Shown: piece by piece, positions 1 through 64,000 of the stretch
Numbering within the stretch: the first letter of the stretch is position 1
Layout of the letters: each line of letters begins with the position of its first letter
NCBI GenBank assembly: GCA_021736215.1
Contig: JAIPGI010000001.1
Span: forward strand, 1-64,000
DNA: 64,000 bases
Direction of reading: 5' to 3'
Source: Candidatus Altimarinota bacterium
Lineage (GTDB): Bacteria > Patescibacteriota > Gracilibacteria > UBA4473
Position numbers and translations under genes: made by a program
Notes under the pieces: generated by a model
Told to the model about the DNA's origin: nothing
Seen by the model: the letters and a program-made list of their open reading frames with translations, nothing else
Database searches by the model: none

Positions 1-150
1 TGCAAACTCTTCTTTGAACACCAAACTCCACACTCCAATTCTTTTTGTAGTGTGTGTTTTTCCTCTTTCGTGTTCTGCCAAACGACGCTCTAGATCAGTC
101 GTGCTTCCAACATAAAATCTTTCTCCTTTGAGGATATAAGTATATGGCAT
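1..150 (-). CDS. GIY-YIG nuclease domain protein, 3' partial
   Basis: The minus strand reads from an ATG at 150 to the window edge, giving the first 50 residues. They show the N-terminal GIY-YIG half-motifs: YTYIL at residues 3-7, then FYVGSTTDLERRLAEH, where YVG replaces YIG and the Arg of RRLAEH is the expected catalytic position. This matches the small UPF0213/YhbQ type of about 80-100 residues, which occurs as single-domain proteins of unclear role, probably DNA-directed. The C-terminal half, including the metal-binding Glu, lies outside the window. The gene is downstream of two tRNA genes on the same strand. The family call is firm for so short a fragment; the function is not. Confidence 0.75.
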   Translation of the reverse strand, partial: MPYTYILKGERFYVGSTTDLERRLAEHERGKTHTTKRIGVWSLVFKEEFA

Positions 151-165
151 TTTGTAAACAAAAAT

Positions 166-240
166 TGGTAGGTGGGGCGGGGCTCGAACCCGCGGCCAAT
201 GGCTTAAAAGGCCACTGCTCTACCACTGAGCTACCCACCC
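166..240 (-). tRNA. tRNA-Lys (anticodon TTT)
   Basis: The minus strand folds as a full cloverleaf. The acceptor GGGTGGG pairs with CCCACCT (G1-U72 wobble). The D-arm is GCTC/GAGC, the anticodon stem is GTGGC/GCCAT with loop CTTTTAA, and the T-arm is GCGGG-TTCGAGC-CCCGC. The discriminator is A and the CCA end is encoded at 168-166. It lies 30 bases from a tRNA-Ala on the same strand, probably one transcript. Confidence 0.95.
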
Positions 241-270
241 GTGGTTACCAATTTTTTATACACCTTTTTT

Positions 271-347
271 TGGTGGAGCCAAAGGGACTCGAACCCTTAA
301 CCCCCTGCTTGCAAAGCAGGTGCTCTAGCCAGTTGAGCTATGGCCCC
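271..347 (-). tRNA. tRNA-Ala (anticodon TGC)
   Basis: The minus strand gives acceptor GGGGCCA paired with TGGCTCC (one G-U), D-arm GCTC/GAGC, anticodon stem CCTGC/GCAGG with loop TTTGCAA, T-arm AAGGG-TTCGAGT-CCCTT, discriminator A and an encoded CCA. It is upstream of tRNA-Lys in the same orientation. Confidence 0.95.
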
Positions 348-444
348 ATGAATATATGTAACACAATGTCATGAGTGTCGGGCATTGCCAACCCCGCTTT
401 AGCGGATTCCGTAGAAACGGAAGTAGTTACGCGATGGCCCCCCT

Positions 445-681
445 TTAATTTACTCCTGGAATAAACTTACTCAGCATTCCATGTAAAAATTCTGGCAATC
501 CTCCAGTGATCCACATAATTGAAAACAAAGACATTAAAAGCCCTACTATCTTGATCAGGGTATATGTTCCTCCTGCTCCAAATATTTTTTCTCCAAAAGG
601 AATTTCTCCAGTAAGTACGCCAATCTTTTCTGAATAAATTATAATCAGAACCCCTGCCGGTACCAAAAGCCAAGCAATCAT
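445..681 (-). CDS. small two-helix membrane protein, unknown function
   Basis: This is a 78-residue protein. One hydrophobic helix is at about 2-16 and a second at about 42-60, joined by a Gly-rich loop that contains GEKIFGAGGTY. No family is recognised. It has its own promoter (TTGACA-16-TACAAT, 712-739), divergent from the promoter of the pilin-module operon next door, so the two units share about 100 bp of control region. The predicted transcript has a leader of about 30 nt, unlike many genes in this window. The downstream gap of 360-444 holds only two small hairpins (CCGCTTTAGCGG and TTCCGT-AGAA-ACGGAA). The hydropathy and the good promoter make it a likely real gene. Confidence 0.6.
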   Translation of the reverse strand: MIAWLLVPAGVLIIIYSEKIGVLTGEIPFGEKIFGAGGTYTLIKIVGLLMSLFSIMWITGGLPEFLHGMLSKFIPGVN

Positions 682-711
682 GAAAAGACGAAAAGAACTG
701 TAAACGCGGCG

Positions 712-739
712 ATTGTATAAATCAAGGCATTTTTGTCAA
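712..739 (-). promoter_or_regulatory. sigma70-type promoter of the small membrane protein gene
   Basis: On the minus strand TTGACA (739-734) is followed by a 16-nt spacer and TACAAT (717-712). It is divergent from the promoter at 748-776, and the two -35 boxes are less than 10 bp apart. This suggests shared regulation, which is inference. Confidence 0.65.
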
Positions 740-747
740 AAAATATC

Positions 748-776
748 TTGAGAAAAAGCTGTTTTTCATGTATAAT
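748..776 (+). promoter_or_regulatory. promoter of the pilin-module operon, leaderless
   Basis: TTGAGA (748-753), a 17-nt spacer, then a perfect TATAAT (771-776). Only 7 nt separate the -10 box from the ATG at 784, so transcription should begin at or next to the start codon. Confidence 0.75.
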
Positions 777-783
777 AAAGGGA

Positions 784-1731
784 ATGAGAAATTTACTCCT
801 ATCGTTTTTCTGCGGATACCTCGTTGTTGGGGGAAGCGTGATGGCGCAAACAGCACCTGTTATGAGTAATACCGAGCGACTTTATTTACAAGATAAACAT
901 TACGATCCCGTAATGAAAAATAACATCCTCAAAGATCAAGTAGATCAATTCACAAACGGAACCGAAGAATCTCTGGTGAAAATTTTTAGAAAAAATCAAT
1001 CGGGTATTATTGAAATTTTTAACTATGTCATTGGTGCTATTGCTATCCTGTGGCTTGCTGTTTTGGGATCTAAATTCGTGTTCTCTCAAGGAGAAGAAGA
1101 CAAGATAACCAATTATAAAAAAGAATTTGGATGGATTATATTGGGACTGGCAACCGTCGCTATAGGAGAATATGTTGCTTTTGAAGTCCTCTCCCCCACA
1201 CAAGATATTCTCGGAAGAAATAATTCATCGGTGATTGCCCTCTCAAACAAGATTGATCAAATTGTTCTCTTTTTCGAAATATTTGTGGGAGGCATCATGC
1301 TTATGAGCATGATGATGTCTGGATACAACCTCATCACAGGAAGTGAAGAAGATGAAAAAATCGAACAAGAAAAAAATATTTTCCAATCATTTTTTATTGG
1401 ATCATTTTTGATTTTGACAGCAGAAATTTTTTCCCGTGTATTTGGAGGAGCGAAAGCAACTGGAGATACTAATAACCCCATTGATTACCTCACTCACCCT
1501 GGAGAAATGGTGGATCAAGGCGTCAGTGAGATTGTAGGGCTTATTAATTTCGCGCTTACTTTCGTCGGCGGAGCCGTCCTGGTAATGCTTATTCTCGCCA
1601 GTTTGTACTACATTATTAGTTTTGGAAATGAAGACCAAATGGGTCGTGCCAAACGGATTATCATTGCCTGTGTCATCGGTGTGATTGTTGTGGTTTCGAG
1701 TTACACTATTATTAGATTTATGATTGCTTAA
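784..1731 (+). CDS. secreted/membrane protein with three tandem T4SS-pilin-like modules
   Basis: This is a 315-residue protein. I chose the ATG at 784 rather than an upstream one at 733 because 733 lies before the -10 box and 784 opens a good signal peptide (ending VMAQ). Three repeats follow, each a hydrophobic helix, a short charged loop and a second helix. They lie roughly at residues 75-140, 165-230 and 245-315. The loops read SQGEEDKITNYKK, TGSEEDEKIEQEK and SFGNEDQMGRAKR. Each resembles the complete T4SS_pilin/VirB2-like protein encoded at 7361-7780 (loop SAGDDAQTEKGK). The stop overlaps the ATG of the next gene, which has the same architecture. A polytopic complex related to pilin or a secretion channel is inferred; the function is not known. 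Confidence 0.7.
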   Translation: MRNLLLSFFCGYLVVGGSVMAQTAPVMSNTERLYLQDKHYDPVMKNNILKDQVDQFTNGTEESLVKIFRKNQSGIIEIFNYVIGAIAILWLAVLGSKFVFSQGEEDKITNYKKEFGWIILGLATVAIGEYVAFEVLSPTQDILGRNNSSVIALSNKIDQIVLFFEIFVGGIMLMSMMMSGYNLITGSEEDEKIEQEKNIFQSFFIGSFLILTAEIFSRVFGGAKATGDTNNPIDYLTHPGEMVDQGVSEIVGLINFALTFVGGAVLVMLILASLYYIISFGNEDQMGRAKRIIIACVIGVIVVVSSYTIIRFMIA

Positions 1732-2681
1732 TGAAAAAATTTCTTCTTATTCTCCTTCTCCTCGGTCTTCCGATATTCTCGGAAAGTGTCTCTGCACAAG
1801 AAACAACTCCAAAACCTCCAACAACTCAGTCTCTTTTTGATCCCGAATCAGGTTTTTTTAAAACAGATTTAAAAGATTACACCAATGAAGTACTTCCCGA
1901 TGGAATTTCTGGACCTGAAAATAGAGAAACAAAAGGGGAAAAACAATTTAAAAATGTCGTCACAAGAGTAAAGGATTATCTGCGAAAAATCATGATTCCT
2001 ATAGCTGTTCTTCTGACAGTCTGGGGAGGATTTCATTTGATAGTAAGTCGTACTGATCAAGAACTCTTGGCAGAAAAAAAACGATATATTTATACCACAG
2101 CTATTGGGTTTATCGTGCTATTTCTCGCAACAGTTACCGTGGACAATGTCTTTTTTGGAGAATATGGAGAAGCTCTTGATAATCGCGAAATCACTTCCGA
2201 GTTTGCGTATCGGGGATTCGCCGAGCTTCAAGGACTTTTCCGTTATACAACAACATTTGTTGTGGCTATTGCTGTCGGATTTGTTATTTTCTCTGCCATT
2301 AAGCTCATTATTGCTGCTGGAGAACGAGAAGAGGAAGTTGCTAATCTCAAAAAACGACTTGTTTACACGCTCATGGGAATGGCATTACTTGTTTCGGCAC
2401 AATCTTTCGTACAGATTTTTATGAAAGACGGTCGACTTTCGGTTCCTGATATTCCGCAATCCCTCGATCTTTTGGTCCGCTGGGGAAACTTCATTCTAGG
2501 ATTCCTTGGCATACTCGCTGTGTTTGGAATTGTATATAGCGGCGTCCGTCTTGTTATGAGTATGGGAATCGATGAAGAAGGAACTGAAGATGCAAAAAAC
2601 ATCCTCAAGGCCTCTGCTATCGGTCTTGTCGTTGCCTTCTCTGCTTGGACGCTAATGTATTATTTTGTCGTTCCATACTAA
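1731..2681 (+). CDS. second protein with three tandem T4SS-pilin-like modules
   Basis: This is a 316-residue protein whose ATG overlaps the TAA of the previous gene (TAATG), so the two are translationally coupled; no Shine-Dalgarno sequence is visible. A signal peptide (about 1-23, ending VSAQE) and a Pro/Thr-rich stretch precede three helix-loop-helix modules at roughly 90-150, 175-240 and 250-316. Their loops are SRTDQELLAEKKR, AAGEREEEVANLKKR and SMGIDEEGTEDAKN. It is a diverged sister of the upstream gene with the same order of parts. The pair probably forms one membrane complex, but that is inference. A single-module homologue lies at 7361-7780. Confidence 0.7.
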   Translation: MKKFLLILLLLGLPIFSESVSAQETTPKPPTTQSLFDPESGFFKTDLKDYTNEVLPDGISGPENRETKGEKQFKNVVTRVKDYLRKIMIPIAVLLTVWGGFHLIVSRTDQELLAEKKRYIYTTAIGFIVLFLATVTVDNVFFGEYGEALDNREITSEFAYRGFAELQGLFRYTTTFVVAIAVGFVIFSAIKLIIAAGEREEEVANLKKRLVYTLMGMALLVSAQSFVQIFMKDGRLSVPDIPQSLDLLVRWGNFILGFLGILAVFGIVYSGVRLVMSMGIDEEGTEDAKNILKASAIGLVVAFSAWTLMYYFVVPY

Positions 2682-2725
2682 AAGGTTGATTTCGAAAAAA
2701 GTTTCCGATACAAACAAAATGAATA

Positions 2726-3772
2726 ATGGTTGATTCTATCCAATTCACCCAATCGCTTTTGAAATGGTTCCATATACACGGAAGGGATTTGCCGTGGCGA
2801 CAATCCCATGATCCTTATGAAATTTGGATTTCAGAAATAATGCTTCAGCAAACTCAAGTCCCTCGAGTAGAAAAGATATTTTATCCACAATTCTTAGAAA
2901 AATTTCCGACGATCCAATCGTTAGCTTCAGCCTCATGGGAAGATGTTTACCCTGTTTGGAAAGGTCTTGGTTATTATAGTCGAGGCAAAAACATGCTTCG
3001 AACCGCGCAAATCATTGTCCAAGAATTCAAGGGAGAATTTCCTAATAATGCTGATATACTCGCAACTCTCCCTGGGATTGGACAATATACTGCCCATGCG
3101 ATACTTGGATTTGCTTTTGATCAAAAAGTTCCAGCGATAGATACAAATATTCAAAAAATTATTTCCATTCTTTGGCCCAAAAGCAATATCGAAGAAAGAG
3201 CGAAAGAACTGATTTCTTATAGTAATTCTGGAAGAGATTGGAATGGAGCAATGATGGATCTTGCATCAGCACTACGAGCTGGAGAAGCTATTCCTGGGCA
3301 ATTGGGAGAATATTTCCAAAAAAATGTGCAACAAAAATTTGCTCCCATACGAAAGAAAGTAGTTATCACTGAAAAACGGAAATGGCATATTGAAGTCGGA
3401 ATTGCTTGTATTCATCGTGACGGAAAATATCTCATACAAACCCGTCCCGAAGGAAAAAGTTTTGTTGGATCTTGGGAGTTCCCAGGTGGAAAAAGAGAAA
3501 CCGGCGAAGATTTGAGGGCTTGCGTAAAACGAGAAATCCAAGAGGAATTAGGGATTGAGATTTCTGTTCGCCCACACTTTTACGAAGAAATGTGTCAATT
3601 TAACCGAGTCAATCTTAAGTTACGGTTTCATCGATGCCAAATACAAAAAGGAGAGCCATCCCCTCTTGAAGGACAAAAACTCATGTGGGTTTCACCAAAA
3701 GAATTCGATAACATTCAGTTTCTAGAGACAAACGCAAGGGCTCTTGAAAAATTAAAGGAAATGAAAGTCTAG
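2726..3772 (+). CDS. mutY: A/G-specific adenine glycosylase fused to a MutT-type Nudix domain; Fe-S cysteines absent
   Basis: This is a 348-residue protein. The N-terminal glycosylase has Glu37 in SEIMLQQTQV (the catalytic Glu of MutY), the helix-hairpin-helix LPGIGQYTA at 115-123 and Asp139 in AIDTN. Typical MutY enzymes carry four cysteines for a [4Fe-4S] cluster after the MMDL segment. Here residues 176-200 contain none, so this is a cluster-free MutY. The C-terminal domain (about 222-348) is normally a degenerate Nudix fold that recognises 8-oxoG. Here the Nudix box is intact (G255, E261, REIQEEL from 269), and the WEFPGGK and ETNARALEKL segments resemble true MutT. One chain may therefore excise A opposite 8-oxoG and hydrolyse 8-oxo-dGTP. 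A promoter TTGATT-17-TACAAA (2686-2714) ends 11 nt before the ATG. Confidence 0.85.
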   Translation: MVDSIQFTQSLLKWFHIHGRDLPWRQSHDPYEIWISEIMLQQTQVPRVEKIFYPQFLEKFPTIQSLASASWEDVYPVWKGLGYYSRGKNMLRTAQIIVQEFKGEFPNNADILATLPGIGQYTAHAILGFAFDQKVPAIDTNIQKIISILWPKSNIEERAKELISYSNSGRDWNGAMMDLASALRAGEAIPGQLGEYFQKNVQQKFAPIRKKVVITEKRKWHIEVGIACIHRDGKYLIQTRPEGKSFVGSWEFPGGKRETGEDLRACVKREIQEELGIEISVRPHFYEEMCQFNRVNLKLRFHRCQIQKGEPSPLEGQKLMWVSPKEFDNIQFLETNARALEKLKEMKV

Positions 3773-3860
3773 ATATTTTCTGTATGTCATCTCTTATATA
3801 AAAAATAAAGAAAGAATATTTTTCAGAAAAATATTTTCAAGTCGTAAAACAAATTATTGC

Positions 3861-3889
3861 TTCACAAACTCTCACTTTTGAGCTAAAAT
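3861..3889 (+). promoter_or_regulatory. ftsK promoter, leaderless
   Basis: TTCACA (3861-3866), a 17-nt spacer, TAAAAT (3884-3889), then 8 nt to the ATG at 3898. Just upstream, AATATTTTT-CAG-AAAAATATT forms an AT-only hairpin (about 3815-3835). Confidence 0.65.
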
Positions 3890-3897
3890 TGTGAACG

Positions 3898-6189
3898 ATG
3901 TTTGGAAGAAAAAAGAAACCTTCTGTGCGTATCCCTTCGGGCGTTCTAAAAAAAGAAGCCGAGCGAATGGCTCGGAAGATTCTTCAAAATGATAAAAAAA
4001 AGGAAAAAGAAAGGGAGATAAAAGAAAGGGCTCGTGCTCATGCTACCCAAAAGGTAGAACGACGAAAGGAGCGGGACGCCAATTGGGGAGAGTTTTTCAA
4101 TGATCACATGCGGCGGGAAATTTGGGGCGGCATCTGGATTGTTTTAGCTGTTTTCTTGACAGTCCTTTTCCTAGGCTCAACAACCTTCTCGCAAGAATTC
4201 TATGGTCTTTTCCGATTTTTATTTGGAATCGGAACATGGATTATCCCATTTTTCTTCATAGGAATAGGTATTATGGTCTTGACCAAGAAAGACATTGTTT
4301 TTCATCCCACCCGAATACTGGCTTTAATTTTTTTCTTTGTTTCAATTTTGGGAAGTATTAATTTATTTGTTCCCCATGCAGACTCTCATGCTCTCGCGCA
4401 TAAATATGGGGGGGCTCTTGGGTTTGCTTTGGATTTTTTTCCAAGAGAATTCCTTGGTGATGCTGCTACAGCTGTTATATTGGTTGGACTTTTGTGGATT
4501 TCTGTTGTCGTTGGATTTGGAATTCGAATCTCTCGATTTTTTATCAAAGGGGATGAAGAACCCCTTATTCATTCTGAAAAAGGAAATTGTCATACTTCTT
4601 CCATATCCGAAGGGAAGGATGACTCCTTCAAAAAGAAATTTCGAAATGAATTGGAAATCATAGATTCTAATGCAAAGGGAAAACGCATCAAAAACACCAT
4701 AGAGCTTGAAAAGGAAAAAGAGACTGATGAATTTACTGCTGCTAAAAATCGTCCTCTCAGCGGACAATGGGAACCTCCTCAATTAAACTTACTCAAAGAT
4801 GGAGTGGCGACGATTGTGGTTGATGAAAACGATTTGCGACATAAAGCCGATGTTATACGAGAAAAATTAAATCAATTTGGCATTGAAGTAACAATGAAAT
4901 CGGTACATGTAGGCCCTACCGTAACACAGTTTACGCTGGAACCAGCCGCCGGAGTAAAACTTACAAAAATTACCGCTCTCAAAAATGATATTGCTCTTGC
5001 CTTGGCGGCAGAAAGCGTTCGCATTGAAGCTCCCATTCAAGGAAAATCATTAGTAGGAATTGAAATCCCGAATAAAAAAAGAGCCATTGTTGGTATGAGG
5101 GAAATTCTCGAATCTGAAGCTTGGGCAGAAGAAAAATCCGGTCTCAAGCTTGCTTTTGGACGAGATGTTGCAGGGAAACCCATCATAGCGGATTTGGCAA
5201 AAATGCCGCATCTCCTTATCGCGGGGAAAACCGGTTCTGGAAAGTCCGTAGCTATGAATGCTTTTCTTTGTTCTCTACTTTGGCAAAATTCGCCAGACAG
5301 ACTTAAACTCATATTAGTTGATCCCAAACGCGTCGAGCTTTCACTCTATAATCACCTTCCCCATCTTCTCACTCCGGTGATTGTCGAACCAGATAAATGT
5401 GTTTCCGCTCTAGCTTGGGCTGTCGCGGAAATGAATCGTCGATATAAAACTTTCTCAGAAAATAAATGTCGAAATATTACGGAATATAACGAAAAATGTC
5501 TCGATAAAAAAGAACCATTTATTGTTATCGTCATTGATGAATTAGCAGATTTAATGATGGTCGCTGGAAAAGATGTAGAAGCCGCTATTTGTCGTATCGC
5601 ACAACTCGCCCGTGCGGTTGGAATGCACCTAATTGTGGCCACACAGCGTCCGTCTGTTGATGTTGTGACCGGTCTCATTAAGGCTAATCTTGCTTCTCGT
5701 ATTGCATTCAAGGTATCTTCTGGTATCGATTCCCGAACAATTCTTGATGGACAAGGCGCTGAAGATTTACTGGGATTCGGAGACATGTTGAGTTTGGATG
5801 GAAACAACGGTCGCATCACTCGTATCCAAGGAATTTATATATCAAATGAGGAAATTGAGCGAGTAACAAACTCCATTAAACTCCAATTTCCAGAAATGGT
5901 GGGAAATGACAAAATTCATGATGAAATCACCCATCAGTCTATCGAAGGTATGGCTAAGGGGGGTGTTTTGACCGCTGGAACGGGTGATGATGAAAAACTT
6001 GACCCTATGTTTGAAGAAGCAGTAGATATTATCATTGAAACAGGAAAAGCCTCTGCTAGTTTTCTCCAACGAAGACTTGAGGTTGGATATGCACGTGCAG
6101 CACGATTATTAGATCAAATGGAACATCGAGGAATAATTGGTCCCGCTAAGGGAGCAAAAGCTCGAGAAATATACGGGAAAAAAGAATAA
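3898..6189 (+). CDS. ftsK: DNA translocase FtsK/SpoIIIE
   Basis: This is a 763-residue protein. A basic N-terminus precedes four to five membrane helices between about 80 and 220 and a short charged linker. The motor follows, with Walker A GKTGSGKS at about 443-450 and Walker B VIVIDELADLM at about 541-551. The C-terminal winged helix (gamma domain) spans about 695-760 and includes TGKASASFLQRRLEVGYARA. The linker is short compared with E. coli FtsK, as in SpoIIIE-like forms. It acts at the division septum to pump chromosomal DNA. Its own near-leaderless promoter is at 3861-3889. A PfkB kinase gene follows 15 nt downstream and may be cotranscribed. Confidence 0.95.
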   Translation: MFGRKKKPSVRIPSGVLKKEAERMARKILQNDKKKEKEREIKERARAHATQKVERRKERDANWGEFFNDHMRREIWGGIWIVLAVFLTVLFLGSTTFSQEFYGLFRFLFGIGTWIIPFFFIGIGIMVLTKKDIVFHPTRILALIFFFVSILGSINLFVPHADSHALAHKYGGALGFALDFFPREFLGDAATAVILVGLLWISVVVGFGIRISRFFIKGDEEPLIHSEKGNCHTSSISEGKDDSFKKKFRNELEIIDSNAKGKRIKNTIELEKEKETDEFTAAKNRPLSGQWEPPQLNLLKDGVATIVVDENDLRHKADVIREKLNQFGIEVTMKSVHVGPTVTQFTLEPAAGVKLTKITALKNDIALALAAESVRIEAPIQGKSLVGIEIPNKKRAIVGMREILESEAWAEEKSGLKLAFGRDVAGKPIIADLAKMPHLLIAGKTGSGKSVAMNAFLCSLLWQNSPDRLKLILVDPKRVELSLYNHLPHLLTPVIVEPDKCVSALAWAVAEMNRRYKTFSENKCRNITEYNEKCLDKKEPFIVIVIDELADLMMVAGKDVEAAICRIAQLARAVGMHLIVATQRPSVDVVTGLIKANLASRIAFKVSSGIDSRTILDGQGAEDLLGFGDMLSLDGNNGRITRIQGIYISNEEIERVTNSIKLQFPEMVGNDKIHDEITHQSIEGMAKGGVLTAGTGDDEKLDPMFEEAVDIIIETGKASASFLQRRLEVGYARAARLLDQMEHRGIIGPAKGAKAREIYGKKE

Positions 6190-6204
6190 TTTTCTTTATG
6201 CAAC

Positions 6205-7248
6205 ATGAAATCCTTTTTTGACATTCTCTGTTTCGGATCGGTCACGATGGACATGTTTATGACTCCCGACCCACAGGAGACCCCTCTTCTTGAAAAGAAT
6301 GGTCGTGATGGATTTTTTATTCCACTGGACGAAAAAATAAAGGCTTCTAATGTTCTTCAATCGTGTGGAGGAAGTGCTGCTAATACAAGTGCTGGATTTT
6401 CTAAATTAGGATTTCATACTGCTCCCATAGGATTTGTTGGTGATGATGAGGCTCGCATATATATATTTCATGAACTCGAAAGACTTGGAATCCGTACTGA
6501 TTATTTATATCCCAGTAGTCATTCGTTTTCGAGTTTCTCTATTATCATTAACGCAAAAGATGGACGCCGAACAGTCCTGCACTATCGAAATAGTCAAGAA
6601 GATTTTAATCCCGAACACTTACTTGGTGCTCCTCAAACAAAGGCTATTTATATCGGACATTTATACGGGAAATCCGAAGACATGCTTGAAGCAGTTCCAC
6701 AATGGAAGAAACAAACCAAAGGATTCATTGCTTGGAACCCAGGAAAAACGCAGTTTCAAAGAGGTATAACTCCTCTAAAAAACGTTTTTCCTTGTGTTGA
6801 TATTCTCTTTCTCAACGTAGAGGAAGCTGAATATTTCACTGGACTAAAAGCAACAAAATTACAATACAAAAGTGCTTCCGAAAAGATTATCGGGGAAACT
6901 ATTTCCATATCAAATAAATATGTTGCGGATACAGTGAACGACATCCGAGAGATGGCAAAAACATTCCTTGACTTAGGTGTTCGCCAGATTGTCTTCACCG
7001 ATGGAAAGCGGGGCGCTCAGTCAATGACAACAAAAGAACATTTTTTTGTCCCTTCTCTCGATGTTCGTATCCAAAGCACACTCGGAGCGGGAGATGCTTT
7101 TGCTGTAGGAGTTACAGCCGCTTTTATTAAGGGACACCCTCTTCCAACACAACTCCTATGGGGATCACGAAATGCTGGTTCAGTTATACAAAATCTCGGT
7201 GCTCAAACGGGACAACTCTCTTTAAAGAAAATACAACAAGATCGATGA
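6205..7248 (+). CDS. PfkB/ribokinase-family carbohydrate or nucleoside kinase
   Basis: This is a 347-residue protein. The N-terminus (ILCFGSVTMDMF) is the first strand of the ribokinase fold, CGGSAANTSAGFSKLG is the substrate-side Gly-rich motif, and TLGAGDAFAVG at about 291-301 is PfkB signature 2 with the catalytic Asp. An insertion at about 215-250 (ISISNKYVADTVNDI) separates the usual sheet strands. The substrate cannot be read from the sequence; adenosine kinase-like, ribokinase and fructokinase relatives all fit. It starts 15 nt after ftsK with no clear promoter, so it is probably in the ftsK transcript. Confidence 0.85.
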   Translation: MKSFFDILCFGSVTMDMFMTPDPQETPLLEKNGRDGFFIPLDEKIKASNVLQSCGGSAANTSAGFSKLGFHTAPIGFVGDDEARIYIFHELERLGIRTDYLYPSSHSFSSFSIIINAKDGRRTVLHYRNSQEDFNPEHLLGAPQTKAIYIGHLYGKSEDMLEAVPQWKKQTKGFIAWNPGKTQFQRGITPLKNVFPCVDILFLNVEEAEYFTGLKATKLQYKSASEKIIGETISISNKYVADTVNDIREMAKTFLDLGVRQIVFTDGKRGAQSMTTKEHFFVPSLDVRIQSTLGAGDAFAVGVTAAFIKGHPLPTQLLWGSRNAGSVIQNLGAQTGQLSLKKIQQDR

Positions 7249-7305
7249 AATCCCTCCTTTGACAAAGGAAAATATAATTAAAGTTTTCTATATTACGGGT
7301 GTATA

Positions 7306-7340
7306 AAAAAACCCCCATCTTCTCGACAGGGGATTTTTCG
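7306..7340. terminator. bidirectional rho-independent terminator
   Basis: A-tract, CCCCC, a short loop, AGGGG and a T-tract form a hairpin with A/T runs on both sides. It lies between the kinase gene (plus) and the pilin gene (minus) and can serve both. Confidence 0.75.
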
Positions 7341-7360
7341 TATTGAAAAAAGAACGCTCC

Positions 7361-7780
7361 TTAGGCTCCTCCTGTTCCAACTTGAGGATTGGTTCCGATT
7401 CCAGCAGAGATGAGAGCATTGACGATAGCAAATGAAATCAAGATGATGATAATACCAATTGCTGCGTAGATAAGAATATTTTTTCCTTTTTCCGTCTGAG
7501 CATCATCTCCAGCGGAAGTGACATATAGAAACCCTCCATAAATCACCATAATCGTAGCAACGATTCCGAGGAAGAAGAGAAAGTAATTAATAATCGTTCG
7601 TAAAGCATCTCGGAAAGACCCTCCAAAAGAAGTAGCATCTGTAATATTTTGGGGATTATCTCCCACATCAATCAATCCAGACGGAGAAACCGTTTGCGCA
7701 AAAGCTAACGGACTTAGTCCGAAAAAGAACAAACCCGTGACAGCAAGAAATCCGAGTGCGGGAGCGATGAATTTTTTCAT
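7361..7780 (-). CDS. type IV secretion system pilin (TrbC/VirB2-like)
   Basis: This is a 139-residue protein with a signal peptide of about 28 residues ending LAFAQ. After a polar stretch come helix 1 (about 60-83, FFLGIVATIMVIYGGFLYV), the loop SAGDDAQTEKGKN and helix 2 (about 99-125). This is the standard two-helix T4SS pilin layout. It is monocistronic, with the terminator at 7306-7340 downstream. Upstream on the minus strand, a weak promoter-like GATACC with an extended TG (7826-7831) would give a leader of about 40 nt. The same module is repeated three times in each of the proteins at 784-2681. PrgI and TraC-N genes at 10-11.7 kb may belong to the same apparatus. Confidence 0.85.
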   Translation of the reverse strand: MKKFIAPALGFLAVTGLFFFGLSPLAFAQTVSPSGLIDVGDNPQNITDATSFGGSFRDALRTIINYFLFFLGIVATIMVIYGGFLYVTSAGDDAQTEKGKNILIYAAIGIIIILISFAIVNALISAGIGTNPQVGTGGA

Positions 7781-7939
7781 TGTGGTGAACGTTAAGTTCT
7801 AAAATTGTTTTTGCGTCTGCTGGATGGTATCACAGATTGAAAAACAAAAACAATATTTTTTTTAAGATTTCCTTGATTTTCAAACAATATTTTTATTTTT
7901 GCAAATTTTTTTCTTTTTTTTGATACAATTTCGAGTGGC

Positions 7940-9958
7940 ATGCTTAAAACATCTCTCTCCCAAATACTGAAAACTACAAAAGCTCATCTAACAAAATTAG
8001 GGAAGTTGGAAGTATATTCCGTAGAAGATCTCCTCAATTTTTTCCCGAGAGCCATTGAATCAACGGAGATAACATCTCATTTTGCAAATATTCAGTTGGG
8101 AGCCAAAAACACTATTTCTGGCCGTTTAACTGATTTCCGAAAAGAAAAAACTCCACGAGGGAAATCTTTAGGAAGAGCCGCATTAATTTTGGATGACGAA
8201 TCAGTGATCGATGTTATTTGGTTCCAAATTCCCTACATTCTTAAAAACCTAAAAGACGAAACTCGCGTTTTTCTTGTAGGGAAAATTGATAGAAATTACG
8301 GGAAAATACAAATCTCAAATCCGGAAATTCACCTCGATGCCAATGTCCATGTAGGAAAACTTCGTGCCATTTATCCCGAATCCCCACCAATTACTTCCAA
8401 ATGGCTTCGAGAAAAAATATCTGGACTTTTGTTATTGGCAAAGGATTTTCCAGAAACACTTCCTCCACAAATCCGAGAAGAAGAACATTTCTTGGGAAAA
8501 TCAGACGCTATTCTTACAATTCATGCACCAGCTTCCGCAGAGATGTGGAATCAGGCACGAAAAAGACTCGGATTCGAGGAAGTTTTTGAGATTCAGACCC
8601 GTGTCATGCGAGAGAAGTTCTTACGTGAGAAAGAGATAAAAAATCCTCATAAAATACAATTCGATGCTGAAGCTACGAAACGAAATCTTGAACTTGTGCC
8701 ATTTACACTCACTCTTGCACAAAAAAAAGTTCTTTACGAAATACTTAAGGATTTTGAACGCGATCGCCCTATGCATCGGTTAATGCAAGGAGATGTTGGA
8801 AGTGGGAAAACGATTGTCGGTTTCTTGGCAAGCCTCCCCATTGTTAAATCGGGAGCACAGGCTGTATTCCTTGCGCCAACAGAAATCCTAGCCAAGCAAC
8901 ATTTTACAAATGCTCTTAAATTTTTCCCTTCACACATATCTATTGAACTCCTTACGGGTTCAGTAACTGCTGGAACCAAGAAAAAAATAAAAACACGACT
9001 TCATAATGGAGACATCAATATTCTCATAGGAACCCATGCCGTCCTCACTGAGGATACAGAATTTCAAAATTTGGGATTTGCTGTAATAGATGAACAACAT
9101 CGGTTTGGTGTCCAACAACGCACCATACTTGCACAAAACCAAGCACATGTTTTGGCAATGACCGCAACACCAATCCCACGGACATTGGCCTTAACGATTT
9201 ATGGAGATCAAGACATCTCTGTTATTAGTGAACTTCCGCCTGGAAGAAAGTCCATTATCACTCGAATAGTAGCCGATCCTAAGACAATTTCTCTTTGTAA
9301 CCATTTTATAGATGACCAGATTACTAAGGGACGACAAATTTTTTGGATATGCCCACTTATTGATGAATCAGATAAAATCGAAGCCAAAAATGTGAAAGAA
9401 GAATTTGATCGGATCGCCCATGAAACTTTTCCGAATCGAAAAGTAGAATTTCTTCATGGAAAAATGCGTCCCAAAGAGAAAGACTCTATTATGACGCGCT
9501 TCCGAAACCACGAATTTGACATCTTGGTGTCTACATCGGTGATAGAGGTTGGGGTAGACATTCCAAATGCCACCGTTATGGTTATTGAAAACAGTGAACG
9601 ATTTGGACTTTCACAACTCCATCAATTTCGAGGACGCATCGGAAGAAATGAATTCCAAAGTTATTGCTTTCTTATGGTTGGAAAACCTGATGATGCTAAC
9701 AAGCAAAGGCTACGTGCTCTGGAAAAATCGAATAATGGACTTTTCCTTGCAGAAATAGATCTGAAACTACGGGGCATGGGAGAGTTGTATGGGGTTCGTC
9801 AAAGCGGTATTCCCGATTTCAAATGTGCTGATTTAAACGATCTCGAAATGCTTCAGAAAGCTCGTGACTGGGCCATAAAAATACTCAAAGAAGATCTTAA
9901 TCTTTCTGCATATCCACTCCTCAAGAAGAGAATTGAACAAGAAACAGTATATTTCTAG
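7940..9958 (+). CDS. recG: ATP-dependent DNA helicase RecG
   Basis: This is a 672-residue protein, the usual size. It has an N-terminal wedge/OB domain (about 55-170), Walker A GDVGSGKT at 284-291, DEQH box at about 384-387 followed by RFGVQQR, motif III TATPIPRTL, and motif VI QFRGRIGRNE at about 563-572. The C-terminal segment GMGELYGVRQSG is characteristic of RecG. It remodels stalled forks and branched DNA. A -10 box TACAAT (7924-7929) preceded by TGA (extended -10) lies 10 nt before the ATG. Its 3' end overlaps by 4 nt the convergent gene ending at 9955. Confidence 0.95.
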   Translation: MLKTSLSQILKTTKAHLTKLGKLEVYSVEDLLNFFPRAIESTEITSHFANIQLGAKNTISGRLTDFRKEKTPRGKSLGRAALILDDESVIDVIWFQIPYILKNLKDETRVFLVGKIDRNYGKIQISNPEIHLDANVHVGKLRAIYPESPPITSKWLREKISGLLLLAKDFPETLPPQIREEEHFLGKSDAILTIHAPASAEMWNQARKRLGFEEVFEIQTRVMREKFLREKEIKNPHKIQFDAEATKRNLELVPFTLTLAQKKVLYEILKDFERDRPMHRLMQGDVGSGKTIVGFLASLPIVKSGAQAVFLAPTEILAKQHFTNALKFFPSHISIELLTGSVTAGTKKKIKTRLHNGDINILIGTHAVLTEDTEFQNLGFAVIDEQHRFGVQQRTILAQNQAHVLAMTATPIPRTLALTIYGDQDISVISELPPGRKSIITRIVADPKTISLCNHFIDDQITKGRQIFWICPLIDESDKIEAKNVKEEFDRIAHETFPNRKVEFLHGKMRPKEKDSIMTRFRNHEFDILVSTSVIEVGVDIPNATVMVIENSERFGLSQLHQFRGRIGRNEFQSYCFLMVGKPDDANKQRLRALEKSNNGLFLAEIDLKLRGMGELYGVRQSGIPDFKCADLNDLEMLQKARDWAIKILKEDLNLSAYPLLKKRIEQETVYF

Positions 9959-10503
9959 AATGGAAATTTTTCTTGAAGTGCCGGCAGGAGTTGTTCAGAA
10001 GCATAATATTTTAAGAAAAACATCAGCGGCGAAAATCCCTGATAGGAAAATTCTCCACTCCAGCGTATTTTAGCCTTTCCCTCTGGAGCATCTTCGACAT
10101 GAATCTCTACGTGCCCTTGGATAGGATTTTTATCTGAAGTTTCATACACAATTGATCGTCCTGGCTGAAGTTGCGATATTTTGTATTCCTGTACCTTTTC
10201 TAAAAAAAATAATTTATATTTCATAACAAGTGCGCCTCCCTCTGAAAGTTTTTGCGATGAAAGCTGAACAATCCCATGTGAAGACGAATCAACCTCTGAG
10301 GCAAGACTCCCTGATTGAAACTCCTGGGAAATTTCATCCCAAGCCTGATCTCTCGTCATATTTGTCACTATTTCGTGGGAAAAAGAAAATGTTCGAGTTT
10401 TTTGAAACTGGACATATAAAAGGTAACTCACTCCAAAAATTAAGATAAGTATGAGTGGTGCGATGTTTTTGCGATGACGTATAAATCGAAATCTAATCCA
10501 CAT
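9955..10503 (-). CDS. membrane-anchored SRPBCC/START-like domain protein
   Basis: This is a 182-residue protein. The ATG at 10503 overlaps the end of the upstream gene by 11 nt and is preferred over one at 10542 that lies deeper inside it. A basic N-terminus precedes one helix at about 13-34 (APLILILIFGVSYLLYV). A soluble domain of about 145 residues follows, with a pattern of SRPBCC proteins: MTRDQAWDEISQEF, then strands ending in IRWSGEFSYQG, then a long C-terminal helix (MFFLKYYASEQLLPALQEKF). SRPBCC folds bind hydrophobic ligands; the ligand here is unknown. It is the last gene of the PrgI/TraC-N operon, so a role near that membrane complex is possible. Confidence 0.6.
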   Translation of the reverse strand: MWIRFRFIRHRKNIAPLILILIFGVSYLLYVQFQKTRTFSFSHEIVTNMTRDQAWDEISQEFQSGSLASEVDSSSHGIVQLSSQKLSEGGALVMKYKLFFLEKVQEYKISQLQPGRSIVYETSDKNPIQGHVEIHVEDAPEGKAKIRWSGEFSYQGFSPLMFFLKYYASEQLLPALQEKFPF

Positions 10504-11230
10504 CTTCTGTAATATTTTCTTCCGCCCCGCCAGAAATCGCAAGCTCTTCTAGGGGAGCTAATTTCTGTGTTCGTGCGAGTTGCGGGTTATAAACTTGATA
10601 AAAAAGCTCAATAATTCCTTTGGTAGAAAGTCTTTTCGTAGTAAGTCCACAGTTATCAAGTGAAGTTTGTATAACATTTGCACGAGAATCTAATTCTTTT
10701 TTGAGTTGTTTAAATTCTTTGCGACGAGTGATGATATCCAGAACCGTGTCATCGGGTTGAATATATGATAAAAATTTAGAAAAAATAGATTTTTTTTCTG
10801 CTCTCAATGGAGTTGCGGGAACAACTACAAAAAATCGTTTCTCCATGATGTCCGAATACTCCACGAGCTTTTGAATATACTCGATGTACTCCGCCATTTG
10901 ATTTTTGAGCAAATCATTCTCGATATTTTTCATTCTTCGTTTCAAATCTTCAATGTAATTATCGATATCAAGCTTTCGAGACCGAATAAGGATTTGTGTT
11001 GGAAAATTGAGTGAATTTAAAAACTTTTGATATGAAGAAATGATGGCATTTTTTTCCTCTTCTGATTTGAGATTAAAATTGATAGATGAAACCTCAAAAA
11101 TTGCACGGAGACCCCCGTCACGAAGGATAAGTGTATCATCCCTTACTCCAGCAAATTGCAGGTACCTCTGGGTCGAAAGCGATTTGTTCCCACCTTTTTT
11201 TACTACTGGTTCTGATGAAGATGTATTCAT
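10493..11230 (-). CDS. TraC/VirB4 N-terminal-like protein without ATPase domain
   Basis: This is a 245-residue protein. The region from about 22 (QRYLQFAGVRDDTLILRDGG) through about 150 (RFFVVVPATP) resembles the N-terminal TraC-like domain of VirB4 ATPases, which normally packs on the membrane side of the T4SS motor. No Walker motifs follow; the protein ends in a helical part and an acidic tail. The ATG overlaps the stop of the PrgI gene by 4 nt, an association seen in conjugation-type systems of Gram-positives and CPR. The motor ATPase itself is not nearby. The role in a T4SS-like assembly is inferred. Confidence 0.7.
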   Translation of the reverse strand: MNTSSSEPVVKKGGNKSLSTQRYLQFAGVRDDTLILRDGGLRAIFEVSSINFNLKSEEEKNAIISSYQKFLNSLNFPTQILIRSRKLDIDNYIEDLKRRMKNIENDLLKNQMAEYIEYIQKLVEYSDIMEKRFFVVVPATPLRAEKKSIFSKFLSYIQPDDTVLDIITRRKEFKQLKKELDSRANVIQTSLDNCGLTTKRLSTKGIIELFYQVYNPQLARTQKLAPLEELAISGGAEENITEDVD

Positions 11231-11688
11231 GCGTTTTGAGATTTTTGTTTTTGGAAACTAGATTTTTCCTGATCGAGAAATTCTGCAAGTTGTTCTGCTT
11301 TCTGTGAATCGAAAGTTTTTTCAAAATTTTCTTCTACATTTTTTTTGTTAAGCGATTTAACGGAAACGGTCGTCGAAACAAACGGTTCTCCCGCTCCAGC
11401 GATCCAATATCGTTTACCATTCCGAAAAAATATTTGTTCTACAATCAATGATACAAAATGAAAAAGTTCTATCCCTTTTATTTTAAGAAAAGCAAAGGCA
11501 GCCATAATTGCGGCGGGAAGCCATATAAAAATCATTTCTACTGTATTGAGATCGTATTGTTGCTTCATTTTTACAAAAATCATATACGAAATACCGAATC
11601 CCACCATCAACATGATGAGTTGACGCAGTGTGATAAACCAGAGTATTTGGTCTTCTCGTTGGACATCCTGAGGAACTTTGTATTGCAT
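11227..11688 (-). CDS. PrgI family membrane protein
   Basis: This is a 153-residue protein. MQYKVPQDVQREDQILWFITLRQL is trimmed here to its key part, KVPQDVQREDQI, a PrgI hallmark. Two membrane helices follow (about 22-42 and 50-68), then FRNGKRYWIAGAGEP and a polar, coiled-coil-like C-terminus. PrgI is an inner-membrane component of Gram-positive-type IV secretion systems (VirB3-like position). It heads a three-gene operon with TraC-N and the SRPBCC protein. A promoter TTGTAT-17-TACAAT (11735-11707) gives a short leader containing GAGGAG, one of the few Shine-Dalgarno-like sites in this window. Confidence 0.85.
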   Translation of the reverse strand: MQYKVPQDVQREDQILWFITLRQLIMLMVGFGISYMIFVKMKQQYDLNTVEMIFIWLPAAIMAAFAFLKIKGIELFHFVSLIVEQIFFRNGKRYWIAGAGEPFVSTTVSVKSLNKKNVEENFEKTFDSQKAEQLAEFLDQEKSSFQKQKSQNA

Positions 11689-11706
11689 GATTTCTTACTT
11701 CTCCTC

Positions 11707-11735
11707 ATTGTACCACAAATAAGCCCCAAATACAA
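11707..11735 (-). promoter_or_regulatory. promoter of the PrgI operon, with a Shine-Dalgarno-like leader
   Basis: TTGTAT (11735-11730), a 17-nt spacer and TACAAT (11712-11707) on the minus strand. The 18 nt to the ATG include GAGGAG, so this transcript probably has a short canonical leader, in contrast to the leaderless pattern elsewhere. Confidence 0.65.
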
Positions 11736-11850
11736 GTGGGTGAGAGAGGAAAACGCGGTTATGATTGTGGGCGCAAAAAGGGAACTAATACCAATACTGA
11801 AGAAATACCTTCACTCTTTCGCCACGCCTATTCCCAAAATAAAACTTTTC

Positions 11851-11879
11851 GTAGGGACAGGTTTAAAACCTGTCTCTAC
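11851..11879. repeat. palindrome GTAGGGACAG...CTGTCTCTAC
   Basis: A 29-nt near-perfect palindrome (arms GTAGGGACAGGTTT and AAACCTGTCTCTAC, one mismatch) sits in the 315-bp gap between the PrgI promoter and lysS. A related palindrome with the same GTAGGGACAG end lies inside purH (59514-59545). I see nothing else in this gap except the lysS promoter. Confidence 0.6.
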
Positions 11880-11969
11880 AATAAAAAATACAATTATATT
11901 CATTACTCATTACTCACTGCTCCGCTCCTCCCAAAAAGCACAACGAATACTTCCAAATTTTCTGAAGTT

Positions 11970-11998
11970 TTGCTAATCTGCATGCGATTTTTTAGATT
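11970..11998 (+). promoter_or_regulatory. lysS promoter, leaderless
   Basis: TTGCTA (11970-11975), a 17-nt spacer, TAGATT (11993-11998), then 6 nt to the ATG at 12005. Confidence 0.6.
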
Positions 11999-12004
11999 TT
12001 TTTC

Positions 12005-13507
12005 ATGTCTGAAGAGAACAAACTCATCACCGAACGAAAACAAAAATTTCAAGAATGGCAACGATTGGGATTTGGCTATGCATCAAAATTCGATCGAACT
12101 CATACCAGTGCTCAAGCACGAGTAGCGGTAAGGAAAGCGAAGCTTCGCGATGTTCCCGATATTCTCAAAAAACCAAAAAATAATGCTGCCTTATGTGGTC
12201 GCATCATGAATTTGCGGGATATGGGAAAGTTAACTTTTCTACGAATCCGAGACAACGATGGTGATTTTCAAATCTGTCTTGCCAAAGATGTACTAATGGA
12301 GGGTTACAAAACATTCCTCAGTATTATGGATTTAGGCGATTTTTGTGGATTTGATGGAGAGTTTTTTGTTACAAAACACGGTGAACCGACACTTTTGGCC
12401 GCTACCTACACACCACTATCAAAAACCCTCCGTCCACTCCCCGAGAAATTTCATGGCCTGAATGATCAAGAATCTTGTTATCGACAACGATATCTAGATT
12501 TAACTACAAATCAGGAAACTCTTCGACGATTTCAAATTCGATCACAAGTTATTCAGGAAATACGAAATTTCTTCCTCGAGAAAAATTTTCAAGAAATTGA
12601 AACACGATTGCTCCAACCACAAGCAGGAGGAGCTATGGCGAAAGTCTTTTCAACTCATCATGAGGCATTGGATCACGATTTCGTGCTTCGCATTTCCCTA
12701 GAGTTAGATCTCAAAATGGCGGTTGCGGGTGGTATGGAAAGAGTTTTTGAAATCGGAAAATGTTTCCGAAATGAAGGCATCGACCCTTCTCATCTCCAAG
12801 AATTCACTCTTCTTGAGTGGTACGCCGCCTATAAAGATATGGAAACGAATATGGATTGGACAGAAAGCATGATAAAAAATATTCTTAAAAAAGTACTTGG
12901 GACAACTAAGCTACAAATTTTGGATAAGAATAATAAGCCTGTCATGGTCGATTTCGGAAAAAAATGGCACAAAGCCCGATTTCCAGAACTCCTTAAAAAA
13001 TATGCACAACTTGATATGTTTTCCGCTTCTCGAAAAGAGATAGAATCTGCCGCCAAGAAATGGGAAATGGAAGATAAAGACATTAAAAAAACATCAACGG
13101 GGAACCTTCTTGATCACGTGTATAAAAAATCTGCTCGTCCTCATTTGGTAGAGCCGACATTTGTATTGGATTATCCATCAGAACTCAAACCCCTTGCTCG
13201 CCCACACGGAGATGGTACTGCTGAATGTTACCAACTACTCGTAGCAGGCTGGGAAATCGTAAATGCTTACGGGGAATTAATTGATCCTCAAATACAAAGA
13301 AAGCTCTTGGAAAATCAAGCACGTGCTAAACTCGCTGGAGATGCCGAAACGATGGATGTCAATGAAGAGTTTTTGATAGCCATGGAACATGGTATGCCCC
13401 CTATGACAGGATTTGGACTCGGGATTGATCGACTGGTAACCCTTATCACCGAACAAACAAATTTACGGGATGTGGTTCTCTTTCCTCTTATGCGACCTGA
13501 AAAATAA
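12005..13507 (+). CDS. lysS: lysyl-tRNA synthetase, class II
   Basis: This is a 500-residue protein, normal for bacterial LysRS. The N-terminal OB anticodon-binding domain (about 60-145) is followed by the class II core. Motif 1 region is VIQEIRNFFLEKNFQEIETR (about 180-200), motif 2 is RVFEIGKCFRNEG (about 245-257), and motif 3 is GFGLGIDRL near 475. The segment SHLQEFTLLEWYAAY is typical of LysRS. It charges tRNA-Lys, one copy of which is at 166-240. The ATG at 12005 is supported by the promoter that ends 6 nt before it. A hairpin and T-run follow the stop. Confidence 0.95.
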   Translation: MSEENKLITERKQKFQEWQRLGFGYASKFDRTHTSAQARVAVRKAKLRDVPDILKKPKNNAALCGRIMNLRDMGKLTFLRIRDNDGDFQICLAKDVLMEGYKTFLSIMDLGDFCGFDGEFFVTKHGEPTLLAATYTPLSKTLRPLPEKFHGLNDQESCYRQRYLDLTTNQETLRRFQIRSQVIQEIRNFFLEKNFQEIETRLLQPQAGGAMAKVFSTHHEALDHDFVLRISLELDLKMAVAGGMERVFEIGKCFRNEGIDPSHLQEFTLLEWYAAYKDMETNMDWTESMIKNILKKVLGTTKLQILDKNNKPVMVDFGKKWHKARFPELLKKYAQLDMFSASRKEIESAAKKWEMEDKDIKKTSTGNLLDHVYKKSARPHLVEPTFVLDYPSELKPLARPHGDGTAECYQLLVAGWEIVNAYGELIDPQIQRKLLENQARAKLAGDAETMDVNEEFLIAMEHGMPPMTGFGLGIDRLVTLITEQTNLRDVVLFPLMRPEK

Positions 13508-13537
13508 AAAACCCCCAAACTTACTAGGGATTTTTTA
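13508..13537. terminator. terminator after lysS
   Basis: A-run, CCCCC, an 11-nt loop, AGGG and a T6 run start right after the stop codon. It is similar in design to the terminator at 7306-7340 but has a weaker stem. Confidence 0.5.
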
Positions 13538-13570
13538 AATCTGATTTAAGAGAAAATACTGCTTTTTTAT

Positions 13571-13861
13571 TTATTCAGCAGGAGTTTCCATTGGAGCACC
13601 CTCTTCCATCATGCTTGGGTCTTCCATTGGAATATTTTCCTCTTCCATCATACCTTCGTTGTTCATCTCAACTTCCATAACGGGAGTTTCAACTTCCACA
13701 GCAGGAGTTTCTACTTCAACGGCAGGAACCTCTACTGGGACAGGAGGCATCATTGTTTCTGTTTCTACAGGCATTGTCTCGTCTGTCATAACTTCATCAT
13801 CTGTGACTTGAGTACATGCCATCAAGACGAAACTGAGAACAAGAATAAGAGCGGTTTTCAT
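13571..13861 (-). CDS. acidic repeat lipoprotein
   Basis: This is a 96-residue protein. The ATG at 13861 opens a lipoprotein signal peptide with lipobox LMAC (Cys16). An in-frame ATG at 13906 would spoil the signal and lies over the -10 box. The mature part is almost wholly acidic and low in complexity: Met/Glu/Asp-rich runs and three copies of a VEVETP(A/V) unit. This suggests an extended, surface-exposed tether or a metal-binding segment; no function is known. A strong promoter TTGACA-18-TACAAT is at 13896-13925, giving a leader of about 30 nt. Confidence 0.7.
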   Translation of the reverse strand: MKTALILVLSFVLMACTQVTDDEVMTDETMPVETETMMPPVPVEVPAVEVETPAVEVETPVMEVEMNNEGMMEEENIPMEDPSMMEEGAPMETPAE

Positions 13862-13895
13862 CGTGAAATGGGGATTATGAAATAATACGTCGGCA

Positions 13896-13925
13896 ATTGT
13901 AGCCAAGATTACATTTTATTGTCAA
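13896..13925 (-). promoter_or_regulatory. strong promoter of the acidic lipoprotein gene
   Basis: Consensus TTGACA (13925-13920), an 18-nt spacer and TACAAT (13901-13896) on the minus strand. The start codon is about 35 nt further on, so this mRNA has a real leader. Confidence 0.75.
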
Positions 13926-13953
13926 GGGTTTCGCGAACAATTCGTCGGTTCTT

Positions 13954-16215
13954 TTATTCCGTGACAAATGGAATACAAAGAGGGAAGAAAAACGAACTAC
14001 ACTCTTGTATTGGTAAAACTTCAAAGGTACATCCTAACTCTCCTGCCGATCGATCATACCATCCGTGTTCGACAGCAGACACTGCACATCGCACTCGTCT
14101 CGTGGCACATTCCGCTCCATCAAAATAGATATCATTTCCGATTTCTGGTCCACAGGCATTCGTATCAAAAATTATCTCTGTCATTTCTGGATCAACAGGA
14201 TTCTGTATTTCCGCATCCAATGTTTCATTAGCCTCCAAAGAAGATCCTGTTCCAAAAGAAAAAATGTCTCTAAGTAGTTGAAAACCATCAAATTGAGGTG
14301 GCTCTGGATCAAAAAAATCAATAATTAACTTATTATTTCCTGGAATGGAACAATTTCCAACCTCATCACACACGGAAAACCCTCTTGCTCCAACGGTATT
14401 ACATATTTGAGCATCATTGCAAAAATTTCCCGTAACAAAAAATGGCGTTACGGGGCTAGGATAGCACCCAGAAAGATCGTTTTCACAGGTAATAGTCACT
14501 CCAACTGGTTGATTTGTCCATGAGCTGGGAGTGTATTCAAAACTCAAATCAGGAGGAGTTATATCCATCGTAATATTTCCCTCCCAAGAGGTTTCTACAT
14601 CTAACTGCCCACCCTTGGAAAAAGTAATTTGTGGTGTATAAAATCCATCCGAAAGAGTTCCTGGAATTGTTAATTCAAACGCATAATTTTCACTAGAAAA
14701 AACTCCTGTAGCCGGATCCACATTCACCGTTGCGAGAGAGGATCCTCCGGATTCCGGATAAAAATCTACCGTGATAGAACTTGGAATTCCTCCCCAAACG
14801 GAAAAAAGTCCCATACTGGTGCCATCATCCATGACAGATCCCTGAAAACGAATTTGTTCAAATCCAGTTGTATCCGTAGGATTATATGCCCATCCATCCT
14901 GTGGATAAGTCCATTGATTTACCCATGCTGCATGAACATTTCCCCATCCCCCCAGTACGCATCCAATAATAAAAAAGCCAATTATTTGAGAAAATTTATG
15001 TGATTTCACAAGCCAGAAGATAAGTCCAACAATAACAATAAACCCAAGAACGTAGAGGTAAAGATTATCAGACATAATTCCATAATACAATTTGTAAGCA
15101 GTAGAATCATATTTGAGATGCTCAGTGGTACGAAATTCTTTTTCTTCAATGAGATACCCCTGTCTTAGAAGTTGTACTTTTGCGACTAATTGAGAAGCTC
15201 CTGGTTCAGGAAGAATAAAGGAAAATTCCTCAGAAAAGTCAGGGGTACTCAAAATTACCATTTGCTTTTCCTGGGAAAGAGTATTCTGAATCTGTCCACG
15301 ATAAAGTTGATCCAATACGACCTTTATGGTGAGAGGATTTTGATTTCTCCGAGCCATTCCCGCAACGGAAATATTGACTGTATCACCAGCGTTTAAAAAC
15401 CGCTTCGGAGTAGTCTCAAAGTAGTCGATTTCCCCGAAATCTCCATCTACAAATAATCTCTGCCGAAGTGTCCCCGTAATGGGTTTTCCATTTTCGTCTA
15501 AGAGCCTTGCTTCGATGACATATGTTTCTGGCACCTTTGGTACATCAAAAAGAACGTTTATATTTGTTTTCTGATTAGAAATGATTTCTTGTGATTTTCC
15601 CTTTTGAGAAGAAACGAGCGCTCCTCCTGATACATGTTCAAAAACATCGATTTGCGGTTGCACTCGAATGGTAATTTCCGGTTGTACCATCTGGGTTTCC
15701 GTTCCTTCATAAAAAGCGACAAAATTTACACTTCCCTGATCTTCTGTTTTTAATTCAAGATTAGCTATTTTGGTAACCGATTCCTCTTTTTGAAGAGTGA
15801 ACTTTCGTGATCCCCGAGCAATAAGTTTTCCTCTCTGATCTTCGAGGAAGACTCTTAATTCGAAAATTCCAGATAAATCATTTTTTACAAAATCATGAAC
15901 AAAAGGAATAAGTACCTGATTATCTCCTTGCGAAGTAGAAATAACAAAATCTTGTTTCCAAGGAATTTCTTGTGAAAAAACTTCAGCATCGTAATTATCA
16001 ATCACCTGAAATGAAACTTTTTGGATTGCTTTTACTTGATCAGGCTTAAGTGATTTTCCCCAAACATCCGCCTTCATAACAGAATCTTTTATTTCAACAC
16101 GAACATCTACAGGCGAGAGATAAACTGTTTTTATCTTCTCCGCAAAAGCCCCTCCTCCAAAAACTCCCAAGAAGGCCAAAACAAGGAAAATAACAGTTGA
16201 ACAAGTCTTTTTCAT
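13954..16215 (-). CDS. large secreted/membrane protein that looks like two exported proteins fused
   Basis: This is a protein of about 753 residues, started at the ATG at 16215 because it opens a signal peptide (ending GAFAEK). The first 375 residues form beta-rich, Ig-like extracellular domains. A stop-transfer helix (about 384-404) is followed by the loop KSHKFSQ and a second hydrophobic stretch (about 411-428). That stretch ends VHAAW like a signal peptidase site. The remaining 325 residues are again extracellular in character, rich in Pro, Gly and Asn, with many cysteines near the end. The two halves could be processed into separate surface proteins. No family is recognised. The downstream lipoprotein gene has its own promoter. 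A divergent FecR-type gene starts 115 bp upstream. Confidence 0.6.
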   Translation of the reverse strand: MKKTCSTVIFLVLAFLGVFGGGAFAEKIKTVYLSPVDVRVEIKDSVMKADVWGKSLKPDQVKAIQKVSFQVIDNYDAEVFSQEIPWKQDFVISTSQGDNQVLIPFVHDFVKNDLSGIFELRVFLEDQRGKLIARGSRKFTLQKEESVTKIANLELKTEDQGSVNFVAFYEGTETQMVQPEITIRVQPQIDVFEHVSGGALVSSQKGKSQEIISNQKTNINVLFDVPKVPETYVIEARLLDENGKPITGTLRQRLFVDGDFGEIDYFETTPKRFLNAGDTVNISVAGMARRNQNPLTIKVVLDQLYRGQIQNTLSQEKQMVILSTPDFSEEFSFILPEPGASQLVAKVQLLRQGYLIEEKEFRTTEHLKYDSTAYKLYYGIMSDNLYLYVLGFIVIVGLIFWLVKSHKFSQIIGFFIIGCVLGGWGNVHAAWVNQWTYPQDGWAYNPTDTTGFEQIRFQGSVMDDGTSMGLFSVWGGIPSSITVDFYPESGGSSLATVNVDPATGVFSSENYAFELTIPGTLSDGFYTPQITFSKGGQLDVETSWEGNITMDITPPDLSFEYTPSSWTNQPVGVTITCENDLSGCYPSPVTPFFVTGNFCNDAQICNTVGARGFSVCDEVGNCSIPGNNKLIIDFFDPEPPQFDGFQLLRDIFSFGTGSSLEANETLDAEIQNPVDPEMTEIIFDTNACGPEIGNDIYFDGAECATRRVRCAVSAVEHGWYDRSAGELGCTFEVLPIQECSSFFFPLCIPFVTE

Positions 16216-16330
16216 TTTGATTTTGATATTACTGATTTGCAGTGTAAGGCTTTTCCAAAAAAAATTCAAAATTTCAAAATTAAGAAAAGATTTGCCAATT
16301 TTCTAAAATTCTTCAACAATACTCTTCGTC

Positions 16331-17830
16331 ATGAGAAGGCGCTCTAATTATCGTCGTTCATCTTTAGTCGGGCGTCGGCGACGCAGGAATGTAATTCCAC
16401 TCCTTACGGTCGCCCTCGCTTTCGTTTTGTTGATGTGGATTGGGGGAAGATTTTTAGGTAGACTTTTTTCAGACACGAGATCGGAAGTCGCTGCTGCCTC
16501 TATCCAAATCCAAAAGGGGCGTACGGAATTTTCTCTCCCCGAGAACGAACAATGGACTCCTGCCTATAGCGATCAAGAGTTTTTGAGTGGCGATTCCGTT
16601 CGTACCAGTGGAAATTCCCACGCATCTTTAGAATTTTTAGGCGGAAATGTCGTTTTCCTTGATCAAAACACAGAAGTCGTTCTTCAGGAAATCGAAGAAT
16701 CCTCCTCTGGAGAAAAAACGGCACATCTAAAATTGGTTCAAGGAAGGCTTTGGGCACGAGTTTCCGAAGATGATTTTGGAAATAACGCCGATTCTGTATT
16801 TACTGTTGAAACCCCTCGTACGCTTGTCCACGTACGAGGGACTATTTTTGATTTAAGCACGAATGCTGGACAAGATACTATTCGTCTTATTAAAGGGGGT
16901 GTTGACACAGACATCTTTATCGATGAAAAAAAGGATGATTTTCTTAATATAAAAATTGGAGTTGGACAAAAATTAGCCATTACCCCACAGAATATTGAAC
17001 GGTTAAAAAATAAAGAAGATGTCTTAGAAATAATGGACACTGAATTTATTGAATCAGAATGGCATCTTCAAAATCTTGAACGATTCTTTCCCCAAGAAGC
17101 CACCCAGATTCGTCGTCGTATCGAAATGTCCGCCCCAAAAACAGAAGATACGAATACTCCAACACTTGAAACTTCTACAGATATTGAGAGTCCTCAAGTC
17201 ATTTCTCCTCAAACAGGGACCCGTATTCCATCCTCACAGGATGCTATCCAAATAGAAGGAACTGCTCCGCTGGAAGCTGTTCAGATTATTGTAAATGGAT
17301 ACACCCTCACGAGGTTTCAACCAGGTGATCGAAAATGGACTTATTTTGCCGCAGCAAAATTTGGAACACTTATTCCTGGAGAAAATAAATTTTCGGTAGT
17401 AGCAATCTCTCGTGACGGAAAAAAATCACCTCCGACAGAATTTAATTTGTTTTATGAAAGGGAAGGTGCTCCTGCGCAAGCTTCTGGATCAGAGCCTCCT
17501 CAAACAGAGGAATCTTCTATTGATGGATTCGCGAAACCAGTTATTACGAAACCTTCTGTTCTAAATGCAAATGATGCTTACCAAACATCAAGTGATGTAG
17601 TAACAATTGCTGGCACAGTTGACCCCAAAACCAATACCGTTGAGGTCAGTGGTTTCCGACTCAAAAAATTCCAACCCGGACAAACTGAATTTAGTTATAT
17701 CGCCAATGCTCGTTATGGAAATATGAAGGAGGGGGAAAATATATATGAAGTTGTCGCCTTCGGCCCAGATGGGAAAAAAGCTTCCTCGACTATAAAAGTT
17801 GTCTACACTCCCCTAAACGTGTCTCAATAA
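16331..17830 (+). CDS. FecR-domain membrane protein with two Ig-like repeats
   Basis: This is a 499-residue protein. A very Arg-rich cytoplasmic N-terminus (about 1-20) precedes one membrane helix (about 21-42). A FecR domain follows at about 55-220 (RTSGNSHASLEFLGGNVVFL; VETPRTLVHVRGTIFDL). After a Thr/Pro linker come two related Ig-like repeats at about 285-375 and 410-495. They share NGYTLTRFQPG / SGFRLKKFQPG and the pattern GENKFSVVAISRDGKK / GENIYEVVAFGPDGKK. FecR domains outside iron signalling occur in envelope scaffold proteins, which fits the lack of a nearby sigma factor or TonB receptor. The FemAB gene starts 3 nt after its stop, so they form an operon. Confidence 0.75.
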   Translation: MRRRSNYRRSSLVGRRRRRNVIPLLTVALAFVLLMWIGGRFLGRLFSDTRSEVAAASIQIQKGRTEFSLPENEQWTPAYSDQEFLSGDSVRTSGNSHASLEFLGGNVVFLDQNTEVVLQEIEESSSGEKTAHLKLVQGRLWARVSEDDFGNNADSVFTVETPRTLVHVRGTIFDLSTNAGQDTIRLIKGGVDTDIFIDEKKDDFLNIKIGVGQKLAITPQNIERLKNKEDVLEIMDTEFIESEWHLQNLERFFPQEATQIRRRIEMSAPKTEDTNTPTLETSTDIESPQVISPQTGTRIPSSQDAIQIEGTAPLEAVQIIVNGYTLTRFQPGDRKWTYFAAAKFGTLIPGENKFSVVAISRDGKKSPPTEFNLFYEREGAPAQASGSEPPQTEESSIDGFAKPVITKPSVLNANDAYQTSSDVVTIAGTVDPKTNTVEVSGFRLKKFQPGQTEFSYIANARYGNMKEGENIYEVVAFGPDGKKASSTIKVVYTPLNVSQ

Positions 17831-17833
17831 AGG

Positions 17834-18880
17834 ATGGATTTAGAATTATTTGAATTTTCTCCCCATGTGGCCGCCGAATGGGATACTTTTGTCATACAGT
17901 CTTCTTTTGGGTCAATCCATCAAATTTCAGCATGGAAAAAATTTCAAGAACAAATTCCTGGACGTAAAAAAGTTTTTGGGTTGGGAGTCCGAAAAAATGG
18001 AAAAATTGTTGCTACTGTGCTCTGTGTACAAATGCAAACAGGACGATTTGGACAATACTGGTGGTACTCAGCAAGAGGTCCCGTCTTTGATCCCCAAAAA
18101 GAAGAAAAGGCGGGTATTTTCTTAATGCAAGAAGCTTGCAAAAAGCTCGGAAACGTTGGCGGAATGTTTTGGAGGGTCGACCCATATTTTTCTATCTCAC
18201 AAGAAAAATGTGTGTTCCCAAAGACGGATCTGCCAATAAAAACTGTCACACAAAATTACCAACCCACGGATACACTTATTATTGATTTGAAAAAAACAAA
18301 TGATGAAATCTTATCAGAAATGAAACGAAAGGGCCGTTACAATATTACTCTCGCACAAAAAAAAGGAATCCTGATTACGACTATTGAGAATGGGAAAATA
18401 ACAGAGCGAGATATCGATGATTTCTGGAACCTCAATATGGAAACAACGAGTCGTGACAAATTCAGTGGACATGAAAAATCTTATTACAAAAAGTTATTAC
18501 AATCCCTTGATGAATATGCTGTTTTATTTTTCGCAGAATATGAAGGATCAAGAATCGCAACAGCTATATCCACATTTTGTGGAGAGAAGGCTATTTATTA
18601 TTTTGGAGCCTCCACTTCCCATTCAGAATTTCGGAATCTCATGGCTCCCTATCTCCTTCAATGGGAAATGATGCAATATGCCAAGAAGCGAGGCTGTACT
18701 TCTTATGATTTTCTCGGTATTGCTCCAGAGAACGACCTTCATCATCCTTATGCGGGAATCTCCGATTTCAAATGGAAATTTGGGGGATCTCGCCATACAT
18801 TCTCTCCAGGACAAGAAATCGTACTCAATCCTTTTTGGTATTCCCTTTATCGTTTTGTCAAACGGAGAAAGAAGTTATAA
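17834..18880 (+). CDS. FemAB-family peptidoglycan interpeptide bridge aminoacyltransferase
   Basis: This is a 348-residue protein. It has the two GNAT-like halves of FemX/FemAB: MKRKGRYNITLAQKKGI in the middle is the family hallmark. The second half has YYFGASTSHSEFRNLMAPYLL, a long helix, and the closing YDFLGI...GISDFKWKFGG, also typical. Such enzymes add amino acids from aminoacyl-tRNA to the lipid II stem peptide; the amino acid and position cannot be predicted. The coiled-coil tRNA-synthetase-like insert of FemA is absent, so it is closer to FemX. It follows the FecR protein by 3 nt. MurE in this window supports an active cell-wall pathway. Confidence 0.85.
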   Translation: MDLELFEFSPHVAAEWDTFVIQSSFGSIHQISAWKKFQEQIPGRKKVFGLGVRKNGKIVATVLCVQMQTGRFGQYWWYSARGPVFDPQKEEKAGIFLMQEACKKLGNVGGMFWRVDPYFSISQEKCVFPKTDLPIKTVTQNYQPTDTLIIDLKKTNDEILSEMKRKGRYNITLAQKKGILITTIENGKITERDIDDFWNLNMETTSRDKFSGHEKSYYKKLLQSLDEYAVLFFAEYEGSRIATAISTFCGEKAIYYFGASTSHSEFRNLMAPYLLQWEMMQYAKKRGCTSYDFLGIAPENDLHHPYAGISDFKWKFGGSRHTFSPGQEIVLNPFWYSLYRFVKRRKKL

Positions 18881-18909
18881 AATTAGGTCCCTCATTTCAA
18901 TTTTCTTCT

Positions 18910-19449
18910 ATGGCACTTCTCAATTCCACACTTGTCCCGATCGGAAGTCCTGCAATAAATTTTTGTCTTCCTGGAACTGATGAAAAAGAATATTGTTTGG
19001 GGTCTTTTTCAGGAAAAGAGGTTCTCGTTTTAATTTTTACATGCAATCACTGTCCTTATGCAAAAGCTCTTGAAGGACGTTTGATCGAATTTCAAAAAAA
19101 ATATTTCACCAAAAATGTACAAATCATTGCTATTAATGCCAATGATGATTCCACTTATCCTGATGATAGTTTTGAAGAAATGAAGAAAAAAAATTATCCA
19201 TTTCCCTATTTACGAGATGAAACACAGGAAATTGCTAGAGTTTATCAAGCACAATGTACTCCCGACATCTATGTCTATGACCAAGAACGGAGACTTTCTT
19301 ATCACGGACGCTTTGATAATAATTGGCAAGACGAAGCAGGAGTAACTACCTATGACCTGGAAGATGCCGTACAGGCTATTCTCAAAAAAGAAAACCCTCC
19401 TGAACCTCAATATCCCTCAATGGGTTGTTCGATAAAATGGAAAGAATGA
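18910..19449 (+). CDS. thioredoxin-fold redoxin (AhpC/TSA-like) with CxxC
   Basis: This is a 179-residue protein. I start at the ATG at 18910; upstream in-frame ATGs lie inside the FemAB gene. FTCNHCPYAKALE at about 41-53 carries the CxxC active site (CNHC), and TPDIYVYDQERRLSYHGRFD later in the chain includes the cis-Pro region. The family (redoxins with a TCNHCPY motif) is widespread and its partners are undefined. No signal peptide is seen, so it is cytoplasmic. It lies 29 nt after the FemAB gene, probably in one operon. The last residues include GCSIKWK, usual for this group. Confidence 0.85.
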   Translation: MALLNSTLVPIGSPAINFCLPGTDEKEYCLGSFSGKEVLVLIFTCNHCPYAKALEGRLIEFQKKYFTKNVQIIAINANDDSTYPDDSFEEMKKKNYPFPYLRDETQEIARVYQAQCTPDIYVYDQERRLSYHGRFDNNWQDEAGVTTYDLEDAVQAILKKENPPEPQYPSMGCSIKWKE

Positions 19450-19504
19450 TCTGATTTAAAAACGGGGATTCGTATTTTCCCGTTCGAGAACATCTTGGGA
19501 ATCA

Positions 19505-19903
19505 TTAACTCTTTAGAAATTCTGTTTTGCTTTCGATATAACCATTCCGTCCTTCATAGTGAGTGGAAGAAAACGCCAAAAGCACTGCATCTGGAGAAAA
19601 GTCCCAAAATTCATGCCAACAATGAGATCGAACAAGAAGGGCTTTATTTTTATTTTCAAGGGATATCTCCGATTCATGTTGCCCATCGTGGATTAATACT
19701 TTGACCCTTCCGGACACACAAACAAAAAGTTCTTGTTCATGTTTATGAGCGTGACCACCTCGAACTTCTCCATCACGACCTGTTACGATATAAACCCGTT
19801 TCACTACAAACGGAAAGCTTTCATCCAGTTCAAAAGGAATCGTTTCACCTCGGTCATCAGAAAAGTACGGAAACTCTAGGATTTTAAATTTCTTCACACG
19901 CAT
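19505..19903 (-). CDS. FdtA/QdtA-type cupin (dTDP-sugar 3,4-ketoisomerase family)
   Basis: This is a 132-residue protein. The cupin core includes DDRGETIPFE, then RGGHAHKHEQELFVCVSG with the His residues expected for this family, and SHCWHEFWDFS. FdtA and QdtA interconvert dTDP-4-keto-6-deoxyglucose isomers for surface glycans; WxcM-like relatives also belong here. It is the last gene of a leftward glycan operon, 25 nt after the bifunctional glycosyltransferase gene. The aminotransferase and acetyltransferase that often accompany it are not present, so the exact sugar is unknown. Confidence 0.8.
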   Translation of the reverse strand: MRVKKFKILEFPYFSDDRGETIPFELDESFPFVVKRVYIVTGRDGEVRGGHAHKHEQELFVCVSGRVKVLIHDGQHESEISLENKNKALLVRSHCWHEFWDFSPDAVLLAFSSTHYEGRNGYIESKTEFLKS

Positions 19904-19928
19904 ACGCTACGCATTTTGGAGGACAAAA

Positions 19929-22091
19929 TCAATTCAAAATATCACGATATTGAGCTATAAATTTTCCTTCATCAAAGTTTTTTTCTACCCATTGTCTCAG
20001 TGTTTCTTTTTCGTCCTGCGTAATTTTGTTTTTGGTTGCAGCAAAAATTTGTTTTGCAAATTGTGCTAATGGATTTTCTGCTGTTTGGGAAACAGGAAAA
20101 AAATATTGAGGGGGTAATATTTCTCGAAATACATCAAGATCAAAACCCACCACCCTCACGCCAAAGTATATCGCTTCTAATGCTGACATGCCGAATCCCT
20201 CCCTTGGAGAACAGTTCAGCACAACATCTGCTTGTTCATAGATGGGAGAAACATTTTTTTGTTTTGTTTCAACCCAAACCATATCCCGCCCAGCATGACG
20301 ATTGATTTCTTCCGCTCTTTTTTTTAAACTTCTTTCTTCTATTCCTTCCCCAAAAAGAAAAAAACGAAAGTCCATAAGTTCTAAATCTGCACGAAAAAAA
20401 TTAGCAATATCTATAAAAAAATGTGGATTTTTATCAAAATTATAACGTCCCAAAAAAACTATATTTTTTTGTTGGGAGGATGTTTTCTGAAGACATTTTA
20501 AATCGTTATTTTTGAGAGTTTCCTGGTTTAATTTTTCTATATCCAAAACATTTCGAATGAGTTTTATTTTGGGACTAGAAAATTCTAATTTCTCCTCGAA
20601 TTTCCTTTTTACCGAAGCAGAAACACAGATAACTGAGTCCAAGAAAGAGAAGTACATCGCCGCTACCGATAAAAAATCGAAGTTTTTATCCCACCCATGA
20701 AGCGAAGTAACGATTGATAATTCTGGGAATGTATTCTTAAACAAAGGGATAAGTTTAAATCCAAAAAGTGAGTTCACAATAAAAACTTTCTTAATTTTTT
20801 GTTCTTGTATTTTTCGCAAAAGAAAGTCTATTTTTTCTTTTTTTTGAGAAAAAATATTGGGAAGATGATATACCGCAGCAATTTCTGAAAATTCAGAATG
20901 TAATGAATTTTCATTTCTTTCTGTTGTACAAACAATGAAATCAAAATCTTTTTTGAGTTTTCTCAAGATGTGTAACAAAACTGTTTCAACCCCCCCCATA
21001 GGGATCCAGGGAACAAGCACAAGAATTTGTTTTTTCTTTGTAGTATTGACTTTTGGCGAGCCAAGCGAGAATGATTGAGAGGGAAAAGAAGATTTAAAAA
21101 TTTCAGAAAATCTTGTTTTTTCATGAAAAATTTTTTGCAAAAATAATTGGTTCACTCGACGCCGCCATCTAATGGGAAAAATGCATTGTAGACACGAAAT
21201 TGGATGGGTTTTCCAATGTTTGAACTCTAAGAGCTCTGCTTCATATAATTTGAATCCGATTGTTTTTGCCCATGAAGGAAGTCGATGAAATAGCTGTGAT
21301 GCCATAGTCGACGCCTCCTTTTTGGGAAGAATACCACGCCAACACCACCAGATCTGAAGTTTTTTTTCCCAAGAAAAAATATTCTTATGTCGGCCGTGAA
21401 GATTTTTTACGATTTTCCCATAATGTTTCTGCACATCCTTGAGTCTTTTATTTTCAGCTTTTCTATAATAAAAAAGTGGCTCTTCAATACAATATCCAAA
21501 ATGATTTTGTTTTCCCATCCGTATCCAGAAATCCCAATCTTCGGATTCATTTTTATTGAGTTTCTCGTCGTATCCGCCAACGGAATCAAAGTCTTTTTTA
21601 CGAATAACGGCACAATAGGGAAGTTTATTCTGTAACAACAGTTTATAAAAATTATACGGATTCAGTGTCGGATGAAGCGTATCGTCTCCATCAAAGTGTT
21701 GAATATATGAATATACAAAAGAAAGAACGGGGTCTTTTTTTAATTCTAAAAGTGCTTTTTCCAAAAATGTTTTGTCGATTTTGTCATCCGCGTCTAAAAA
21801 ACAAAGATATTCTCCTTTTGCATGTTTTGCACCAATATTTCGAGCCACGGCAGGACCAGAATTTTTTGATGTTTGAAATACTTGAAGGCGAACAGACGTT
21901 TGTTCGCTTCCTTTTTTTAATTTTTTCAAGAAATTAGAGTCTTCGTCGGTTGAGCAATCATTTACGATAATAACTTCAAAAGCGGGAAACGTTTGTTCTT
22001 GAATGCTTTTTAACGCTTCATTGATATACTTTCCGTGATTATAAAACGGGATAATGACTGAAATTCGAAAGGACAGATTATTTTTTTTCAT
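19929..22091 (-). CDS. bifunctional glycosyltransferase: GT2 (A fold) fused to GT4 (B fold)
   Basis: This is a 720-residue protein. Residues about 9-240 are a GT2 domain: ISVIIPFYNHGKYINEAL, VNDCSTDED, and FLDADDK (the metal-binding DxD-like site). After a helical linker, about 350-720 are a GT4 domain: LVPWIPMGGVETVLL, then NIVFLGRYNFDKNPH, and the nucleotide-sugar site CSPREGFGMSALEAIYFG. The two active sites probably add successive sugars of one repeat unit. The gene overlaps the upstream Wzt-like ATPase by 14 nt, which ties the enzyme to glycan export. Confidence 0.85.
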   Translation of the reverse strand: MKKNNLSFRISVIIPFYNHGKYINEALKSIQEQTFPAFEVIIVNDCSTDEDSNFLKKLKKGSEQTSVRLQVFQTSKNSGPAVARNIGAKHAKGEYLCFLDADDKIDKTFLEKALLELKKDPVLSFVYSYIQHFDGDDTLHPTLNPYNFYKLLLQNKLPYCAVIRKKDFDSVGGYDEKLNKNESEDWDFWIRMGKQNHFGYCIEEPLFYYRKAENKRLKDVQKHYGKIVKNLHGRHKNIFSWEKKLQIWWCWRGILPKKEASTMASQLFHRLPSWAKTIGFKLYEAELLEFKHWKTHPISCLQCIFPIRWRRRVNQLFLQKIFHEKTRFSEIFKSSFPSQSFSLGSPKVNTTKKKQILVLVPWIPMGGVETVLLHILRKLKKDFDFIVCTTERNENSLHSEFSEIAAVYHLPNIFSQKKEKIDFLLRKIQEQKIKKVFIVNSLFGFKLIPLFKNTFPELSIVTSLHGWDKNFDFLSVAAMYFSFLDSVICVSASVKRKFEEKLEFSSPKIKLIRNVLDIEKLNQETLKNNDLKCLQKTSSQQKNIVFLGRYNFDKNPHFFIDIANFFRADLELMDFRFFLFGEGIEERSLKKRAEEINRHAGRDMVWVETKQKNVSPIYEQADVVLNCSPREGFGMSALEAIYFGVRVVGFDLDVFREILPPQYFFPVSQTAENPLAQFAKQIFAATKNKITQDEKETLRQWVEKNFDEGKFIAQYRDILN

Positions 22092-22794
22092 ATTGAGATA
22101 AAACTACTTCCGGCAATCCTTGAGCAACAATTTCTCCGTGGTGAAGCCAAATCATTTCATCACACCATTCACGAAGAAAATTCAAATTATGTGAAACCAA
22201 GACAACTGTTTTTCCTTCTTTCTTCAGCGTGCGAAATAATGTCTCACATTTTTTTTGAAATGGACGATCCCCTACCGCCAAAATTTCATCTAAAAGGAAT
22301 ATATCTCCTTCTGTTTGCAAGGCAATGGAAAATGCGAGACGCATAATCATTCCAGAGGAAAGATTTTTGAGCTTTGCGTCACGAAAGAGCGTAATTTCCG
22401 CAAAATCTAGAATATCCTTTTGTTTCTTTTTTAATTTTTTCAGGGAAATTCCCAATAAGGCTCCGTTTAAAAAAATATTTTGACATACCGTCAGATCCGG
22501 ATGAAATCCAACTCCCAATCCCAAAAGTGGAACTATTTTCCCAGAAATTTGAACGGATCCCTCTGTGGGAGTAAAAACTCCTGCTAAAATTCGCAAAAGA
22601 GTAGATTTTCCCGATCCATTCTCCCCCACGATTCCAAGCCACTGTCCCTTGGGAAGATCGAAAGAAACATTTCGAAGAGCGTAAAATCTTTCATAATGAA
22701 TCGGATGGAAAAAATGTAAAAAATATTCACGAAAAGTCGTCCGCCTTTCGTGCGGCAGTAAAAATTCCTTGGAAACATCAGAAACGTGAATCAT
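22078..22794 (-). CDS. ABC transporter ATPase for polysaccharide export (Wzt/TagH type)
   Basis: This is a 238-residue protein. Walker A is GENGSGKS (about 57-64), the signature is LSSGM, Walker B is IFLLDE, and the switch His is in VLVSHNL. The segment FREYFLHFF before the core and the LLGLGVGFHPDLT motif are characteristic of Wzt/RfbE/TagH proteins. It lacks the C-terminal carbohydrate-binding domain of O9-type Wzt, so export is likely coupled to synthesis as in TagGH. It overlaps the permease by 4 nt and the glycosyltransferase by 14 nt. Confidence 0.9.
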   Translation of the reverse strand: MIHVSDVSKEFLLPHERRTTFREYFLHFFHPIHYERFYALRNVSFDLPKGQWLGIVGENGSGKSTLLRILAGVFTPTEGSVQISGKIVPLLGLGVGFHPDLTVCQNIFLNGALLGISLKKLKKKQKDILDFAEITLFRDAKLKNLSSGMIMRLAFSIALQTEGDIFLLDEILAVGDRPFQKKCETLFRTLKKEGKTVVLVSHNLNFLREWCDEMIWLHHGEIVAQGLPEVVLSQYEKK

Positions 22795-23540
22795 AGTTGT
22801 TCACAAAACATCCTTTCTCGTCGCCGAAAAAAGAAAATTCCCAATAAAAATAGTCCTCCACAAATAGCAAATAAAACTGCTAATTGATGCCATTCTGGAA
22901 GTTTTTGCAATAATATTGCATTTCGAGAAAACTGGATAATTTGTGTTAATGGATTCCACCAAAGAATCGCCCTCAATGATTCAGGAACAATATCCCATGG
23001 ATAAAAAATAGGTACCAAATAAAAGAGTGCCGCCAAACACACTTCCCATATTTCTCCCAGATCTCGAAATCGAAGGACGAATAAACTAAAGAAAAAAGAA
23101 ATCCCTCCCACAAGAAGTCCTTCACAAATCAGTAAAAAAATAAAAATAATACTTCCCCCAAACGTAAGAATGGGACCCCGAAAAAGAAAAAAGAGAATAA
23201 AGAGTCCCAGTGCAAAAAAGAGATGTATAACTGCTGAAGTTAGGGCCGCAAACACCGAAATTTCAGAAGAAAAAGGGAGTTGTAATCGCAAATATCCCCT
23301 TTCTAGAATTGACCTCATTCCAAAGAGCGTCGCATCAGAAAAAAATTGAAACAAGATGATTCCCAAAAGTAGTGATAATGAGAAATAAGGAATGTCTTGA
23401 CGAAAAATTGAAAAAACAACGAGCAATACCGAAAAAAGCAAAAATGGTTTTAGAAAAACCCATACAAATCCCAACACCGAATGTTGATATCGCACCAAAA
23501 AATCAAGTTTCACGAATGTTTTCCAAATATCCCAATTCAT
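22791..23540 (-). CDS. ABC-2 polysaccharide export permease (Wzm/TagG type)
   Basis: This is a 249-residue protein with six predicted helices and the N-terminal amphipathic segment usual in this family (VKLDFLVRYQHSVLGFVW). Motifs such as FRDLGEIWEVCLAALFYLVPIFYPW and LRAILWWNPLTQIIQFSR are typical of Wzm/TagG. It pairs with the ATPase that follows, with a 4-nt overlap, and overlaps the upstream GT4 gene by 4 nt. It moves a lipid-linked glycan across the membrane. Confidence 0.9.
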   Translation of the reverse strand: MNWDIWKTFVKLDFLVRYQHSVLGFVWVFLKPFLLFSVLLVVFSIFRQDIPYFSLSLLLGIILFQFFSDATLFGMRSILERGYLRLQLPFSSEISVFAALTSAVIHLFFALGLFILFFLFRGPILTFGGSIIFIFLLICEGLLVGGISFFFSLFVLRFRDLGEIWEVCLAALFYLVPIFYPWDIVPESLRAILWWNPLTQIIQFSRNAILLQKLPEWHQLAVLFAICGGLFLLGIFFFRRRERMFCEQL

Positions 23541-24595
23541 GGTACGAGAAGTGTATCATAAGCGGACAACATTGCATCCAACGGATGATGGTTTTTTACA
23601 TATTCATAATTCTTGTCTCCTTCTTTCGAAAGTATTTCGAATTGATTCTGCAAAAAATCGAGTTTGTTTTTGAGAATACCATCCATCCGAGCTGGAAAAA
23701 TAAACTTTTCTGAGAGAATATTCTTATTCTCTCCTACATCCGTTGCGAGGACAGCTCTTCCCTGAGCACAAGATTCCAGGACACTCATTGATAAACTCTC
23801 AGACCAACTCGGCAAAATCACCAGGTCTGCTGATTGTACATGAATAGCAATATCTTCATGCGGAATATTCCCCCTCCATTGAATATTTGGAAGGTTTGCT
23901 GAGCGCAATAAAGGTCCTGCCCCTACCATTTCAAAATTCCAATAGAGAGATTTTTTGGCAACTTTCAGAATTTCCAAGACTCCTTTTTCACGCACCATCC
24001 GCCCAATAAAAATGGCTCTGTTTTGGCATGGAAGAGGCTCCGTGCGGATGGGAACAGAAACACCTGTTGGAATAACTTGGACATCTCTTTGAATGCATTG
24101 TTGGATAAAAGTCTTTCCCCCTTTTGATACAGACACAATTTTATTAGCATTTTGGAAAATCCATCGCCCCAAGGACCGGTCAATAACCCATGCTCCTGTG
24201 TAGATAATAGGATTTCTAGAAACAATTGAATTCTGCCCATGTTCAACATGTATCCACTGGCGATGGGGAAAATTTACACGAAAAAATCTCCCCGCCACAA
24301 AACTCGTTAAAAAAAATCTTGTATGCGTAAATAAAACATCTGGATTTATTTCTGCGAGAATATTGCAAAAATCTTGTTCTGGAGCGAAATAACCTAAAGA
24401 AAAAATATTCTTTCCTGAAACGCGAAATATCCGGATTCCGTTCCTGATCTCCTCTGCGGGGAGTGATTTATCATGTGATATTGTAAGAACTGAAACCTCG
24501 TGAGATCGTACTTGATGGCTAGAAATTTGCTGCACAAGATTCTCCAATCCTCCTTCAAATGGCCAAAAATGCGGAGTTACATGTAAAATTTTCAT
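23537..24595 (-). CDS. GT4-family glycosyltransferase, first gene of the glycan operon
   Basis: This is a 352-residue protein. It has a GT-B fold: VTPHFWPFEGGLENLVQQ at the N-terminus, FIGRMVREKGVLEILKVAK at the inter-domain hinge, and ILPSWSESLSMSVLESCAQG at the donor site with the Ser-Glu-Ser variant of EX7E. I start at the ATG at 24595; a GTG one codon earlier is possible. A promoter-like TTTTGA-17-GACAAT ends 7 nt before this ATG. The next three genes overlap head to tail, so this promoter probably drives the whole operon. Confidence 0.85.
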   Translation of the reverse strand: MKILHVTPHFWPFEGGLENLVQQISSHQVRSHEVSVLTISHDKSLPAEEIRNGIRIFRVSGKNIFSLGYFAPEQDFCNILAEINPDVLFTHTRFFLTSFVAGRFFRVNFPHRQWIHVEHGQNSIVSRNPIIYTGAWVIDRSLGRWIFQNANKIVSVSKGGKTFIQQCIQRDVQVIPTGVSVPIRTEPLPCQNRAIFIGRMVREKGVLEILKVAKKSLYWNFEMVGAGPLLRSANLPNIQWRGNIPHEDIAIHVQSADLVILPSWSESLSMSVLESCAQGRAVLATDVGENKNILSEKFIFPARMDGILKNKLDFLQNQFEILSKEGDKNYEYVKNHHPLDAMLSAYDTLLVP

Positions 24596-24688
24596 CACCC
24601 GTATTGTCCTTTTTCTTGTTTTTTTTCAAAATGAAACGGAGAAAATTTGCGTTCCGCACCCACCTTTGGGAGAATGGAAAAAACACAA

Positions 24689-26851
24689 ATGTACAAAAAA
24701 TGGATTTCCGGCTTCGGCATACTCTCCATTTTTATCCCTCTAACCGTTTGGGGAGCCACGAGCATTCCTGCATCATCTATAGATTGGACTGCTTCGACTT
24801 TGCGGATACTTTATACTCCCGAACTCCCCGAATCCCCCACTTTTAGTTGTTTTGGACAGACAATCAATCCTGTGGTACAAACGTTGGAAACATTAGGATT
24901 TGATGAGGGGAGTAGCATTTCTACCGTTACCGACTGCTTTCATCAAGCGGGGACATATCAGGTACAATTAAACGTTGTTGATAATGCCGGCAATACAAAA
25001 ACAGAGAATTACAACTTTATCGTAAAAGCTTCCGATCCAGAGGATAGTGCATCGTTTTTTCTCGCTGCAAGTGAATGTGATACTACCGATATCGAAACGG
25101 CCACCCCCGCAAACAATGCTGATCCCTGCGATCTTACGCTTATTCAACGAGATCGGTTTGAAAACCCCGTAACTCAAATTAGTCAGATACAACTTGCTAA
25201 TTCTAATACTCCGCTAACGGATGATGGAAATTTGGGAACCCAATTTCTAGATGGACTCCGTTGGAATGGATCCCTCCTCCCGACGGACGCTTCTCCATCC
25301 ACCTTCAGTATGGTATCTGGATCGGGAATTCTTCCTCTCACTGCCATCGCCCCAAGTATTTTAAAAGTCGGAGACAGTCTGTCGAGACTCATTAGCCGTA
25401 CTCTAAACTTTACTGTCGGAACCCACGAAATTGACGAATTCGGTGCTGAAGATCTTAGTGCTCCCAAAACGCTTTCTCCAGCTGTTGACGTTGTCTTCCG
25501 GAATCTACTCTCTCTTCGCCCATACGTAGAACCAGGAACTGTTTTTCGTCTTGATTCTCCTGATCCACAACCTCTCAAAATTGGTGTAGAGATTGCAGAC
25601 ACTGCCCTGTTTTCGAATCCCGTCGACGGAAGTCTTGAAAATAAAAACTCGGAACTCGAACACAGCAATGTCGATCTCAACCCTCCATATGAATTTAATG
25701 TTCCAAATTCGATTCTCCCTATTGATATTTTAACAGCTGTTCGAGCAAAAGAGGGGTTCGTATTATCCCCAGACACAGGACTCTCTCTTGGGACAATGGC
25801 TTCTTATTCTATCGGCGGATTACCGGTCTCCTATCCTGCCGGAGGGACAAATCTTGCTGGATTAAATGGCGGCACAGATCCCCTTGGAGATGAAATTGGT
25901 TATAATCTTGATGGAATCCTTTTGCGTATTGTCGGAGTTGATATTGAGGGGGGAATATTGGGAGATATTTCGCGTATGATGCTCCAAGACAATGGCGAAA
26001 GCCAAACCCAACTTATTGCTGAAATTACAGCAACTGATATCCGTGAACAAATAACAGAAAATGCTTTTCGTCTTATTCGTGGAGCAAGTAATGTCCAATC
26101 TTCTGGTGATTTTGATCCCAACTGGTTCGATTCGAATAATGTTGTCGTAGTAGACGCGGCTGGAACATCAATAAATCTCTTTGGAGTACTTCCTTCTGGG
26201 CAAAACACCATCATTATAAAAAATGGAAACCTCGTCATTAGCGACAATATCAGTTATGCCGATCCGAATAATGATTCTTTTGGAGTGATTCTTCTCAATG
26301 ATGAACACTCTGCATATCCCGAAACAGGAAATATATTTATTTATCCAGATGTTCGAAGTTTTGTGGGAACTTATTTCGCAGATGGAGGACTTATGTCTAA
26401 TAATAAAACTCCTCCCGATATAAATACTATCCACGACGCCATCAATACTGATACCGTGATTACGTCCGGTTCGGATAAAAACATTAATCAATTATTGCTC
26501 ACAGGAGTACTTTTCAGTAAAAACACCATCGGAGGAGCCTTAATTGGAAGCGATCCTATCGATCCAACCTATGCTACTCCCTGGGAAACAGATCTCTCTG
26601 GAATAGAGGGAAGACAAAAAGCCCTTAACTATGATCTTCATTTTGTTCGTCGATATACTCCTCAACTAGCAAATTCAGTGGATCCATCCAATCCTATTGA
26701 AAACCGGCAAAACTGTGCTCCAAATGGAGGAACTTCTCCTGCTTTCAGTGATTGTGATGCCAACACAAATGCTTTTGTTATCCGTATTGATCGCAAAGTT
26801 TCAGAGCTTCCTCCGCCTGGATTTGAATTAGGAACGGTGCTAACACAATAG
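24689..26851 (+). CDS. large secreted protein, unknown function
   Basis: This is a 720-residue protein, started at the ATG at 24689 because it opens a signal peptide (helix ILSIFIPLTVWG, cleavage near GATS). The mature part is acidic, rich in Asn, Asp, Ser and Thr, with few Lys and Arg. It begins with a PKD/Ig-like segment that has FHQAGTYQVQLNVVDNAGNT. The middle contains a DNGESQTQLIAEITATDI segment, and near 500 there is a run that resembles the end of a beta-helix (TIIIKNGNLVISDNISYAD). No sorting signal or membrane anchor is seen at the C-terminus. I do not recognise a family. A strong hairpin follows the stop. Confidence 0.6.
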   Translation: MYKKWISGFGILSIFIPLTVWGATSIPASSIDWTASTLRILYTPELPESPTFSCFGQTINPVVQTLETLGFDEGSSISTVTDCFHQAGTYQVQLNVVDNAGNTKTENYNFIVKASDPEDSASFFLAASECDTTDIETATPANNADPCDLTLIQRDRFENPVTQISQIQLANSNTPLTDDGNLGTQFLDGLRWNGSLLPTDASPSTFSMVSGSGILPLTAIAPSILKVGDSLSRLISRTLNFTVGTHEIDEFGAEDLSAPKTLSPAVDVVFRNLLSLRPYVEPGTVFRLDSPDPQPLKIGVEIADTALFSNPVDGSLENKNSELEHSNVDLNPPYEFNVPNSILPIDILTAVRAKEGFVLSPDTGLSLGTMASYSIGGLPVSYPAGGTNLAGLNGGTDPLGDEIGYNLDGILLRIVGVDIEGGILGDISRMMLQDNGESQTQLIAEITATDIREQITENAFRLIRGASNVQSSGDFDPNWFDSNNVVVVDAAGTSINLFGVLPSGQNTIIIKNGNLVISDNISYADPNNDSFGVILLNDEHSAYPETGNIFIYPDVRSFVGTYFADGGLMSNNKTPPDINTIHDAINTDTVITSGSDKNINQLLLTGVLFSKNTIGGALIGSDPIDPTYATPWETDLSGIEGRQKALNYDLHFVRRYTPQLANSVDPSNPIENRQNCAPNGGTSPAFSDCDANTNAFVIRIDRKVSELPPPGFELGTVLTQ

Positions 26852-26852
26852 T

Positions 26853-26892
26853 AAAAAAAGAAGGCGAGAATTTAGATTCTTGCCTTCTTTTT
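26853..26892. terminator. bidirectional terminator
   Basis: AAAAAAAGAAGGC, GAGAAT, a short loop, ATTCTTGCCTTCTTTTT: a long, nearly perfect hairpin with A and T runs on both sides. It lies between the secreted protein gene (plus) and pepA (minus). Confidence 0.85.
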
Positions 26893-26923
26893 ATATTATA
26901 AAAATAACTTTCATTCTTCCTTC

Positions 26924-28369
26924 CTAGTTTTCTAAAAAATGAGCAAGGGTTTGTACCATAACCCCTGTTGCCCCTTTGGGAGTGATTTCGTCCGCCCACG
27001 ATTCATGGAAAGCTGTTCCGCCTAAGTCTAAATGTATCCAAGGGGTTTTCTCAACAAAGTGTTCCAAAAACGCTCCTCCCATTGAACTTCCTGCACTCAC
27101 TCCTGCGGTCCAATTCAAAAGATCCGCAATCTCTCCTTTCGTCTTTTTTCGAAAAGTTTCAGTAATCGGCATTTCCCAAACCATTTCTTCAGCCATTTCT
27201 GCTGATTTTTTGAAACGAGACATAAGTTTCTCGTTATTTCCCATAATGGAAGTGATTTCGTATCCTAACGCCGCAATAGCCGCACCAGTGAGCGTAGCGG
27301 CATCAATAATATAAGCGGGCTTATACTTGGTTGCCGCATAATACAAACAATCTGCCAAAACCAACCGCCCTTCAGCATCAGTATTGGTAATTTCTATCGT
27401 TTTCCCACTCATAGAAGTCAAAATATCTCCTGGTTTAAAGGCACTCCCGGAAATAAGGTTCTCGACTGCTCCCAAGACCGCTACTATATTTTTCTTTGGC
27501 TTCACAACCCTTAACCAAGAAAAAATACCCAACATTGCGGCAGCACCAGCCATATCTGATTTCATCGTTTCAATGTGGTTGGTAGGCTTTAGGTTATATC
27601 CTCCAGAATCAAAACACACTCCTTTCCCAACCAACGCAATTGGTGTCTCGTTTTTCTTTCCCCCCATATACTCCAATACTATAAGCTTTGATTCCTCCGT
27701 AGATCCCTGTCCAACTCCAAACAAACTTCCCATTTTAAACTTAAGAAGATCTTTATTCCCATACACTTTAACTTTGATAGGATTCCCAAGACCTTTGGTA
27801 AGAGCTTGGGCCTTTTGTGCCAAAATAGAGGGGGTCATATAATTGGCAGGCAAATTCACCAATTCTCGTGTTAAATTTGTGGCATCCCCAAGTGCTTGGA
27901 TTCGAGAAATTTCAGTCGAAGTCATTTTCTTGGCCTGCACAATCTTCAGTTCCAAAACATCAAAGGAATCTTTTTTGTCACCGATTTTAAACTCATAACT
28001 TCCAAGGATCGCTCCCAAAATGATTTTGGAACTGTCCACTCCCTCTGGGAGTAAAAATACTACTTTTTTGGCCTTTGTTTTCTTGGCTTCACGAAGCGCC
28101 GCTCCAGCGGCTTTTTTCAAGGCCATAGGTTCCTTTTCTTTTCCAACTCCTACAAAAAATATTTTTTTTGCTTCTTTGAGTACATGAAATACACGAAGTG
28201 TCTCGGACATCTTCCCCTCAAAATCTTTAGAATTCATACGTTCCTGAATTTCTTTTTCTAACGATGTAGAAAGGAGTTTCCCATAAGGTTTTTTGTCCCA
28301 TTTTTTCTCAGGAATGAAAACAAAAAGAGCATCGCTTGAAGAGAGGGTTTGGTCAGAAATAATTTTCAT
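26924..28369 (-). CDS. pepA: leucyl aminopeptidase, M17 family
   Basis: This is a 481-residue protein. The catalytic metal-binding core is clear: GKGVCFDSGGYNLKP with Lys and Asp ligands, MKSDMAGAAAMLG, and NTDAEGRLVLADCL, the M17 signature. The N-terminal macro-like domain (about 1-165) is present. The enzyme is a hexameric cytosolic exopeptidase that releases N-terminal amino acids; some relatives also bind DNA. It stands alone, with a -10 like TACAAT about 34 nt before the ATG. Confidence 0.95.
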   Translation of the reverse strand: MKIISDQTLSSSDALFVFIPEKKWDKKPYGKLLSTSLEKEIQERMNSKDFEGKMSETLRVFHVLKEAKKIFFVGVGKEKEPMALKKAAGAALREAKKTKAKKVVFLLPEGVDSSKIILGAILGSYEFKIGDKKDSFDVLELKIVQAKKMTSTEISRIQALGDATNLTRELVNLPANYMTPSILAQKAQALTKGLGNPIKVKVYGNKDLLKFKMGSLFGVGQGSTEESKLIVLEYMGGKKNETPIALVGKGVCFDSGGYNLKPTNHIETMKSDMAGAAAMLGIFSWLRVVKPKKNIVAVLGAVENLISGSAFKPGDILTSMSGKTIEITNTDAEGRLVLADCLYYAATKYKPAYIIDAATLTGAAIAALGYEITSIMGNNEKLMSRFKKSAEMAEEMVWEMPITETFRKKTKGEIADLLNWTAGVSAGSSMGGAFLEHFVEKTPWIHLDLGGTAFHESWADEITPKGATGVMVQTLAHFLEN

Positions 28370-28531
28370 GGAAAAAAAGGTTTAAAAATCAAGCGGAATT
28401 GTAGACGAGAACCTTCACTTTTCCAAAGAAAAACAAATAATCTCAGTATTCTCTACTACACCATATTATATTTTCAAAAACCTCATACTCCCGTGGGCGG
28501 AAACTAAAATTTTTGTTGTTTGTTATCTTTA

Positions 28532-29395
28532 TTACTCCTTGTATTTCCAAAATATCTGCTTCGGAATCCGCAAGTCAATATGATCGAATGATTGAGTATA
28601 AAGACCTATTTCTGAAGCAGAAAACTTTAATTTATCGAGTTGTGACTCAATTGGTTGAGCGAGGTCAATCCAAAGCGCCATATCTCCTTTTGATATAAGA
28701 TGAAGTTCTCCAGCTGCCCAATACAAATGAGAGGCATTAAGGGGGAGCGCAAATTCCTCTTGGAGGAGTTTTTCAGCCAAGATTATGTTTTTAATTTCCT
28801 CTTTCGAAAGAAATTTTTGCCGAATAAGGATAGGTTTTTCATACTGGAAAACCTTAATAACGGGTAGATTCTCAATAGCTTCCTCTTGGAGAACGACCCC
28901 ATCCTCAGAAAGAACAGAAAAGTTCGCATTCTGGTTATTAAGAAGGTTAAAAATTGGAGGAGAAACTGTTATCTTCAATTCTATGGAAGAAGGCCATTTT
29001 TCAGTTATTTCTATATCTCTAAATTCAGGAAACAACTTCCAGAGGACATCTTGAATGTTCTTTTCTGAAAGGAATAGTAAATTTTTTCCATAAAAATCTT
29101 TCAATCCTTCTTCAATTTGTTTTACGTTAATATTCGGATTATCTCGAACGACGGAAATTTTTTTGAGGTTGAAATAAGGCGACAAAAGAGCAAATAAAAT
29201 AAAAATTGCCATACAAACAAACGTGGTTCCTAATACCACGGAAGATCGAAAAAGTTTTATAATTTTTCGAAAAAGGAAAAGTCGTACCAAAAGATTTAAA
29301 AATCTATTACGAAATTTCCTCGGTTGATGAGAAACACTTTGATTAGAATCCAACAAAAATTCTCTACGACGACGAGATTTTTTTCGGGAAAACAT
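28532..29395 (-). CDS. ftsQ: cell division protein FtsQ/DivIB-like (POTRA domain)
   Basis: This is a 287-residue protein. A strongly basic cytoplasmic tail (RKKSRRRREF) precedes a single membrane helix at about 55-75. A POTRA domain starts at FNLKKISVVRDNP and continues through KNLLFLSEKNIQDVLWKLFPEFRDI (shown here in pieces) and IEITEKWPSSIELKITV. The beta domain follows and ends in DHIDLRIPKQIFWK, matching the FtsQ C-terminus. It recruits the FtsBL complex at the septum. It follows frr by 18 nt in a murE-frr-ftsQ unit. The 28370-28531 gap to pepA shows nothing clear. Confidence 0.85.
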   Translation of the reverse strand: MFSRKKSRRRREFLLDSNQSVSHQPRKFRNRFLNLLVRLFLFRKIIKLFRSSVVLGTTFVCMAIFILFALLSPYFNLKKISVVRDNPNINVKQIEEGLKDFYGKNLLFLSEKNIQDVLWKLFPEFRDIEITEKWPSSIELKITVSPPIFNLLNNQNANFSVLSEDGVVLQEEAIENLPVIKVFQYEKPILIRQKFLSKEEIKNIILAEKLLQEEFALPLNASHLYWAAGELHLISKGDMALWIDLAQPIESQLDKLKFSASEIGLYTQSFDHIDLRIPKQIFWKYKE

Positions 29396-29413
29396 TCCAG
29401 AAGGGATTGGAAA

Positions 29414-29959
29414 TTACTGAGAAAGGACATCTTTTTCTTTACTTTTTGCTAACTCGTCAACCTGTTTATTATGCATATCTACAGATTCCTGAATTTGTTT
29501 TTCGAGCTTGGAAACTTGGTCTTCCGAAATTTCTTTATTATCTTTCTGTTGTTTTATTTTTTTAAGAATTTCATGTCGAATATTTCGTATCGAAATTTTT
29601 GAATTTTCAGCCCCCTCATATACTTTTTTAACAGTTTGACGACGTCGCTCTTCGGTCATAGGGGGAACAGAAATTAAAATATAATTCCCCATATTTTGTG
29701 GATTCATCCCTAAATCGGAATCTTTTATTGCCTTTTCTACATTGCCCACAACAGATTTATCCCATGGTTCAATACGGATAGTTCGACTGTCAGGACAAGC
29801 AATATTTGCCATAGATTTAAGAGGCATATGAGTCCCATACATTTCAACGGAAATATCATCCACCATAGCAGCATTTGCACGCCCCACGTGAAGTCCTGCA
29901 AAATCCTGACGCAAGTACTGTATTATTTTTTGAAGTTGAGTATTTAGTTCTGAAATCAT
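29414..29959 (-). CDS. frr: ribosome recycling factor
   Basis: This is a 181-residue protein, typical length 185. The start of domain I is LRQDFAGLHVGRANAAMVDD. Domain II follows (VEMYGTHMPLKSMANI; IRIEPWDKS), then the helix pair PPMTEERRRQTVKKVYE and IRNIRHEILKKIKQQK. It splits post-termination ribosomes with EF-G. It lies 35 nt after murE. TTTAAT ends 8 nt before the ATG and could be a separate -10, but readthrough from murE is as likely. Confidence 0.97.
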   Translation of the reverse strand: MISELNTQLQKIIQYLRQDFAGLHVGRANAAMVDDISVEMYGTHMPLKSMANIACPDSRTIRIEPWDKSVVGNVEKAIKDSDLGMNPQNMGNYILISVPPMTEERRRQTVKKVYEGAENSKISIRNIRHEILKKIKQQKDNKEISEDQVSKLEKQIQESVDMHNKQVDELAKSKEKDVLSQ

Positions 29960-29994
29960 GAAGAAGAATTAAAAAGCTTAGTGATTTTAGGGGA

Positions 29995-31314
29995 TCATGG
30001 TCGCTCAATCAACTGTTGTTGCGCGGCAAATCCCAAAATTTCTTCGCAAACTTCCTTATCAACAAAGGGGATTTTCTTATTTCCGATCGTTTGAATTTTT
30101 TCGTGCCCCCGTCCCGCGATAAGAACAATATCATCTTCTTGCGCAGTCAAAATAGCATATCGAATGGCCTCATATCGATCTTCTATTTCAAAAAAATTAT
30201 TCCCTTCTCGACGAGGAATTTTCTGTCGAATAAGAGTTGCTATGATTCTCGGATCTTGCATATAAGGATCATCTGTCGTAAGAATGATTTCATCGGCCAA
30301 CTCGTGCAAAATCTGTCCCGATTCTTGCCAATTACTGATGGATCGACCCCCAGCCCCTCCCCACACAATAATAAGTCTTCCTTTGCAAAGTTTCTTGAGC
30401 GTTGAGAGAACCGCCTTCAGTGCTGATGGTTTGTAGGTGTAATCCACGATAACTGAGAATTTTTGCCCCTCTTCTACTAATTCTAAACGACTCGGAACCC
30501 CTGGATGGACCTTGAGAGATTTTTGAACAGATTGGATAGAAATCCCTTGTGAGACAGCCACCGTAATAGCGGCAAGAATGTTTTCAAGGTTGTGTTCTCC
30601 AATGAGTGGGATGCTAATATCCGATTGATCATTCGGAATACGAAGAAAAAATTGCGTTCCGCGAGAGGTATAGTTTACTTTTTGGGCTTGTATGTCGCTT
30701 GATTTATGACGGGAATATGTCCATTTCTTGTCGACCATAACATCGTTAAAAAGGTCGTATCGTGTATCATCACGATTCAAAACAAACATTTTGGGAATAT
30801 GTGGTTTTCGTTCTCCTAAATTTACTTCTTTAAAGAGTTGTAATTTCGTCCTAACGTAATCAGCAACTGTCCCGTGGTAATCGATGTGTTCGTTGTCGGT
30901 GATGTTGGTCAGAACCGCAACGTCGACATTCACACCCCACAACCGATGTTGATCAATGGCATGAGAAGATACTTCCAAAACCGCATATTCACATTTCTCT
31001 CGAACCATTCTGCGTAGATATTTTTGAATTTTCCAAGGACGGAGCGTTGTTCTCAATGTTTCGTTCTCCTGAATATCGTCTCCAAAATGAAATTGAATGG
31101 TCGAAAGAGCTCCGCACTTTTTCCCTCCTTTTTGGAGAAGGTACCAAATAAGTTCGGTCGTTGTCGATTTTCCGCTGGTTCCCGTAACCGCAATAACACG
31201 CAATCTACTAGCGGGAAATCGATACGCGAATGCTGCCAAAATAGCGGAGATTTTATGATACCAAAGTCTCACGGGAGACCTTTCAGGGATGAGCCTTCGG
31301 AAAAAATCCATCAT
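29995..31314 (-). CDS. murE: UDP-MurNAc-dipeptide--amino acid ligase (MurE-type Mur ligase)
   Basis: This is a 440-residue protein. GTSGKSTTTE is the P-loop, EVSSHAIDQHRLWG is the central Mur-ligase motif, LTNITDNEHIDYHG follows, and DDPYMQDPR stands where DNPR marks substrate choice in DAP enzymes. The final domain ends VLIAGRGHEK, typical of MurE. The N-terminal uridine-binding domain is short (about 30 residues before the P-loop domain). The frame is open up to 31650, but that extension is encoded by palindromic repeats. I start at the ATG at 31314 because TACACT (31328-31323) ends 8 nt upstream of it. The diamino acid used cannot be assigned. Confidence 0.88.
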   Translation of the reverse strand: MMDFFRRLIPERSPVRLWYHKISAILAAFAYRFPASRLRVIAVTGTSGKSTTTELIWYLLQKGGKKCGALSTIQFHFGDDIQENETLRTTLRPWKIQKYLRRMVREKCEYAVLEVSSHAIDQHRLWGVNVDVAVLTNITDNEHIDYHGTVADYVRTKLQLFKEVNLGERKPHIPKMFVLNRDDTRYDLFNDVMVDKKWTYSRHKSSDIQAQKVNYTSRGTQFFLRIPNDQSDISIPLIGEHNLENILAAITVAVSQGISIQSVQKSLKVHPGVPSRLELVEEGQKFSVIVDYTYKPSALKAVLSTLKKLCKGRLIIVWGGAGGRSISNWQESGQILHELADEIILTTDDPYMQDPRIIATLIRQKIPRREGNNFFEIEDRYEAIRYAILTAQEDDIVLIAGRGHEKIQTIGNKKIPFVDKEVCEEILGFAAQQQLIERP

Positions 31315-31374
31315 CGATTCGTAGTGTACAAGAAAAGTGCGGGAGAAGAAATACTTGTTGTCGTTGTGTTTTCT

Positions 31375-31522
31375 GTAGGGGCGCACCAATGGTACCCCCG
31401 CTTTTGAGGGGAGGAGAGAACGACTATTCTCTTGTCGGAGCGGGTGTTCCGTAGAACACCCGGTCCATAACATTTCCCGCAGAAAAACATCATGAAGCCA
31501 GTGGGCTGACCACACTGGCTCC
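31375..31522. repeat. cluster of unrelated palindromes upstream of murE
   Basis: Three hairpins lie in the 339-bp gap between murE and the DUF559 gene. They are GTAGGGGCGCACC...GGTACCCCCGC (about 31375-31401), CGGGTGTTC-CGTA-GAACACCCG (31441-31462, perfect) and AGCCAGTG...CACTGGCT (31496-31520). They differ from each other and from the two main repeat families in the window. The murE frame runs through them, which produces a spurious N-terminal extension of 112 codons. Confidence 0.6.
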
Positions 31523-31546
31523 GGCAAAGGAGCATGGAGGGGTTTA

Positions 31547-32121
31547 AATCCCCCTTCAGTTCCCCCTTTTTCCAAGGGGGAAAGAGTATTTTTCCCTCTT
31601 TTGTAAAGAGGGAGTTGGAGGGAGATTTTAAAAGAAGTAGAATTGCTCAAGCAATGCTTCCCTACAATAAAAAACTTCGTTTCCTCGCAAATGGATTAAG
31701 AAAAAATATGAGCGAAACAGAAGTTCTTCTTTGGGGAAAGGTTCGAAAAAAACAAATACTTGGTTTTCAGTTTTATCGACAAAGACCTATTGGTCCTTAT
31801 GTTGTTGATTTTTATTGTCCGAAAGCAAAATTAGTTATAGAAGTTGATGGAAGCCATCATTTTGAGGAAATACAAGAAGCGAAAGACCAAAGACGTGAAA
31901 AATTTTTAAAAGACAAGGGATTAAAAGTTTTGAGATTTAATACTTTGGACATATTTCAAAATATGGATGGCGTTCTGGATACCATTTTTGATTTTTTAGA
32001 TAAAGAAATTGAATAAGAAAATCCCCCTTTTCCAAAGGGGGAAAGAGAGGGTTTCTCCCGTCGTCATTCCGAGCATTGTTTCCCCCCTCCTTTGTCAAAG
32101 GAGGGGGTGGGGGTGGATTTT
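31547..32121. mobile_element. palindrome-bounded DUF559 cassette
   Basis: Left end 31547-31586: AATCCCCCTTCAGTTCCCCC, then TTTTTCCAAGGGGGAAAGAG. A second hairpin lies at about 31592-31628. Right end about 32086-32121: CTCCTTT...AAAGGAGG followed by a G-rich GGGTGGGGGTGGATTTT. The DUF559 gene sits between them. Both ends, in the same relative order and orientation, recur in a 120-bp element at 53872-53992 that lacks the gene. This suggests a mobilisable unit and a MITE-like derivative; mobility itself is inference. The right-hand part also includes CCCCCTTTTCCAAAGGGGG at about 32023-32042. Confidence 0.55.
31654..32016 (+). CDS. DUF559 endonuclease-like protein (Vsr/PD-(D/E)XK-like fold)
   Basis: This is a 120-residue protein, started at the ATG at 31654 (MLPYNKKLRFLANGLRKN) because everything upstream is repeat. 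It has the DUF559 pattern: MSETEVLLWGKVRKKQILG, FYRQRPIGPYVVDFYCP and LVIEVDGSHH, which give the D...ExD/H residues of a Vsr-like nuclease core, and the ending LRFNTLDIFQNMDGVLDTI. No biochemical role is established for this group. A second, distant member is at 61695-62189, also inside a repeat-bounded cassette. The gene precedes der by about 155 bp of repeat DNA. Confidence 0.85.
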   Translation: MLPYNKKLRFLANGLRKNMSETEVLLWGKVRKKQILGFQFYRQRPIGPYVVDFYCPKAKLVIEVDGSHHFEEIQEAKDQRREKFLKDKGLKVLRFNTLDIFQNMDGVLDTIFDFLDKEIE

Positions 32122-32170
32122 CTCCCTTGATTCTTCAGCTTTTTTGCATTACATTCCAGCCCCAGAAACA

Positions 32171-33652
32171 ATGAGTTTGCCTATTATCGCTATCATTGGC
32201 CGCCCAAACGTTGGTAAGTCGACGGTCTTTAATTGTTTTCTCAAACAACGAAAAGCTATCGTCTCCGATATCCCCGGAACCACTCGTGACAGCCTCATGG
32301 AGCGCATACAGGGCGAGAATTTTACTTATTGGCTTGTTGATACGGCTGGACTCACAAACGCTCGTGGAGACAGTCTCGAAAAAGAAATTCAACTTCAAGC
32401 GAAACTTGCCTTAGAGAATGCAGATATGATTATTTTTCTCGTGGATGGGAAAAAAGAACTCACCGCTGATGATGAACACATTGTTTCCATCCTTCGAAAA
32501 TCGAAAAAGCCCGTGATTTTTGTTGCCAATAAAATTGATGATGGAAATATCAATAGAATATTGGAATTGGCACGTTTTGGGTTTGGAAACCCTCTCCCTA
32601 TCTCCGCAAAGAATTATACGGGGCTGTGGGAGCTGGAAGAGGTAATCGAAACCCATTTGGAAAAAGCAGGATTTGAAAAAACACCCGCTCCAATCGAATT
32701 TTCGGATGATGATATTCCTGATGAAAAAGCCCCAGCAGAAAGTATTATAAAAGTCGCATTTCTCGGACGCCCCAATGTCGGAAAATCTTCGCTCCTTAAT
32801 GCCCTTGTCAAAGAAAACCGATCCGTTGTTTCTGACGTGGCAGGAACCACGCGAGATACGATTGATACCTCCTATGAAACCGAAGATGGTCAAAAATTTC
32901 TTTTTTTGGATACGGCAGGACTTCGTCGTCCAGGGAAAATCGGAAAAGACTTAGATTTTTGGAGTAGTGTCCGAACGCGAGAAGCTATGGAAAGAGCTGA
33001 TGTTTGTGCTCTTTTGGTGGATGCTCTCGACGGAATAACACATCAAGATCTCGCCATTGCTGGGAAAATAATTGAAGCTGGAAAGGGGATTATTATCTGT
33101 GTAAATAAATTCGATCTCGTACGCGAAAAAACCCGTGGACAAGAAGAAAGCGATACTCGGGATCTCTCGGAAGTCAAAATGTGGGGAGAAGAACTCGATC
33201 AGGTGAGACAAAAATATCTTACCTATCTTTCTGATCATATACGATTCTTGCCGTGGGCTCCGGTGCTTTTTTTCTCCGCCAAAACAGGAAAAGGCGTAGA
33301 TGATGTTTTGGTTTCCGCAAAGGCTATTTATCACGAACGCACAAAACGTATATCTACCGCGGAACTCAATCGATTTCTCCCAGAGGTATATTATGGTCAT
33401 GTTCTTCCGACATCGGGAACGATTCGTGGAACGATTAAATACCTCAGTCAGGTGGCTGTTTCCCCTCCAAAATTTATTTTTTTTGTGAATAACGCCAAGG
33501 CATTTCACTTCAGTTATAGGCGGTATCTCGAAAATAAAATCAGAGAGAAATACGGATTTCATGGAACGTCCATACAAATCGAAGTGCGCGACAGTCATGA
33601 CGACGAACGCACTCCCAAAAAACGAAAACTCCAAAAAAGGAGACAACAATAA
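32171..33652 (+). CDS. der: ribosome-associated GTPase Der (EngA)
   Basis: This is a 493-residue protein with two GTPase domains in tandem. G1 motifs are GRPNVGKS near residues 10-17 and again (FLGRPNVGKSS) near 197-206. G3 is DTAGL in both copies, and G4 is NKID and NKFD. The C-terminal KH-like domain ends in RDSHDDERTPKKRKLQ. It assists 50S subunit assembly. The frame is open to 32009, but that extension translates repeat DNA, so the ATG at 32171 at the start of the first G domain is chosen. It converges on recF with a 4-nt gap. Confidence 0.95.
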   Translation: MSLPIIAIIGRPNVGKSTVFNCFLKQRKAIVSDIPGTTRDSLMERIQGENFTYWLVDTAGLTNARGDSLEKEIQLQAKLALENADMIIFLVDGKKELTADDEHIVSILRKSKKPVIFVANKIDDGNINRILELARFGFGNPLPISAKNYTGLWELEEVIETHLEKAGFEKTPAPIEFSDDDIPDEKAPAESIIKVAFLGRPNVGKSSLLNALVKENRSVVSDVAGTTRDTIDTSYETEDGQKFLFLDTAGLRRPGKIGKDLDFWSSVRTREAMERADVCALLVDALDGITHQDLAIAGKIIEAGKGIIICVNKFDLVREKTRGQEESDTRDLSEVKMWGEELDQVRQKYLTYLSDHIRFLPWAPVLFFSAKTGKGVDDVLVSAKAIYHERTKRISTAELNRFLPEVYYGHVLPTSGTIRGTIKYLSQVAVSPPKFIFFVNNAKAFHFSYRRYLENKIREKYGFHGTSIQIEVRDSHDDERTPKKRKLQKRRQQ

Positions 33653-33656
33653 TTTT

Positions 33657-34733
33657 TTATTTTATTTCCACCCGCTGGAGTGTGTGGGAGAAGTTTTCGA
33701 AGTGAGACTCGTGTGTGGTTGTAAAAAATATCTGTGACTCATTGCAGAGGTTTTCGAGTGTATCCTGACGGAACTGGTCGAGCTCAGAAAACACATCATC
33801 CAGAAGCAAAAGTGGATGTTGATGAAGGATATCGTAAAACATTTTTTTTTGAGCGACCAAAAGTGCCAAAAGCACCGACCGTGTTTCCCCTCTACTCGCG
33901 GTAGAAGTTAGAGGCTTTCCTCGAAACGAGAATGCAAAATCGTCTCTTTGGGGTCCTAGAAGGCACTTTTGAGCGGCAATTTCTCGTGGCTGAGCGTATT
34001 CAAAAAACGCCATTACTTTTTCGGTTGTCATTTCACATTTTTCTGGAAAAACGAGCTGAATATCTAGTGAATTTTTCTGATGAGACATTTCTTGAAGCGA
34101 GTCCTGCACCAATGGGGTGAGTTTTTTCAAAAGATCCATACGTTCATGTGCGATACGAGGAATTGTTTCAGACAAAATCTGATTCCATGGAGCGATGAGC
34201 GAACTCAGTTCGAACTCTGAAGAGCCCCGAGTTCGAACTGTTTCTTTGTAACTTTTCAAAAGTGCATTTTTCTGTTTCACAGCTTTATTACAACGGGTCA
34301 AATCCTCTCGGTATTGGGGCGAAATCTGAAACAAAAACCGGTCAAAAAACTTCTGTCGATCCCGCTTGGCTGCGGAAAAAAGTGTCAGGTACTCTGGAAC
34401 AAAAAGGAGTGTTGGCACATTGCCGAAGAATTTTTTAAACGATTGCTTTTTCTGATTTCGCGAAAAACTTCTCGATCGAGAGGTAATCATGACTTGATAG
34501 TTATTCCCGTCGCTATCATTTGCTTGAACGATTGCATTGGTCGCCCCTTCTCTAATGAGATCGGCGGGACTCGATTCCCTCCAACTTCGCCCCACGCTCA
34601 AAAGAGAAATCGCTTCAAGGATATTTGTTTTCCCTTTTCCGTTATCGCCAAAAAGGACAATATTTTTCTCTGTAAAATCAAATGTTGTATTGGCGTAATT
34701 TCGGAAGTCTTTGAGGGTAAGGCGGGTAATCAT
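33657..34733 (-). CDS. recF: DNA replication and repair protein RecF
   Basis: This is a 358-residue protein, normal size. It has LTLKDFRNYANTTFDFTEKN at the N-terminus and Walker A GDNGKGKT (about 30-37). The SMC-type lid signature is STASRGETRSVLLALLVAQK and Walker B is LLLLDDVFSELD. It loads RecA at gaps with RecOR. The usual dnaN neighbour is missing; instead its ATG directly follows the stop of a REP-associated transposase on the same strand. Its promoter must lie within that gene; TACTTT ends 6 nt before the ATG and is a weak candidate. Confidence 0.95.
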   Translation of the reverse strand: MITRLTLKDFRNYANTTFDFTEKNIVLFGDNGKGKTNILEAISLLSVGRSWRESSPADLIREGATNAIVQANDSDGNNYQVMITSRSRSFSRNQKKQSFKKFFGNVPTLLFVPEYLTLFSAAKRDRQKFFDRFLFQISPQYREDLTRCNKAVKQKNALLKSYKETVRTRGSSEFELSSLIAPWNQILSETIPRIAHERMDLLKKLTPLVQDSLQEMSHQKNSLDIQLVFPEKCEMTTEKVMAFFEYAQPREIAAQKCLLGPQRDDFAFSFRGKPLTSTASRGETRSVLLALLVAQKKMFYDILHQHPLLLLDDVFSELDQFRQDTLENLCNESQIFFTTTHESHFENFSHTLQRVEIK

Positions 34734-35642
34734 TTAATCAAAGTAAGGATCAAAATCACTGCGACTCTCTTCATATGTATTCAATCCCGGGTTCTGAATT
34801 TCCCTGAACCCGGGATTGGTTTTTGTGGAATCTGTTTTTATTTTTGAACCCATGTTTTGGGAGACCTGAATCCTTGTTTTCGATCTCGGATTTGAAGAAG
34901 TCCGAAACCCGAGAGTGGTCTCTGTGTTCGAATCTAGGTTCTGGGTTATTTTAACCCGTGTATTCGATCCCGGGTTTAAAGAAGTTCCAAACTCGGGATC
35001 TCCTCCATAACTGGAGTGTTCCCATTGTTCGGACGTATCAACAAGCTCGTGTTTGACAGGATTGTATTCAATATATGTTTTGAGCCAAGATAAATAGGCC
35101 TCATCGGTGATTTCTCGTGCCTGAAAACGACCTTCAAAAACGGGAGATTTGAGACCTTTTTTTATTGTTTTGCCATATTTGGCATTGAAAAAAGCCGCAT
35201 AGGATTGCTGAAGATTATTCAGAAAAGAAGATATGTTCGATTCTGATGAAGATTCCAATCCCGGGATCGAATGCGAACCCGGGTTTCGGACTCCTTTAAA
35301 CCCGGGTTCAGTCTTTGTGTTTAATCCTAGGTCTTGAGAAGCCTGAACCCCTGAATGCGATCCCGGGTTCTGAATTTTTTTGAACCCGGGATCGGTCTCC
35401 GTATTTGATTCCAAGTTTAAAGAAGTCCGAAACCCGGGATCGCATTCAAAAACCAAAAAATGAAAATGATTTGGAAGAATGCACCAAACAGGAATTCTGA
35501 TACTCGAAAACTTTTCCTGATACCGAGAGATATTGTTCTGAAATTTTTCATAATCCCGATTCTCAAAAAAAAGCTGTTGTTGATTATAACCACGATTGTA
35601 AATGTGATAATAACATTCTTTTTCAAGAGTTCTTTTTGGCAT
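34734..35642 (-). CDS. REP-associated tyrosine (Y1/HUH) transposase carrying its own REP palindromes in frame
   Basis: This is a 302-residue protein; RAYT proteins are usually near 160-200. I start at the ATG at 35642 because TTGTAT-17-TATAAT ends 7 nt upstream. The core is clear: CYYHIYNRGYNQQQLFFENRDY (in two parts) and the HUH motif PNHFHFLV (His59, His61). Then come SPVFEGRFQAREITDEAYL and TYIEYNPVKHELV with the likely catalytic Tyr190. About 70 residues (67-136) inserted after the HUH strand and about 75 residues at the C-terminus are translated REP palindromes: repeated (D/E)PGF and NPGS units with SNTET linkers. Removing them leaves about 160 residues, a normal RAYT. Such enzymes process REP hairpins as single strands. 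The stop abuts the recF start. Confidence 0.9.
   Translation of the reverse strand: MPKRTLEKECYYHIYNRGYNQQQLFFENRDYEKFQNNISRYQEKFSSIRIPVWCILPNHFHFLVFECDPGFRTSLNLESNTETDPGFKKIQNPGSHSGVQASQDLGLNTKTEPGFKGVRNPGSHSIPGLESSSESNISSFLNNLQQSYAAFFNAKYGKTIKKGLKSPVFEGRFQAREITDEAYLSWLKTYIEYNPVKHELVDTSEQWEHSSYGGDPEFGTSLNPGSNTRVKITQNLDSNTETTLGFRTSSNPRSKTRIQVSQNMGSKIKTDSTKTNPGFREIQNPGLNTYEESRSDFDPYFD
34782..35000. repeat. five REP palindromes in the 3' part of the transposase gene
   Basis: The best copies are 34782-34818 (CAATCCCGGGTTC / GAACCCGGGATTG, 13-bp arms, 11-nt loop) and 34966-35000 (GATCCCGGGTTT / AAACTCGGGATC). Between them, at about 34845-34876, 34881-34915 and 34927-34960, are three decayed copies. 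The spacers share a GGTCTCTGTGTTC-like linker. All are read in frame. Confidence 0.85.
35257..35441. repeat. REP palindromes inserted in the middle of the transposase gene
   Basis: From the right, the copies are as follows: 35407-35441, 35358-35394 (GATCCCGGGTTC / GAACCCGGGATC, perfect), a decayed copy at about 35322-35355, 35272-35309 (GAACCCGGGTTT / AAACCCGGGTTC), and a half copy at 35257-35269. They split the HUH motif from the following helix yet keep the frame. Confidence 0.88.
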
Positions 35643-35649
35643 CGGAAAC

Positions 35650-35678
35650 ATTATATGGAGATTCTTTTCTTGATACAA
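35650..35678 (-). promoter_or_regulatory. transposase promoter, leaderless, abutting a REP
   Basis: TTGTAT (35678-35673), a 17-nt spacer, perfect TATAAT (35655-35650), then 7 nt to the ATG. The first bases of the -35 box are the last bases of the REP palindrome at 35676-35701. Confidence 0.75.
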
Positions 35679-35856
35679 CCCGGGTTCTAGAACCCGGGTT
35701 TGGGTGGGTTTCTATCCCGAGTTTTGAGATGCTTGAAACCCGGGCTCGGAGCTACTCTATATTTCTATCCCGGGTTCGGGAAACCTTGAACCCGGGATAG
35801 GATTGAAAAAGGGAGTTTCGATTCCGGGTTTAAAAGATTCCAAAACCCGGGATCGA
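35676..35856. repeat. REP cluster upstream of the transposase gene
   Basis: Four copies: 35676-35701 (AACCCGGGTTCTAGAACCCGGGTT, loopless), about 35713-35748, 35765-35800 (CTATCCCGGGTTC / GAACCCGGGATAG) and 35818-35856 (TCGATTCCGGGTTT / AAACCCGGGATCGA). Together with the terminator they fill the gap of about 350 bp between the transposase and the S-layer gene. Confidence 0.88.
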
Positions 35857-35878
35857 CGTACTCCTTTCCCTCTATACC

Positions 35879-35919
35879 AAAAAACCCCGCCGAGGGCAGA
35901 AGCCCAAGGCGGGGTTTTT
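35879..35919. terminator. terminator of the S-layer gene
   Basis: AAAAAACCCCGCC, GAGGGC-AGAA-GCCC, AAGGCGGGGTTTTT: a long GC-rich hairpin with A and T runs. It lies 70 bp past the stop of the S-layer gene and also screens the REP cluster and transposase from it. Confidence 0.9.
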
Positions 35920-35988
35920 ATTTATCCGATGTTGGTCGATATCAGTGAAGTATAATACTTCTCTCTGTATCTATCAGATAGGTCCCAA

Positions 35989-38900
35989 TTATTTCTGCAA
36001 ACGTTTACCGTTTGTATCAACATTGAGCAAGTAACCGTTCAACCAATCAAGAGTTGAAGCAGTGTGAGCTGGATCAGATTCATCAGACCAAACAACCAAA
36101 GTTGTGTAAGTAGATGAAGCCAACGTTGTATCATTATCTGATACGTCTGCAGCATCGATAGCAGCAACCAAAGCAGTTGTTGTGATGGTTGCGTTAGCAG
36201 CACCACTAGAAGCAGAGATTGTTACTACGTTTGTAGTAGCAGAAGCAGAGAAGAGACTATTAGCATCAATTGCAGCAGCGATAGCGGTTGCAATGGCATT
36301 ATTTGTAGCTCCGTCAGCAATATTAACTGCGATGGTTTCACCACCGACAACGATATTAGCAACAGCTGGATCTTCTCCACCTGCCAAAGCTGTACCTCCA
36401 ACGGTAATAGTAGCACCAACGAGTTGTTGGTCGTACTTATTACCTGGTGTTCCGTAAGCTAAGTCTCGCAACAAAGTAACGGTAGCACCATCTGAGTTTT
36501 CAGAAGTACCTGATTCAATGATGTTAGAGATAAATACAGCATATGTCCGTGATTCTCCGGCAGAAAGTCGTTCTCCATTGAGATCAATGGATACTCGACC
36601 AGAAGTAGCAGACGTTCCCAAACCACTCACGATAGAAGTCGTGTAAGTTTGGTTATTATCTGGCATTCCGTTAACAACTTTTTGAGTTGTCAAAGCAACT
36701 GCATCTGCTCCATGAGTTACCAATCCGTTCAAAGCAATATCCATAGTAACTCGTCCGATTTCAGCTTGACGCTGAGCATCAGCGGTAACTGTAAATCGGT
36801 AGAACTCTGTAGAAGCCGTAGAAGGCAAGTTCATAGATGGCTGCGTTGAAGCAGGAGCAATCTTGAGCTTGGTTCGGTAGACAACGAAGTCTTGACCAAC
36901 TACTGCATCACCCCAACCAGCGGATGGAGTAGCAATATCGTCTCCGGTTGCGGCTGTAACAGCCTCAATACCCTTTGTGGCATTGGTTGTTTCCAAAGCC
37001 AATTTCAATCGTGATCCGGTTTGATTAGCCTTCGTGATGTCTCGTACATCAACCTTAACGGTAACGTAGCTTGAGTCATCTTTTGGCACTCGGATACGAT
37101 CTTGATTTGCCAATTGGAAGTGTACTTTTCCAGTACTCATTTGTTTCTGTTGAACCAATTGTCCGGCAGAATTGTAGAGTTTGAAGTCGACACGATCTCC
37201 AACAGTATTACCAAGATCATTTTCAAAGTAGATGTCTTTGATCTGTACTTCATCGTCTGCGGCGTTGAATCGAACTTTGAGGACTTCAACATTTGCTTGG
37301 TTTGCAACCAAGATGTCAGAAGCCACCGTTGTGTCGAGACTCACCGTCAAACTACCAGAACTAACCAATTCGAAGGAACTTCCCTGAATTGGGTTTCCTG
37401 TAGAAACTGCCGTATTACCACTATCAACAACATTAACTTGTTGACCATTTTCAACATTGTCTGCGTCAACCGCAGTCAAGTTGAGTTTGACCTGGTGTTT
37501 AATAGTAACAGTGTCTCCATTTGTAGGCAACGTAGCCGTAGCCAAAGCAGGAGCGAAAGTTACAGTCTTTGTTCCAGTGTCAATTACTGTAATAGCATGT
37601 TCAGTGTCGGCAACACCAGTTGTCGCAATGGTGAAGATATCTCCAACAGTCATTCCGGTTACCGCAGTTAAGATCAATGTGGTATCAGCATTTGCGATAG
37701 CAACATCATTAATAGTTGTAGTAATTGCTGTAGCAGAAGCCTCAATCGTATCAACAACGATTGTAAATTCCTTCTGTCCAGCGGATGGGATAACTACTGA
37801 CAAGTCGTTGAAAGTAGCAACTCCAGCAGTAGAAAGGTTTTTGGCAGAACCCTGTTGAGTTCCGTCGACGAATACTGCCAACGTAAAGTTGGTGTAGGTT
37901 CGAGCAGATCCAGAAACTCCAACTCCAGCAGGTGTGGCATTAACAGCTGTGTCAGCTTGAACAGTAGCAGAGGTAACGTTTACGTCACCAGAATCGTTAT
38001 TGTCGAGAACGAATTTCATAAATGTAACATCGTCCACTCCAGCAACAATCTTGTCACCGTCAGAAAGACCACTGGTCTGTGTAGCAATCAAAGCAGAAGA
38101 TCGAACTTCTACGAATGAACCTTCGGCAGAACCGAGAAGTCCAGCTGTAGCGACTTGGTCTCCGGTAGAGATGTACTCTGGAGATTGGAAGTCAGTAGCC
38201 GCAACCTTCAATTTGAGTTTGTCTCCTGTTTGAGCTGCATCTTGAACGTTTGCAACGATCTTCAAAATAGAAGTTCCTGCAATTTCAAATGTTGTATTGA
38301 AGTTCAAGTAGTAGTTTGTTACTGGAGCAACAGTAGTTGTACCACTGAAGTCGTTTTCACTGTCTACTAATTTGTCGTTCAAGTACAATCGGAAGTTGTC
38401 GTATACTGCATTGAAACAAGCCAAAGAATCTTGAACACAAGTTGTTCCAGTTGGATTAGCCTGTACCGTAGAGTTAGCGGCAACACGAATGATCACTCCG
38501 TCGACCAACAAAGGTTGATCAACAACCAAACGAGCAGTCATAATCACAACATCGTTGGATCCTGGAGAGTACTCCTGATTTCCAATAGATGAAGGATCAC
38601 GAGAAACGTTCAAGTCTCCTGAGTCGATCATGTAAGCTCGCAAACGAGCACAAGCGTCTTCAGCATCTTTTGCAGAACAAACAGTCGTGCTTGTAACAGT
38701 AGAAGTACCGTCTAAGTCAAGACCGAAAGCATTGTCAGAAAGAGCTTTGACACCGAAAGATGTTCCGATTTCAACACCAACAACATCTTCGAAGTTGTCG
38801 ATTTTGAGGTTGATTGTATCGCTCTTTTCAGCAGATACGATATCAGCTCGGATAGAGAAGATTCGGCTGTCTCCATCTTCGATAACATAACCACCTGTTA

Positions 38901-40272
38901 CTCCGTTATCCAAACGGAATGTCATGTAGTCACCATCAATGATAGTTTCAGCAGAAACCTGTTCACCAGAAACATACAAAGCAACGTTTTCAAGGTTGTC
39001 TTCGAGTTGTGCTGTACCATCGTTTTTGAAGGTAAGAGCACGAAGTTCAACATCTTTATTCGTGTTTGATGAATTCAAAACTCGGAATTTACCGATTTCG
39101 ATGAAGTTGTCTCCAACATCAATCGTTGTGTCGGATCCCAAAGTTGAGAATTTCAACTGAGATACTTCGTAGTCAGCAACAGCCATTTCTTCACCTTCGA
39201 TTGGGAAGTCTCCGACAACGTTTGCTGCCGTAGAAGAAATGTCGTCAGCGCTCACAAGAGCGAAACGGTTGTGATGTCCGATATTTTTGTCATCTGCTGT
39301 GTATTTAGAAGATGCAACAACATCAGCCCACAATGTTTGTCCGGCAGGAACAACAACTGGTGGGTTGAACCGAAGTTCAACGATATCGTCGTTGTTAACG
39401 GATTTGTCGTTTCCAACTTTGAATCCGTCGATTTCGAGCCATACATTGTCGAAGTCGTCATTGTCTCCAAGCCCGAGACGTGTGAATGTCAAAGAAGAAA
39501 CTTCAACATCGCTGTCGTCAGAAGCAGTAAGTTCCAACGTGAAGTATGGAACGGAAGTAGCATTGTAAGGAATGTTTGTTCCGCGTGGAGTGTCTCCTGA
39601 GAGAACAACTTCCAACGTACCTTCAGCTGGTCCTGTTGGTGCAGCTACAACCAATTGAGAATTGTAAACGACGTGTGCGGTTTCAGCACGAGTCACAGCG
39701 TTAGCTGGACCAAATGTACCGTCCCCGTAACCCTTCATCAATCCATTATTGTAAGCTGTCTCAACGTATCCGTAGTACCAATCTCCTTCAGAAACATCAT
39801 CAAAATGAGGAGCTCCTGAAAGATCTTGATCAATTTCGAATGCGTTTACGACCATCTTTGCAATTTCAGCTCGGTTGATACCGACACCTGGGCGGAAAAG
39901 TCCGTCAGGATATCCGTTTACCCAACCGTAGTTGTACATTGTTTCGATGTAATCGTAGTACCAAGCGTCCTCAGCAACATCTGGGAAGTGAGGGCCACCG
40001 GTAGTATCAAAATCGATTCCTGAAGCCAAAACGATAACCTTGGAAACTTCTGCTCGATTCAATTGTCGATTTGGTGCAAAAGATCCGTCATCATTTCCGC
40101 TCAGCACTCCCTGGTCGAGAAGCTCTTGAATAGCCTCTGTGGCCCAGGTAGGGATTTCTGAAGCATCAGTAAAAGGCAAGGCTGCCTGAGCTACTGGAGC
40201 AATGAACATGAAAGCCATTGCTGCCAAAGCGACTGATGCCACACTTTTCTTAATTTGGGCAAATAAGTCCAT
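35989..40272 (-). CDS. giant S-layer protein with three N-terminal SLH domains
   Basis: This is a 1427-residue protein. A signal peptide ends VAQAALPF (about residue 30). Three SLH domains follow (about 31-85, 93-150, 157-210), recognisable by FTDASEIPTWATEAIQ, VNGYPDGLFRPG with NRAEIAKM, and MKGYGDGTFGPAN with TRAETAHV. These bind secondary cell-wall glycan. The remaining 1200 residues are acidic, rich in Thr, Val, Asp and Ala, with repeated beta-sandwich patterns and almost no Cys. Asparagine and aspartate codons are mostly AAC and GAC, unlike neighbouring genes, which fits very high expression. A structured leader and a strong terminator flank it. It is probably the main surface layer subunit. 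Confidence 0.9.
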   Translation of the reverse strand: MDLFAQIKKSVASVALAAMAFMFIAPVAQAALPFTDASEIPTWATEAIQELLDQGVLSGNDDGSFAPNRQLNRAEVSKVIVLASGIDFDTTGGPHFPDVAEDAWYYDYIETMYNYGWVNGYPDGLFRPGVGINRAEIAKMVVNAFEIDQDLSGAPHFDDVSEGDWYYGYVETAYNNGLMKGYGDGTFGPANAVTRAETAHVVYNSQLVVAAPTGPAEGTLEVVLSGDTPRGTNIPYNATSVPYFTLELTASDDSDVEVSSLTFTRLGLGDNDDFDNVWLEIDGFKVGNDKSVNNDDIVELRFNPPVVVPAGQTLWADVVASSKYTADDKNIGHHNRFALVSADDISSTAANVVGDFPIEGEEMAVADYEVSQLKFSTLGSDTTIDVGDNFIEIGKFRVLNSSNTNKDVELRALTFKNDGTAQLEDNLENVALYVSGEQVSAETIIDGDYMTFRLDNGVTGGYVIEDGDSRIFSIRADIVSAEKSDTINLKIDNFEDVVGVEIGTSFGVKALSDNAFGLDLDGTSTVTSTTVCSAKDAEDACARLRAYMIDSGDLNVSRDPSSIGNQEYSPGSNDVVIMTARLVVDQPLLVDGVIIRVAANSTVQANPTGTTCVQDSLACFNAVYDNFRLYLNDKLVDSENDFSGTTTVAPVTNYYLNFNTTFEIAGTSILKIVANVQDAAQTGDKLKLKVAATDFQSPEYISTGDQVATAGLLGSAEGSFVEVRSSALIATQTSGLSDGDKIVAGVDDVTFMKFVLDNNDSGDVNVTSATVQADTAVNATPAGVGVSGSARTYTNFTLAVFVDGTQQGSAKNLSTAGVATFNDLSVVIPSAGQKEFTIVVDTIEASATAITTTINDVAIANADTTLILTAVTGMTVGDIFTIATTGVADTEHAITVIDTGTKTVTFAPALATATLPTNGDTVTIKHQVKLNLTAVDADNVENGQQVNVVDSGNTAVSTGNPIQGSSFELVSSGSLTVSLDTTVASDILVANQANVEVLKVRFNAADDEVQIKDIYFENDLGNTVGDRVDFKLYNSAGQLVQQKQMSTGKVHFQLANQDRIRVPKDDSSYVTVKVDVRDITKANQTGSRLKLALETTNATKGIEAVTAATGDDIATPSAGWGDAVVGQDFVVYRTKLKIAPASTQPSMNLPSTASTEFYRFTVTADAQRQAEIGRVTMDIALNGLVTHGADAVALTTQKVVNGMPDNNQTYTTSIVSGLGTSATSGRVSIDLNGERLSAGESRTYAVFISNIIESGTSENSDGATVTLLRDLAYGTPGNKYDQQLVGATITVGGTALAGGEDPAVANIVVGGETIAVNIADGATNNAIATAIAAAIDANSLFSASATTNVVTISASSGAANATITTTALVAAIDAADVSDNDTTLASSTYTTLVVWSDESDPAHTASTLDWLNGYLLNVDTNGKRLQK

Positions 40273-40309
40273 TTTATAAGTGCGATTAGAAAGTAAAATA
40301 AAAGTAATT

Positions 40310-40359
40310 CCTCGCTAGATAGGCTTTAGGAAACCTTTCCTAGACGAGGGGAATTTGTA
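40310..40359 (-). promoter_or_regulatory. S-layer promoter and 5' stem-loop leader
   Basis: An extended -10 TGATACAAA (TACAAA at 40359-40354) has no good -35 box. Transcription would start a few bases before CCTCGTCTAGGAAA...CTATCTAGCGAGG (40349-40310). This hairpin would then be the 5' end of an mRNA with a leader of about 75 nt. 5'-terminal hairpins protect mRNAs such as ompA from decay; that role here is inference. Confidence 0.5.
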
Positions 40360-40724
40360 TCAATAAATCTAGAGAGAGAATCACTGGTTTACGAGGCTAT
40401 GCCTCGGGAAAACCCTATTCTCTTCCGGCCGCCGTTCTGAAAGACCGAGACCTTTTTACGCACGCACTGATACAGATTCTGAATACTACGTCAGCAGGCG
40501 GTTCGGGAGTTCCACTTTGCGGAACAAGCCGTTCAAGTCCTCGACATCGTATGAATTTTGGTGAGAAAGTCAAGCTCTCCACCACATAAAATGCCAGTCT
40601 CTAGAACGATAAATACTTCCTTTTGTTACAAAAAAAAGTGTCTTTTTTTAAGAAAACCGCTTGCAAAGAAAAAAAAATATGGTGCTATGACACAATAGAT
40701 AGGTCTCATACCAACACTCTGCAT
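40360..40724. other. hairpin-rich non-coding stretch, unexplained
   Basis: No coding frame is convincing in this 365-bp stretch between the S-layer promoter and the REP at 40725. It contains CGAGGCATAGCCTCG (palindrome), GGTGGAGAGCTTGACTTTCTCACC and GTTCCGCAAAGTGGAAC hairpins on the minus strand, and is richer in GC than other gaps. It does not match the signature sequences of RNase P RNA, SRP RNA, tmRNA or 6S RNA as I know them. A small RNA or extra S-layer control region is possible. Confidence 0.35.
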
Positions 40725-40762
40725 CAATCCCGGGTTCTGGAAATTCCTTGAACCCGGGATTG
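40725..40762. repeat. REP palindrome (intergenic)
   Basis: CAATCCCGGGTTC, a 12-nt loop TGGAAATTCCTT, GAACCCGGGATTG. It is the same family as the palindromes in the transposase gene. Confidence 0.92.
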
Positions 40763-40772
40763 GTATATTGTC

Positions 40773-40804
40773 ATTGCGAGTCCGCCCCAGGCGGACGTGG
40801 CAAT
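40773..40804. repeat. palindrome ATTGC-GTCCGCC...GGCGGAC-GCAAT
   Basis: ATTGC-GA-GTCCGCC-CCA-GGCGGAC-GTG-GCAAT. This nested palindrome, seen once here, lies 10 bp from the REP. Similar ATTGCGAG...GGCAATCT elements are common dispersed repeats in other bacterial genomes. Confidence 0.6.
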
Positions 40805-40842
40805 CTCCAAATTGTTTTCAGGAAATCCTTTTCAAGAATGAA

Positions 40843-41220
40843 TTAGGGCTCTATCACCCCAAGACTTTCCCCACCGTCTTTGAGTGAATCTTGTAATTCA
40901 TCCAAAGCTTCTTTCGTTGATTGGAATGCTTTTTGAGTGCGATTAATGTTGTCCTGAATTTCTGTTAGCTTATCAACTCCTTCGTCCTTTTTGGATTCCA
41001 GTGTCGCCTGCAATTCCTGAAGCGTTGCGGTAAGTTCATCTTTTTTCTTCATCAAAATTTCTCGCTGAACCTCCAAGTCCGTTCCAAATTTCTCCAAGAC
41101 AAAAGCCTGTGTTTTCTTCCACATCCCATCTGCGTTGATATCCAAATCGGATGAAAACCAGAGTATCCCTCCTCCTATCAGAACCACCAAAATCAAGAGT
41201 CTTCCTGCCATAAGGTTCAA
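40843..41220 (-). CDS. membrane-anchored coiled-coil protein
   Basis: This is a 125-residue protein. One N-terminal helix (about 7-25, LLILVVLIGGGILWF) is followed by a long helical region (about 45-120) with heptad-like spacing (KKDELTATLQELQATLESKK). The protein is probably anchored with the coiled coil outside. Its ATG overlaps by 4 nt the stop of the zinc-ribbon gene upstream, so the two are cotranscribed. No family is recognised; the end is acidic and uncharged residues are few. Confidence 0.6.
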   Translation of the reverse strand: MNLMAGRLLILVVLIGGGILWFSSDLDINADGMWKKTQAFVLEKFGTDLEVQREILMKKKDELTATLQELQATLESKKDEGVDKLTEIQDNINRTQKAFQSTKEALDELQDSLKDGGESLGVIEP

Positions 41221-41537
41221 AATAATTCTCGAACATCCTTCCCTCTAAAGTTTTGCAAGGTGTTGGTAATGCGCTGAATATTGTCAGGAGAGATTCTAAT
41301 TCCTTTATGTTTTCGTTGAAGGAACCCTCCGTTTTGTTTGATAGGAACCCGTGTTTGGATATGTGCCGAAATACAAACCTCTGCTCCACAATGTGGACAC
41401 TCTGCAAAAAATTCAATGTTTTTTTCACTCGCCCCCTGAACTTCTATGTCCAATTCATCAAAATCTCCCCGACAACGAGGGCAAGGAATGTCGTCACAAA
41501 TGCGATGAACAATGTCTTGAAAATGATTGAATTTCAT
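41217..41537 (-). CDS. small double zinc-ribbon protein (CpXC-like)
   Basis: This is a 106-residue protein, started at the ATG at 41537 because a promoter (TTGCAT-17-CACAAT, 41573-41545) ends 7 nt before it. CPRCRGDFDEL at about 19-29 and CPHCGAEVC at about 49-57 form two CxxC knuckles of one zinc ribbon. The rest is basic, ending in helices. No catalytic motif is seen; nucleic acid or protein binding is the usual role of such folds. It is coupled to the coiled-coil gene downstream. Confidence 0.65.
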   Translation of the reverse strand: MKFNHFQDIVHRICDDIPCPRCRGDFDELDIEVQGASEKNIEFFAECPHCGAEVCISAHIQTRVPIKQNGGFLQRKHKGIRISPDNIQRITNTLQNFRGKDVRELF

Positions 41538-41592
41538 CGCTTCGATTGTGATAAGAAGCACTCAGAAATGCAAGTTTTTCTCGTAATAAAAA

Positions 41593-43836
41593 CTACTTCT
41601 GGAGAGCTCGCTGTAACCCCTCTCGTGTTACAGGATCAGAAATATCTATCGATTTTTTTAAGATAGCTTGAGATAATTCCTGAACCTCTACCGCAGAAAT
41701 GATTTGTTGGGGGTAAAAAGAATCTCCCCAAATAAGTCCGTCTTGTTTCGCTTGCAAAGCTACATCATAGAACCAATCTGTCTCCCGTACATCCACAAAT
41801 GGATTTTCCGTAGGAAACGGAGGCGGCGTCCCCAATGTCTCATAGAGTAAAAAGAAAACATCTGCTCTCGAGAGGGTGGGAGCAGTTATCGTCTTTGACG
41901 AAACAAAAGTGGGTGCAGGAACTGTCGGAGCAGACGAAGGGTTCGCCACAGGAGAGAGCGGGGTAACTGCTGGAACTTTTTGGGGAACGGTATACTGCGA
42001 AATAAAAATCGGAAAATGGAGTTCATCTTTATTCCCCCCACCATCAACAACCCTCAAGAGAATTTGTTTTTCTCCAGATGTGGAAAATTTTTTTTGAACT
42101 TTGGGGGTACTGTAATAGACCAATTGTCCCTGATTGACGATGTCTTGCGGTCCTTTGTAATCAAAATCCCAAAAATATTTTAGGTTTTGCCCACTACTGC
42201 GAGAAGCATCGAATCGGAACGCTGTTCTCGTATCGCCCTCTCGTTGAGAAATCGTAACACGTGCTTTTGGAGTTTGGTAGGGGAGGACGGTAATACTTCG
42301 TGAAATCGTCGTTACACTCTTATTCGCATCACGCACCTGCATACTTGCTATATAGGTTCCAGGAGTATCATATCGCCACTGATGTGTTGTTGATCGTCGA
42401 AACTGTTGATCCCAATTCCCGTCCCCATCCGCATCAAACCGCACTTCCAAATCCCCGCTACGATTTTGTAAATCAGAAACCTTGGGATAAAAACGAACTA
42501 AATCTCCTGGATAAATTTCTCGTCTGTCGACAGTAAACGATGCCTGCGGAACAGTATTGGCATACACCGTTAAAGGCATCGAGACCATGCTATCCAGCCC
42601 TTTTTCATTTTCTACATCAATCGTTGGATAATATATCCCCGGTCGAGGAAAGACGTATTCGGCTACCGGCGAAGTTAAAAAAATTGTATCCCAATCCTTA
42701 TCTCCATCAAAATCCCATCGATAAGAGAACTCTTTTTCGACAACATCCTGACGTCTTAAATTCGCTGAAAATTGCAATCGATCACCCACGACCACCGCGA
42801 AGTACCCCGATGTGTTCCCCGCGTAAAAAGTTGTATTGCGAGTTAAATTTTGAACACTAATCTCAGCTCTGAAATCAATCGGATCGGTCCGCACATCAAT
42901 GGTTGTAAGCGTCTCTCGACACTGTGGATTGGCATGGTCGTAACAAGTCCTTGTTCGGACTTCGTGACGCCCCGGAGAATCGAATTTTTTGTACACAATC
43001 GTTTTATCTTGGACAAATTCTTCTCCATCAAAGCTCCACTCAATCCAGGCGTGTTCAGCGACACGGGAACTACTCGCATCAAAACGAAACGTTGTATCTT
43101 CATTAAACCCCTGTTTCCCTGGAGAAACATTCACTATGGGGGCCACTACACTGGGGGGAAGAACATTAATTTTATTCCAAGAATTCTTGAAGATGGGCTG
43201 CCTAGTCGCTGCTACACTAATGCGTTCAATCCCTCGGACTTGCTGTATCGATCCGTCAGGAAATTTTACTTCCGCTGTTGGAGAAAAACTTCCCACTTCC
43301 ATATCTCCAAAAACATGCGAAACAATTCTGTAAGCACTCCATGGAATTTCAAAAAATCCATCAGAGTTAAAATCCCAACGAACAAATAGTTTGTCGGGGT
43401 CATCCGTTCGCGGGAGAGTAAATACCAATTCAAAATATATCGGTTCTCCTGCTCGTATTCGAGTTGGAGAAACTTTTATTCGAATTTTTCGATAAATATC
43501 CCCCACGACACGATACTTCCGATAGGTTGTCTGAACCGTTTTCCACTGCTTGTCTCGCACCTGCAACTTTGCCTGAAAAGTCCCCATATCAAGAGGTTTG
43601 AATTTCTGAAGAGATTGCGTGCTCCACGGAGTCCAGTTCTGAGAAGGATTAAACTGAAATCTATATTCCAAACCTCCTTTTTGTCCGTTCGTATTGCGAG
43701 AGTCGGAAGCATCAAATGTAACTTCCTTCCCCTCCTCAATAGTGGAAGGGGTAATCGTTAAATTTGCTTCTGGAAGTGTTGCCGCCAGTGTACTTCCCCC
43801 AAAAGACAAAAAGAGAATACTCAGAAAAATCCGCAT
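41593..43836 (-). CDS. secreted PKD-repeat protein with a C-terminal SLH-like domain
   Basis: This is a 747-residue protein. A signal peptide (about 1-18, ending TLAAT) precedes at least five PKD-like Ig domains. They are marked by repeats of VTFDASDSRN, FVRWDFNSDGFFEI, FSYRWDFDGDKDWD, VRFDADGDGNWDQQF and LKYFWDFDYKGP, and the last two or three have Ca-binding-like DxDxDG loops. After a Pro/Ala/Val linker, about 650-747 resemble an SLH domain (LSRADVFFLLYETLG; PFVDVRETDWFYDVALQAKQDGLI). It probably binds the same wall glycan as the S-layer protein and projects a rod of PKD domains. The promoter at 43843-43870 is leaderless. Confidence 0.8.
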   Translation of the reverse strand: MRIFLSILFLSFGGSTLAATLPEANLTITPSTIEEGKEVTFDASDSRNTNGQKGGLEYRFQFNPSQNWTPWSTQSLQKFKPLDMGTFQAKLQVRDKQWKTVQTTYRKYRVVGDIYRKIRIKVSPTRIRAGEPIYFELVFTLPRTDDPDKLFVRWDFNSDGFFEIPWSAYRIVSHVFGDMEVGSFSPTAEVKFPDGSIQQVRGIERISVAATRQPIFKNSWNKINVLPPSVVAPIVNVSPGKQGFNEDTTFRFDASSSRVAEHAWIEWSFDGEEFVQDKTIVYKKFDSPGRHEVRTRTCYDHANPQCRETLTTIDVRTDPIDFRAEISVQNLTRNTTFYAGNTSGYFAVVVGDRLQFSANLRRQDVVEKEFSYRWDFDGDKDWDTIFLTSPVAEYVFPRPGIYYPTIDVENEKGLDSMVSMPLTVYANTVPQASFTVDRREIYPGDLVRFYPKVSDLQNRSGDLEVRFDADGDGNWDQQFRRSTTHQWRYDTPGTYIASMQVRDANKSVTTISRSITVLPYQTPKARVTISQREGDTRTAFRFDASRSSGQNLKYFWDFDYKGPQDIVNQGQLVYYSTPKVQKKFSTSGEKQILLRVVDGGGNKDELHFPIFISQYTVPQKVPAVTPLSPVANPSSAPTVPAPTFVSSKTITAPTLSRADVFFLLYETLGTPPPFPTENPFVDVRETDWFYDVALQAKQDGLIWGDSFYPQQIISAVEVQELSQAILKKSIDISDPVTREGLQRALQK

Positions 43837-43842
43837 ACTGCG

Positions 43843-43870
43843 ATTGTAGTCATCTCACCAACGAACTCAA
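43843..43870 (-). promoter_or_regulatory. promoter of the PKD-SLH gene, leaderless
   Basis: TTGAGT (43870-43865), a 16-nt spacer, TACAAT (43848-43843), then 6 nt to the ATG. Confidence 0.7.
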
Positions 43871-43921
43871 GAATTCTCATTCTCACTCTTTCTCGTTCCC
43901 TTTCCTCTTGAAAGGCAATGC

Positions 43922-43963
43922 CTCAATCCCGGGTTCTAGAAATTCATTGAACCCGGGATTGAG
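43922..43963. repeat. REP palindrome (intergenic)
   Basis: CTCAATCCCGGGTTC, loop TAGAAATTCATT, GAACCCGGGATTGAG: 15-bp perfect arms, the longest in the window. It lies between the divergent PKD-SLH and M16 peptidase genes. Confidence 0.93.
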
Positions 43964-44031
43964 TGTCGTAATAAAAGTTTTTTCGAAAACAAACCTTTTC
44001 TGTTACCATCCCTCAGAATCACAAAAACACT

Positions 44032-45294
44032 ATGAAAATTCATACCAAAACTCTCTCAAATGGACTCCGTCTACAAGCCGTAGAAATGCCAGGAACAAAT
44101 GTTGTTACGACTCTTATTTTAGTGGGTGCTGGATCTCGATACGAGGATATTTCCATCGCTGGGATTTCTCATTTCTTGGAACATATGTTTTTCAAGGGGG
44201 CCAAAAAATACAAGACTCCAAAAGCCGTTTCCGAAGCGGTTGATGGTTTTGGAGGGGTATTTAATGCTTTTACGGGCAAGGAATACGCTGGATATTACAT
44301 TAAGTCTGGAAAAGAAAATCTCACCGCCTCCCTAGACGTATTATCGGACATGATGCTTCACTCTCGATTTGATCCAATTGAAATCGATAAAGAGCGTGGC
44401 GTGATTCTCGAAGAAATGGCAATGTATCTCGATGCTCCCATGTATCAGATTAGTTGGGATTTTGAACAATTGGTTTTTGGGGACCAACCATTAGGAAGAG
44501 ACCAAATTGGAACGAGAGAAGTTATTCAATCCGTTACCCAGAAACAGTTCAAAGACTATCAATCAAGTCTTTATGTTCCCGAAAATACCGTTATTACAGT
44601 TGCTGGCGCCGTAAATGCCAAGGATTTAGATTTACTGGAGCAATACTTTCCCTTTGAATCCAAAAAGAAAACACTCACTTCGGCTTCATTTGATGCTTCT
44701 CTTTCCACGAAAAAATTAAAAATCCGTGAGAAAAAAACGGAACAGTACCACATTTCTTTCGGAGTACGAGCACTCAGTGAAACCGATCCCGCATTTCCAG
44801 CGCTTGAAGTTCTTTCGACAATTCTCGGAGGAAACATGAGCGCCCGAATGTTTCAGCATGTACGAGAACAAAAAGGACTCTGTTATTCTATTCGTACTCA
44901 GGTGGACGAATATACCGATACGGGACTCCTCACAACTCGTGCTGGAGTGAAACTCGATGATGTGCTCAAAGCCGTAGAAGCCATCCGACACGAATATGAT
45001 GATATTCGAAACAATGGAGTGAGTGCTTCCGAACTCACAAAAGCCAAAAATTATCTCTGCGGGAAAATCGATCTCTCAACGGAAGATACTGAAGAAGTGG
45101 CGCACCACTATGGGAAAGACACACTTCTCTATGCCAAACACGAAGATTTCGAAGTATGGAAGAAACGTATTCAGTCCGTTACCAAAGTCCAAGTCGAAAC
45201 TCTTGCAAAAAAAATTCTCTCTCCTCAACATTTTCGATTTTCTGGCATCGGTCCCGCATTGGACGAAGAAAGGCTTCTAAAACTCATTAGTTAG
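44032..45294 (+). CDS. M16 family zinc metallopeptidase (pitrilysin/processing peptidase type)
   Basis: This is a 420-residue protein. The inverted zinc motif HFLEH is at 47-51 and the third ligand is the Glu in KERGVILEEM (about residue 127). The second half holds the inactive domain with RMFQHVREQKGLCYSI, which carries the Arg/Tyr pair typical of the family. The length fits bacterial single-chain PqqL/YmxG-like enzymes. No signal peptide is present, so it acts inside the cell. It lies alone; TTACCAT-like sequence 25 nt upstream could be its -10 region. Confidence 0.92.
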   Translation: MKIHTKTLSNGLRLQAVEMPGTNVVTTLILVGAGSRYEDISIAGISHFLEHMFFKGAKKYKTPKAVSEAVDGFGGVFNAFTGKEYAGYYIKSGKENLTASLDVLSDMMLHSRFDPIEIDKERGVILEEMAMYLDAPMYQISWDFEQLVFGDQPLGRDQIGTREVIQSVTQKQFKDYQSSLYVPENTVITVAGAVNAKDLDLLEQYFPFESKKKTLTSASFDASLSTKKLKIREKKTEQYHISFGVRALSETDPAFPALEVLSTILGGNMSARMFQHVREQKGLCYSIRTQVDEYTDTGLLTTRAGVKLDDVLKAVEAIRHEYDDIRNNGVSASELTKAKNYLCGKIDLSTEDTEEVAHHYGKDTLLYAKHEDFEVWKKRIQSVTKVQVETLAKKILSPQHFRFSGIGPALDEERLLKLIS

Positions 45295-45341
45295 CTCCTC
45301 ATTGAAAAAACATATATCCCTCAAGATATGGATTCCAACAC

Positions 45342-45668
45342 TCAACAAGTAATCACATCTTTTACGGCTTTTTTGGATCCTTCCGTCAAGGCATAAAAAT
45401 AATTCGTTTCTGATATTGTTTTTTCATGTGTTTCCTCTGCAATATACTTCTGAAGCAATTTCCAAGCTTCTTCGACAAATGGCTCTTCTATTTTTTGTCC
45501 CGAAAGACTCCCCTTTGGAAGGTTATTATTTATCTCTGCTAAAATTAAAAATCCACTATTTGTTGCTTCATCGGTCGTATCTCTATTTCTCGTATACTGG
45601 TTATAAAAATCGAGGAATGATTGTTTTTGTTCCTCAACCGTCACGCTCTCTACCTGCAAAGTATTCAT
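45342..45668 (-). CDS. hypothetical small helical protein
   Basis: This is a 108-residue protein, mostly helical and acidic, with no hydrophobic segment and no recognised motif. It is supported by TATAAA ending 7 nt before the ATG. It is convergent with the M16 gene (47 nt apart). I cannot assign a function. Confidence 0.5.
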   Translation of the reverse strand: MNTLQVESVTVEEQKQSFLDFYNQYTRNRDTTDEATNSGFLILAEINNNLPKGSLSGQKIEEPFVEEAWKLLQKYIAEETHEKTISETNYFYALTEGSKKAVKDVITC

Positions 45669-45719
45669 TTACTAAATTTATAATAATTGCCTTTTAATCA
45701 AAATCGAACACGTTGTCAA

Positions 45720-46676
45720 TTACTTTTCCGCAATTTTATCGGATACCTCGTCAAAAACTTCTTTTATATAGGCAAATTGTTCCATGACATTTTTGTGAAA
45801 TTTATCATGAAACTGTGATCGAAAAAATTGAATCAGTCGTAATTTTTTACTATTGACGGCTATTTTTTCAGCCTCATCAACCACTTGTCCGTGTACCGTG
45901 TATTCAAAAACTGCGGGGCTAAGTCCGTTTTCCGAAAGGATTTCTCGAACTAACCGAGAAGTCGCCTGATGATCAGGATGGGTGTCTTTGGTTTCGGAAG
46001 GGATATACACCTGCACGGGAGCAATTTGTTTCAGAAGTGTTGTGAGGTTTTTTTTGAGGACATCCCTCGAATAGGGCATCGATGCAAAATAACTATCCCA
46101 ATTCGTGTGATTTTGCCCTGTATATTGGCTCCGAAGAAGTTGTTGATTTCCGAGATCCGAAAGGTGTCTATCTGGGAAATTAAGGAAAAAAAGATCCGAC
46201 ACTTCTAATCCCAAAAATCTTGCCGCGACACTCGATTCTCGTTTTCGAACCCTTCCGTAGGCCTGTGCTTGATCATATGTAGAGTTTTGAAGTCCGTCTC
46301 CATCTGTCAAAAAAATGATTTTTACATCTCCTTTATCCGATACAATACGACGTATCACATCTGAGCAACACAATACTTCGTCATCTGGATGAGGGGAAAA
46401 AATAATTGTGGAACCGTTTGGTTTTTCAACTTGAATGGAAACCGGCACATCCTCCTTGAGCGAAATTTTCTGAACAAGTTTCGATGGACGAGCAATGCGA
46501 GAAAAAAATTCTTTCGCTTTCTCTTTCCTCCGTTGGTATGCAGGAGGGAAGTATTCTGGATTCTTTATTTCTATAGGAGACTGTTGCACAACTGGCTCTC
46601 TCCGAACTTGTCTGAGTTGTGTTACGTTTTGGAGATAACTCTGCCAAAAAGTGGCCGCCACCAAAAATCCTTCCAT
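45720..46676 (-). CDS. PIG-L/LmbE-type N-acetylglucosamine deacetylase
   Basis: This is a 318-residue protein. The domain begins near residue 90: IIFSPHPDDEVLCCSD holds the zinc-binding PHPDD, then IIFLTDGDG, and THPDHQATSRLV supplies the third His. About 85 residues before it are basic and helical with a short hydrophobic stretch (MEGFLVAATFWQSYLQ), possibly an interfacial anchor. Members act on GlcNAc linked to inositol, to lipids or to antibiotics; a cell-surface glycolipid substrate would fit here. The ATG at 46676 is preferred to the GTG one codon earlier, because the promoter ends 8 nt upstream. Confidence 0.85.
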   Translation of the reverse strand: MEGFLVAATFWQSYLQNVTQLRQVRREPVVQQSPIEIKNPEYFPPAYQRRKEKAKEFFSRIARPSKLVQKISLKEDVPVSIQVEKPNGSTIIFSPHPDDEVLCCSDVIRRIVSDKGDVKIIFLTDGDGLQNSTYDQAQAYGRVRKRESSVAARFLGLEVSDLFFLNFPDRHLSDLGNQQLLRSQYTGQNHTNWDSYFASMPYSRDVLKKNLTTLLKQIAPVQVYIPSETKDTHPDHQATSRLVREILSENGLSPAVFEYTVHGQVVDEAEKIAVNSKKLRLIQFFRSQFHDKFHKNVMEQFAYIKEVFDEVSDKIAEK

Positions 46677-46684
46677 CACATCGC

Positions 46685-46712
46685 ATTATAGGGAAATATA
46701 CCTTCCACTCAA
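46685..46712 (-). promoter_or_regulatory. promoter of the PIG-L gene, leaderless
   Basis: TTGAGT (46712-46707), a 16-nt spacer, perfect TATAAT (46690-46685), then 8 nt to the ATG at 46676. Confidence 0.75.
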
Positions 46713-46721
46713 GGAAGAATA

Positions 46722-48350
46722 CTAACTTACGATGCGATATAACTCTTCGAGAGTTGTTTGTCCTTTCAAAACTTTCATCAATCCGTCTTCAAATAATGTC
46801 ACAAAATCCGTTTTATTTATGAGAAAATCCTTGATTTCCATTTCTGACTTCCCCTCCAAAATTATCTTTCGAATACTGTCTGTCATGAGAAACGCTTCAC
46901 AAACAGCAATTCGTCCCATATACCCTGTCTGAGAACATTTTTCACATCCGACAGACTTGGGAACTGTCGTGGAAGCGGAAATTCCTGGTATTTTCTCTTC
47001 GAGTCGCTGTATAGCTGTCCTGATTTTTGGGTCTTTTGGAATATCAACTCTCTGGACACAATGAGGGCATACTTTGCGCACGAGTCTTTGAGCAAAAACA
47101 GCTACAATTGTTGGAGCAATATTGAAGTTTTCTAATCCCAAATTCCGCAAACGCGAGATAGCCCCAATGGCAGAATTTGTATGTAATGAACTCAAAACTA
47201 CATGCCCCGTCAGCGCCGCTTCTGCTGACAATTTTGCCGTTTGGAAGCTTCTGATTTCTCCTACGAGCATAATATCTGGATCGTGTCTCAAAAGAGCCTG
47301 AAGACCTGTTTCAAAATTATATTCTTTTTTCTCATTTACCTGTGATTGAGATATCCCTGGAAGTTCATATTCAATAGGGTCTTCAAGGGTAACCAGTTTT
47401 CTTTGGGAAGAATTGAGTTCCGACAACATTGAGTAGAGTGTTGTTGTTTTTCCGCTTCCCGTAGGTCCTGTAACCAAAATAAGTCCATTTCTATTGGTCA
47501 ATGCTGTGAGCATTTTGTCTCGAACATATTCAGAAAATCCAAGTTCTGTAAAATCTTTGATTCCTCTTTGTGAATCCAAAAGTCGCATAACAACCGATTC
47601 TCCAAAAGGAGTTGGAAGTGTTGAAATACGGACATCTATTTTCCGTCCATTCATATCAAAATTTGAGTGTCCATCTTGTGGTACGTCAGAAATATTGGAA
47701 CGCATTCCAGCTTCATATTTAATTCGATTCAAAAGTTTTTTTGTCGTTTCATTATCCAAAGAGAAAATATCATGCAAAATCCCATCTATACGGAATCTAA
47801 GCACCGCCCCTTGTTCTTTGGGTTGTACATGAATGTCTGATGCATCAGCATCAACAGCGGTAATTTCTATTTCACTCAAAGCAGTTTCTGCATGCATACT
47901 AGAAATTTTCTGTGCCAATTCCCCAAAGTTTTTTATTTTTGTAATGACATTTGTCGTATTATCTTCGGAGATTTCGACAGATCTCTCTACTTTTCGTTTT
48001 CTAAAAAGATCCGTGTCATAATGCCCCAATGCATATGCAAGAGAGCTTGGTGAACAGAGGAATATTTCCGTCTTCCATTTGGAATTAAGTTTTTCAAGAA
48101 GTGTTTTTGTCTCGGTATTATCAGGATCTACTACTGCAACGCGTAATTTTTTCCCAACCTGAGAAAGAGGGAACACTTCCGCTACTCTTGCCTCAGGTTC
48201 TTGAACGATTTTGAGCACGTCTATATCAACAGCGAATTTTTCTAAATTTACATATCCAAGCCCTTCTTTCTTGGCTCGTTCAGAAACCTCTCGCTCTTCA
48301 AATTCACGATTTATATTTCCAAGAAATGTGCTTTTTACTTCATTCCCCAT
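46722..48350 (-). CDS. pilB: type IV pilus assembly ATPase PilB (GspE family)
   Basis: This is a 542-residue protein. The N-terminal MshEN-like domain (about 1-140) is followed by the motor. DIHVQPKEQGAVLRFRIDG is present, then Walker A GPTGSGKTTTLYS, the Asp box TLEDPIEYELPG, Walker B with LRHDPDIMLVGEIR, and His box LTGHVVLSSLHTNSA. The zinc-binding tetracysteine is CPHCVQR...CEKCSQTGYMGR, as in PilB/GspE. It powers pilus extension. It is transcribed away from the pilN-pilO-pilC operon, separated by the gene at 48382-49038. Its promoter at 48357-48385 ends 6 nt before the ATG. Confidence 0.95.
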   Translation of the reverse strand: MGNEVKSTFLGNINREFEEREVSERAKKEGLGYVNLEKFAVDIDVLKIVQEPEARVAEVFPLSQVGKKLRVAVVDPDNTETKTLLEKLNSKWKTEIFLCSPSSLAYALGHYDTDLFRKRKVERSVEISEDNTTNVITKIKNFGELAQKISSMHAETALSEIEITAVDADASDIHVQPKEQGAVLRFRIDGILHDIFSLDNETTKKLLNRIKYEAGMRSNISDVPQDGHSNFDMNGRKIDVRISTLPTPFGESVVMRLLDSQRGIKDFTELGFSEYVRDKMLTALTNRNGLILVTGPTGSGKTTTLYSMLSELNSSQRKLVTLEDPIEYELPGISQSQVNEKKEYNFETGLQALLRHDPDIMLVGEIRSFQTAKLSAEAALTGHVVLSSLHTNSAIGAISRLRNLGLENFNIAPTIVAVFAQRLVRKVCPHCVQRVDIPKDPKIRTAIQRLEEKIPGISASTTVPKSVGCEKCSQTGYMGRIAVCEAFLMTDSIRKIILEGKSEMEIKDFLINKTDFVTLFEDGLMKVLKGQTTLEELYRIVS

Positions 48351-48356
48351 CTCCTT

Positions 48357-48385
48357 ATTCTAGCACAAACATGCTAAAAAATCAA
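48357..48385 (-). promoter_or_regulatory. pilB promoter, leaderless
   Basis: TTGATT (48385-48380), a 17-nt spacer, TAGAAT (48362-48357), then AAGGAG and the ATG. AAGGAG is too close to act as a Shine-Dalgarno site and would be in the transcript only in part. Confidence 0.7.
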
Positions 48386-49038
48386 TGTGTTATGTCCGTT
48401 TTCTTGAGTTTCGTACACAGGATTTCTTCCGCTCGCTGGTGCACAAATTCTATATCATCTTCTGTTGTAATTTTTACAGATCGTTTTCTCCCTTCTTTCG
48501 TATCCTCGAAAACCAAAAAATCATCTGGAGTAAAAACTTGAAGTTGTGTTCCTGCGAGATGCTGTAGTATTTTTTTCGTCCGCTCTTCCCCGAAAATAGT
48601 TTCACAAAAAAAGACGCAATCACAGTGATGATTCTTTGCCCGTCGGAGGACCTTTCGCATAAGTCTTCTAAATTCAACACTTTGGGAAAATCCTTCGTTT
48701 GCCATCTCGTAGAGAATTTGTGTTTCGAAAAACGAAAAACACGGCAACGATTCTGCCCGACAAACCTTGTGAGGAGCGTAATCGAATGTTTCTTTTGAAA
48801 TTTTTTGAAAAAATTCTTTTGCTGAAATATTTTTTCGATCATAAAAAACTCCGATTCTTCCAAATCGAGTATATTGAACCAATATTTTTAAGAGAGCGTT
48901 CCGACACAAATCTCCCTGAAAAGACTTCTCCGCCGAAAGGCAAACCTCCAACTCTAGAGACGCTTTTGGGAAACGTCTGAGGATAGTTCTCCCCAAGACA
49001 AGTGGCCCAAAGTCGCTTCCAATAAATTTCACATTCAT
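48382..49038 (-). CDS. hypothetical protein, possible remote Asp/Glu racemase-like fold
   Basis: This is a 218-residue protein. The N-terminus FIGSDFGPLVLGRTILRRFP is reminiscent of the DSGxGGLxVLxxL strand-helix of glutamate racemase. Near 150, CDCVFFCETIFGEERTKKIL loosely parallels the GCTHYPLL region, which would place one Cys, but the first catalytic Cys is not evident. The match is weak and I would not name an enzyme from it. It lies upstream of pilB in the same direction and back to back with pilN. Confidence 0.4.
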   Translation of the reverse strand: MNVKFIGSDFGPLVLGRTILRRFPKASLELEVCLSAEKSFQGDLCRNALLKILVQYTRFGRIGVFYDRKNISAKEFFQKISKETFDYAPHKVCRAESLPCFSFFETQILYEMANEGFSQSVEFRRLMRKVLRRAKNHHCDCVFFCETIFGEERTKKILQHLAGTQLQVFTPDDFLVFEDTKEGRKRSVKITTEDDIEFVHQRAEEILCTKLKKTDITH

Positions 49039-49116
49039 TTCTGACCCCTTGTAGCATATTTCATGAAAAATAAAAACTTTCCTTCGCTCGACCTAACCCA
49101 TGTAAAAATCGCAACT

Positions 49117-49145
49117 TTGGTTTTTGTCCAAAGAACGTATATAAT
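49117..49145 (+). promoter_or_regulatory. type IV pilus operon promoter, leaderless
   Basis: TTGGTT (49117-49122), a 17-nt spacer, perfect TATAAT (49140-49145), then 9 nt to the ATG of pilN at 49155. Confidence 0.7.
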
Positions 49146-49154
49146 TCAAGAAAA

Positions 49155-49739
49155 ATGCAAACACATACAAATTTCCACGATTCCCCAAGGGGTTCTGTTG
49201 CCAACACCAATCAGGACACTACGGAAAATCGTGTGTCTTTTTTAACAACTATTGCCCTTGGACTGATAGTACTCGTCGCCCTTTCTATTGTGTTTTTATC
49301 CTGGAAAAAATACGTTCTCCAGAAAGAAGAAACTGAACTTTCTCAAAAAATAGAAGTAAAAATAAAAACGCTACAGGGTTTGTCTCAAGGAACAAATTCC
49401 GTTGCCTACAATCAGGCCGCCACAGCTCTTTCGAAAGCAGAAAAATATCGTGTTCGATGGTCGGAAATTGTTGAAAAAATATTAAAACTCGAGTCTCCAA
49501 CGATACAATTCCTACAATTTGCCTCCTCTCCTCAAAAAGAAATATCAATTGATGGCATCGCCTCCAGCATGGAAGATATAGAATTGTTACTCGAAAAACT
49601 AAAGCAAGACCCCTCTATTCATCTTCCTTTTGTAAGCTCTCTTGCTGAAGCGGAAAGCGTGGAAGGAACTGTTTTGGCGAAAATGGGAAAAGTATTCCGA
49701 TTCCAACTTACTTTTACACTTAGCAATTCTCCACAATGA
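49155..49739 (+). CDS. pilN: type IV pilus inner-membrane protein, PilN-like
   Basis: This is a 194-residue protein. A polar N-terminus of about 30 residues precedes one helix (about 36-56, IALGLIVLVALSIVFL). A coiled coil (about 57-110) and a ferredoxin-like C-terminal domain (ISIDGIASSMEDIELLLEKL) follow. This is the PilN layout. The gene order pilN-pilO-pilC supports it. The short cytoplasmic tail would bind PilM, which is not in the window. It opens a seven-gene operon in which most neighbours overlap. Confidence 0.75.
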   Translation: MQTHTNFHDSPRGSVANTNQDTTENRVSFLTTIALGLIVLVALSIVFLSWKKYVLQKEETELSQKIEVKIKTLQGLSQGTNSVAYNQAATALSKAEKYRVRWSEIVEKILKLESPTIQFLQFASSPQKEISIDGIASSMEDIELLLEKLKQDPSIHLPFVSSLAEAESVEGTVLAKMGKVFRFQLTFTLSNSPQ

Positions 49740-50248
49740 AAAGTTGGCATATTCTTATTTTCGTTCTTTTGGTTTCCTCTATTGGATTTATCGTTCTTCC
49801 TTGGTATTCAGAAATACAAAATATGAAAGTGGTAAATCAAGGCCTTGAGAATACTCTTTCCGAAAAAATCCAAGAACTACAAACTCTTAATGGTATCATA
49901 AAATCTGCACAACAAGAGAATAAATCTCTTCTCTCTCAAATTCCTGTAGAAAACGAGCAAGAAAAAATCATGCAATTTTTAAAGCAAATATCTCTTAAAA
50001 CTGGATTTGGATTCACGAGTCTTCAATTTTCTAAAGGAAAAAATTCAGAAGTTGGACTGCCCGAATTAAGTATCCGATTCTCCACCACTGGTCGCAAAGA
50101 AAAAATAAAGGATTTTTTGGTAGCTATTGAAAATAGTCCTCGATTTCTCGGGATGGATAATCTCAATATAACGACAACAAGAGAAAACGGATCTTTGTCC
50201 GTTCAGTTTGGAGTTAGTCTTTATTCCTTTTTTCAAACTGAAAAATGA
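49736..50248 (+). CDS. pilO: type IV pilus inner-membrane protein, PilO-like
   Basis: This is a 170-residue protein. It has an N-terminal helix (about 5-24), a coiled coil (about 30-62) and an alpha/beta domain (PELSIRFSTTGRKEKIKDFL). This is the usual PilO plan, which heterodimerises with PilN to align the platform. The ATG overlaps the pilN stop by 4 nt, with no Shine-Dalgarno sequence, and its own stop overlaps pilC by 4 nt. Confidence 0.75.
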   Translation: MKSWHILIFVLLVSSIGFIVLPWYSEIQNMKVVNQGLENTLSEKIQELQTLNGIIKSAQQENKSLLSQIPVENEQEKIMQFLKQISLKTGFGFTSLQFSKGKNSEVGLPELSIRFSTTGRKEKIKDFLVAIENSPRFLGMDNLNITTTRENGSLSVQFGVSLYSFFQTEK

Positions 50249-51411
50249 AGTTTCTTGATGATCAAAAGAAAAGAGAATCTGTCCGAAAAATCATTTATGG
50301 AATAACTGATCGCCGGGACGACCCACTGTGGGACAAGGTCAATGATTTTATTATTGATAATTCCCCTGTTCGCATGAAGGAGAAGGGAATATTTTTTGAT
50401 TCTCTTCAGCTCCTCGTAAATTCAGGAGTGAGGTTCGTTAGAGCTTTGGAAATTTTGGCAGAACGCCAACGGAACATCCGTTTCCAACGAGTTCTCAACA
50501 GTATCGTGTACGACATGATCCAGAATGGAGAGAGTTTTTCTCGAAGTATGGGGAAGTATCCCGATGTCTTTTCTTCATCAGAAATTAAAATGATTTTGTC
50601 CGGAGAAATGGCAGGAAAAATTGAAGAAACACTGGAATCCATCGCCAAACAAATTAAAAAAAATATAGAAATACAAATTCGACTTCGTTCCGCCCTCACT
50701 TATCCAGCAACTGTTGTGTTTTCAATTATCATGGCAGCAATAATTATTATGATTTTTGTTGTCCCCAAATTTATCGTTCTTTTTTCGGAATTTCCAAGTG
50801 CAGAACTTCCTTTTGCGACACGAGTTCTTATCGGTAGTTCCTGGTTTCTCCAACACTACTGGTGGTTCCTTCTTACCGTTGTAGTGGCTATAGGAATCCT
50901 TTTCCGAAACTGGAAGCGAACAGAAAGCGGGATACTTACTTGGCATCGGTTTATTTTGCGAATCCCATTCTTCCATTCCATGATAAATAATATTCAAACA
51001 GTGCAGATTGCAAGCAATTTCGCAACCCTTATGCAGTCGGGAATCCCTGTTGTAAAGGCACTTCAGCTTCTCTCAGAGATCATTCATAATCGCATTGTGG
51101 GACTAGAAATATTCGCTATCAGCGAAAAAACCATTCGTGGACAAGCGCTCCATAAAAGTTTCAGTGAAAGCCTTGTTCTCGATCGTATTTTAGGAGAAGT
51201 ACTTGAAATTGGTGAAAAAAGTGGACGTATACCCGAGATTTTACAAAAAACAGCTTCTCAGTATGAAATAGAGGTAGACGCCCAACTCAGAAACATAAGC
51301 ACTCTCATCGAACCGCTTATTATTATTGTAGTAGGAGGCGCTGTTGTTTTCATGGCTATGGCTATTATGACCCCTATTTTCCGACTCCAGGAGCTCTTTA
51401 TCGCTGGATAA
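50245..51411 (+). CDS. pilC: type IV pilus platform protein PilC (GspF family)
   Basis: This is a 388-residue protein with two GspF cytoplasmic domains. The first is FFDSLQLLVNSGVRFVRALEILA (split here), and the second is IASNFATLMQSGIPVVKALQLL. Helices lie near 155-178, 205-225 and 360-382. The final LIEPLIIIVVGGAVVFMAMAIM is the usual end of the family. It is the inner-membrane rotor on which PilB acts. It lies between pilO (4-nt overlap) and the first prepilin (2-nt gap). Confidence 0.92.
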   Translation: MKFLDDQKKRESVRKIIYGITDRRDDPLWDKVNDFIIDNSPVRMKEKGIFFDSLQLLVNSGVRFVRALEILAERQRNIRFQRVLNSIVYDMIQNGESFSRSMGKYPDVFSSSEIKMILSGEMAGKIEETLESIAKQIKKNIEIQIRLRSALTYPATVVFSIIMAAIIIMIFVVPKFIVLFSEFPSAELPFATRVLIGSSWFLQHYWWFLLTVVVAIGILFRNWKRTESGILTWHRFILRIPFFHSMINNIQTVQIASNFATLMQSGIPVVKALQLLSEIIHNRIVGLEIFAISEKTIRGQALHKSFSESLVLDRILGEVLEIGEKSGRIPEILQKTASQYEIEVDAQLRNISTLIEPLIIIVVGGAVVFMAMAIMTPIFRLQELFIAG

Positions 51412-51413
51412 CC

Positions 51414-51878
51414 ATGAACAAAAAGGCGTTCACTCTCATTGAAATTATGATAACGTTCGTGATTTTGGGAATTATGAGCTCCCTTGTCGCCCCCTCTTTT
51501 TTTGCGTATCAACGCCAAAAGGACCTCGATCTTTCTATTCAATTAATAGAAACTACTCTTGAAAAAAGTTTTTCTTCGAGCCGATCGGTCCCACGAATTT
51601 TCGGGGTTTCTGCTCTTCAGAAAGCAAGCGAACTAGAAATATTTGAATGTGAATATCCTACTTGTCTTCAGAAAAAAACGTCTACCCTCTCGCTCCTTCC
51701 AAACATTATGATAACCGAAACTTTTGCAATTCGTTTTTTTCCTCCTCACGGAGACATAGATACTCTCGCTTTTCCAGACAATACTCTTGATATTCGCATT
51801 CAAAATCACAAACGAGAATCCCGAGGGCTTCGTATTCACAAAGCCTCTGGACTTATCGAACGTCTCTGGTCCCAATGA
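51414..51878 (+). CDS. type IV prepilin-like protein (minor pilin/pseudopilin)
   Basis: This is a 154-residue protein. The class III signal is MNKKA|FTLIEIMITFVIL: Ala rather than Gly precedes the cleavage site and Glu5 is present. The helix is followed by a globular domain that contains CEYPTC, a possible disulfide. It resembles FimT/GspH in size. It is the first of three prepilin genes; the next start overlaps its stop by 4 nt. Confidence 0.85.
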   Translation: MNKKAFTLIEIMITFVILGIMSSLVAPSFFAYQRQKDLDLSIQLIETTLEKSFSSSRSVPRIFGVSALQKASELEIFECEYPTCLQKKTSTLSLLPNIMITETFAIRFFPPHGDIDTLAFPDNTLDIRIQNHKRESRGLRIHKASGLIERLWSQ

Positions 51879-52453
51879 AAAAATTATCCCTTGGTTTTGC
51901 TCTCATTCAAACGATCATCGCCATCGTTATATTGGCAACAGCGCTATCGGGCGCGGTGGTTCTCATGGGAACGGTTATAACGGAAACAGCATTTAATAAA
52001 AATAGAATAGTGGCTCTTTATCTCGCGCAAGAATGTTTAGAACTTGCTAGAAATGCTCGAGATAGTGCTTGGAAACAGAATCTTCCGTGGGATTGTTCTT
52101 TCCCCGAAAAAGACAAATCTTATCGGATTTGGTCTACCCCAGAATCGCTTCCTGGGGGCGGAACCACTTCTTGCCAAAATCAACTCGGACTTCAAATTGA
52201 TGCCCCACACCCCCCTTTTAATCTCTCTTTGGAAAATAATACTATTTTTCATGAAACTCCCTGGAATCCCTCTTCTGGAAAAGGGATGATTTTCCAAAGA
52301 AGACTAACTCTTTCTGATATTCTGTACAAAAACAATGACCCACTAGCTTCACCAAAACAAATGACTATCACTTGTACTATTTCTTGGCCACAGAGAGGGG
52401 ATGACGGCGAAATTTCTATGTCCGAAGTACTTACTAACTGGTACAAAAAATGA
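51875..52453 (+). CDS. PilV-like minor pilin with Gln in place of Glu5
   Basis: This is a 192-residue protein. MKKLSLG|FALIQTIIAIVIL has the Gly cleavage site, but Gln stands at mature position 5, where nearly all class III pilins have Glu. The segment LYLAQECLELARNARDSAWKQ is typical of PilV/GspI-like proteins. The globular part has four cysteines. It overlaps its neighbours by 4 nt on each side. Pseudopilins lacking Glu5 (GspK-like) sit at pilus tips; a tip role here is inference. Confidence 0.8.
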   Translation: MKKLSLGFALIQTIIAIVILATALSGAVVLMGTVITETAFNKNRIVALYLAQECLELARNARDSAWKQNLPWDCSFPEKDKSYRIWSTPESLPGGGTTSCQNQLGLQIDAPHPPFNLSLENNTIFHETPWNPSSGKGMIFQRRLTLSDILYKNNDPLASPKQMTITCTISWPQRGDDGEISMSEVLTNWYKK

Positions 52454-53001
52454 AACGAAACGGATTTTCTCTTATCGAACTCTTGGTCGCAATTGTGATT
52501 GCAGGGATTGTTTTATCAGCCGTGATGGGAAGTTATTTTTCTCTCCTTCAGGCAAGCCAGCGTGCCGATGCGGCACGACAATTGCAGAAAGAGTTAAATT
52601 TCGCTGTTATCCGAATGGCAGATAAAATCCGATCCTTTTCAATTCATTATCAAGCTTATGATGATTCCAGCACAAACCCCGGATCTTCTGAAACACTTTT
52701 TACACGGGGAGTGGGGAGTGATGAAATACATAAATTTGAACGAACGGCCTTTCAGTGGCAGGGAAAAGATTTCTATACCCTTTCCATGGATGGGGCCCCA
52801 CTTTTTTCCAAGATATTTAATGTAGAAGCTGTTTTTTTCAAAATAAGTCCACTCCTCGACCCTTCCGCTCCAGAAAATTTAGGAAAAAAAGAAGCCCAAT
52901 TGCAACCGAAGGCAACGATTTTTCTAAAAGCAGTCTCTCTCCAGTACCCAGAAATCAATATAAGCATCCAAACAACCATTTCTTCTCGAAAATATGAATA
53001 G
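52450..53001 (+). CDS. PilW/GspJ-like minor pilin
   Basis: This is a 183-residue protein. MKRNG|FSLIELLVAIVIAGIVL is a canonical class III signal with Glu5. The helix continues into LLQASQRADAARQLQKELN, and a beta-rich domain follows. Length and order between the PilV-like and PilX-like genes fit PilW/GspJ. It overlaps both neighbours (4 and 8 nt). Confidence 0.82.
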   Translation: MKRNGFSLIELLVAIVIAGIVLSAVMGSYFSLLQASQRADAARQLQKELNFAVIRMADKIRSFSIHYQAYDDSSTNPGSSETLFTRGVGSDEIHKFERTAFQWQGKDFYTLSMDGAPLFSKIFNVEAVFFKISPLLDPSAPENLGKKEAQLQPKATIFLKAVSLQYPEINISIQTTISSRKYE

Positions 53002-53833
53002 ATTTTCTCTTCACTTTCGACGGAAAAGATTTGTTCGAAAATCTTCGGGAGCCGTGCTTTTTGTGACGCTTATTCTTTCTGCACTTATCGTAACGGTTGG
53101 CATTGGTCTTGCAAAAATTCTTGCAACAGAAATCCAATTCTCTTCTGATATTTTATTCGGAGAAAAAGCATATTTTGCCGCAGAATCTGGTGTCGAAATA
53201 GCATTACGAGAAATGAATGCCGAACCCGTGCAAAACATAGAAAACTATGAAACATCCCCCAAATCTGATGATCAAAGTGCGAAGTTAATATTGTCTATTC
53301 AAAATCTCCAGCCACTCTTCCCCGAAACTAGTTTTTCACTCCGCATAAACCCAAAACAAACTCAAAAACTCCGTCTCCGAAAAGATACTGATCCGAGTGA
53401 GGGAGTATTGGCAGGACCCGTTGGAGATTTTGATTTATCTGTTGAAGGAGGACGATTCCAATGGAAATTTCTCTGCCAGAGTAATAATGGGACCATTTCT
53501 CTCCAAAATATTTCTAATCCTGGAGATTTTCCCCATTTTTATGACCAGAAATTAGGAATTTCTGATGACGAATTCGGAAATACAACGATTGACAAAACCT
53601 TTTCTGATATCGGGGCAGATCCCGCACAGTGTTTTTTTTCTCTCACAAATTTAGACGAAAATAACCCCATTACTGTAACATTTGCAAATACCGAAATGCC
53701 CCCAAGTAAAGCCGCTATCCATTCCACTGGGAAATCTGGAGGGAGACAAAAGAGTATTGTTTTTGAATACGCACAAAAAAATCTTTCTCCCTTCTTTGAT
53801 TTTGGACTCTTCCACAAAGAAGGAGGATTCTAA
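52994..53833 (+). CDS. PilX/GspK-like pilus assembly protein
   Basis: This is a 279-residue protein. A basic N-terminus (about 1-18) is followed by SSGAVLFVTLILSALIVTVG, a PilX-type helix without Glu5, and then KAYFAAESGVEIALREMN, the conserved motif of PilX_N proteins. The rest is beta-rich with a few cysteines. It is the last gene of the pilus operon; a MITE-like element begins 38 nt after the stop. Confidence 0.8.
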   Translation: MNRFSLHFRRKRFVRKSSGAVLFVTLILSALIVTVGIGLAKILATEIQFSSDILFGEKAYFAAESGVEIALREMNAEPVQNIENYETSPKSDDQSAKLILSIQNLQPLFPETSFSLRINPKQTQKLRLRKDTDPSEGVLAGPVGDFDLSVEGGRFQWKFLCQSNNGTISLQNISNPGDFPHFYDQKLGISDDEFGNTTIDKTFSDIGADPAQCFFSLTNLDENNPITVTFANTEMPPSKAAIHSTGKSGGRQKSIVFEYAQKNLSPFFDFGLFHKEGGF

Positions 53834-53871
53834 ATCTTCGTTGTTATTATAACCTTCTTTTTCAAAGAGAG

Positions 53872-53992
53872 AGAAATCCACCCCCACCCCCTCCTTTAAA
53901 AAAGGAGGAGAAGAGCAATTCCTCACGCAATGATAACAGGAGAAAAATCCTCTTTCCCCCTGAGAAAAAGGGGGAATTGAAGGGGGATTTTT
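53872..53992 (-). mobile_element. MITE-like element with the ends of the DUF559 cassette
   Basis: Read on the minus strand, it starts AATCCCCCTTCAATTCCCCC-TTTTTC-TCAGGGGGAAAGAG and ends CTCCTTT...AAAGGAGG-GGGTGGGGGTGGATTT. Both ends match the DUF559 cassette at 31547-32121 almost base for base and in the same relative order. The inside is about 45 bp and has no gene. It sits between the convergent pilus operon and purL. Confidence 0.6.
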
Positions 53993-54018
53993 ATTATGGC
54001 AGTTTTTGTAGGAGCGTA

Positions 54019-55302
54019 TTAGTGAAACACGATTTCTCCTTTTTCAAATTTCACTTCAGTCTTTTTTTCCTGAGGCGGAACTACTTTGTATTCTCGGTCG
54101 TACAAAATCCCTTGGGTGATTAGACTTGCCGGAGCATCGCAAAGAGTTTCTCCTTTATATTTCACACAATATTTCCCGTCAGCCCGAACCTTTCCGATAA
54201 CAGAAGCTCCTGCATTTTCGGCGACTCGTCCGAGTTCCCACTTCTCTCTGAAATGATGGACAATTTGATCCGTCAATGACGGATGACAAGCAAAACAGAA
54301 CCGTTCCTGTGTTTCGCTGCAGGCAAAAACATGCGGAGGATACTGTCCAACGGTATGAAGTTTTTCCAAATCAATATCCGCACCAAATCCAGCAGCATCG
54401 GTAATTTCAACAGTCGCACAAACAACTCCTCCCGCCCCCAAATCTTTACAGGAAATTTTATCGTATGTTCCTTCTTTCTTGAGTGTTTCAAATAAATCCA
54501 AAATCGATGCTATCAAATGTCTTTCAAGGAATGGGTTGGGCTCCTGAACAGCCGCCTTTTTGGCTTCTAGATCATCATCTTCTTCAAATGTGTCTGAAGC
54601 GAAACTCGCCCCCCCAAACCCAGAGTTGTCTGTGGGTTTTCCGACAATCAAAAGGTCCCATTTTTCTTCGGCAGCCTGAGGAGGAACATAAGAATGAATG
54701 AGTTCTGCTCCCCTCAAAACTCCAATCCCCGTAGCATTCACGAGACAATTTTCATTAAATCCTTCATCAAAATAGACACATCCTCCAACATTTGGAACAC
54801 CTAACGGGTTTCCATATCCAGCAATTCCTTTTACGACTTCCCGTGCAATATTCCGTTGAAGATTTTTTTCTGGATTTCCAAAACGCAAACTATCAATACA
54901 TCCCACCGGGCGAGATCCCATACAGAGAATATCACGCATCACTCCCCCAACCCCTGTCGCAGCCCCCTCGTAGGGAACTATTTGGGACGGGTGGTTGTGT
55001 GATTCATGCGTTACAACAATCGCATAATCTTCTCCTTGGTCTGAAAATACTCGAACCACTCCCGAATCTTCTGCAGGCCCCAAAATGACATTTTCTCCCT
55101 TTGTTGGAAGCCCCTTCAGAAATTTTCGAGAACTTTTATATGAGCAGTGTTCTGAAAGTTGAATTCCAAAAACATTAGCCTCGGTGAGAGTCATTGGGCG
55201 CCCAAGTTGCTTTTGAAGGGACTGTACTTCCGAAACCTTGAGGGGGATATTGTGTTGTCTCAAGAGAGAAGCTGCGTCAGAACCGGAAAAATCAAGATTC
55301 AT
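54019..55302 (-). CDS. purL: phosphoribosylformylglycinamidine synthase, N-terminal half of PurL only
   Basis: This is a 427-residue protein; small PurL is about 740. It covers the linker and the first AIRS pair: EANVFGIQLSEHCSYKSSRKF, VVTHESHNHPSQIVPYEGAATG (shortened), IDSLRFGNP, VPNVGGCVYFD, and CKDLGAGGVVC. It stops after TQGILYDREYKVVPP, where the second AIRS pair should begin. The end (KKTEVKFEKGEIVFH) reads like a natural C-terminus. Either PurL is split in this genome, with the other half elsewhere, or this gene is truncated. A MITE-like element lies 26 bp past the stop. It follows rmuC by 5 nt in one operon. Confidence 0.85.
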   Translation of the reverse strand: MNLDFSGSDAASLLRQHNIPLKVSEVQSLQKQLGRPMTLTEANVFGIQLSEHCSYKSSRKFLKGLPTKGENVILGPAEDSGVVRVFSDQGEDYAIVVTHESHNHPSQIVPYEGAATGVGGVMRDILCMGSRPVGCIDSLRFGNPEKNLQRNIAREVVKGIAGYGNPLGVPNVGGCVYFDEGFNENCLVNATGIGVLRGAELIHSYVPPQAAEEKWDLLIVGKPTDNSGFGGASFASDTFEEDDDLEAKKAAVQEPNPFLERHLIASILDLFETLKKEGTYDKISCKDLGAGGVVCATVEITDAAGFGADIDLEKLHTVGQYPPHVFACSETQERFCFACHPSLTDQIVHHFREKWELGRVAENAGASVIGKVRADGKYCVKYKGETLCDAPASLITQGILYDREYKVVPPQEKKTEVKFEKGEIVFH

Positions 55303-55307
55303 AAAAA

Positions 55308-56384
55308 TTAGAGAAGTTTATCAGATTCGTTTTCTTGAGGCGTTATGCCTTCTTCAAGTGCCGAAACTTTATCAATTTGCCCTTGAAGTTTGAGATTAGC
55401 TCCCTGAACATCCGCTACTTTGCTATTAGCGTTGCCGATATGCTTTGCAAGGATTCCAATTTCTTCATCAAGTCTTTCTGCTTGTTTACGAACTCCTGAA
55501 AGTTCTGCCAAGGCGCGTTGAGCTTCGCGTGCAAATTCCTGACTCTGATATGCCTGAAAAAGCATTTGTAAGACATAAAGCATGGTATTGGGCCCCGTTA
55601 GGAGAACTTTTTTCTTCTTGGCATACTCTGAAATTTCTCCTGACCGGATTGCTGCCTCGTAGTACACATTCTCGTTAGGAAGAAAAAGAAGTGCGAATCC
55701 AAGCGTATTTTTTTCTGGACGAATATATTTAGACACTTCATCAATTCGAACTTTTACATCTTTTTGAAATTCTTTTTGCGCCTTCAGAAGCGCTTCGTCA
55801 TTTTCTGCCTGAACAATTCGTTCAAATGCGGGGAGTGGGAATTTTGCATCAATGGGGATAAGTCCATTAGAGGTTTTGACCACCGCATCCACCACGAGCC
55901 CCGTCCCCAAAGAATACTGTCGTTCCCATAGATTCGCTGGAAAAACAGACCTCAATATTTCTTCTAAATTCTCTTCCCCCATTCCTCCTCGCCCCTTGGG
56001 AGCGCGAAGTATTTTATCGAGATTTTCAATTTTGGATCCAATTTCTCCCATTTTCCCAAGTTCTTTTTGAAGATTTCCAATGACATTGGAAGACTTATCA
56101 AGCCGCTCATTGAGCTGTTTAGCAGATTCTGAAAGCTTTGTATCAACTGTCTGATTCACTCTATGAAATTCTTCTCGGAGTCCCTTAGAACTCTCTCTCA
56201 ATTCATTGCGCAAACTTTCTGATTCGCGAAATCGAGATTCTTTATCTTTTTGAAATTCCTCAAGAAGACGTTTCATTTCTTCTGGAGATTTCTGAGAAGT
56301 GGTTGTGATTTTGAAAATGACGAATCCCAATCCGCCCCCCACGAGGACAAACAATGCAATTAAAAGAATATCAGTAAGTTCCAT
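55308..56384 (-). CDS. rmuC: RmuC family DNA recombination protein
   Basis: This is a 358-residue protein. An N-terminal helix (about 5-25, ILLIALFVLVGGGLGFVIF) anchors it. A long coiled coil (about 35-125) precedes the nuclease-like core, with GRGGMGEENLEEILRSV and PIDAKFPLPAFERIV, then LPNENVYYEAAIRSG and LTGPNTMLYVLQMLFQAY. RmuC limits inversions at short repeats in E. coli; the D/K residues of the PD-(D/E)XK core are present. TACACT (56400-56395) ends 10 nt before the ATG. PurL is cotranscribed. Confidence 0.92.
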   Translation of the reverse strand: MELTDILLIALFVLVGGGLGFVIFKITTTSQKSPEEMKRLLEEFQKDKESRFRESESLRNELRESSKGLREEFHRVNQTVDTKLSESAKQLNERLDKSSNVIGNLQKELGKMGEIGSKIENLDKILRAPKGRGGMGEENLEEILRSVFPANLWERQYSLGTGLVVDAVVKTSNGLIPIDAKFPLPAFERIVQAENDEALLKAQKEFQKDVKVRIDEVSKYIRPEKNTLGFALLFLPNENVYYEAAIRSGEISEYAKKKKVLLTGPNTMLYVLQMLFQAYQSQEFAREAQRALAELSGVRKQAERLDEEIGILAKHIGNANSKVADVQGANLKLQGQIDKVSALEEGITPQENESDKLL

Positions 56385-56440
56385 GAACGAGAGAAGTGTA
56401 CCGATTTTTTATTTTTTTAAAACCATTCTTTCGCGCCCCT

Positions 56441-56477
56441 TCATCCCAGGTTCTAAGAATTTTTGAACCCGGGATGA
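56441..56477. repeat. REP palindrome upstream of purQ
   Basis: TCATCCCAGGTTC, loop TAAGAATTTTT, GAACCCGGGATGA: one mismatch (A opposite C) in the left arm. It lies between the rmuC and purQ promoters. Confidence 0.88.
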
Positions 56478-56527
56478 AAATATTCACCCTTTTTTTCTTC
56501 TTCAAAATTAGTACAATTCAACTGCCC

Positions 56528-57811
56528 ATGAAACCCAAGCTCGCTGTCATCACCTTTCCTGGAAACAATTGTGAAACGGAATCTATTCGAGCAGGAAAAC
56601 GAAATGGCTTTGATACAGAGCTCGTTCTCTGGAACGAAAAAGCGCGAAGCGTCCCGAACTCGTCTCGGGATCTCTCCAAATTTGATGCCTATTTTTTGAT
56701 TGGGGGATTTTCTTTTGAAGATCGAGGCCGATCAGGAGCCATTCCCGCACGAGAACCGATTTTTGACGAACTCCGAAAGGAAGCCAAAAAAGGAAAAGTT
56801 ATCTTGGGTGTTTGTAATGGAGCTCAGATGATTGTGGAATCAGGACTTATCCCCGTGGGAGACAATCCTGTCCCATTTGCTCTCGCGGAAAATATCCGAC
56901 GAAATCCCTCTGGCCACGTTATGGGAACAGGATACTACAACGTCTGGGTGCACCTCAAAAAAGAACGACTAGATACCGCTTTTACCTGTGCCGCCAAAGA
57001 TCTATTACAAGTTCCCATTGCTCATGGAGAAGGACGATTTACTTCTATTGATACGAAGGCTCTCAAGGCACTTGCCGGAAATAAAAACGTTGCTTATCGA
57101 TATGCAGATGCTGAAGGGAACGTGAGTACCGATTTTCCCATTACCCCTAATGGAGCCAAATATGCAGTCGCTATGCTCGTGAATGATGAAGGAACGATTG
57201 GGGCTATCATGCCTCATCCAGAAAGATTTTATGATCATTTCGACGGAGACCAAATCTTTGCTTCAATGAAAAAGTGGATTGAGGCAAAACACTCTCCTTC
57301 AAGCGTTAAAATTGGAGAATTTCACAAATCCGAACTGCCTGAAATAAAGCCTTTTGTCCCCGAGGAAAAGGCTCTTCTTCTCGAAAAGAAACTTATCATT
57401 ACCGACAATGAATCCTTTTCCGTTTCACAAGCCGCAAGTGATGTATCTGGAGAGAAAATAAATTTCGAAAAAAGTATTCTTTTTGAAATAACGGGGAAAG
57501 CCCTAGATAAGAAAAAAATTCTCGAATCCGGTCTTATTCTCAATGAAAATAAAGAAGTCCTCATACCCAAACCCGGGTTCAAAGAACCTCAGAACCCGGG
57601 TTTATCACAAAACAAATATGCCGTACTTCCACTGGAAGATGACACGGCTTCTGCTTTGGGTGAAAAACTTTCCGCACTCCTCAAAACAGAAGTATCGGTA
57701 AAGATTTATAAATGCTGGGATTTCGGGAATACTTCTGAATCCGCCATCCAAAAAGTTCTGCAAAACAGGCTTCTCGCCAACCCAAATTCAGCGAAACTTT
57801 ATAAATTCTGA
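56528..57811 (+). CDS. purQ: phosphoribosylformylglycinamidine synthase glutaminase PurQ with a 170-residue C-terminal extension
   Basis: This is a 427-residue protein; PurQ is about 230-260. The ATG at 56528 is chosen because TACAAT (56512-56517) ends 10 nt upstream. The glutaminase has FPGNNCETES, GGFSFEDRGRSGAI, the nucleophile in VCNGAQM, and the His-Glu pair in MPHPERF. Residues about 255-427 are not in normal PurQ. Their end (QNRLLANPNSAKLYKF) recalls the C-terminus of PurS, so this may be a PurQ-PurS-like fusion that would complement the half-length PurL. A complete REP palindrome is read in frame at residues 348-359 (PKPGFKEPQNPGL). A smaller TCCCGA...TCGGGA palindrome at about 56659-56677 encodes an extra RSVPNSSR loop. 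Confidence 0.85.
   Translation: MKPKLAVITFPGNNCETESIRAGKRNGFDTELVLWNEKARSVPNSSRDLSKFDAYFLIGGFSFEDRGRSGAIPAREPIFDELRKEAKKGKVILGVCNGAQMIVESGLIPVGDNPVPFALAENIRRNPSGHVMGTGYYNVWVHLKKERLDTAFTCAAKDLLQVPIAHGEGRFTSIDTKALKALAGNKNVAYRYADAEGNVSTDFPITPNGAKYAVAMLVNDEGTIGAIMPHPERFYDHFDGDQIFASMKKWIEAKHSPSSVKIGEFHKSELPEIKPFVPEEKALLLEKKLIITDNESFSVSQAASDVSGEKINFEKSILFEITGKALDKKKILESGLILNENKEVLIPKPGFKEPQNPGLSQNKYAVLPLEDDTASALGEKLSALLKTEVSVKIYKCWDFGNTSESAIQKVLQNRLLANPNSAKLYKF
57569..57603. repeat. REP palindrome inside purQ
   Basis: AAACCCGGGTTC, loop AAAGAACCTCA, GAACCCGGGTTT: 12-bp perfect arms within the purQ reading frame. The translated product resembles the (D/E)PGF...NPG units of the transposase insert. 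Confidence 0.93.
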
Positions 57812-58116
57812 AACACTTCTCCTTCATCCAAAAATCCGTGTTCCAAAAGATATTTGCTGATTTCTTCTTTGGTATGATTTTGAACGAAAGAAATTAATTC
57901 TTCTATATTTTTTTTATATTCCTCAAAAAAATCAAGCACTGATTTCACTTTAGGATCCTCTCCAAAAGAAAGGAGTTCATTGATTTTTGATTTAATATTT
58001 TCGAGCGATCTCTGAACGGTCTTCTGAAACCCCTCAACAGTAGAGGAATCTATAAATTCTTCCGTTTGACTAGAAATTTTCGGAAAACCTGTCGTATCGA
58101 GTTTCGATGTTCCCAT
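57799..58116 (-). CDS. hypothetical helical protein
   Basis: This is a 105-residue protein, soluble and mainly helical, with coiled-coil-like stretches (LENIKSKINELL; FFEEYKKNIEELISFV). No family is recognised. Its 3' end overlaps that of purQ by 13 nt (convergent). It is divergent from purH; TATAAG (58131-58126) ends 9 nt before its ATG. A TTGACA on this strand (58168-58163) overlaps the purH -35 box. Confidence 0.5.
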   Translation of the reverse strand: MGTSKLDTTGFPKISSQTEEFIDSSTVEGFQKTVQRSLENIKSKINELLSFGEDPKVKSVLDFFEEYKKNIEELISFVQNHTKEEISKYLLEHGFLDEGEVFQNL

Positions 58117-58161
58117 GAAGAAATGCTTATACCTAAAGTCTTTAATACCAAAAGAGAGACT

Positions 58162-58189
58162 TTGTCAAACCAAAAAAATACTCTACACT
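58162..58189 (+). promoter_or_regulatory. purH promoter, nearly leaderless
   Basis: TTGTCA (58162-58167), a 16-nt spacer, TACACT (58184-58189), then 10 nt to the ATG. The -35 box is read on the other strand as TTGACA by the divergent small gene. No purine riboswitch or PurBox is seen. Confidence 0.65.
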
Positions 58190-58199
58190 TCTCCTGTCC

Positions 58200-59732
58200 A
58201 TGAAAACAGCCCTCATTTCGGTTTCAGATAAAACGGGAATTGTCGATTTTGCAAGAGACTTGCAAAAACTCGGAATACGCATTCTCTCAACAGGAGGAAC
58301 GTATCGAGCACTCACGGAAGCGGGACTCAAGGATGTTATGGAAGTGTCTAAATTCACTGGATTTCCAGAGGGGCTCGAAGGACGAATTAAGACGCTGACC
58401 CCGCAAGTCTTTGGGGGCATCCTCAATCTTCGTAATAACAAAGAACATCGAGCGTTCTGTAAAAAAAATAAAATCGAAAATATCGACTTAGTTGTAGTAA
58501 ACCTCTACCCATTCAAAGCGACCTACGAAAATCAAAAAAAATCTTTTGAAGAAAAAGTTGAACAAATCGATATCGGAGGACCATCCATGATTCGTGCCGC
58601 CGCAAAGAATTATAAATTTTGTGCTCCAGTTGTGGATCCAGGCGATTATTGCAAGATACTTGCATTTATAAAAAAAGATGGAGACATTCCTCTCGATTTC
58701 CGAAGAATACTCGCCACAAAGGTCTTTGAAATGACGGCTCACTATGATCTTTTGATTGCGAAATTTTGGAGCGAGAACAGTGAAAAAATGCCTCTCCGTT
58801 ATGGAGAAAATCCTCATCAATCAGCAGTTATCCTGTCCGATCCCTTTTTAAGTGGAGTAAATCTTGTCCAAGCAAGTATCCTCAATGGGAAGGCAATGTC
58901 CTACAACAACTATCAAGATGCCAATGCCGCGTTGGAACTGACGGCAAGCTTCTCAACTCCCTTTGCCTGTATCATCAAACACGCTTCTCCCTGCTGTGCG
59001 GCTGTGGGAAAAACAATCGAAGAGGCTTTCGAAAAAGCTTATAAAGAAGGGGACCAAGCTTCTGCTTTTGGTGGAATTATTGCCCTCAATAGGGAGGTAA
59101 CGAAAGCTCTCGCAGAACAGATTATTTCATTTTTTAATGAAATTGTCCTTTCCCCTTCCTACACCAAAGACGCTCTCGAAATCCTCAAAACAAAAAAAAA
59201 TCTTCGAATTCTCGCGATTCCGAATTTTAACGAAGTCCCTGGTGATTTAAATGTAAAGAAGATTCGCGGAGGAACCCTCATCCAGGACTCTGATTCCAAA
59301 GAAATAACCGCAAAAGATCTCACCCCTGCCACCAAGCTTTTTCCTGACAAAAAACTTATTCCCGACCTTCTCACGGCGTGGAAAATTGTAAAAATCGTAA
59401 AATCAAATGCCATCGTTGTCGTTAAAAATGGCGCTATGATTGGGAAAGGGGGGGGGCAGACCTCTCGTGTAGATGCGATGAAAATCGCTCTCTCTCAAGC
59501 AAATATTTCCCCCGTAGGGACAGAACAGTGTTCTGTCCGCCGTACCGAAGGAGCGGTTTTGGCCTCCGATGCATTCTTTCCGTTCCCAGATAGCGTCGAG
59601 GCGGCAGGAGAAGCGGGGATTGCCGCCATCATCCAGCCCGGAGGGTCGGTGAAGGATGACGAAGTCTTTGCGAAGTGTGATGAACTCAGAATCCCAACGG
59701 TCTTAACTGGTACGAGAGCGTTTTTGCACTAA
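58200..59732 (+). CDS. purH: bifunctional AICAR transformylase/IMP cyclohydrolase PurH
   Basis: This is a 510-residue protein, normal length. The MGS-like IMP cyclohydrolase domain opens with LISVSDKTGIVDFARDL and has ILSTGGTYRAL. The transformylase has LRYGENPHQSA, CIIKHASPCCAA with the catalytic Lys-His, and ASDAFFPFPDSVE. It performs the last two steps of IMP synthesis. Between the SRVDAMKIAL segment and ASDAFF lie extra residues (PVGTEQCSVRRTEG) encoded by a GTAGGGACAG-type palindrome at 59514-59545. That loop is usually shorter. A leaderless promoter precedes it, and the patatin gene follows 9 nt after. Confidence 0.95.
   Translation: MKTALISVSDKTGIVDFARDLQKLGIRILSTGGTYRALTEAGLKDVMEVSKFTGFPEGLEGRIKTLTPQVFGGILNLRNNKEHRAFCKKNKIENIDLVVVNLYPFKATYENQKKSFEEKVEQIDIGGPSMIRAAAKNYKFCAPVVDPGDYCKILAFIKKDGDIPLDFRRILATKVFEMTAHYDLLIAKFWSENSEKMPLRYGENPHQSAVILSDPFLSGVNLVQASILNGKAMSYNNYQDANAALELTASFSTPFACIIKHASPCCAAVGKTIEEAFEKAYKEGDQASAFGGIIALNREVTKALAEQIISFFNEIVLSPSYTKDALEILKTKKNLRILAIPNFNEVPGDLNVKKIRGGTLIQDSDSKEITAKDLTPATKLFPDKKLIPDLLTAWKIVKIVKSNAIVVVKNGAMIGKGGGQTSRVDAMKIALSQANISPVGTEQCSVRRTEGAVLASDAFFPFPDSVEAAGEAGIAAIIQPGGSVKDDEVFAKCDELRIPTVLTGTRAFLH
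59514..59545. repeat. GTAGGGACAG palindrome inside purH
   Basis: GTAGGGACAGAACA-GTGTTCTGTCC-GCC-GTAC. It shares the GTAGGGACAG arm and GTAC/CTAC ends with the intergenic palindrome at 11851-11879 but has a different centre. It is read in frame and adds a surface loop to PurH. Confidence 0.55.
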
Positions 59733-59741
59733 TATTGCATT

Positions 59742-60512
59742 ATGAAGAAAAAAGCCGCCCTCGTTTGTTCTGGAGGAGGTGCTTTGGGCGCTGCCCAACT
59801 GGGAGTTCTCAAAGCCTTGGAGGAACGATATGAATTTGATTTTTATGCAGGAGTGAGCGCCGGATCTATTTTGGTCTGCCTTCATAGTTCGGGATTTGAT
59901 GCCGATGAAAGCTGGGAAATCGTTCAAAAAATGAACGTTTTTGATGTGGCATTTGATTTTTCCCTTCAGAAATCAGGGATGCTCAAGGGGAAAAAGATGC
60001 TCAAACTTTTCGATAAAATATTTTCTGAAACAAAACTCGAGAATCTTTCCCATCCAACATTCGTTGGAACGACAGACTTCCAAACTGGAGAAAACATTCT
60101 TCTTCATTCTGGGAAAATATCCGATGCCCTTCGGGCCTCTTGCTCAGTTCCAGTTCTTTTCGAGCCCTACTTCCACCCCGAAAAGAAGCGATGGCTTGTA
60201 GATGGCGGACTCACAGAGAATCTTCCCCTTTCTATTGCATTAAAAAAATACAAAGGCGATACCATTATTGCCATTGATACAAACTATATGGATACCAATG
60301 CCAATTTCAAAGACGCAAAAAACGGAGGCTTACAAAAACTTTTGAACCGAACAATAAAGATTTTTATAAATAATCAACATTCTTTCCCGCACCCTGACAA
60401 ACGGATCAGAAGAATACTTCTTCCTATCACGGAATTTACTCCAAGTGACGCCCTCAAGCTAAAAGCTATTTATAAGCAAGGACTCGAAATCGGAAAAAAT
60501 ACCCATTTATAA
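59742..60512 (+). CDS. patatin-like phospholipase (RssA/NTE type)
   Basis: This is a 256-residue protein. SGGGALGAAQLGVL is the oxyanion region, GVSAGSI holds the nucleophile Ser (GxSxG), and VDGGLTENLP supplies the Asp of the Ser-Asp dyad. No signal peptide is present. RssA-like members probably act on membrane lipids. It begins 9 nt after purH; TAATAT overlapping the purH stop could be a private -10, otherwise it is read through. Confidence 0.9.
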   Translation: MKKKAALVCSGGGALGAAQLGVLKALEERYEFDFYAGVSAGSILVCLHSSGFDADESWEIVQKMNVFDVAFDFSLQKSGMLKGKKMLKLFDKIFSETKLENLSHPTFVGTTDFQTGENILLHSGKISDALRASCSVPVLFEPYFHPEKKRWLVDGGLTENLPLSIALKKYKGDTIIAIDTNYMDTNANFKDAKNGGLQKLLNRTIKIFINNQHSFPHPDKRIRRILLPITEFTPSDALKLKAIYKQGLEIGKNTHL

Positions 60513-60554
60513 ATCCTCCATTTAGAAAGGTTTTTAATATTCTTTATTTTTTAT

Positions 60555-60582
60555 TTGACTTTCTTTTTATTATGGGTATATA
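60555..60582 (+). promoter_or_regulatory. promoter of the DUF5320/DUF134 pair
   Basis: TTGACT (60555-60560), a 16-nt spacer and TATATA (60577-60582). A second TATAAT lies at 60590-60595. The stretch GGTATATATTCATAATATAATT is partly symmetric and could be an operator; the downstream DUF134 protein is a likely DNA binder. Confidence 0.5.
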
Positions 60583-60613
60583 TTCATAATATAATTTCTT
60601 AATTCTATACATC

Positions 60614-60817
60614 ATGCCAAATCTTGATGGTACCGGTCCCGCAGGAAGAGGTCTTCGCACAGGACTTCAAATGGGCAAATGCTCAAATGCCAAACCAAAT
60701 TCCCTAGGTCAACCCCAAAGGAGAAGACGAAATCGTTTTGCATCCCTGGAAGAAGAACAAGCTTTTTTGGAACAACGTTTAGAAGCCCTTAAAAAAAGCA
60801 TAAATGCCAAGGCCTAA
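60614..60817 (+). CDS. DUF5320-like small protein
   Basis: This is a 67-residue protein. The N-terminus MPNLDGTGPAGRGLRTG matches the GDGTGPxGxGxxTGR pattern of DUF5320. The C-terminal half is a charged helix (FASLEEEQAFLEQRLEALKK). Such genes usually sit beside DUF134 and NifB/FeMo-cofactor-like proteins; only DUF134 is present here. It overlaps the DUF134 gene by 14 nt. The function is unknown. Confidence 0.75.
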   Translation: MPNLDGTGPAGRGLRTGLQMGKCSNAKPNSLGQPQRRRRNRFASLEEEQAFLEQRLEALKKSINAKA

Positions 60818-61085
60818 GTCAAAAAGAGAGATTACTCAATCTCCTGAAATCACGTACTATAAGCCACGAGGGGTCCCCGTGCGAGAACTTCAAATCATGC
60901 GATTGACACTTGAGGAATGGGAAGCATTGAGGTTGAAAAATGTTGAAGGATTTTCGCAAATTCAGTCTGCAAAAAAAATGAAAACATCTCAAAGCACTTT
61001 CCAAAGGATCCTAACGAATGCTGAAAAAAAACTCTGCACTGGAATAATTAAGGGAATGGCGATTGAAATCTCCCTCCATCCTTAA
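60804..61085 (+). CDS. DUF134 helix-turn-helix protein
   Basis: This is a 93-residue protein. It has RPKSKREITQSPEITYYKP (short form), EWEALRLKNVEGFSQIQSAK and MKTSQSTFQRILTNAEKKL, a sigma-70 region 4-like helix-turn-helix typical of DUF134. The usual CxxC residues before the helix-turn-helix are mostly absent. It probably regulates its own operon with the DUF5320 protein. Its last 4 bases overlap the end of the convergent ProX-like gene. Confidence 0.85.
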   Translation: MPRPKSKREITQSPEITYYKPRGVPVRELQIMRLTLEEWEALRLKNVEGFSQIQSAKKMKTSQSTFQRILTNAEKKLCTGIIKGMAIEISLHP

Positions 61086-61573
61086 AAAGGATAAAATCGG
61101 ATGGTATTTCCTCGTGATTCAAGAAATTTCAAAAAATTTTCTTTCGAAAGCCGAAGGGTGGCGGTATTCCGCAGTGGATGAAAATGCACAAAATCGTGTT
61201 CCAAAAGGCCTTCGTCAACGACCACCTCCAAATCTCCTGCATTGGGATGAATAAGCCCAAAAGGCGTCACCGATCCTGGAGTAAGCCCGAGTTTTTCTTT
61301 GAGATATTCTGGAGCGCCAAAACTAAAGTTTTTGCTCTCCTCTAGGAAATTCTGTAGAGCTTTCAAATCTGCTTTTCGATGGCTTTCTACAATAGCTAAC
61401 ACCCATCGAGTTTTAGGTTTATTTCGCAAAAATAAAGTTTTGAAGTGCCCGCCTTTGCCTTTTTGTTTTTGGTAAAACTCATTTGATTCTTCACAGGTAA
61501 AAAAAGGTTCGTGTTCAAATTTTTCGAATTCAATATTTAATTCTTTCAAGAGGTCGTAGAGTTTTTGTTCCAT
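61082..61573 (-). CDS. YbaK/ProX-type aminoacyl-tRNA deacylase
   Basis: This is a 163-residue protein, started at the ATG at 61573. The frame is open to 61660 but upstream residues come from repeat DNA. HFKTLFLRNKPKTRWVLAIV is present, then the conserved LGLTPGSVTPFGLIHP, and FHPLRNTATLRLSKENFLKFL. This is the PrdX/ProXp-ala pattern of free-standing editing domains that hydrolyse Ala-tRNA-Pro. The catalytic Lys is not certain from the sequence (K residues near 45 and 60). It is convergent with DUF134. Confidence 0.88.
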   Translation of the reverse strand: MEQKLYDLLKELNIEFEKFEHEPFFTCEESNEFYQKQKGKGGHFKTLFLRNKPKTRWVLAIVESHRKADLKALQNFLEESKNFSFGAPEYLKEKLGLTPGSVTPFGLIHPNAGDLEVVVDEGLLEHDFVHFHPLRNTATLRLSKENFLKFLESRGNTIRFYPF

Positions 61574-61628
61574 TTTTTTATTTGTCGTTCTGGCACCCAC
61601 TACTCCGCAACTATACGAAAAATAAATA

Positions 61629-62263
61629 TTTTTGCACCCTCTCTTCACCTCCCCCGTCAAGGGGGAGGAAATAAATTACAAGAATATTCTCTCATTATTT
61701 AGCCTCGCGGAAGCCCTCCTTTTTTTTCTTATTCTTCCTTATTCCCCCTCTCTTGTGTTCTCTCCCGCAAGGGGAGAGAAATTTAGCTGTGCTACCTCTT
61801 CTTTCTTCCTCTCCCCTTGCGGGAGAGGACCGAGGAGAGGGGTTTTCATCACACATTTCCAATATTTTTTGCCCCACCCCATCAATATTTGATAAAACAT
61901 CATTGTTCCAGACTCTCAAAATTTTAAACCCCTGTCTTTCTAAATATCCATCACGCTCTTTGTCTTTTTGGATATTTAATTCTTCATCATGTTGTCCTCC
62001 ATCAAGCTCGATAATGATTCGTTTTTCAAAACAAACAAAATCAACAATGTATTTCTCGTCAATTGGAAACTGTCGGCGAAATTTGAGATTTTCAAAAGAT
62101 TTTGCCTTCAGAAATTGCCACAACAGATTTTCGGCAGGAGTTTGTTTTTTCCTTAATACTTTTGCCAAAAAAGTAATCTTTGATTTCATGATGCTATTTT
62201 TTTGCACCCTCTCCGCACCTCCCCCGTCAAGGGAGAGGAAATAAATTACAGAAATATTCTCTC
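61629..62263. mobile_element. DUF559 cassette flanked by 63-bp direct repeats
   Basis: Copy 1 at 61631-61693 and copy 2 at 62201-62263 run in the same direction, align without gaps and differ at five positions. Each contains CCTCCCCC-GTCAA-GGG(G/A)GAGG and ends ATATTCTCTC. The DUF559 gene fits exactly between them: its stop codon is just inside copy 1 and its start is 10 bp from copy 2. This layout suggests insertion with duplication, or amplification by recombination. The two ends differ from those of the cassette at 31547-32121. Confidence 0.7.
61695..62189 (-). CDS. DUF559 endonuclease-like protein with a repeat-encoded C-terminus
   Basis: This is a 164-residue protein, started at the ATG at 62189 (MKSKITFLAKVLRKKQ). 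Core residues 1-115 follow the DUF559 pattern: TPAENLLWQFLKAKSFENLKF, FRRQFPIDEKYIVDFVCFEK and IIIELDGGQHDEE, with the D...E-D-H residues of a Vsr-like nuclease, and ILRVWNNDVLSNIDGV. The last 48 residues (from NPSPRSSPARGEE) are translated from two inverted hairpins of the TCTCCCGCAAGGGGAGA type (61765-61830) and are probably not functional. The gene is wholly bounded by the direct repeats of its cassette. Confidence 0.8.
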   Translation of the reverse strand: MKSKITFLAKVLRKKQTPAENLLWQFLKAKSFENLKFRRQFPIDEKYIVDFVCFEKRIIIELDGGQHDEELNIQKDKERDGYLERQGFKILRVWNNDVLSNIDGVGQKILEMCDENPSPRSSPARGEEERRGSTAKFLSPCGREHKRGGIRKNKKKKEGFREAK

Positions 62264-62299
62264 TCCTCGGCTGAAGCGGGGGAATGAAACGACCCCCAG

Positions 62300-64000
62300 T
62301 TAATTCTTAGTAATATCTAATAGAATTTTTTCTCCATCAATGTCCAATGTATCTCCTTCCGCGTCATGAATCACATCACCTCTCACGAGTTCTGTTGCCA
62401 AAACTTCGTCCGCAATCATATTTCCAAAAAAGTTGAAAGCCGATTGTAAGAGAGGAGTTGCTGTTGCGTAATAAATCGTTATTCGATCGGAAACGTGAAA
62501 ATCTTTTTGTTTTCGCATCTCCTGAATTGCACGAATAATCTCTCGAGCGTATCCCTCTATTTTTAGGGTTTCGGTAATTTCCGTGTCGAGGAGCACGACA
62601 ACGCGAGAAGTAGCTTCTGCTTGCATCCCCTCTTTGCAAATAAATCCGATTTCATATTCTCCTAATTCCAAAATTTCTCCGAGAACATCCATTCGTCCCT
62701 CCGATAGTTCTTTAAATTTCCCTTCTTTCCCCGCACGAATGAGATCTTGTACTTTTGCTCCAAGACGTGGCCCAACGGCCTTGGCGTTGACGCGAACAAT
62801 CTTCTCCGCAACCCCCTTTGTAGAAGTCAGTACTTCTACTTCTTTGACATTGGCTTCTTCGCGAAGGATATCCAAATCGAGATTTATTTTTTCAGTCGTC
62901 AAAAAACGCAATTTTCCCAAAGGTTGTCTCAGTTTTATTTTGGTATGAGCCCGAATACTTGCCGCCAGACCAACAATTTCACGAGAAAGATGAACTTTTC
63001 TTTCAGATTCTGGGTCAATCCAGTGTTTAAGTGAGGAGGGGAAAATTTCTAGATGGACCGACTCACTTCCTCCTAGGTTTTTATAAAGTTGTTCTGCAAA
63101 GAATGGGCACACGGGAGCTAAAAGCTTCGAGAGTGTCATCAAAACAAAATGCAGAGTTTCATATCCAGACTGCTTTTCTTCGTTCATCCCTTCTGCCCAA
63201 AACCGTCGTCGAGATCGACGCAGATACCAGTTATTGAGCTGATCAACAAATTCTGGAACGAGTCTCAATGCCCCCTCTAAATCAAACGTATCAAAATTCT
63301 TTCGGAATTTCCCAATCAGGGTTTGGGTTTCAGAAAGAATCCATTGATCGAGTTCTGTTTTGGCATTTGGAAGAGCAAAAAATAATTTATACATTCCTGT
63401 CTGCACCATGGGAACGTGTAAATAATCCTCAATACTCTTCACCTCATGAAGACTGGCTTCTATGGCTCGAATTGGATCGCCATGCGAAACGACAACAACT
63501 GTTTCCCCCTGATGAGTTCGGCTTATCTCATCAAAAAAAGATCTCATTCTTTTTTTCACGAATGAAGCCGGTTCTGTTGTCTTGTCTTGAAGGCGATCAT
63601 GAACCGTTCTAAATGGCTGTTTTTCCAAATCCCCAAAATAGAGTTCTTTTAATCGATTATCCGTTTGAATTTCTCCTAAAAATTTGGTTTTTTCTTTTAT
63701 AATTTGAGCCGTTTCTTGTGTTCTATAAAAAGGAGAAGCATAAAGAGCGTCTATTTTCCCAAAATTCTGAGCAGCTTTTGCTGCTTGGCGTTTCCCCGTA
63801 AGCGTCAGATGGTGAGGATTTTTTACTTCGCCAGAATAAATTTTAGCAACATTGTGATCCGCCTCTCCGTGCCGAACAAAAATAAATTTCGTAGGAGACC
63901 ATCCATCAATGTTGGCATAGGTTGAAAAAAATTGGTAGGTCGAGCGAAGAGGCAAGAGGACTGATTTTAATACTTCATCCACTCCTTTTTCGGAAAACCG
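62300..64000 (-). CDS. ileS: isoleucyl-tRNA synthetase, C-terminal part, with an inserted histidine phosphatase domain; 5' partial
   Basis: The frame is open through the window edge (the codons before 63982 read RFSEKG), so the visible 567 codons are the C-terminal part. The first 30 residues counted from the codon at 63982 (EVLKSVLLPL; TYANIDGW) are the end of the IleRS catalytic core. A complete histidine phosphatase domain follows at about 31-205: RHGEADHN (Arg37, His38), SPFYRTQET (Arg87), LKELYFGDLE, and VSHGDP (His167). At about 209 IleRS resumes (ELDQWILSETQ, then LRRSRRRFWAEG of the anticodon-binding domain). No C-terminal zinc ribbon is present. All phosphatase residues are kept, so it may be active; its substrate is unknown. 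Confidence 0.9.
   Translation of the reverse strand, partial: RFSEKGVDEVLKSVLLPLRSTYQFFSTYANIDGWSPTKFIFVRHGEADHNVAKIYSGEVKNPHHLTLTGKRQAAKAAQNFGKIDALYASPFYRTQETAQIIKEKTKFLGEIQTDNRLKELYFGDLEKQPFRTVHDRLQDKTTEPASFVKKRMRSFFDEISRTHQGETVVVVSHGDPIRAIEASLHEVKSIEDYLHVPMVQTGMYKLFFALPNAKTELDQWILSETQTLIGKFRKNFDTFDLEGALRLVPEFVDQLNNWYLRRSRRRFWAEGMNEEKQSGYETLHFVLMTLSKLLAPVCPFFAEQLYKNLGGSESVHLEIFPSSLKHWIDPESERKVHLSREIVGLAASIRAHTKIKLRQPLGKLRFLTTEKINLDLDILREEANVKEVEVLTSTKGVAEKIVRVNAKAVGPRLGAKVQDLIRAGKEGKFKELSEGRMDVLGEILELGEYEIGFICKEGMQAEATSRVVVLLDTEITETLKIEGYAREIIRAIQEMRKQKDFHVSDRITIYYATATPLLQSAFNFFGNMIADEVLATELVRGDVIHDAEGDTLDIDGEKILLDITKN

Follow-up and report, generated by a model that had tools for sequence, protein, structure and literature searches.

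The window, a stretch of 64,000 nucleotides, belongs to a Gracilibacteria genome (G000) of 1.01 Mb in 17 contigs. On its reverse strand, at 34734..35678, lies an ORF of 314 aa when read from a TTG codon (ATG starts lie slightly downstream), which the first-pass annotation had taken for a RAYT transposase. It is directly followed by recF (33657..34733, reverse strand), which also adjoins the orthologue in the congener G001, a Candidatus Gracilibacteria MAG, and, as read from flanking DNA, in G015. A large gene for an SLH/S-layer-type protein (35989..40272, reverse strand) is located upstream, and its terminator-like hairpin (35880-35919) precedes a block of REP palindromes. The RAYT identity was borne out. 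The ORF matched PF01797 with 31.5 bits, over the family cut-off, and carries the HuH and Y---NP motifs of the RAYT/TnpA_REP (class 2 Y1) domain, namely NHFH (35460-35471, reverse strand) and a catalytic tyrosine (codon 35073-35075, reverse strand) within YIEYNPV, both of which show little or no variation in the family alignments. For NF047646 (REP_Tyr_transpos) the score was 54.8 bits, in a match split in two and below the 80-bit cut-off; the insert-free relative G003 reached 72.8 bits against the same cut-off. The best PDB match of the fold was 4er8, an E. coli RAYT with its REP (E 3.1e-7). AlphaFold2 modelled the core with pLDDT >90 and most of the two REP-bearing blocks with values <50. We conclude that this is a RAYT-type Y1/HUH protein whose core is normal when the blocks are disregarded, as had been proposed, and the suggested search for orthologues free of inserts found them in G003 and G016.

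Two blocks of REP copies are embedded in the gene. Block 1 (35257..35441, reverse strand, residues about 80-140) separates the HUH strand from the next helix and is largely predicted to be disordered, and block 2 (34782..35000, reverse strand), also predicted to be disordered, follows the core and precedes the conserved tail SDFDPYFD. Four in-ORF stem-loops are well formed: those at 35358..35394 and 34782..34818 are perfect with 13-bp arms, that at 35275..35309 has AACCCGGGTT on both sides, and that at 34966..35000 has one mutated arm. The other copies are decayed or one-armed. The copy at 35408..35440 retains one intact arm, and its loop almost matches the loops at 34883, 34967 and 35275; the copy at 34883..34915 is decayed, that at 35257..35270 is a half REP consisting of the single palindrome ATCCCGGGAT, and remnants occur near 34847 and 34953. 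The figure of about ten REPs in the gene given in the first-pass annotation holds when the decayed copies are counted and not otherwise. When a REP core was defined as a 10-mer with at most 2 mismatches from the consensus, the RAYT ORF contained 15 cores, compared to a mean of 0.8 and a maximum of 5 after shuffling. The four further copies reported upstream were found as well: a double palindrome AACCCGGGTTCTAGAACCCGGGTT at the 5' edge of the ORF (35677..35700), a partly decayed copy (35714..35746), a perfect one (35765..35800) and one with a single mismatch in its core arms (35818..35856). On the 3' side the REP copies lie inside the end of the ORF, not beyond it.

This anatomy is observed directly. 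The coding frame contains 0 stops in both in-gene blocks, whereas the other sense frames hold 3 and 2 stops in one block and 4 and 1 in the other, and 2 stops occur in every sense frame of the upstream block. This implies that the frame has been kept, in agreement with the earlier proposal. The in-gene copies share loop sequence that is absent from the other REPs of the genome sample, which suggests local multiplication; the shared loops form only a subset, and local copies were on average no more similar in their loops than remote ones were (permutation p 0.74).

The REP family extends over the whole genome, in which the exact word AACCCGGGA occurs 70 times, compared to 0-1 occurrences of the reversed word. 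In 372 kb of the genome we recorded 44 stem-loop matches, some of them overlapping, and perfect REPs of the family are present in the window at 40728..40759 and 43927..43958. The placement of REPs in ORFs was assessed over these 372 kb and at selected sites. Outside the RAYT locus, 24 of the 46 sampled REPs lay inside ORFs of at least 100 aa, so the enzyme gene is not the only one to have taken them up. Most of the better in-ORF copies encode peptides like EPGFKDSQNPGS, of the type [NED]PG[FS]. The repeat stands in frame in unrelated conserved genes, among them those for riboflavin synthase (RibE), RibD (two copies), TopA, an XthA-like nuclease, TruB, a MiaB-type radical SAM protein and class I tRNA synthetases. 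In comparison to PDB 9ryj, RibE has a clean extra stretch of ~14 aa; the XthA-like nuclease shows a net gain in length around its REP, and RibD a smaller gain at both of its sites. In the window, a GATase_5 ORF of 471 aa (56396..57811, forward strand) includes two in-frame REPs, at 56443-56475, which may precede the true start, and at 57570-57602. The presence of REPs in frame in so many unrelated genes indicates that this genome has an RPE-like habit. The window RAYT is the densest sampled case of it, not a unique one: the REP density of its ORF was ~85 times that of other ORFs of the genome by a rough count, based on ORFs picked with a greedy length rule instead of a gene finder.

In-frame REPs with PG-rich inserts were noted at window positions 56396-57811 and at loci L058, L060, L061, L064, L071, L072, L074, L161, L164 and L170. 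The REP in miaB of the window's genome (L064:1409-2773) encodes IPGSGCLDPGI, and the orthologue in the congener (L082) has SPGSGCAEPGL at this place, where the DNA has lost the clean palindrome. The similar PG peptide implies that not every REP in an ORF is a recent insertion, and the miaB insert is probably older than the split between the two genomes. In G017 (loci L172-L180), copies of GAGACCGGTCTC were likewise seen in frame in ORFs, often paired.

Comparison with the congener revealed a different palindrome at the same places. In its RAYT orthologue, GGATTCGTATCC stands upstream, within the post-HUH loop and within the C-terminal linker, and the window's genome has CCCGGG-type REPs at these three places instead. 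Close homologues sharing conserved, palindrome-free peptide inserts, which would have told against the earlier proposal, were thus not what we found, nor were the copies foreign to the rest of the genome. In a search of genome contigs with the insert-free core, a distant deltaproteobacterial protein was the only match besides the congener, and a DNA check of plasmid homologues from four other genera detected no flank palindrome in common with the gene. A class-wide profile search of Gracilibacteria found RAYTs in 54 of 353 genomes, and 51 RAYT loci were read in relatives. Taking as a flank word any perfect 10-nt palindrome with at least 3 G/C letters in the 500-nt flanks, we obtained 43 qualifying genes, 21 of which contain the identical flank word inside the ORF; words taken from the flanks of other genes matched in 2 of 2098 comparisons. 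Words repeated in the flanks occurred inside the gene in 19 of 27 cases and in the outer 500-1500 nt in 3 of 27. The density of words was 10.5/kb within 0-150 nt of the gene, 2.5/kb in the gene, 0.69/kb at 150-500 nt and 0.25/kb at 500-1500 nt. This concentration around the locus, a direct observation, accords with the suggestion that the gene is a preferred target.

The identity of the words inside and outside the gene, equally observed, is specific to lineages. The lineage words comprise AGACCGGTCT, AGTCCGGACT, ACCCCGGGGT, ATCCCGGGAT, AGTTCGAACT, AGGTCGACCT, GTACCGGTAC, CACCCGGGTG, ACACCGGTGT and AACCCGGGTT, and at least 11 word changes are required on the RAYT protein tree, which is itself weakly supported. 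In the genus g11, three orthologues, all with the start of a der-like GTPase gene downstream, have three words at one site. Moreover, in each of three genomes with two RAYTs, either gene has its own word inside and outside and none of the other's. In G158 and G159 the exact copies of the searched word are all at the RAYT locus. The in-gene copies are found after the HUH strand, in some relatives before the VFEGRF segment, and in the C-terminal tail; the copy in the first loop is rather constant in site and frame across lineages with different words. In G027, one word is read in different frames at several sites of one gene (as VRT, SPDS and ESGL), which means that the DNA and not the peptide is what is shared. 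The codons under the palindromes were identical in 24 of 27 cases, compared to 17.1 expected (P 0.003, one-sided, on disjoint gene pairs and few codons), a conservation higher than in the remainder of the gene. In-gene copies are decayed or missing in G161, G110, G109 and G085.

We consider it somewhat probable, with a chance of roughly 60%, that the RAYT propagates its cognate REPs chiefly in cis and that in-frame copies persist in tolerant loops, where they turn over together with the flanks. The enzyme would cut and rejoin single-stranded REP hairpins and thereby seed new copies, most of which would land near its own gene; in Gracilibacteria copies would also land within reading frames. Only in-frame, stop-free inserts in tolerant places would survive, presumably by passive tolerance, these places being the one after the HUH strand, the one before VFEGRF and the C-terminal tail. 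Once the palindrome of the enzyme has changed in a given lineage, the copies in the flanks and in the gene would acquire the same new sequence, and the data do not discriminate between renewed insertion, conversion between copies and selection as the route of this turnover. As part of the same explanation, the window locus would be a REPtron, consisting of a vertically kept RAYT gene and its cognate palindromes, and an extreme case in which local copies have multiplied into two arrays. The words confined to the locus in G158 and G159, the decayed or missing copies and the codon test fit cis spread with shared turnover. At the same time, passive tolerance alone does not predict the constant site and frame in the first loop or the conservation of the codons under the palindromes.

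These two features are accommodated by a second explanation, that the in-gene palindromes are working sites, at which the RAYT would bind its own hairpin in the gene or mRNA and limit its own expression or activity, nucleotide-level selection keeping the sites while they are rewritten in step with the specificity of the enzyme. Distant lineages, though their words differ, have copies in the same loop and mostly in one frame, which points in this direction, as do the word of G027 kept in different frames and the confinement of words to the RAYT locus in G158 and G159. The internal block also folds strongly as RNA (z -8.7), which is explained by the palindromic nature of the repeats. However, 22 of the 43 genes with flank palindromes have no exact in-gene copy, the copies have decayed or been lost in the four relatives named above, several copies in the window gene are decayed themselves, and the same REPs are present in unrelated genes. 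We regard this explanation as rather unlikely. In the form that the cognate palindrome at fixed in-gene sites is a self-recognition or autoregulatory element, so that specificity, flanks and in-gene sites would switch together between lineages, and even between orthologues within a genus such as those of g11, it can be put forward as a tentative idea, its odds being a shade higher though still low. The in-gene copies might thus serve in regulation.

It is considerably less probable that a genome-wide coding palindrome of the RPE kind inserts anywhere, and that the RAYT gene has often been struck by chance or tolerance, without any cis preference. The many REPs in other ORFs, most of them encoding [NED]PG[FS]-type peptides, and the GAGACCGGTCTC copies in ORFs of G017 would be expected under such insertion, but it does not account for the excess density in the RAYT ORF (on the rough count given), for a word that G158 and G159 have nowhere outside the RAYT locus, or for outer flanks that are nearly word-free. 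Finally, the PG-rich repeat peptides and their predicted disorder could suggest ordinary low-complexity protein repeats that look palindromic in the DNA by accident, a view refuted by the same DNA outside the gene and genome-wide, partly in intergenic positions, by one word being read in different frames and by orthologues that have different words at one site.

In-frame REPs in a RAYT gene are not, as had been thought at first, without precedent. According to Quentin et al. 2018 (PMC6006769), TnpA_REP subclass 2.4, which equals RAYT group 4 of Bertels, is unique in having REPs in frame within its tnpA_REP genes, generally in the interval between HuH and Y (beta3-alphaC); REPs flank these genes, the authors' model places the variable region at the periphery, and there are few copies per genome. 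The window RAYT resembles this subclass in being flanked by REPs, in having in-frame REPs between HuH and Y, and in its HuH motif (NHFH, compared to NH[IFV]H). Its YIEYNP is one residue off the Y motif YIxNNP of the subclass. It differs in that it has VFEG in place of the W motif WQ and that the GT[AG]G foot (or double foot) of the REPs was present in 1 of 56 REPs here, within 8 nt of the arm; judged by the described features, and for lack of these two marks, the protein is not assigned to subclass 2.4. Furthermore, copies occur here also in the C-terminal tail and, in some relatives, before VFEGRF, the host is a member of the Gracilibacteria, and in-gene and flanking words change together from lineage to lineage.

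REPs inside ORFs have been reported by Di Nocera et al. 2013 (PMC3733652), Rickettsia included. The likeness to RPEs considered here is one of placement and consists in palindromic repeats standing in frame in many unrelated genes and tolerated in loops, whereas in our genome the same repeat also flanks a RAYT gene, which is more heavily loaded with it than any other gene sampled. In the available part of Nunvar et al. 2010 (PMC2817692), RAYTs are flanked by inverted REPs with which they coevolve, the REPs stay palindromic and orthologues keep their position, all of which is similar to our system; the REPs of these classical REPtrons flank the gene, and that part of the paper makes no mention of copies in the coding sequence. 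With TnpA of IS200/IS605 elements (IS608, ISDra2) the window RAYT shares the Y1 HUH fold, seen as structural matches, and the association with hairpins, which are subterminal in those elements. However, those proteins have a Y---Q motif in place of Y---NP, no tnpB-like neighbour was seen beside the window gene, and the RAYT occupies a locus that is conserved in the congener.

A literature search on REPs of Gracilibacteria found no papers. The second and third in-gene sites, the lineage-by-lineage matching, the within-genome pairing and the genome-wide coding REPs in Gracilibacteria do not appear in the available text of PMC6006769, PMC3733652 and PMC2817692. What is new here is the class-wide pattern, in which one lineage after another has a palindrome of its own that occurs both within its RAYT gene and around it. 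The many related RAYTs with different matched palindromes make up a natural set of enzymes and substrates, from which RAYT specificity could be predicted from sequence and examined by swap tests, and the lineage-matched words make it testable whether the in-gene copies are passengers or control sites. The questions touched are how RAYTs spread REPs, possibly in cis, and what role RAYTs have for the cell. REPs that become peptide inserts of core enzymes outside Rickettsia also bear on the origin of protein loops.

Several arrangements of Y1_Tnp and RAYT sequences were noted in passing. At L054:2-1813 (reverse strand; G001:C3, about 8500-10500), a Y1_Tnp domain (PF01797, 1.8e-13) is in frame in a leucyl-tRNA synthetase ORF and directly precedes the editing-domain match, and long frames with PF01797 matches were found in G025:C40, G025:C6 and G016:C9 too. 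The RAYTs of G135:C6 and G135:C7 (L110, L100) have nearly identical C-terminal parts and differ in their palindromes and N-terminal parts, as after gene conversion. Tandem RAYT genes with the same palindromes are located at G106:C6:5097-5579 and 6466-6948 (L103). RAYT genes often lie a few hundred bases from a contig end (G001:C1, G340:C1, G135:C7, G106:C13 and G346:C18), as if the repeats had broken the assemblies.
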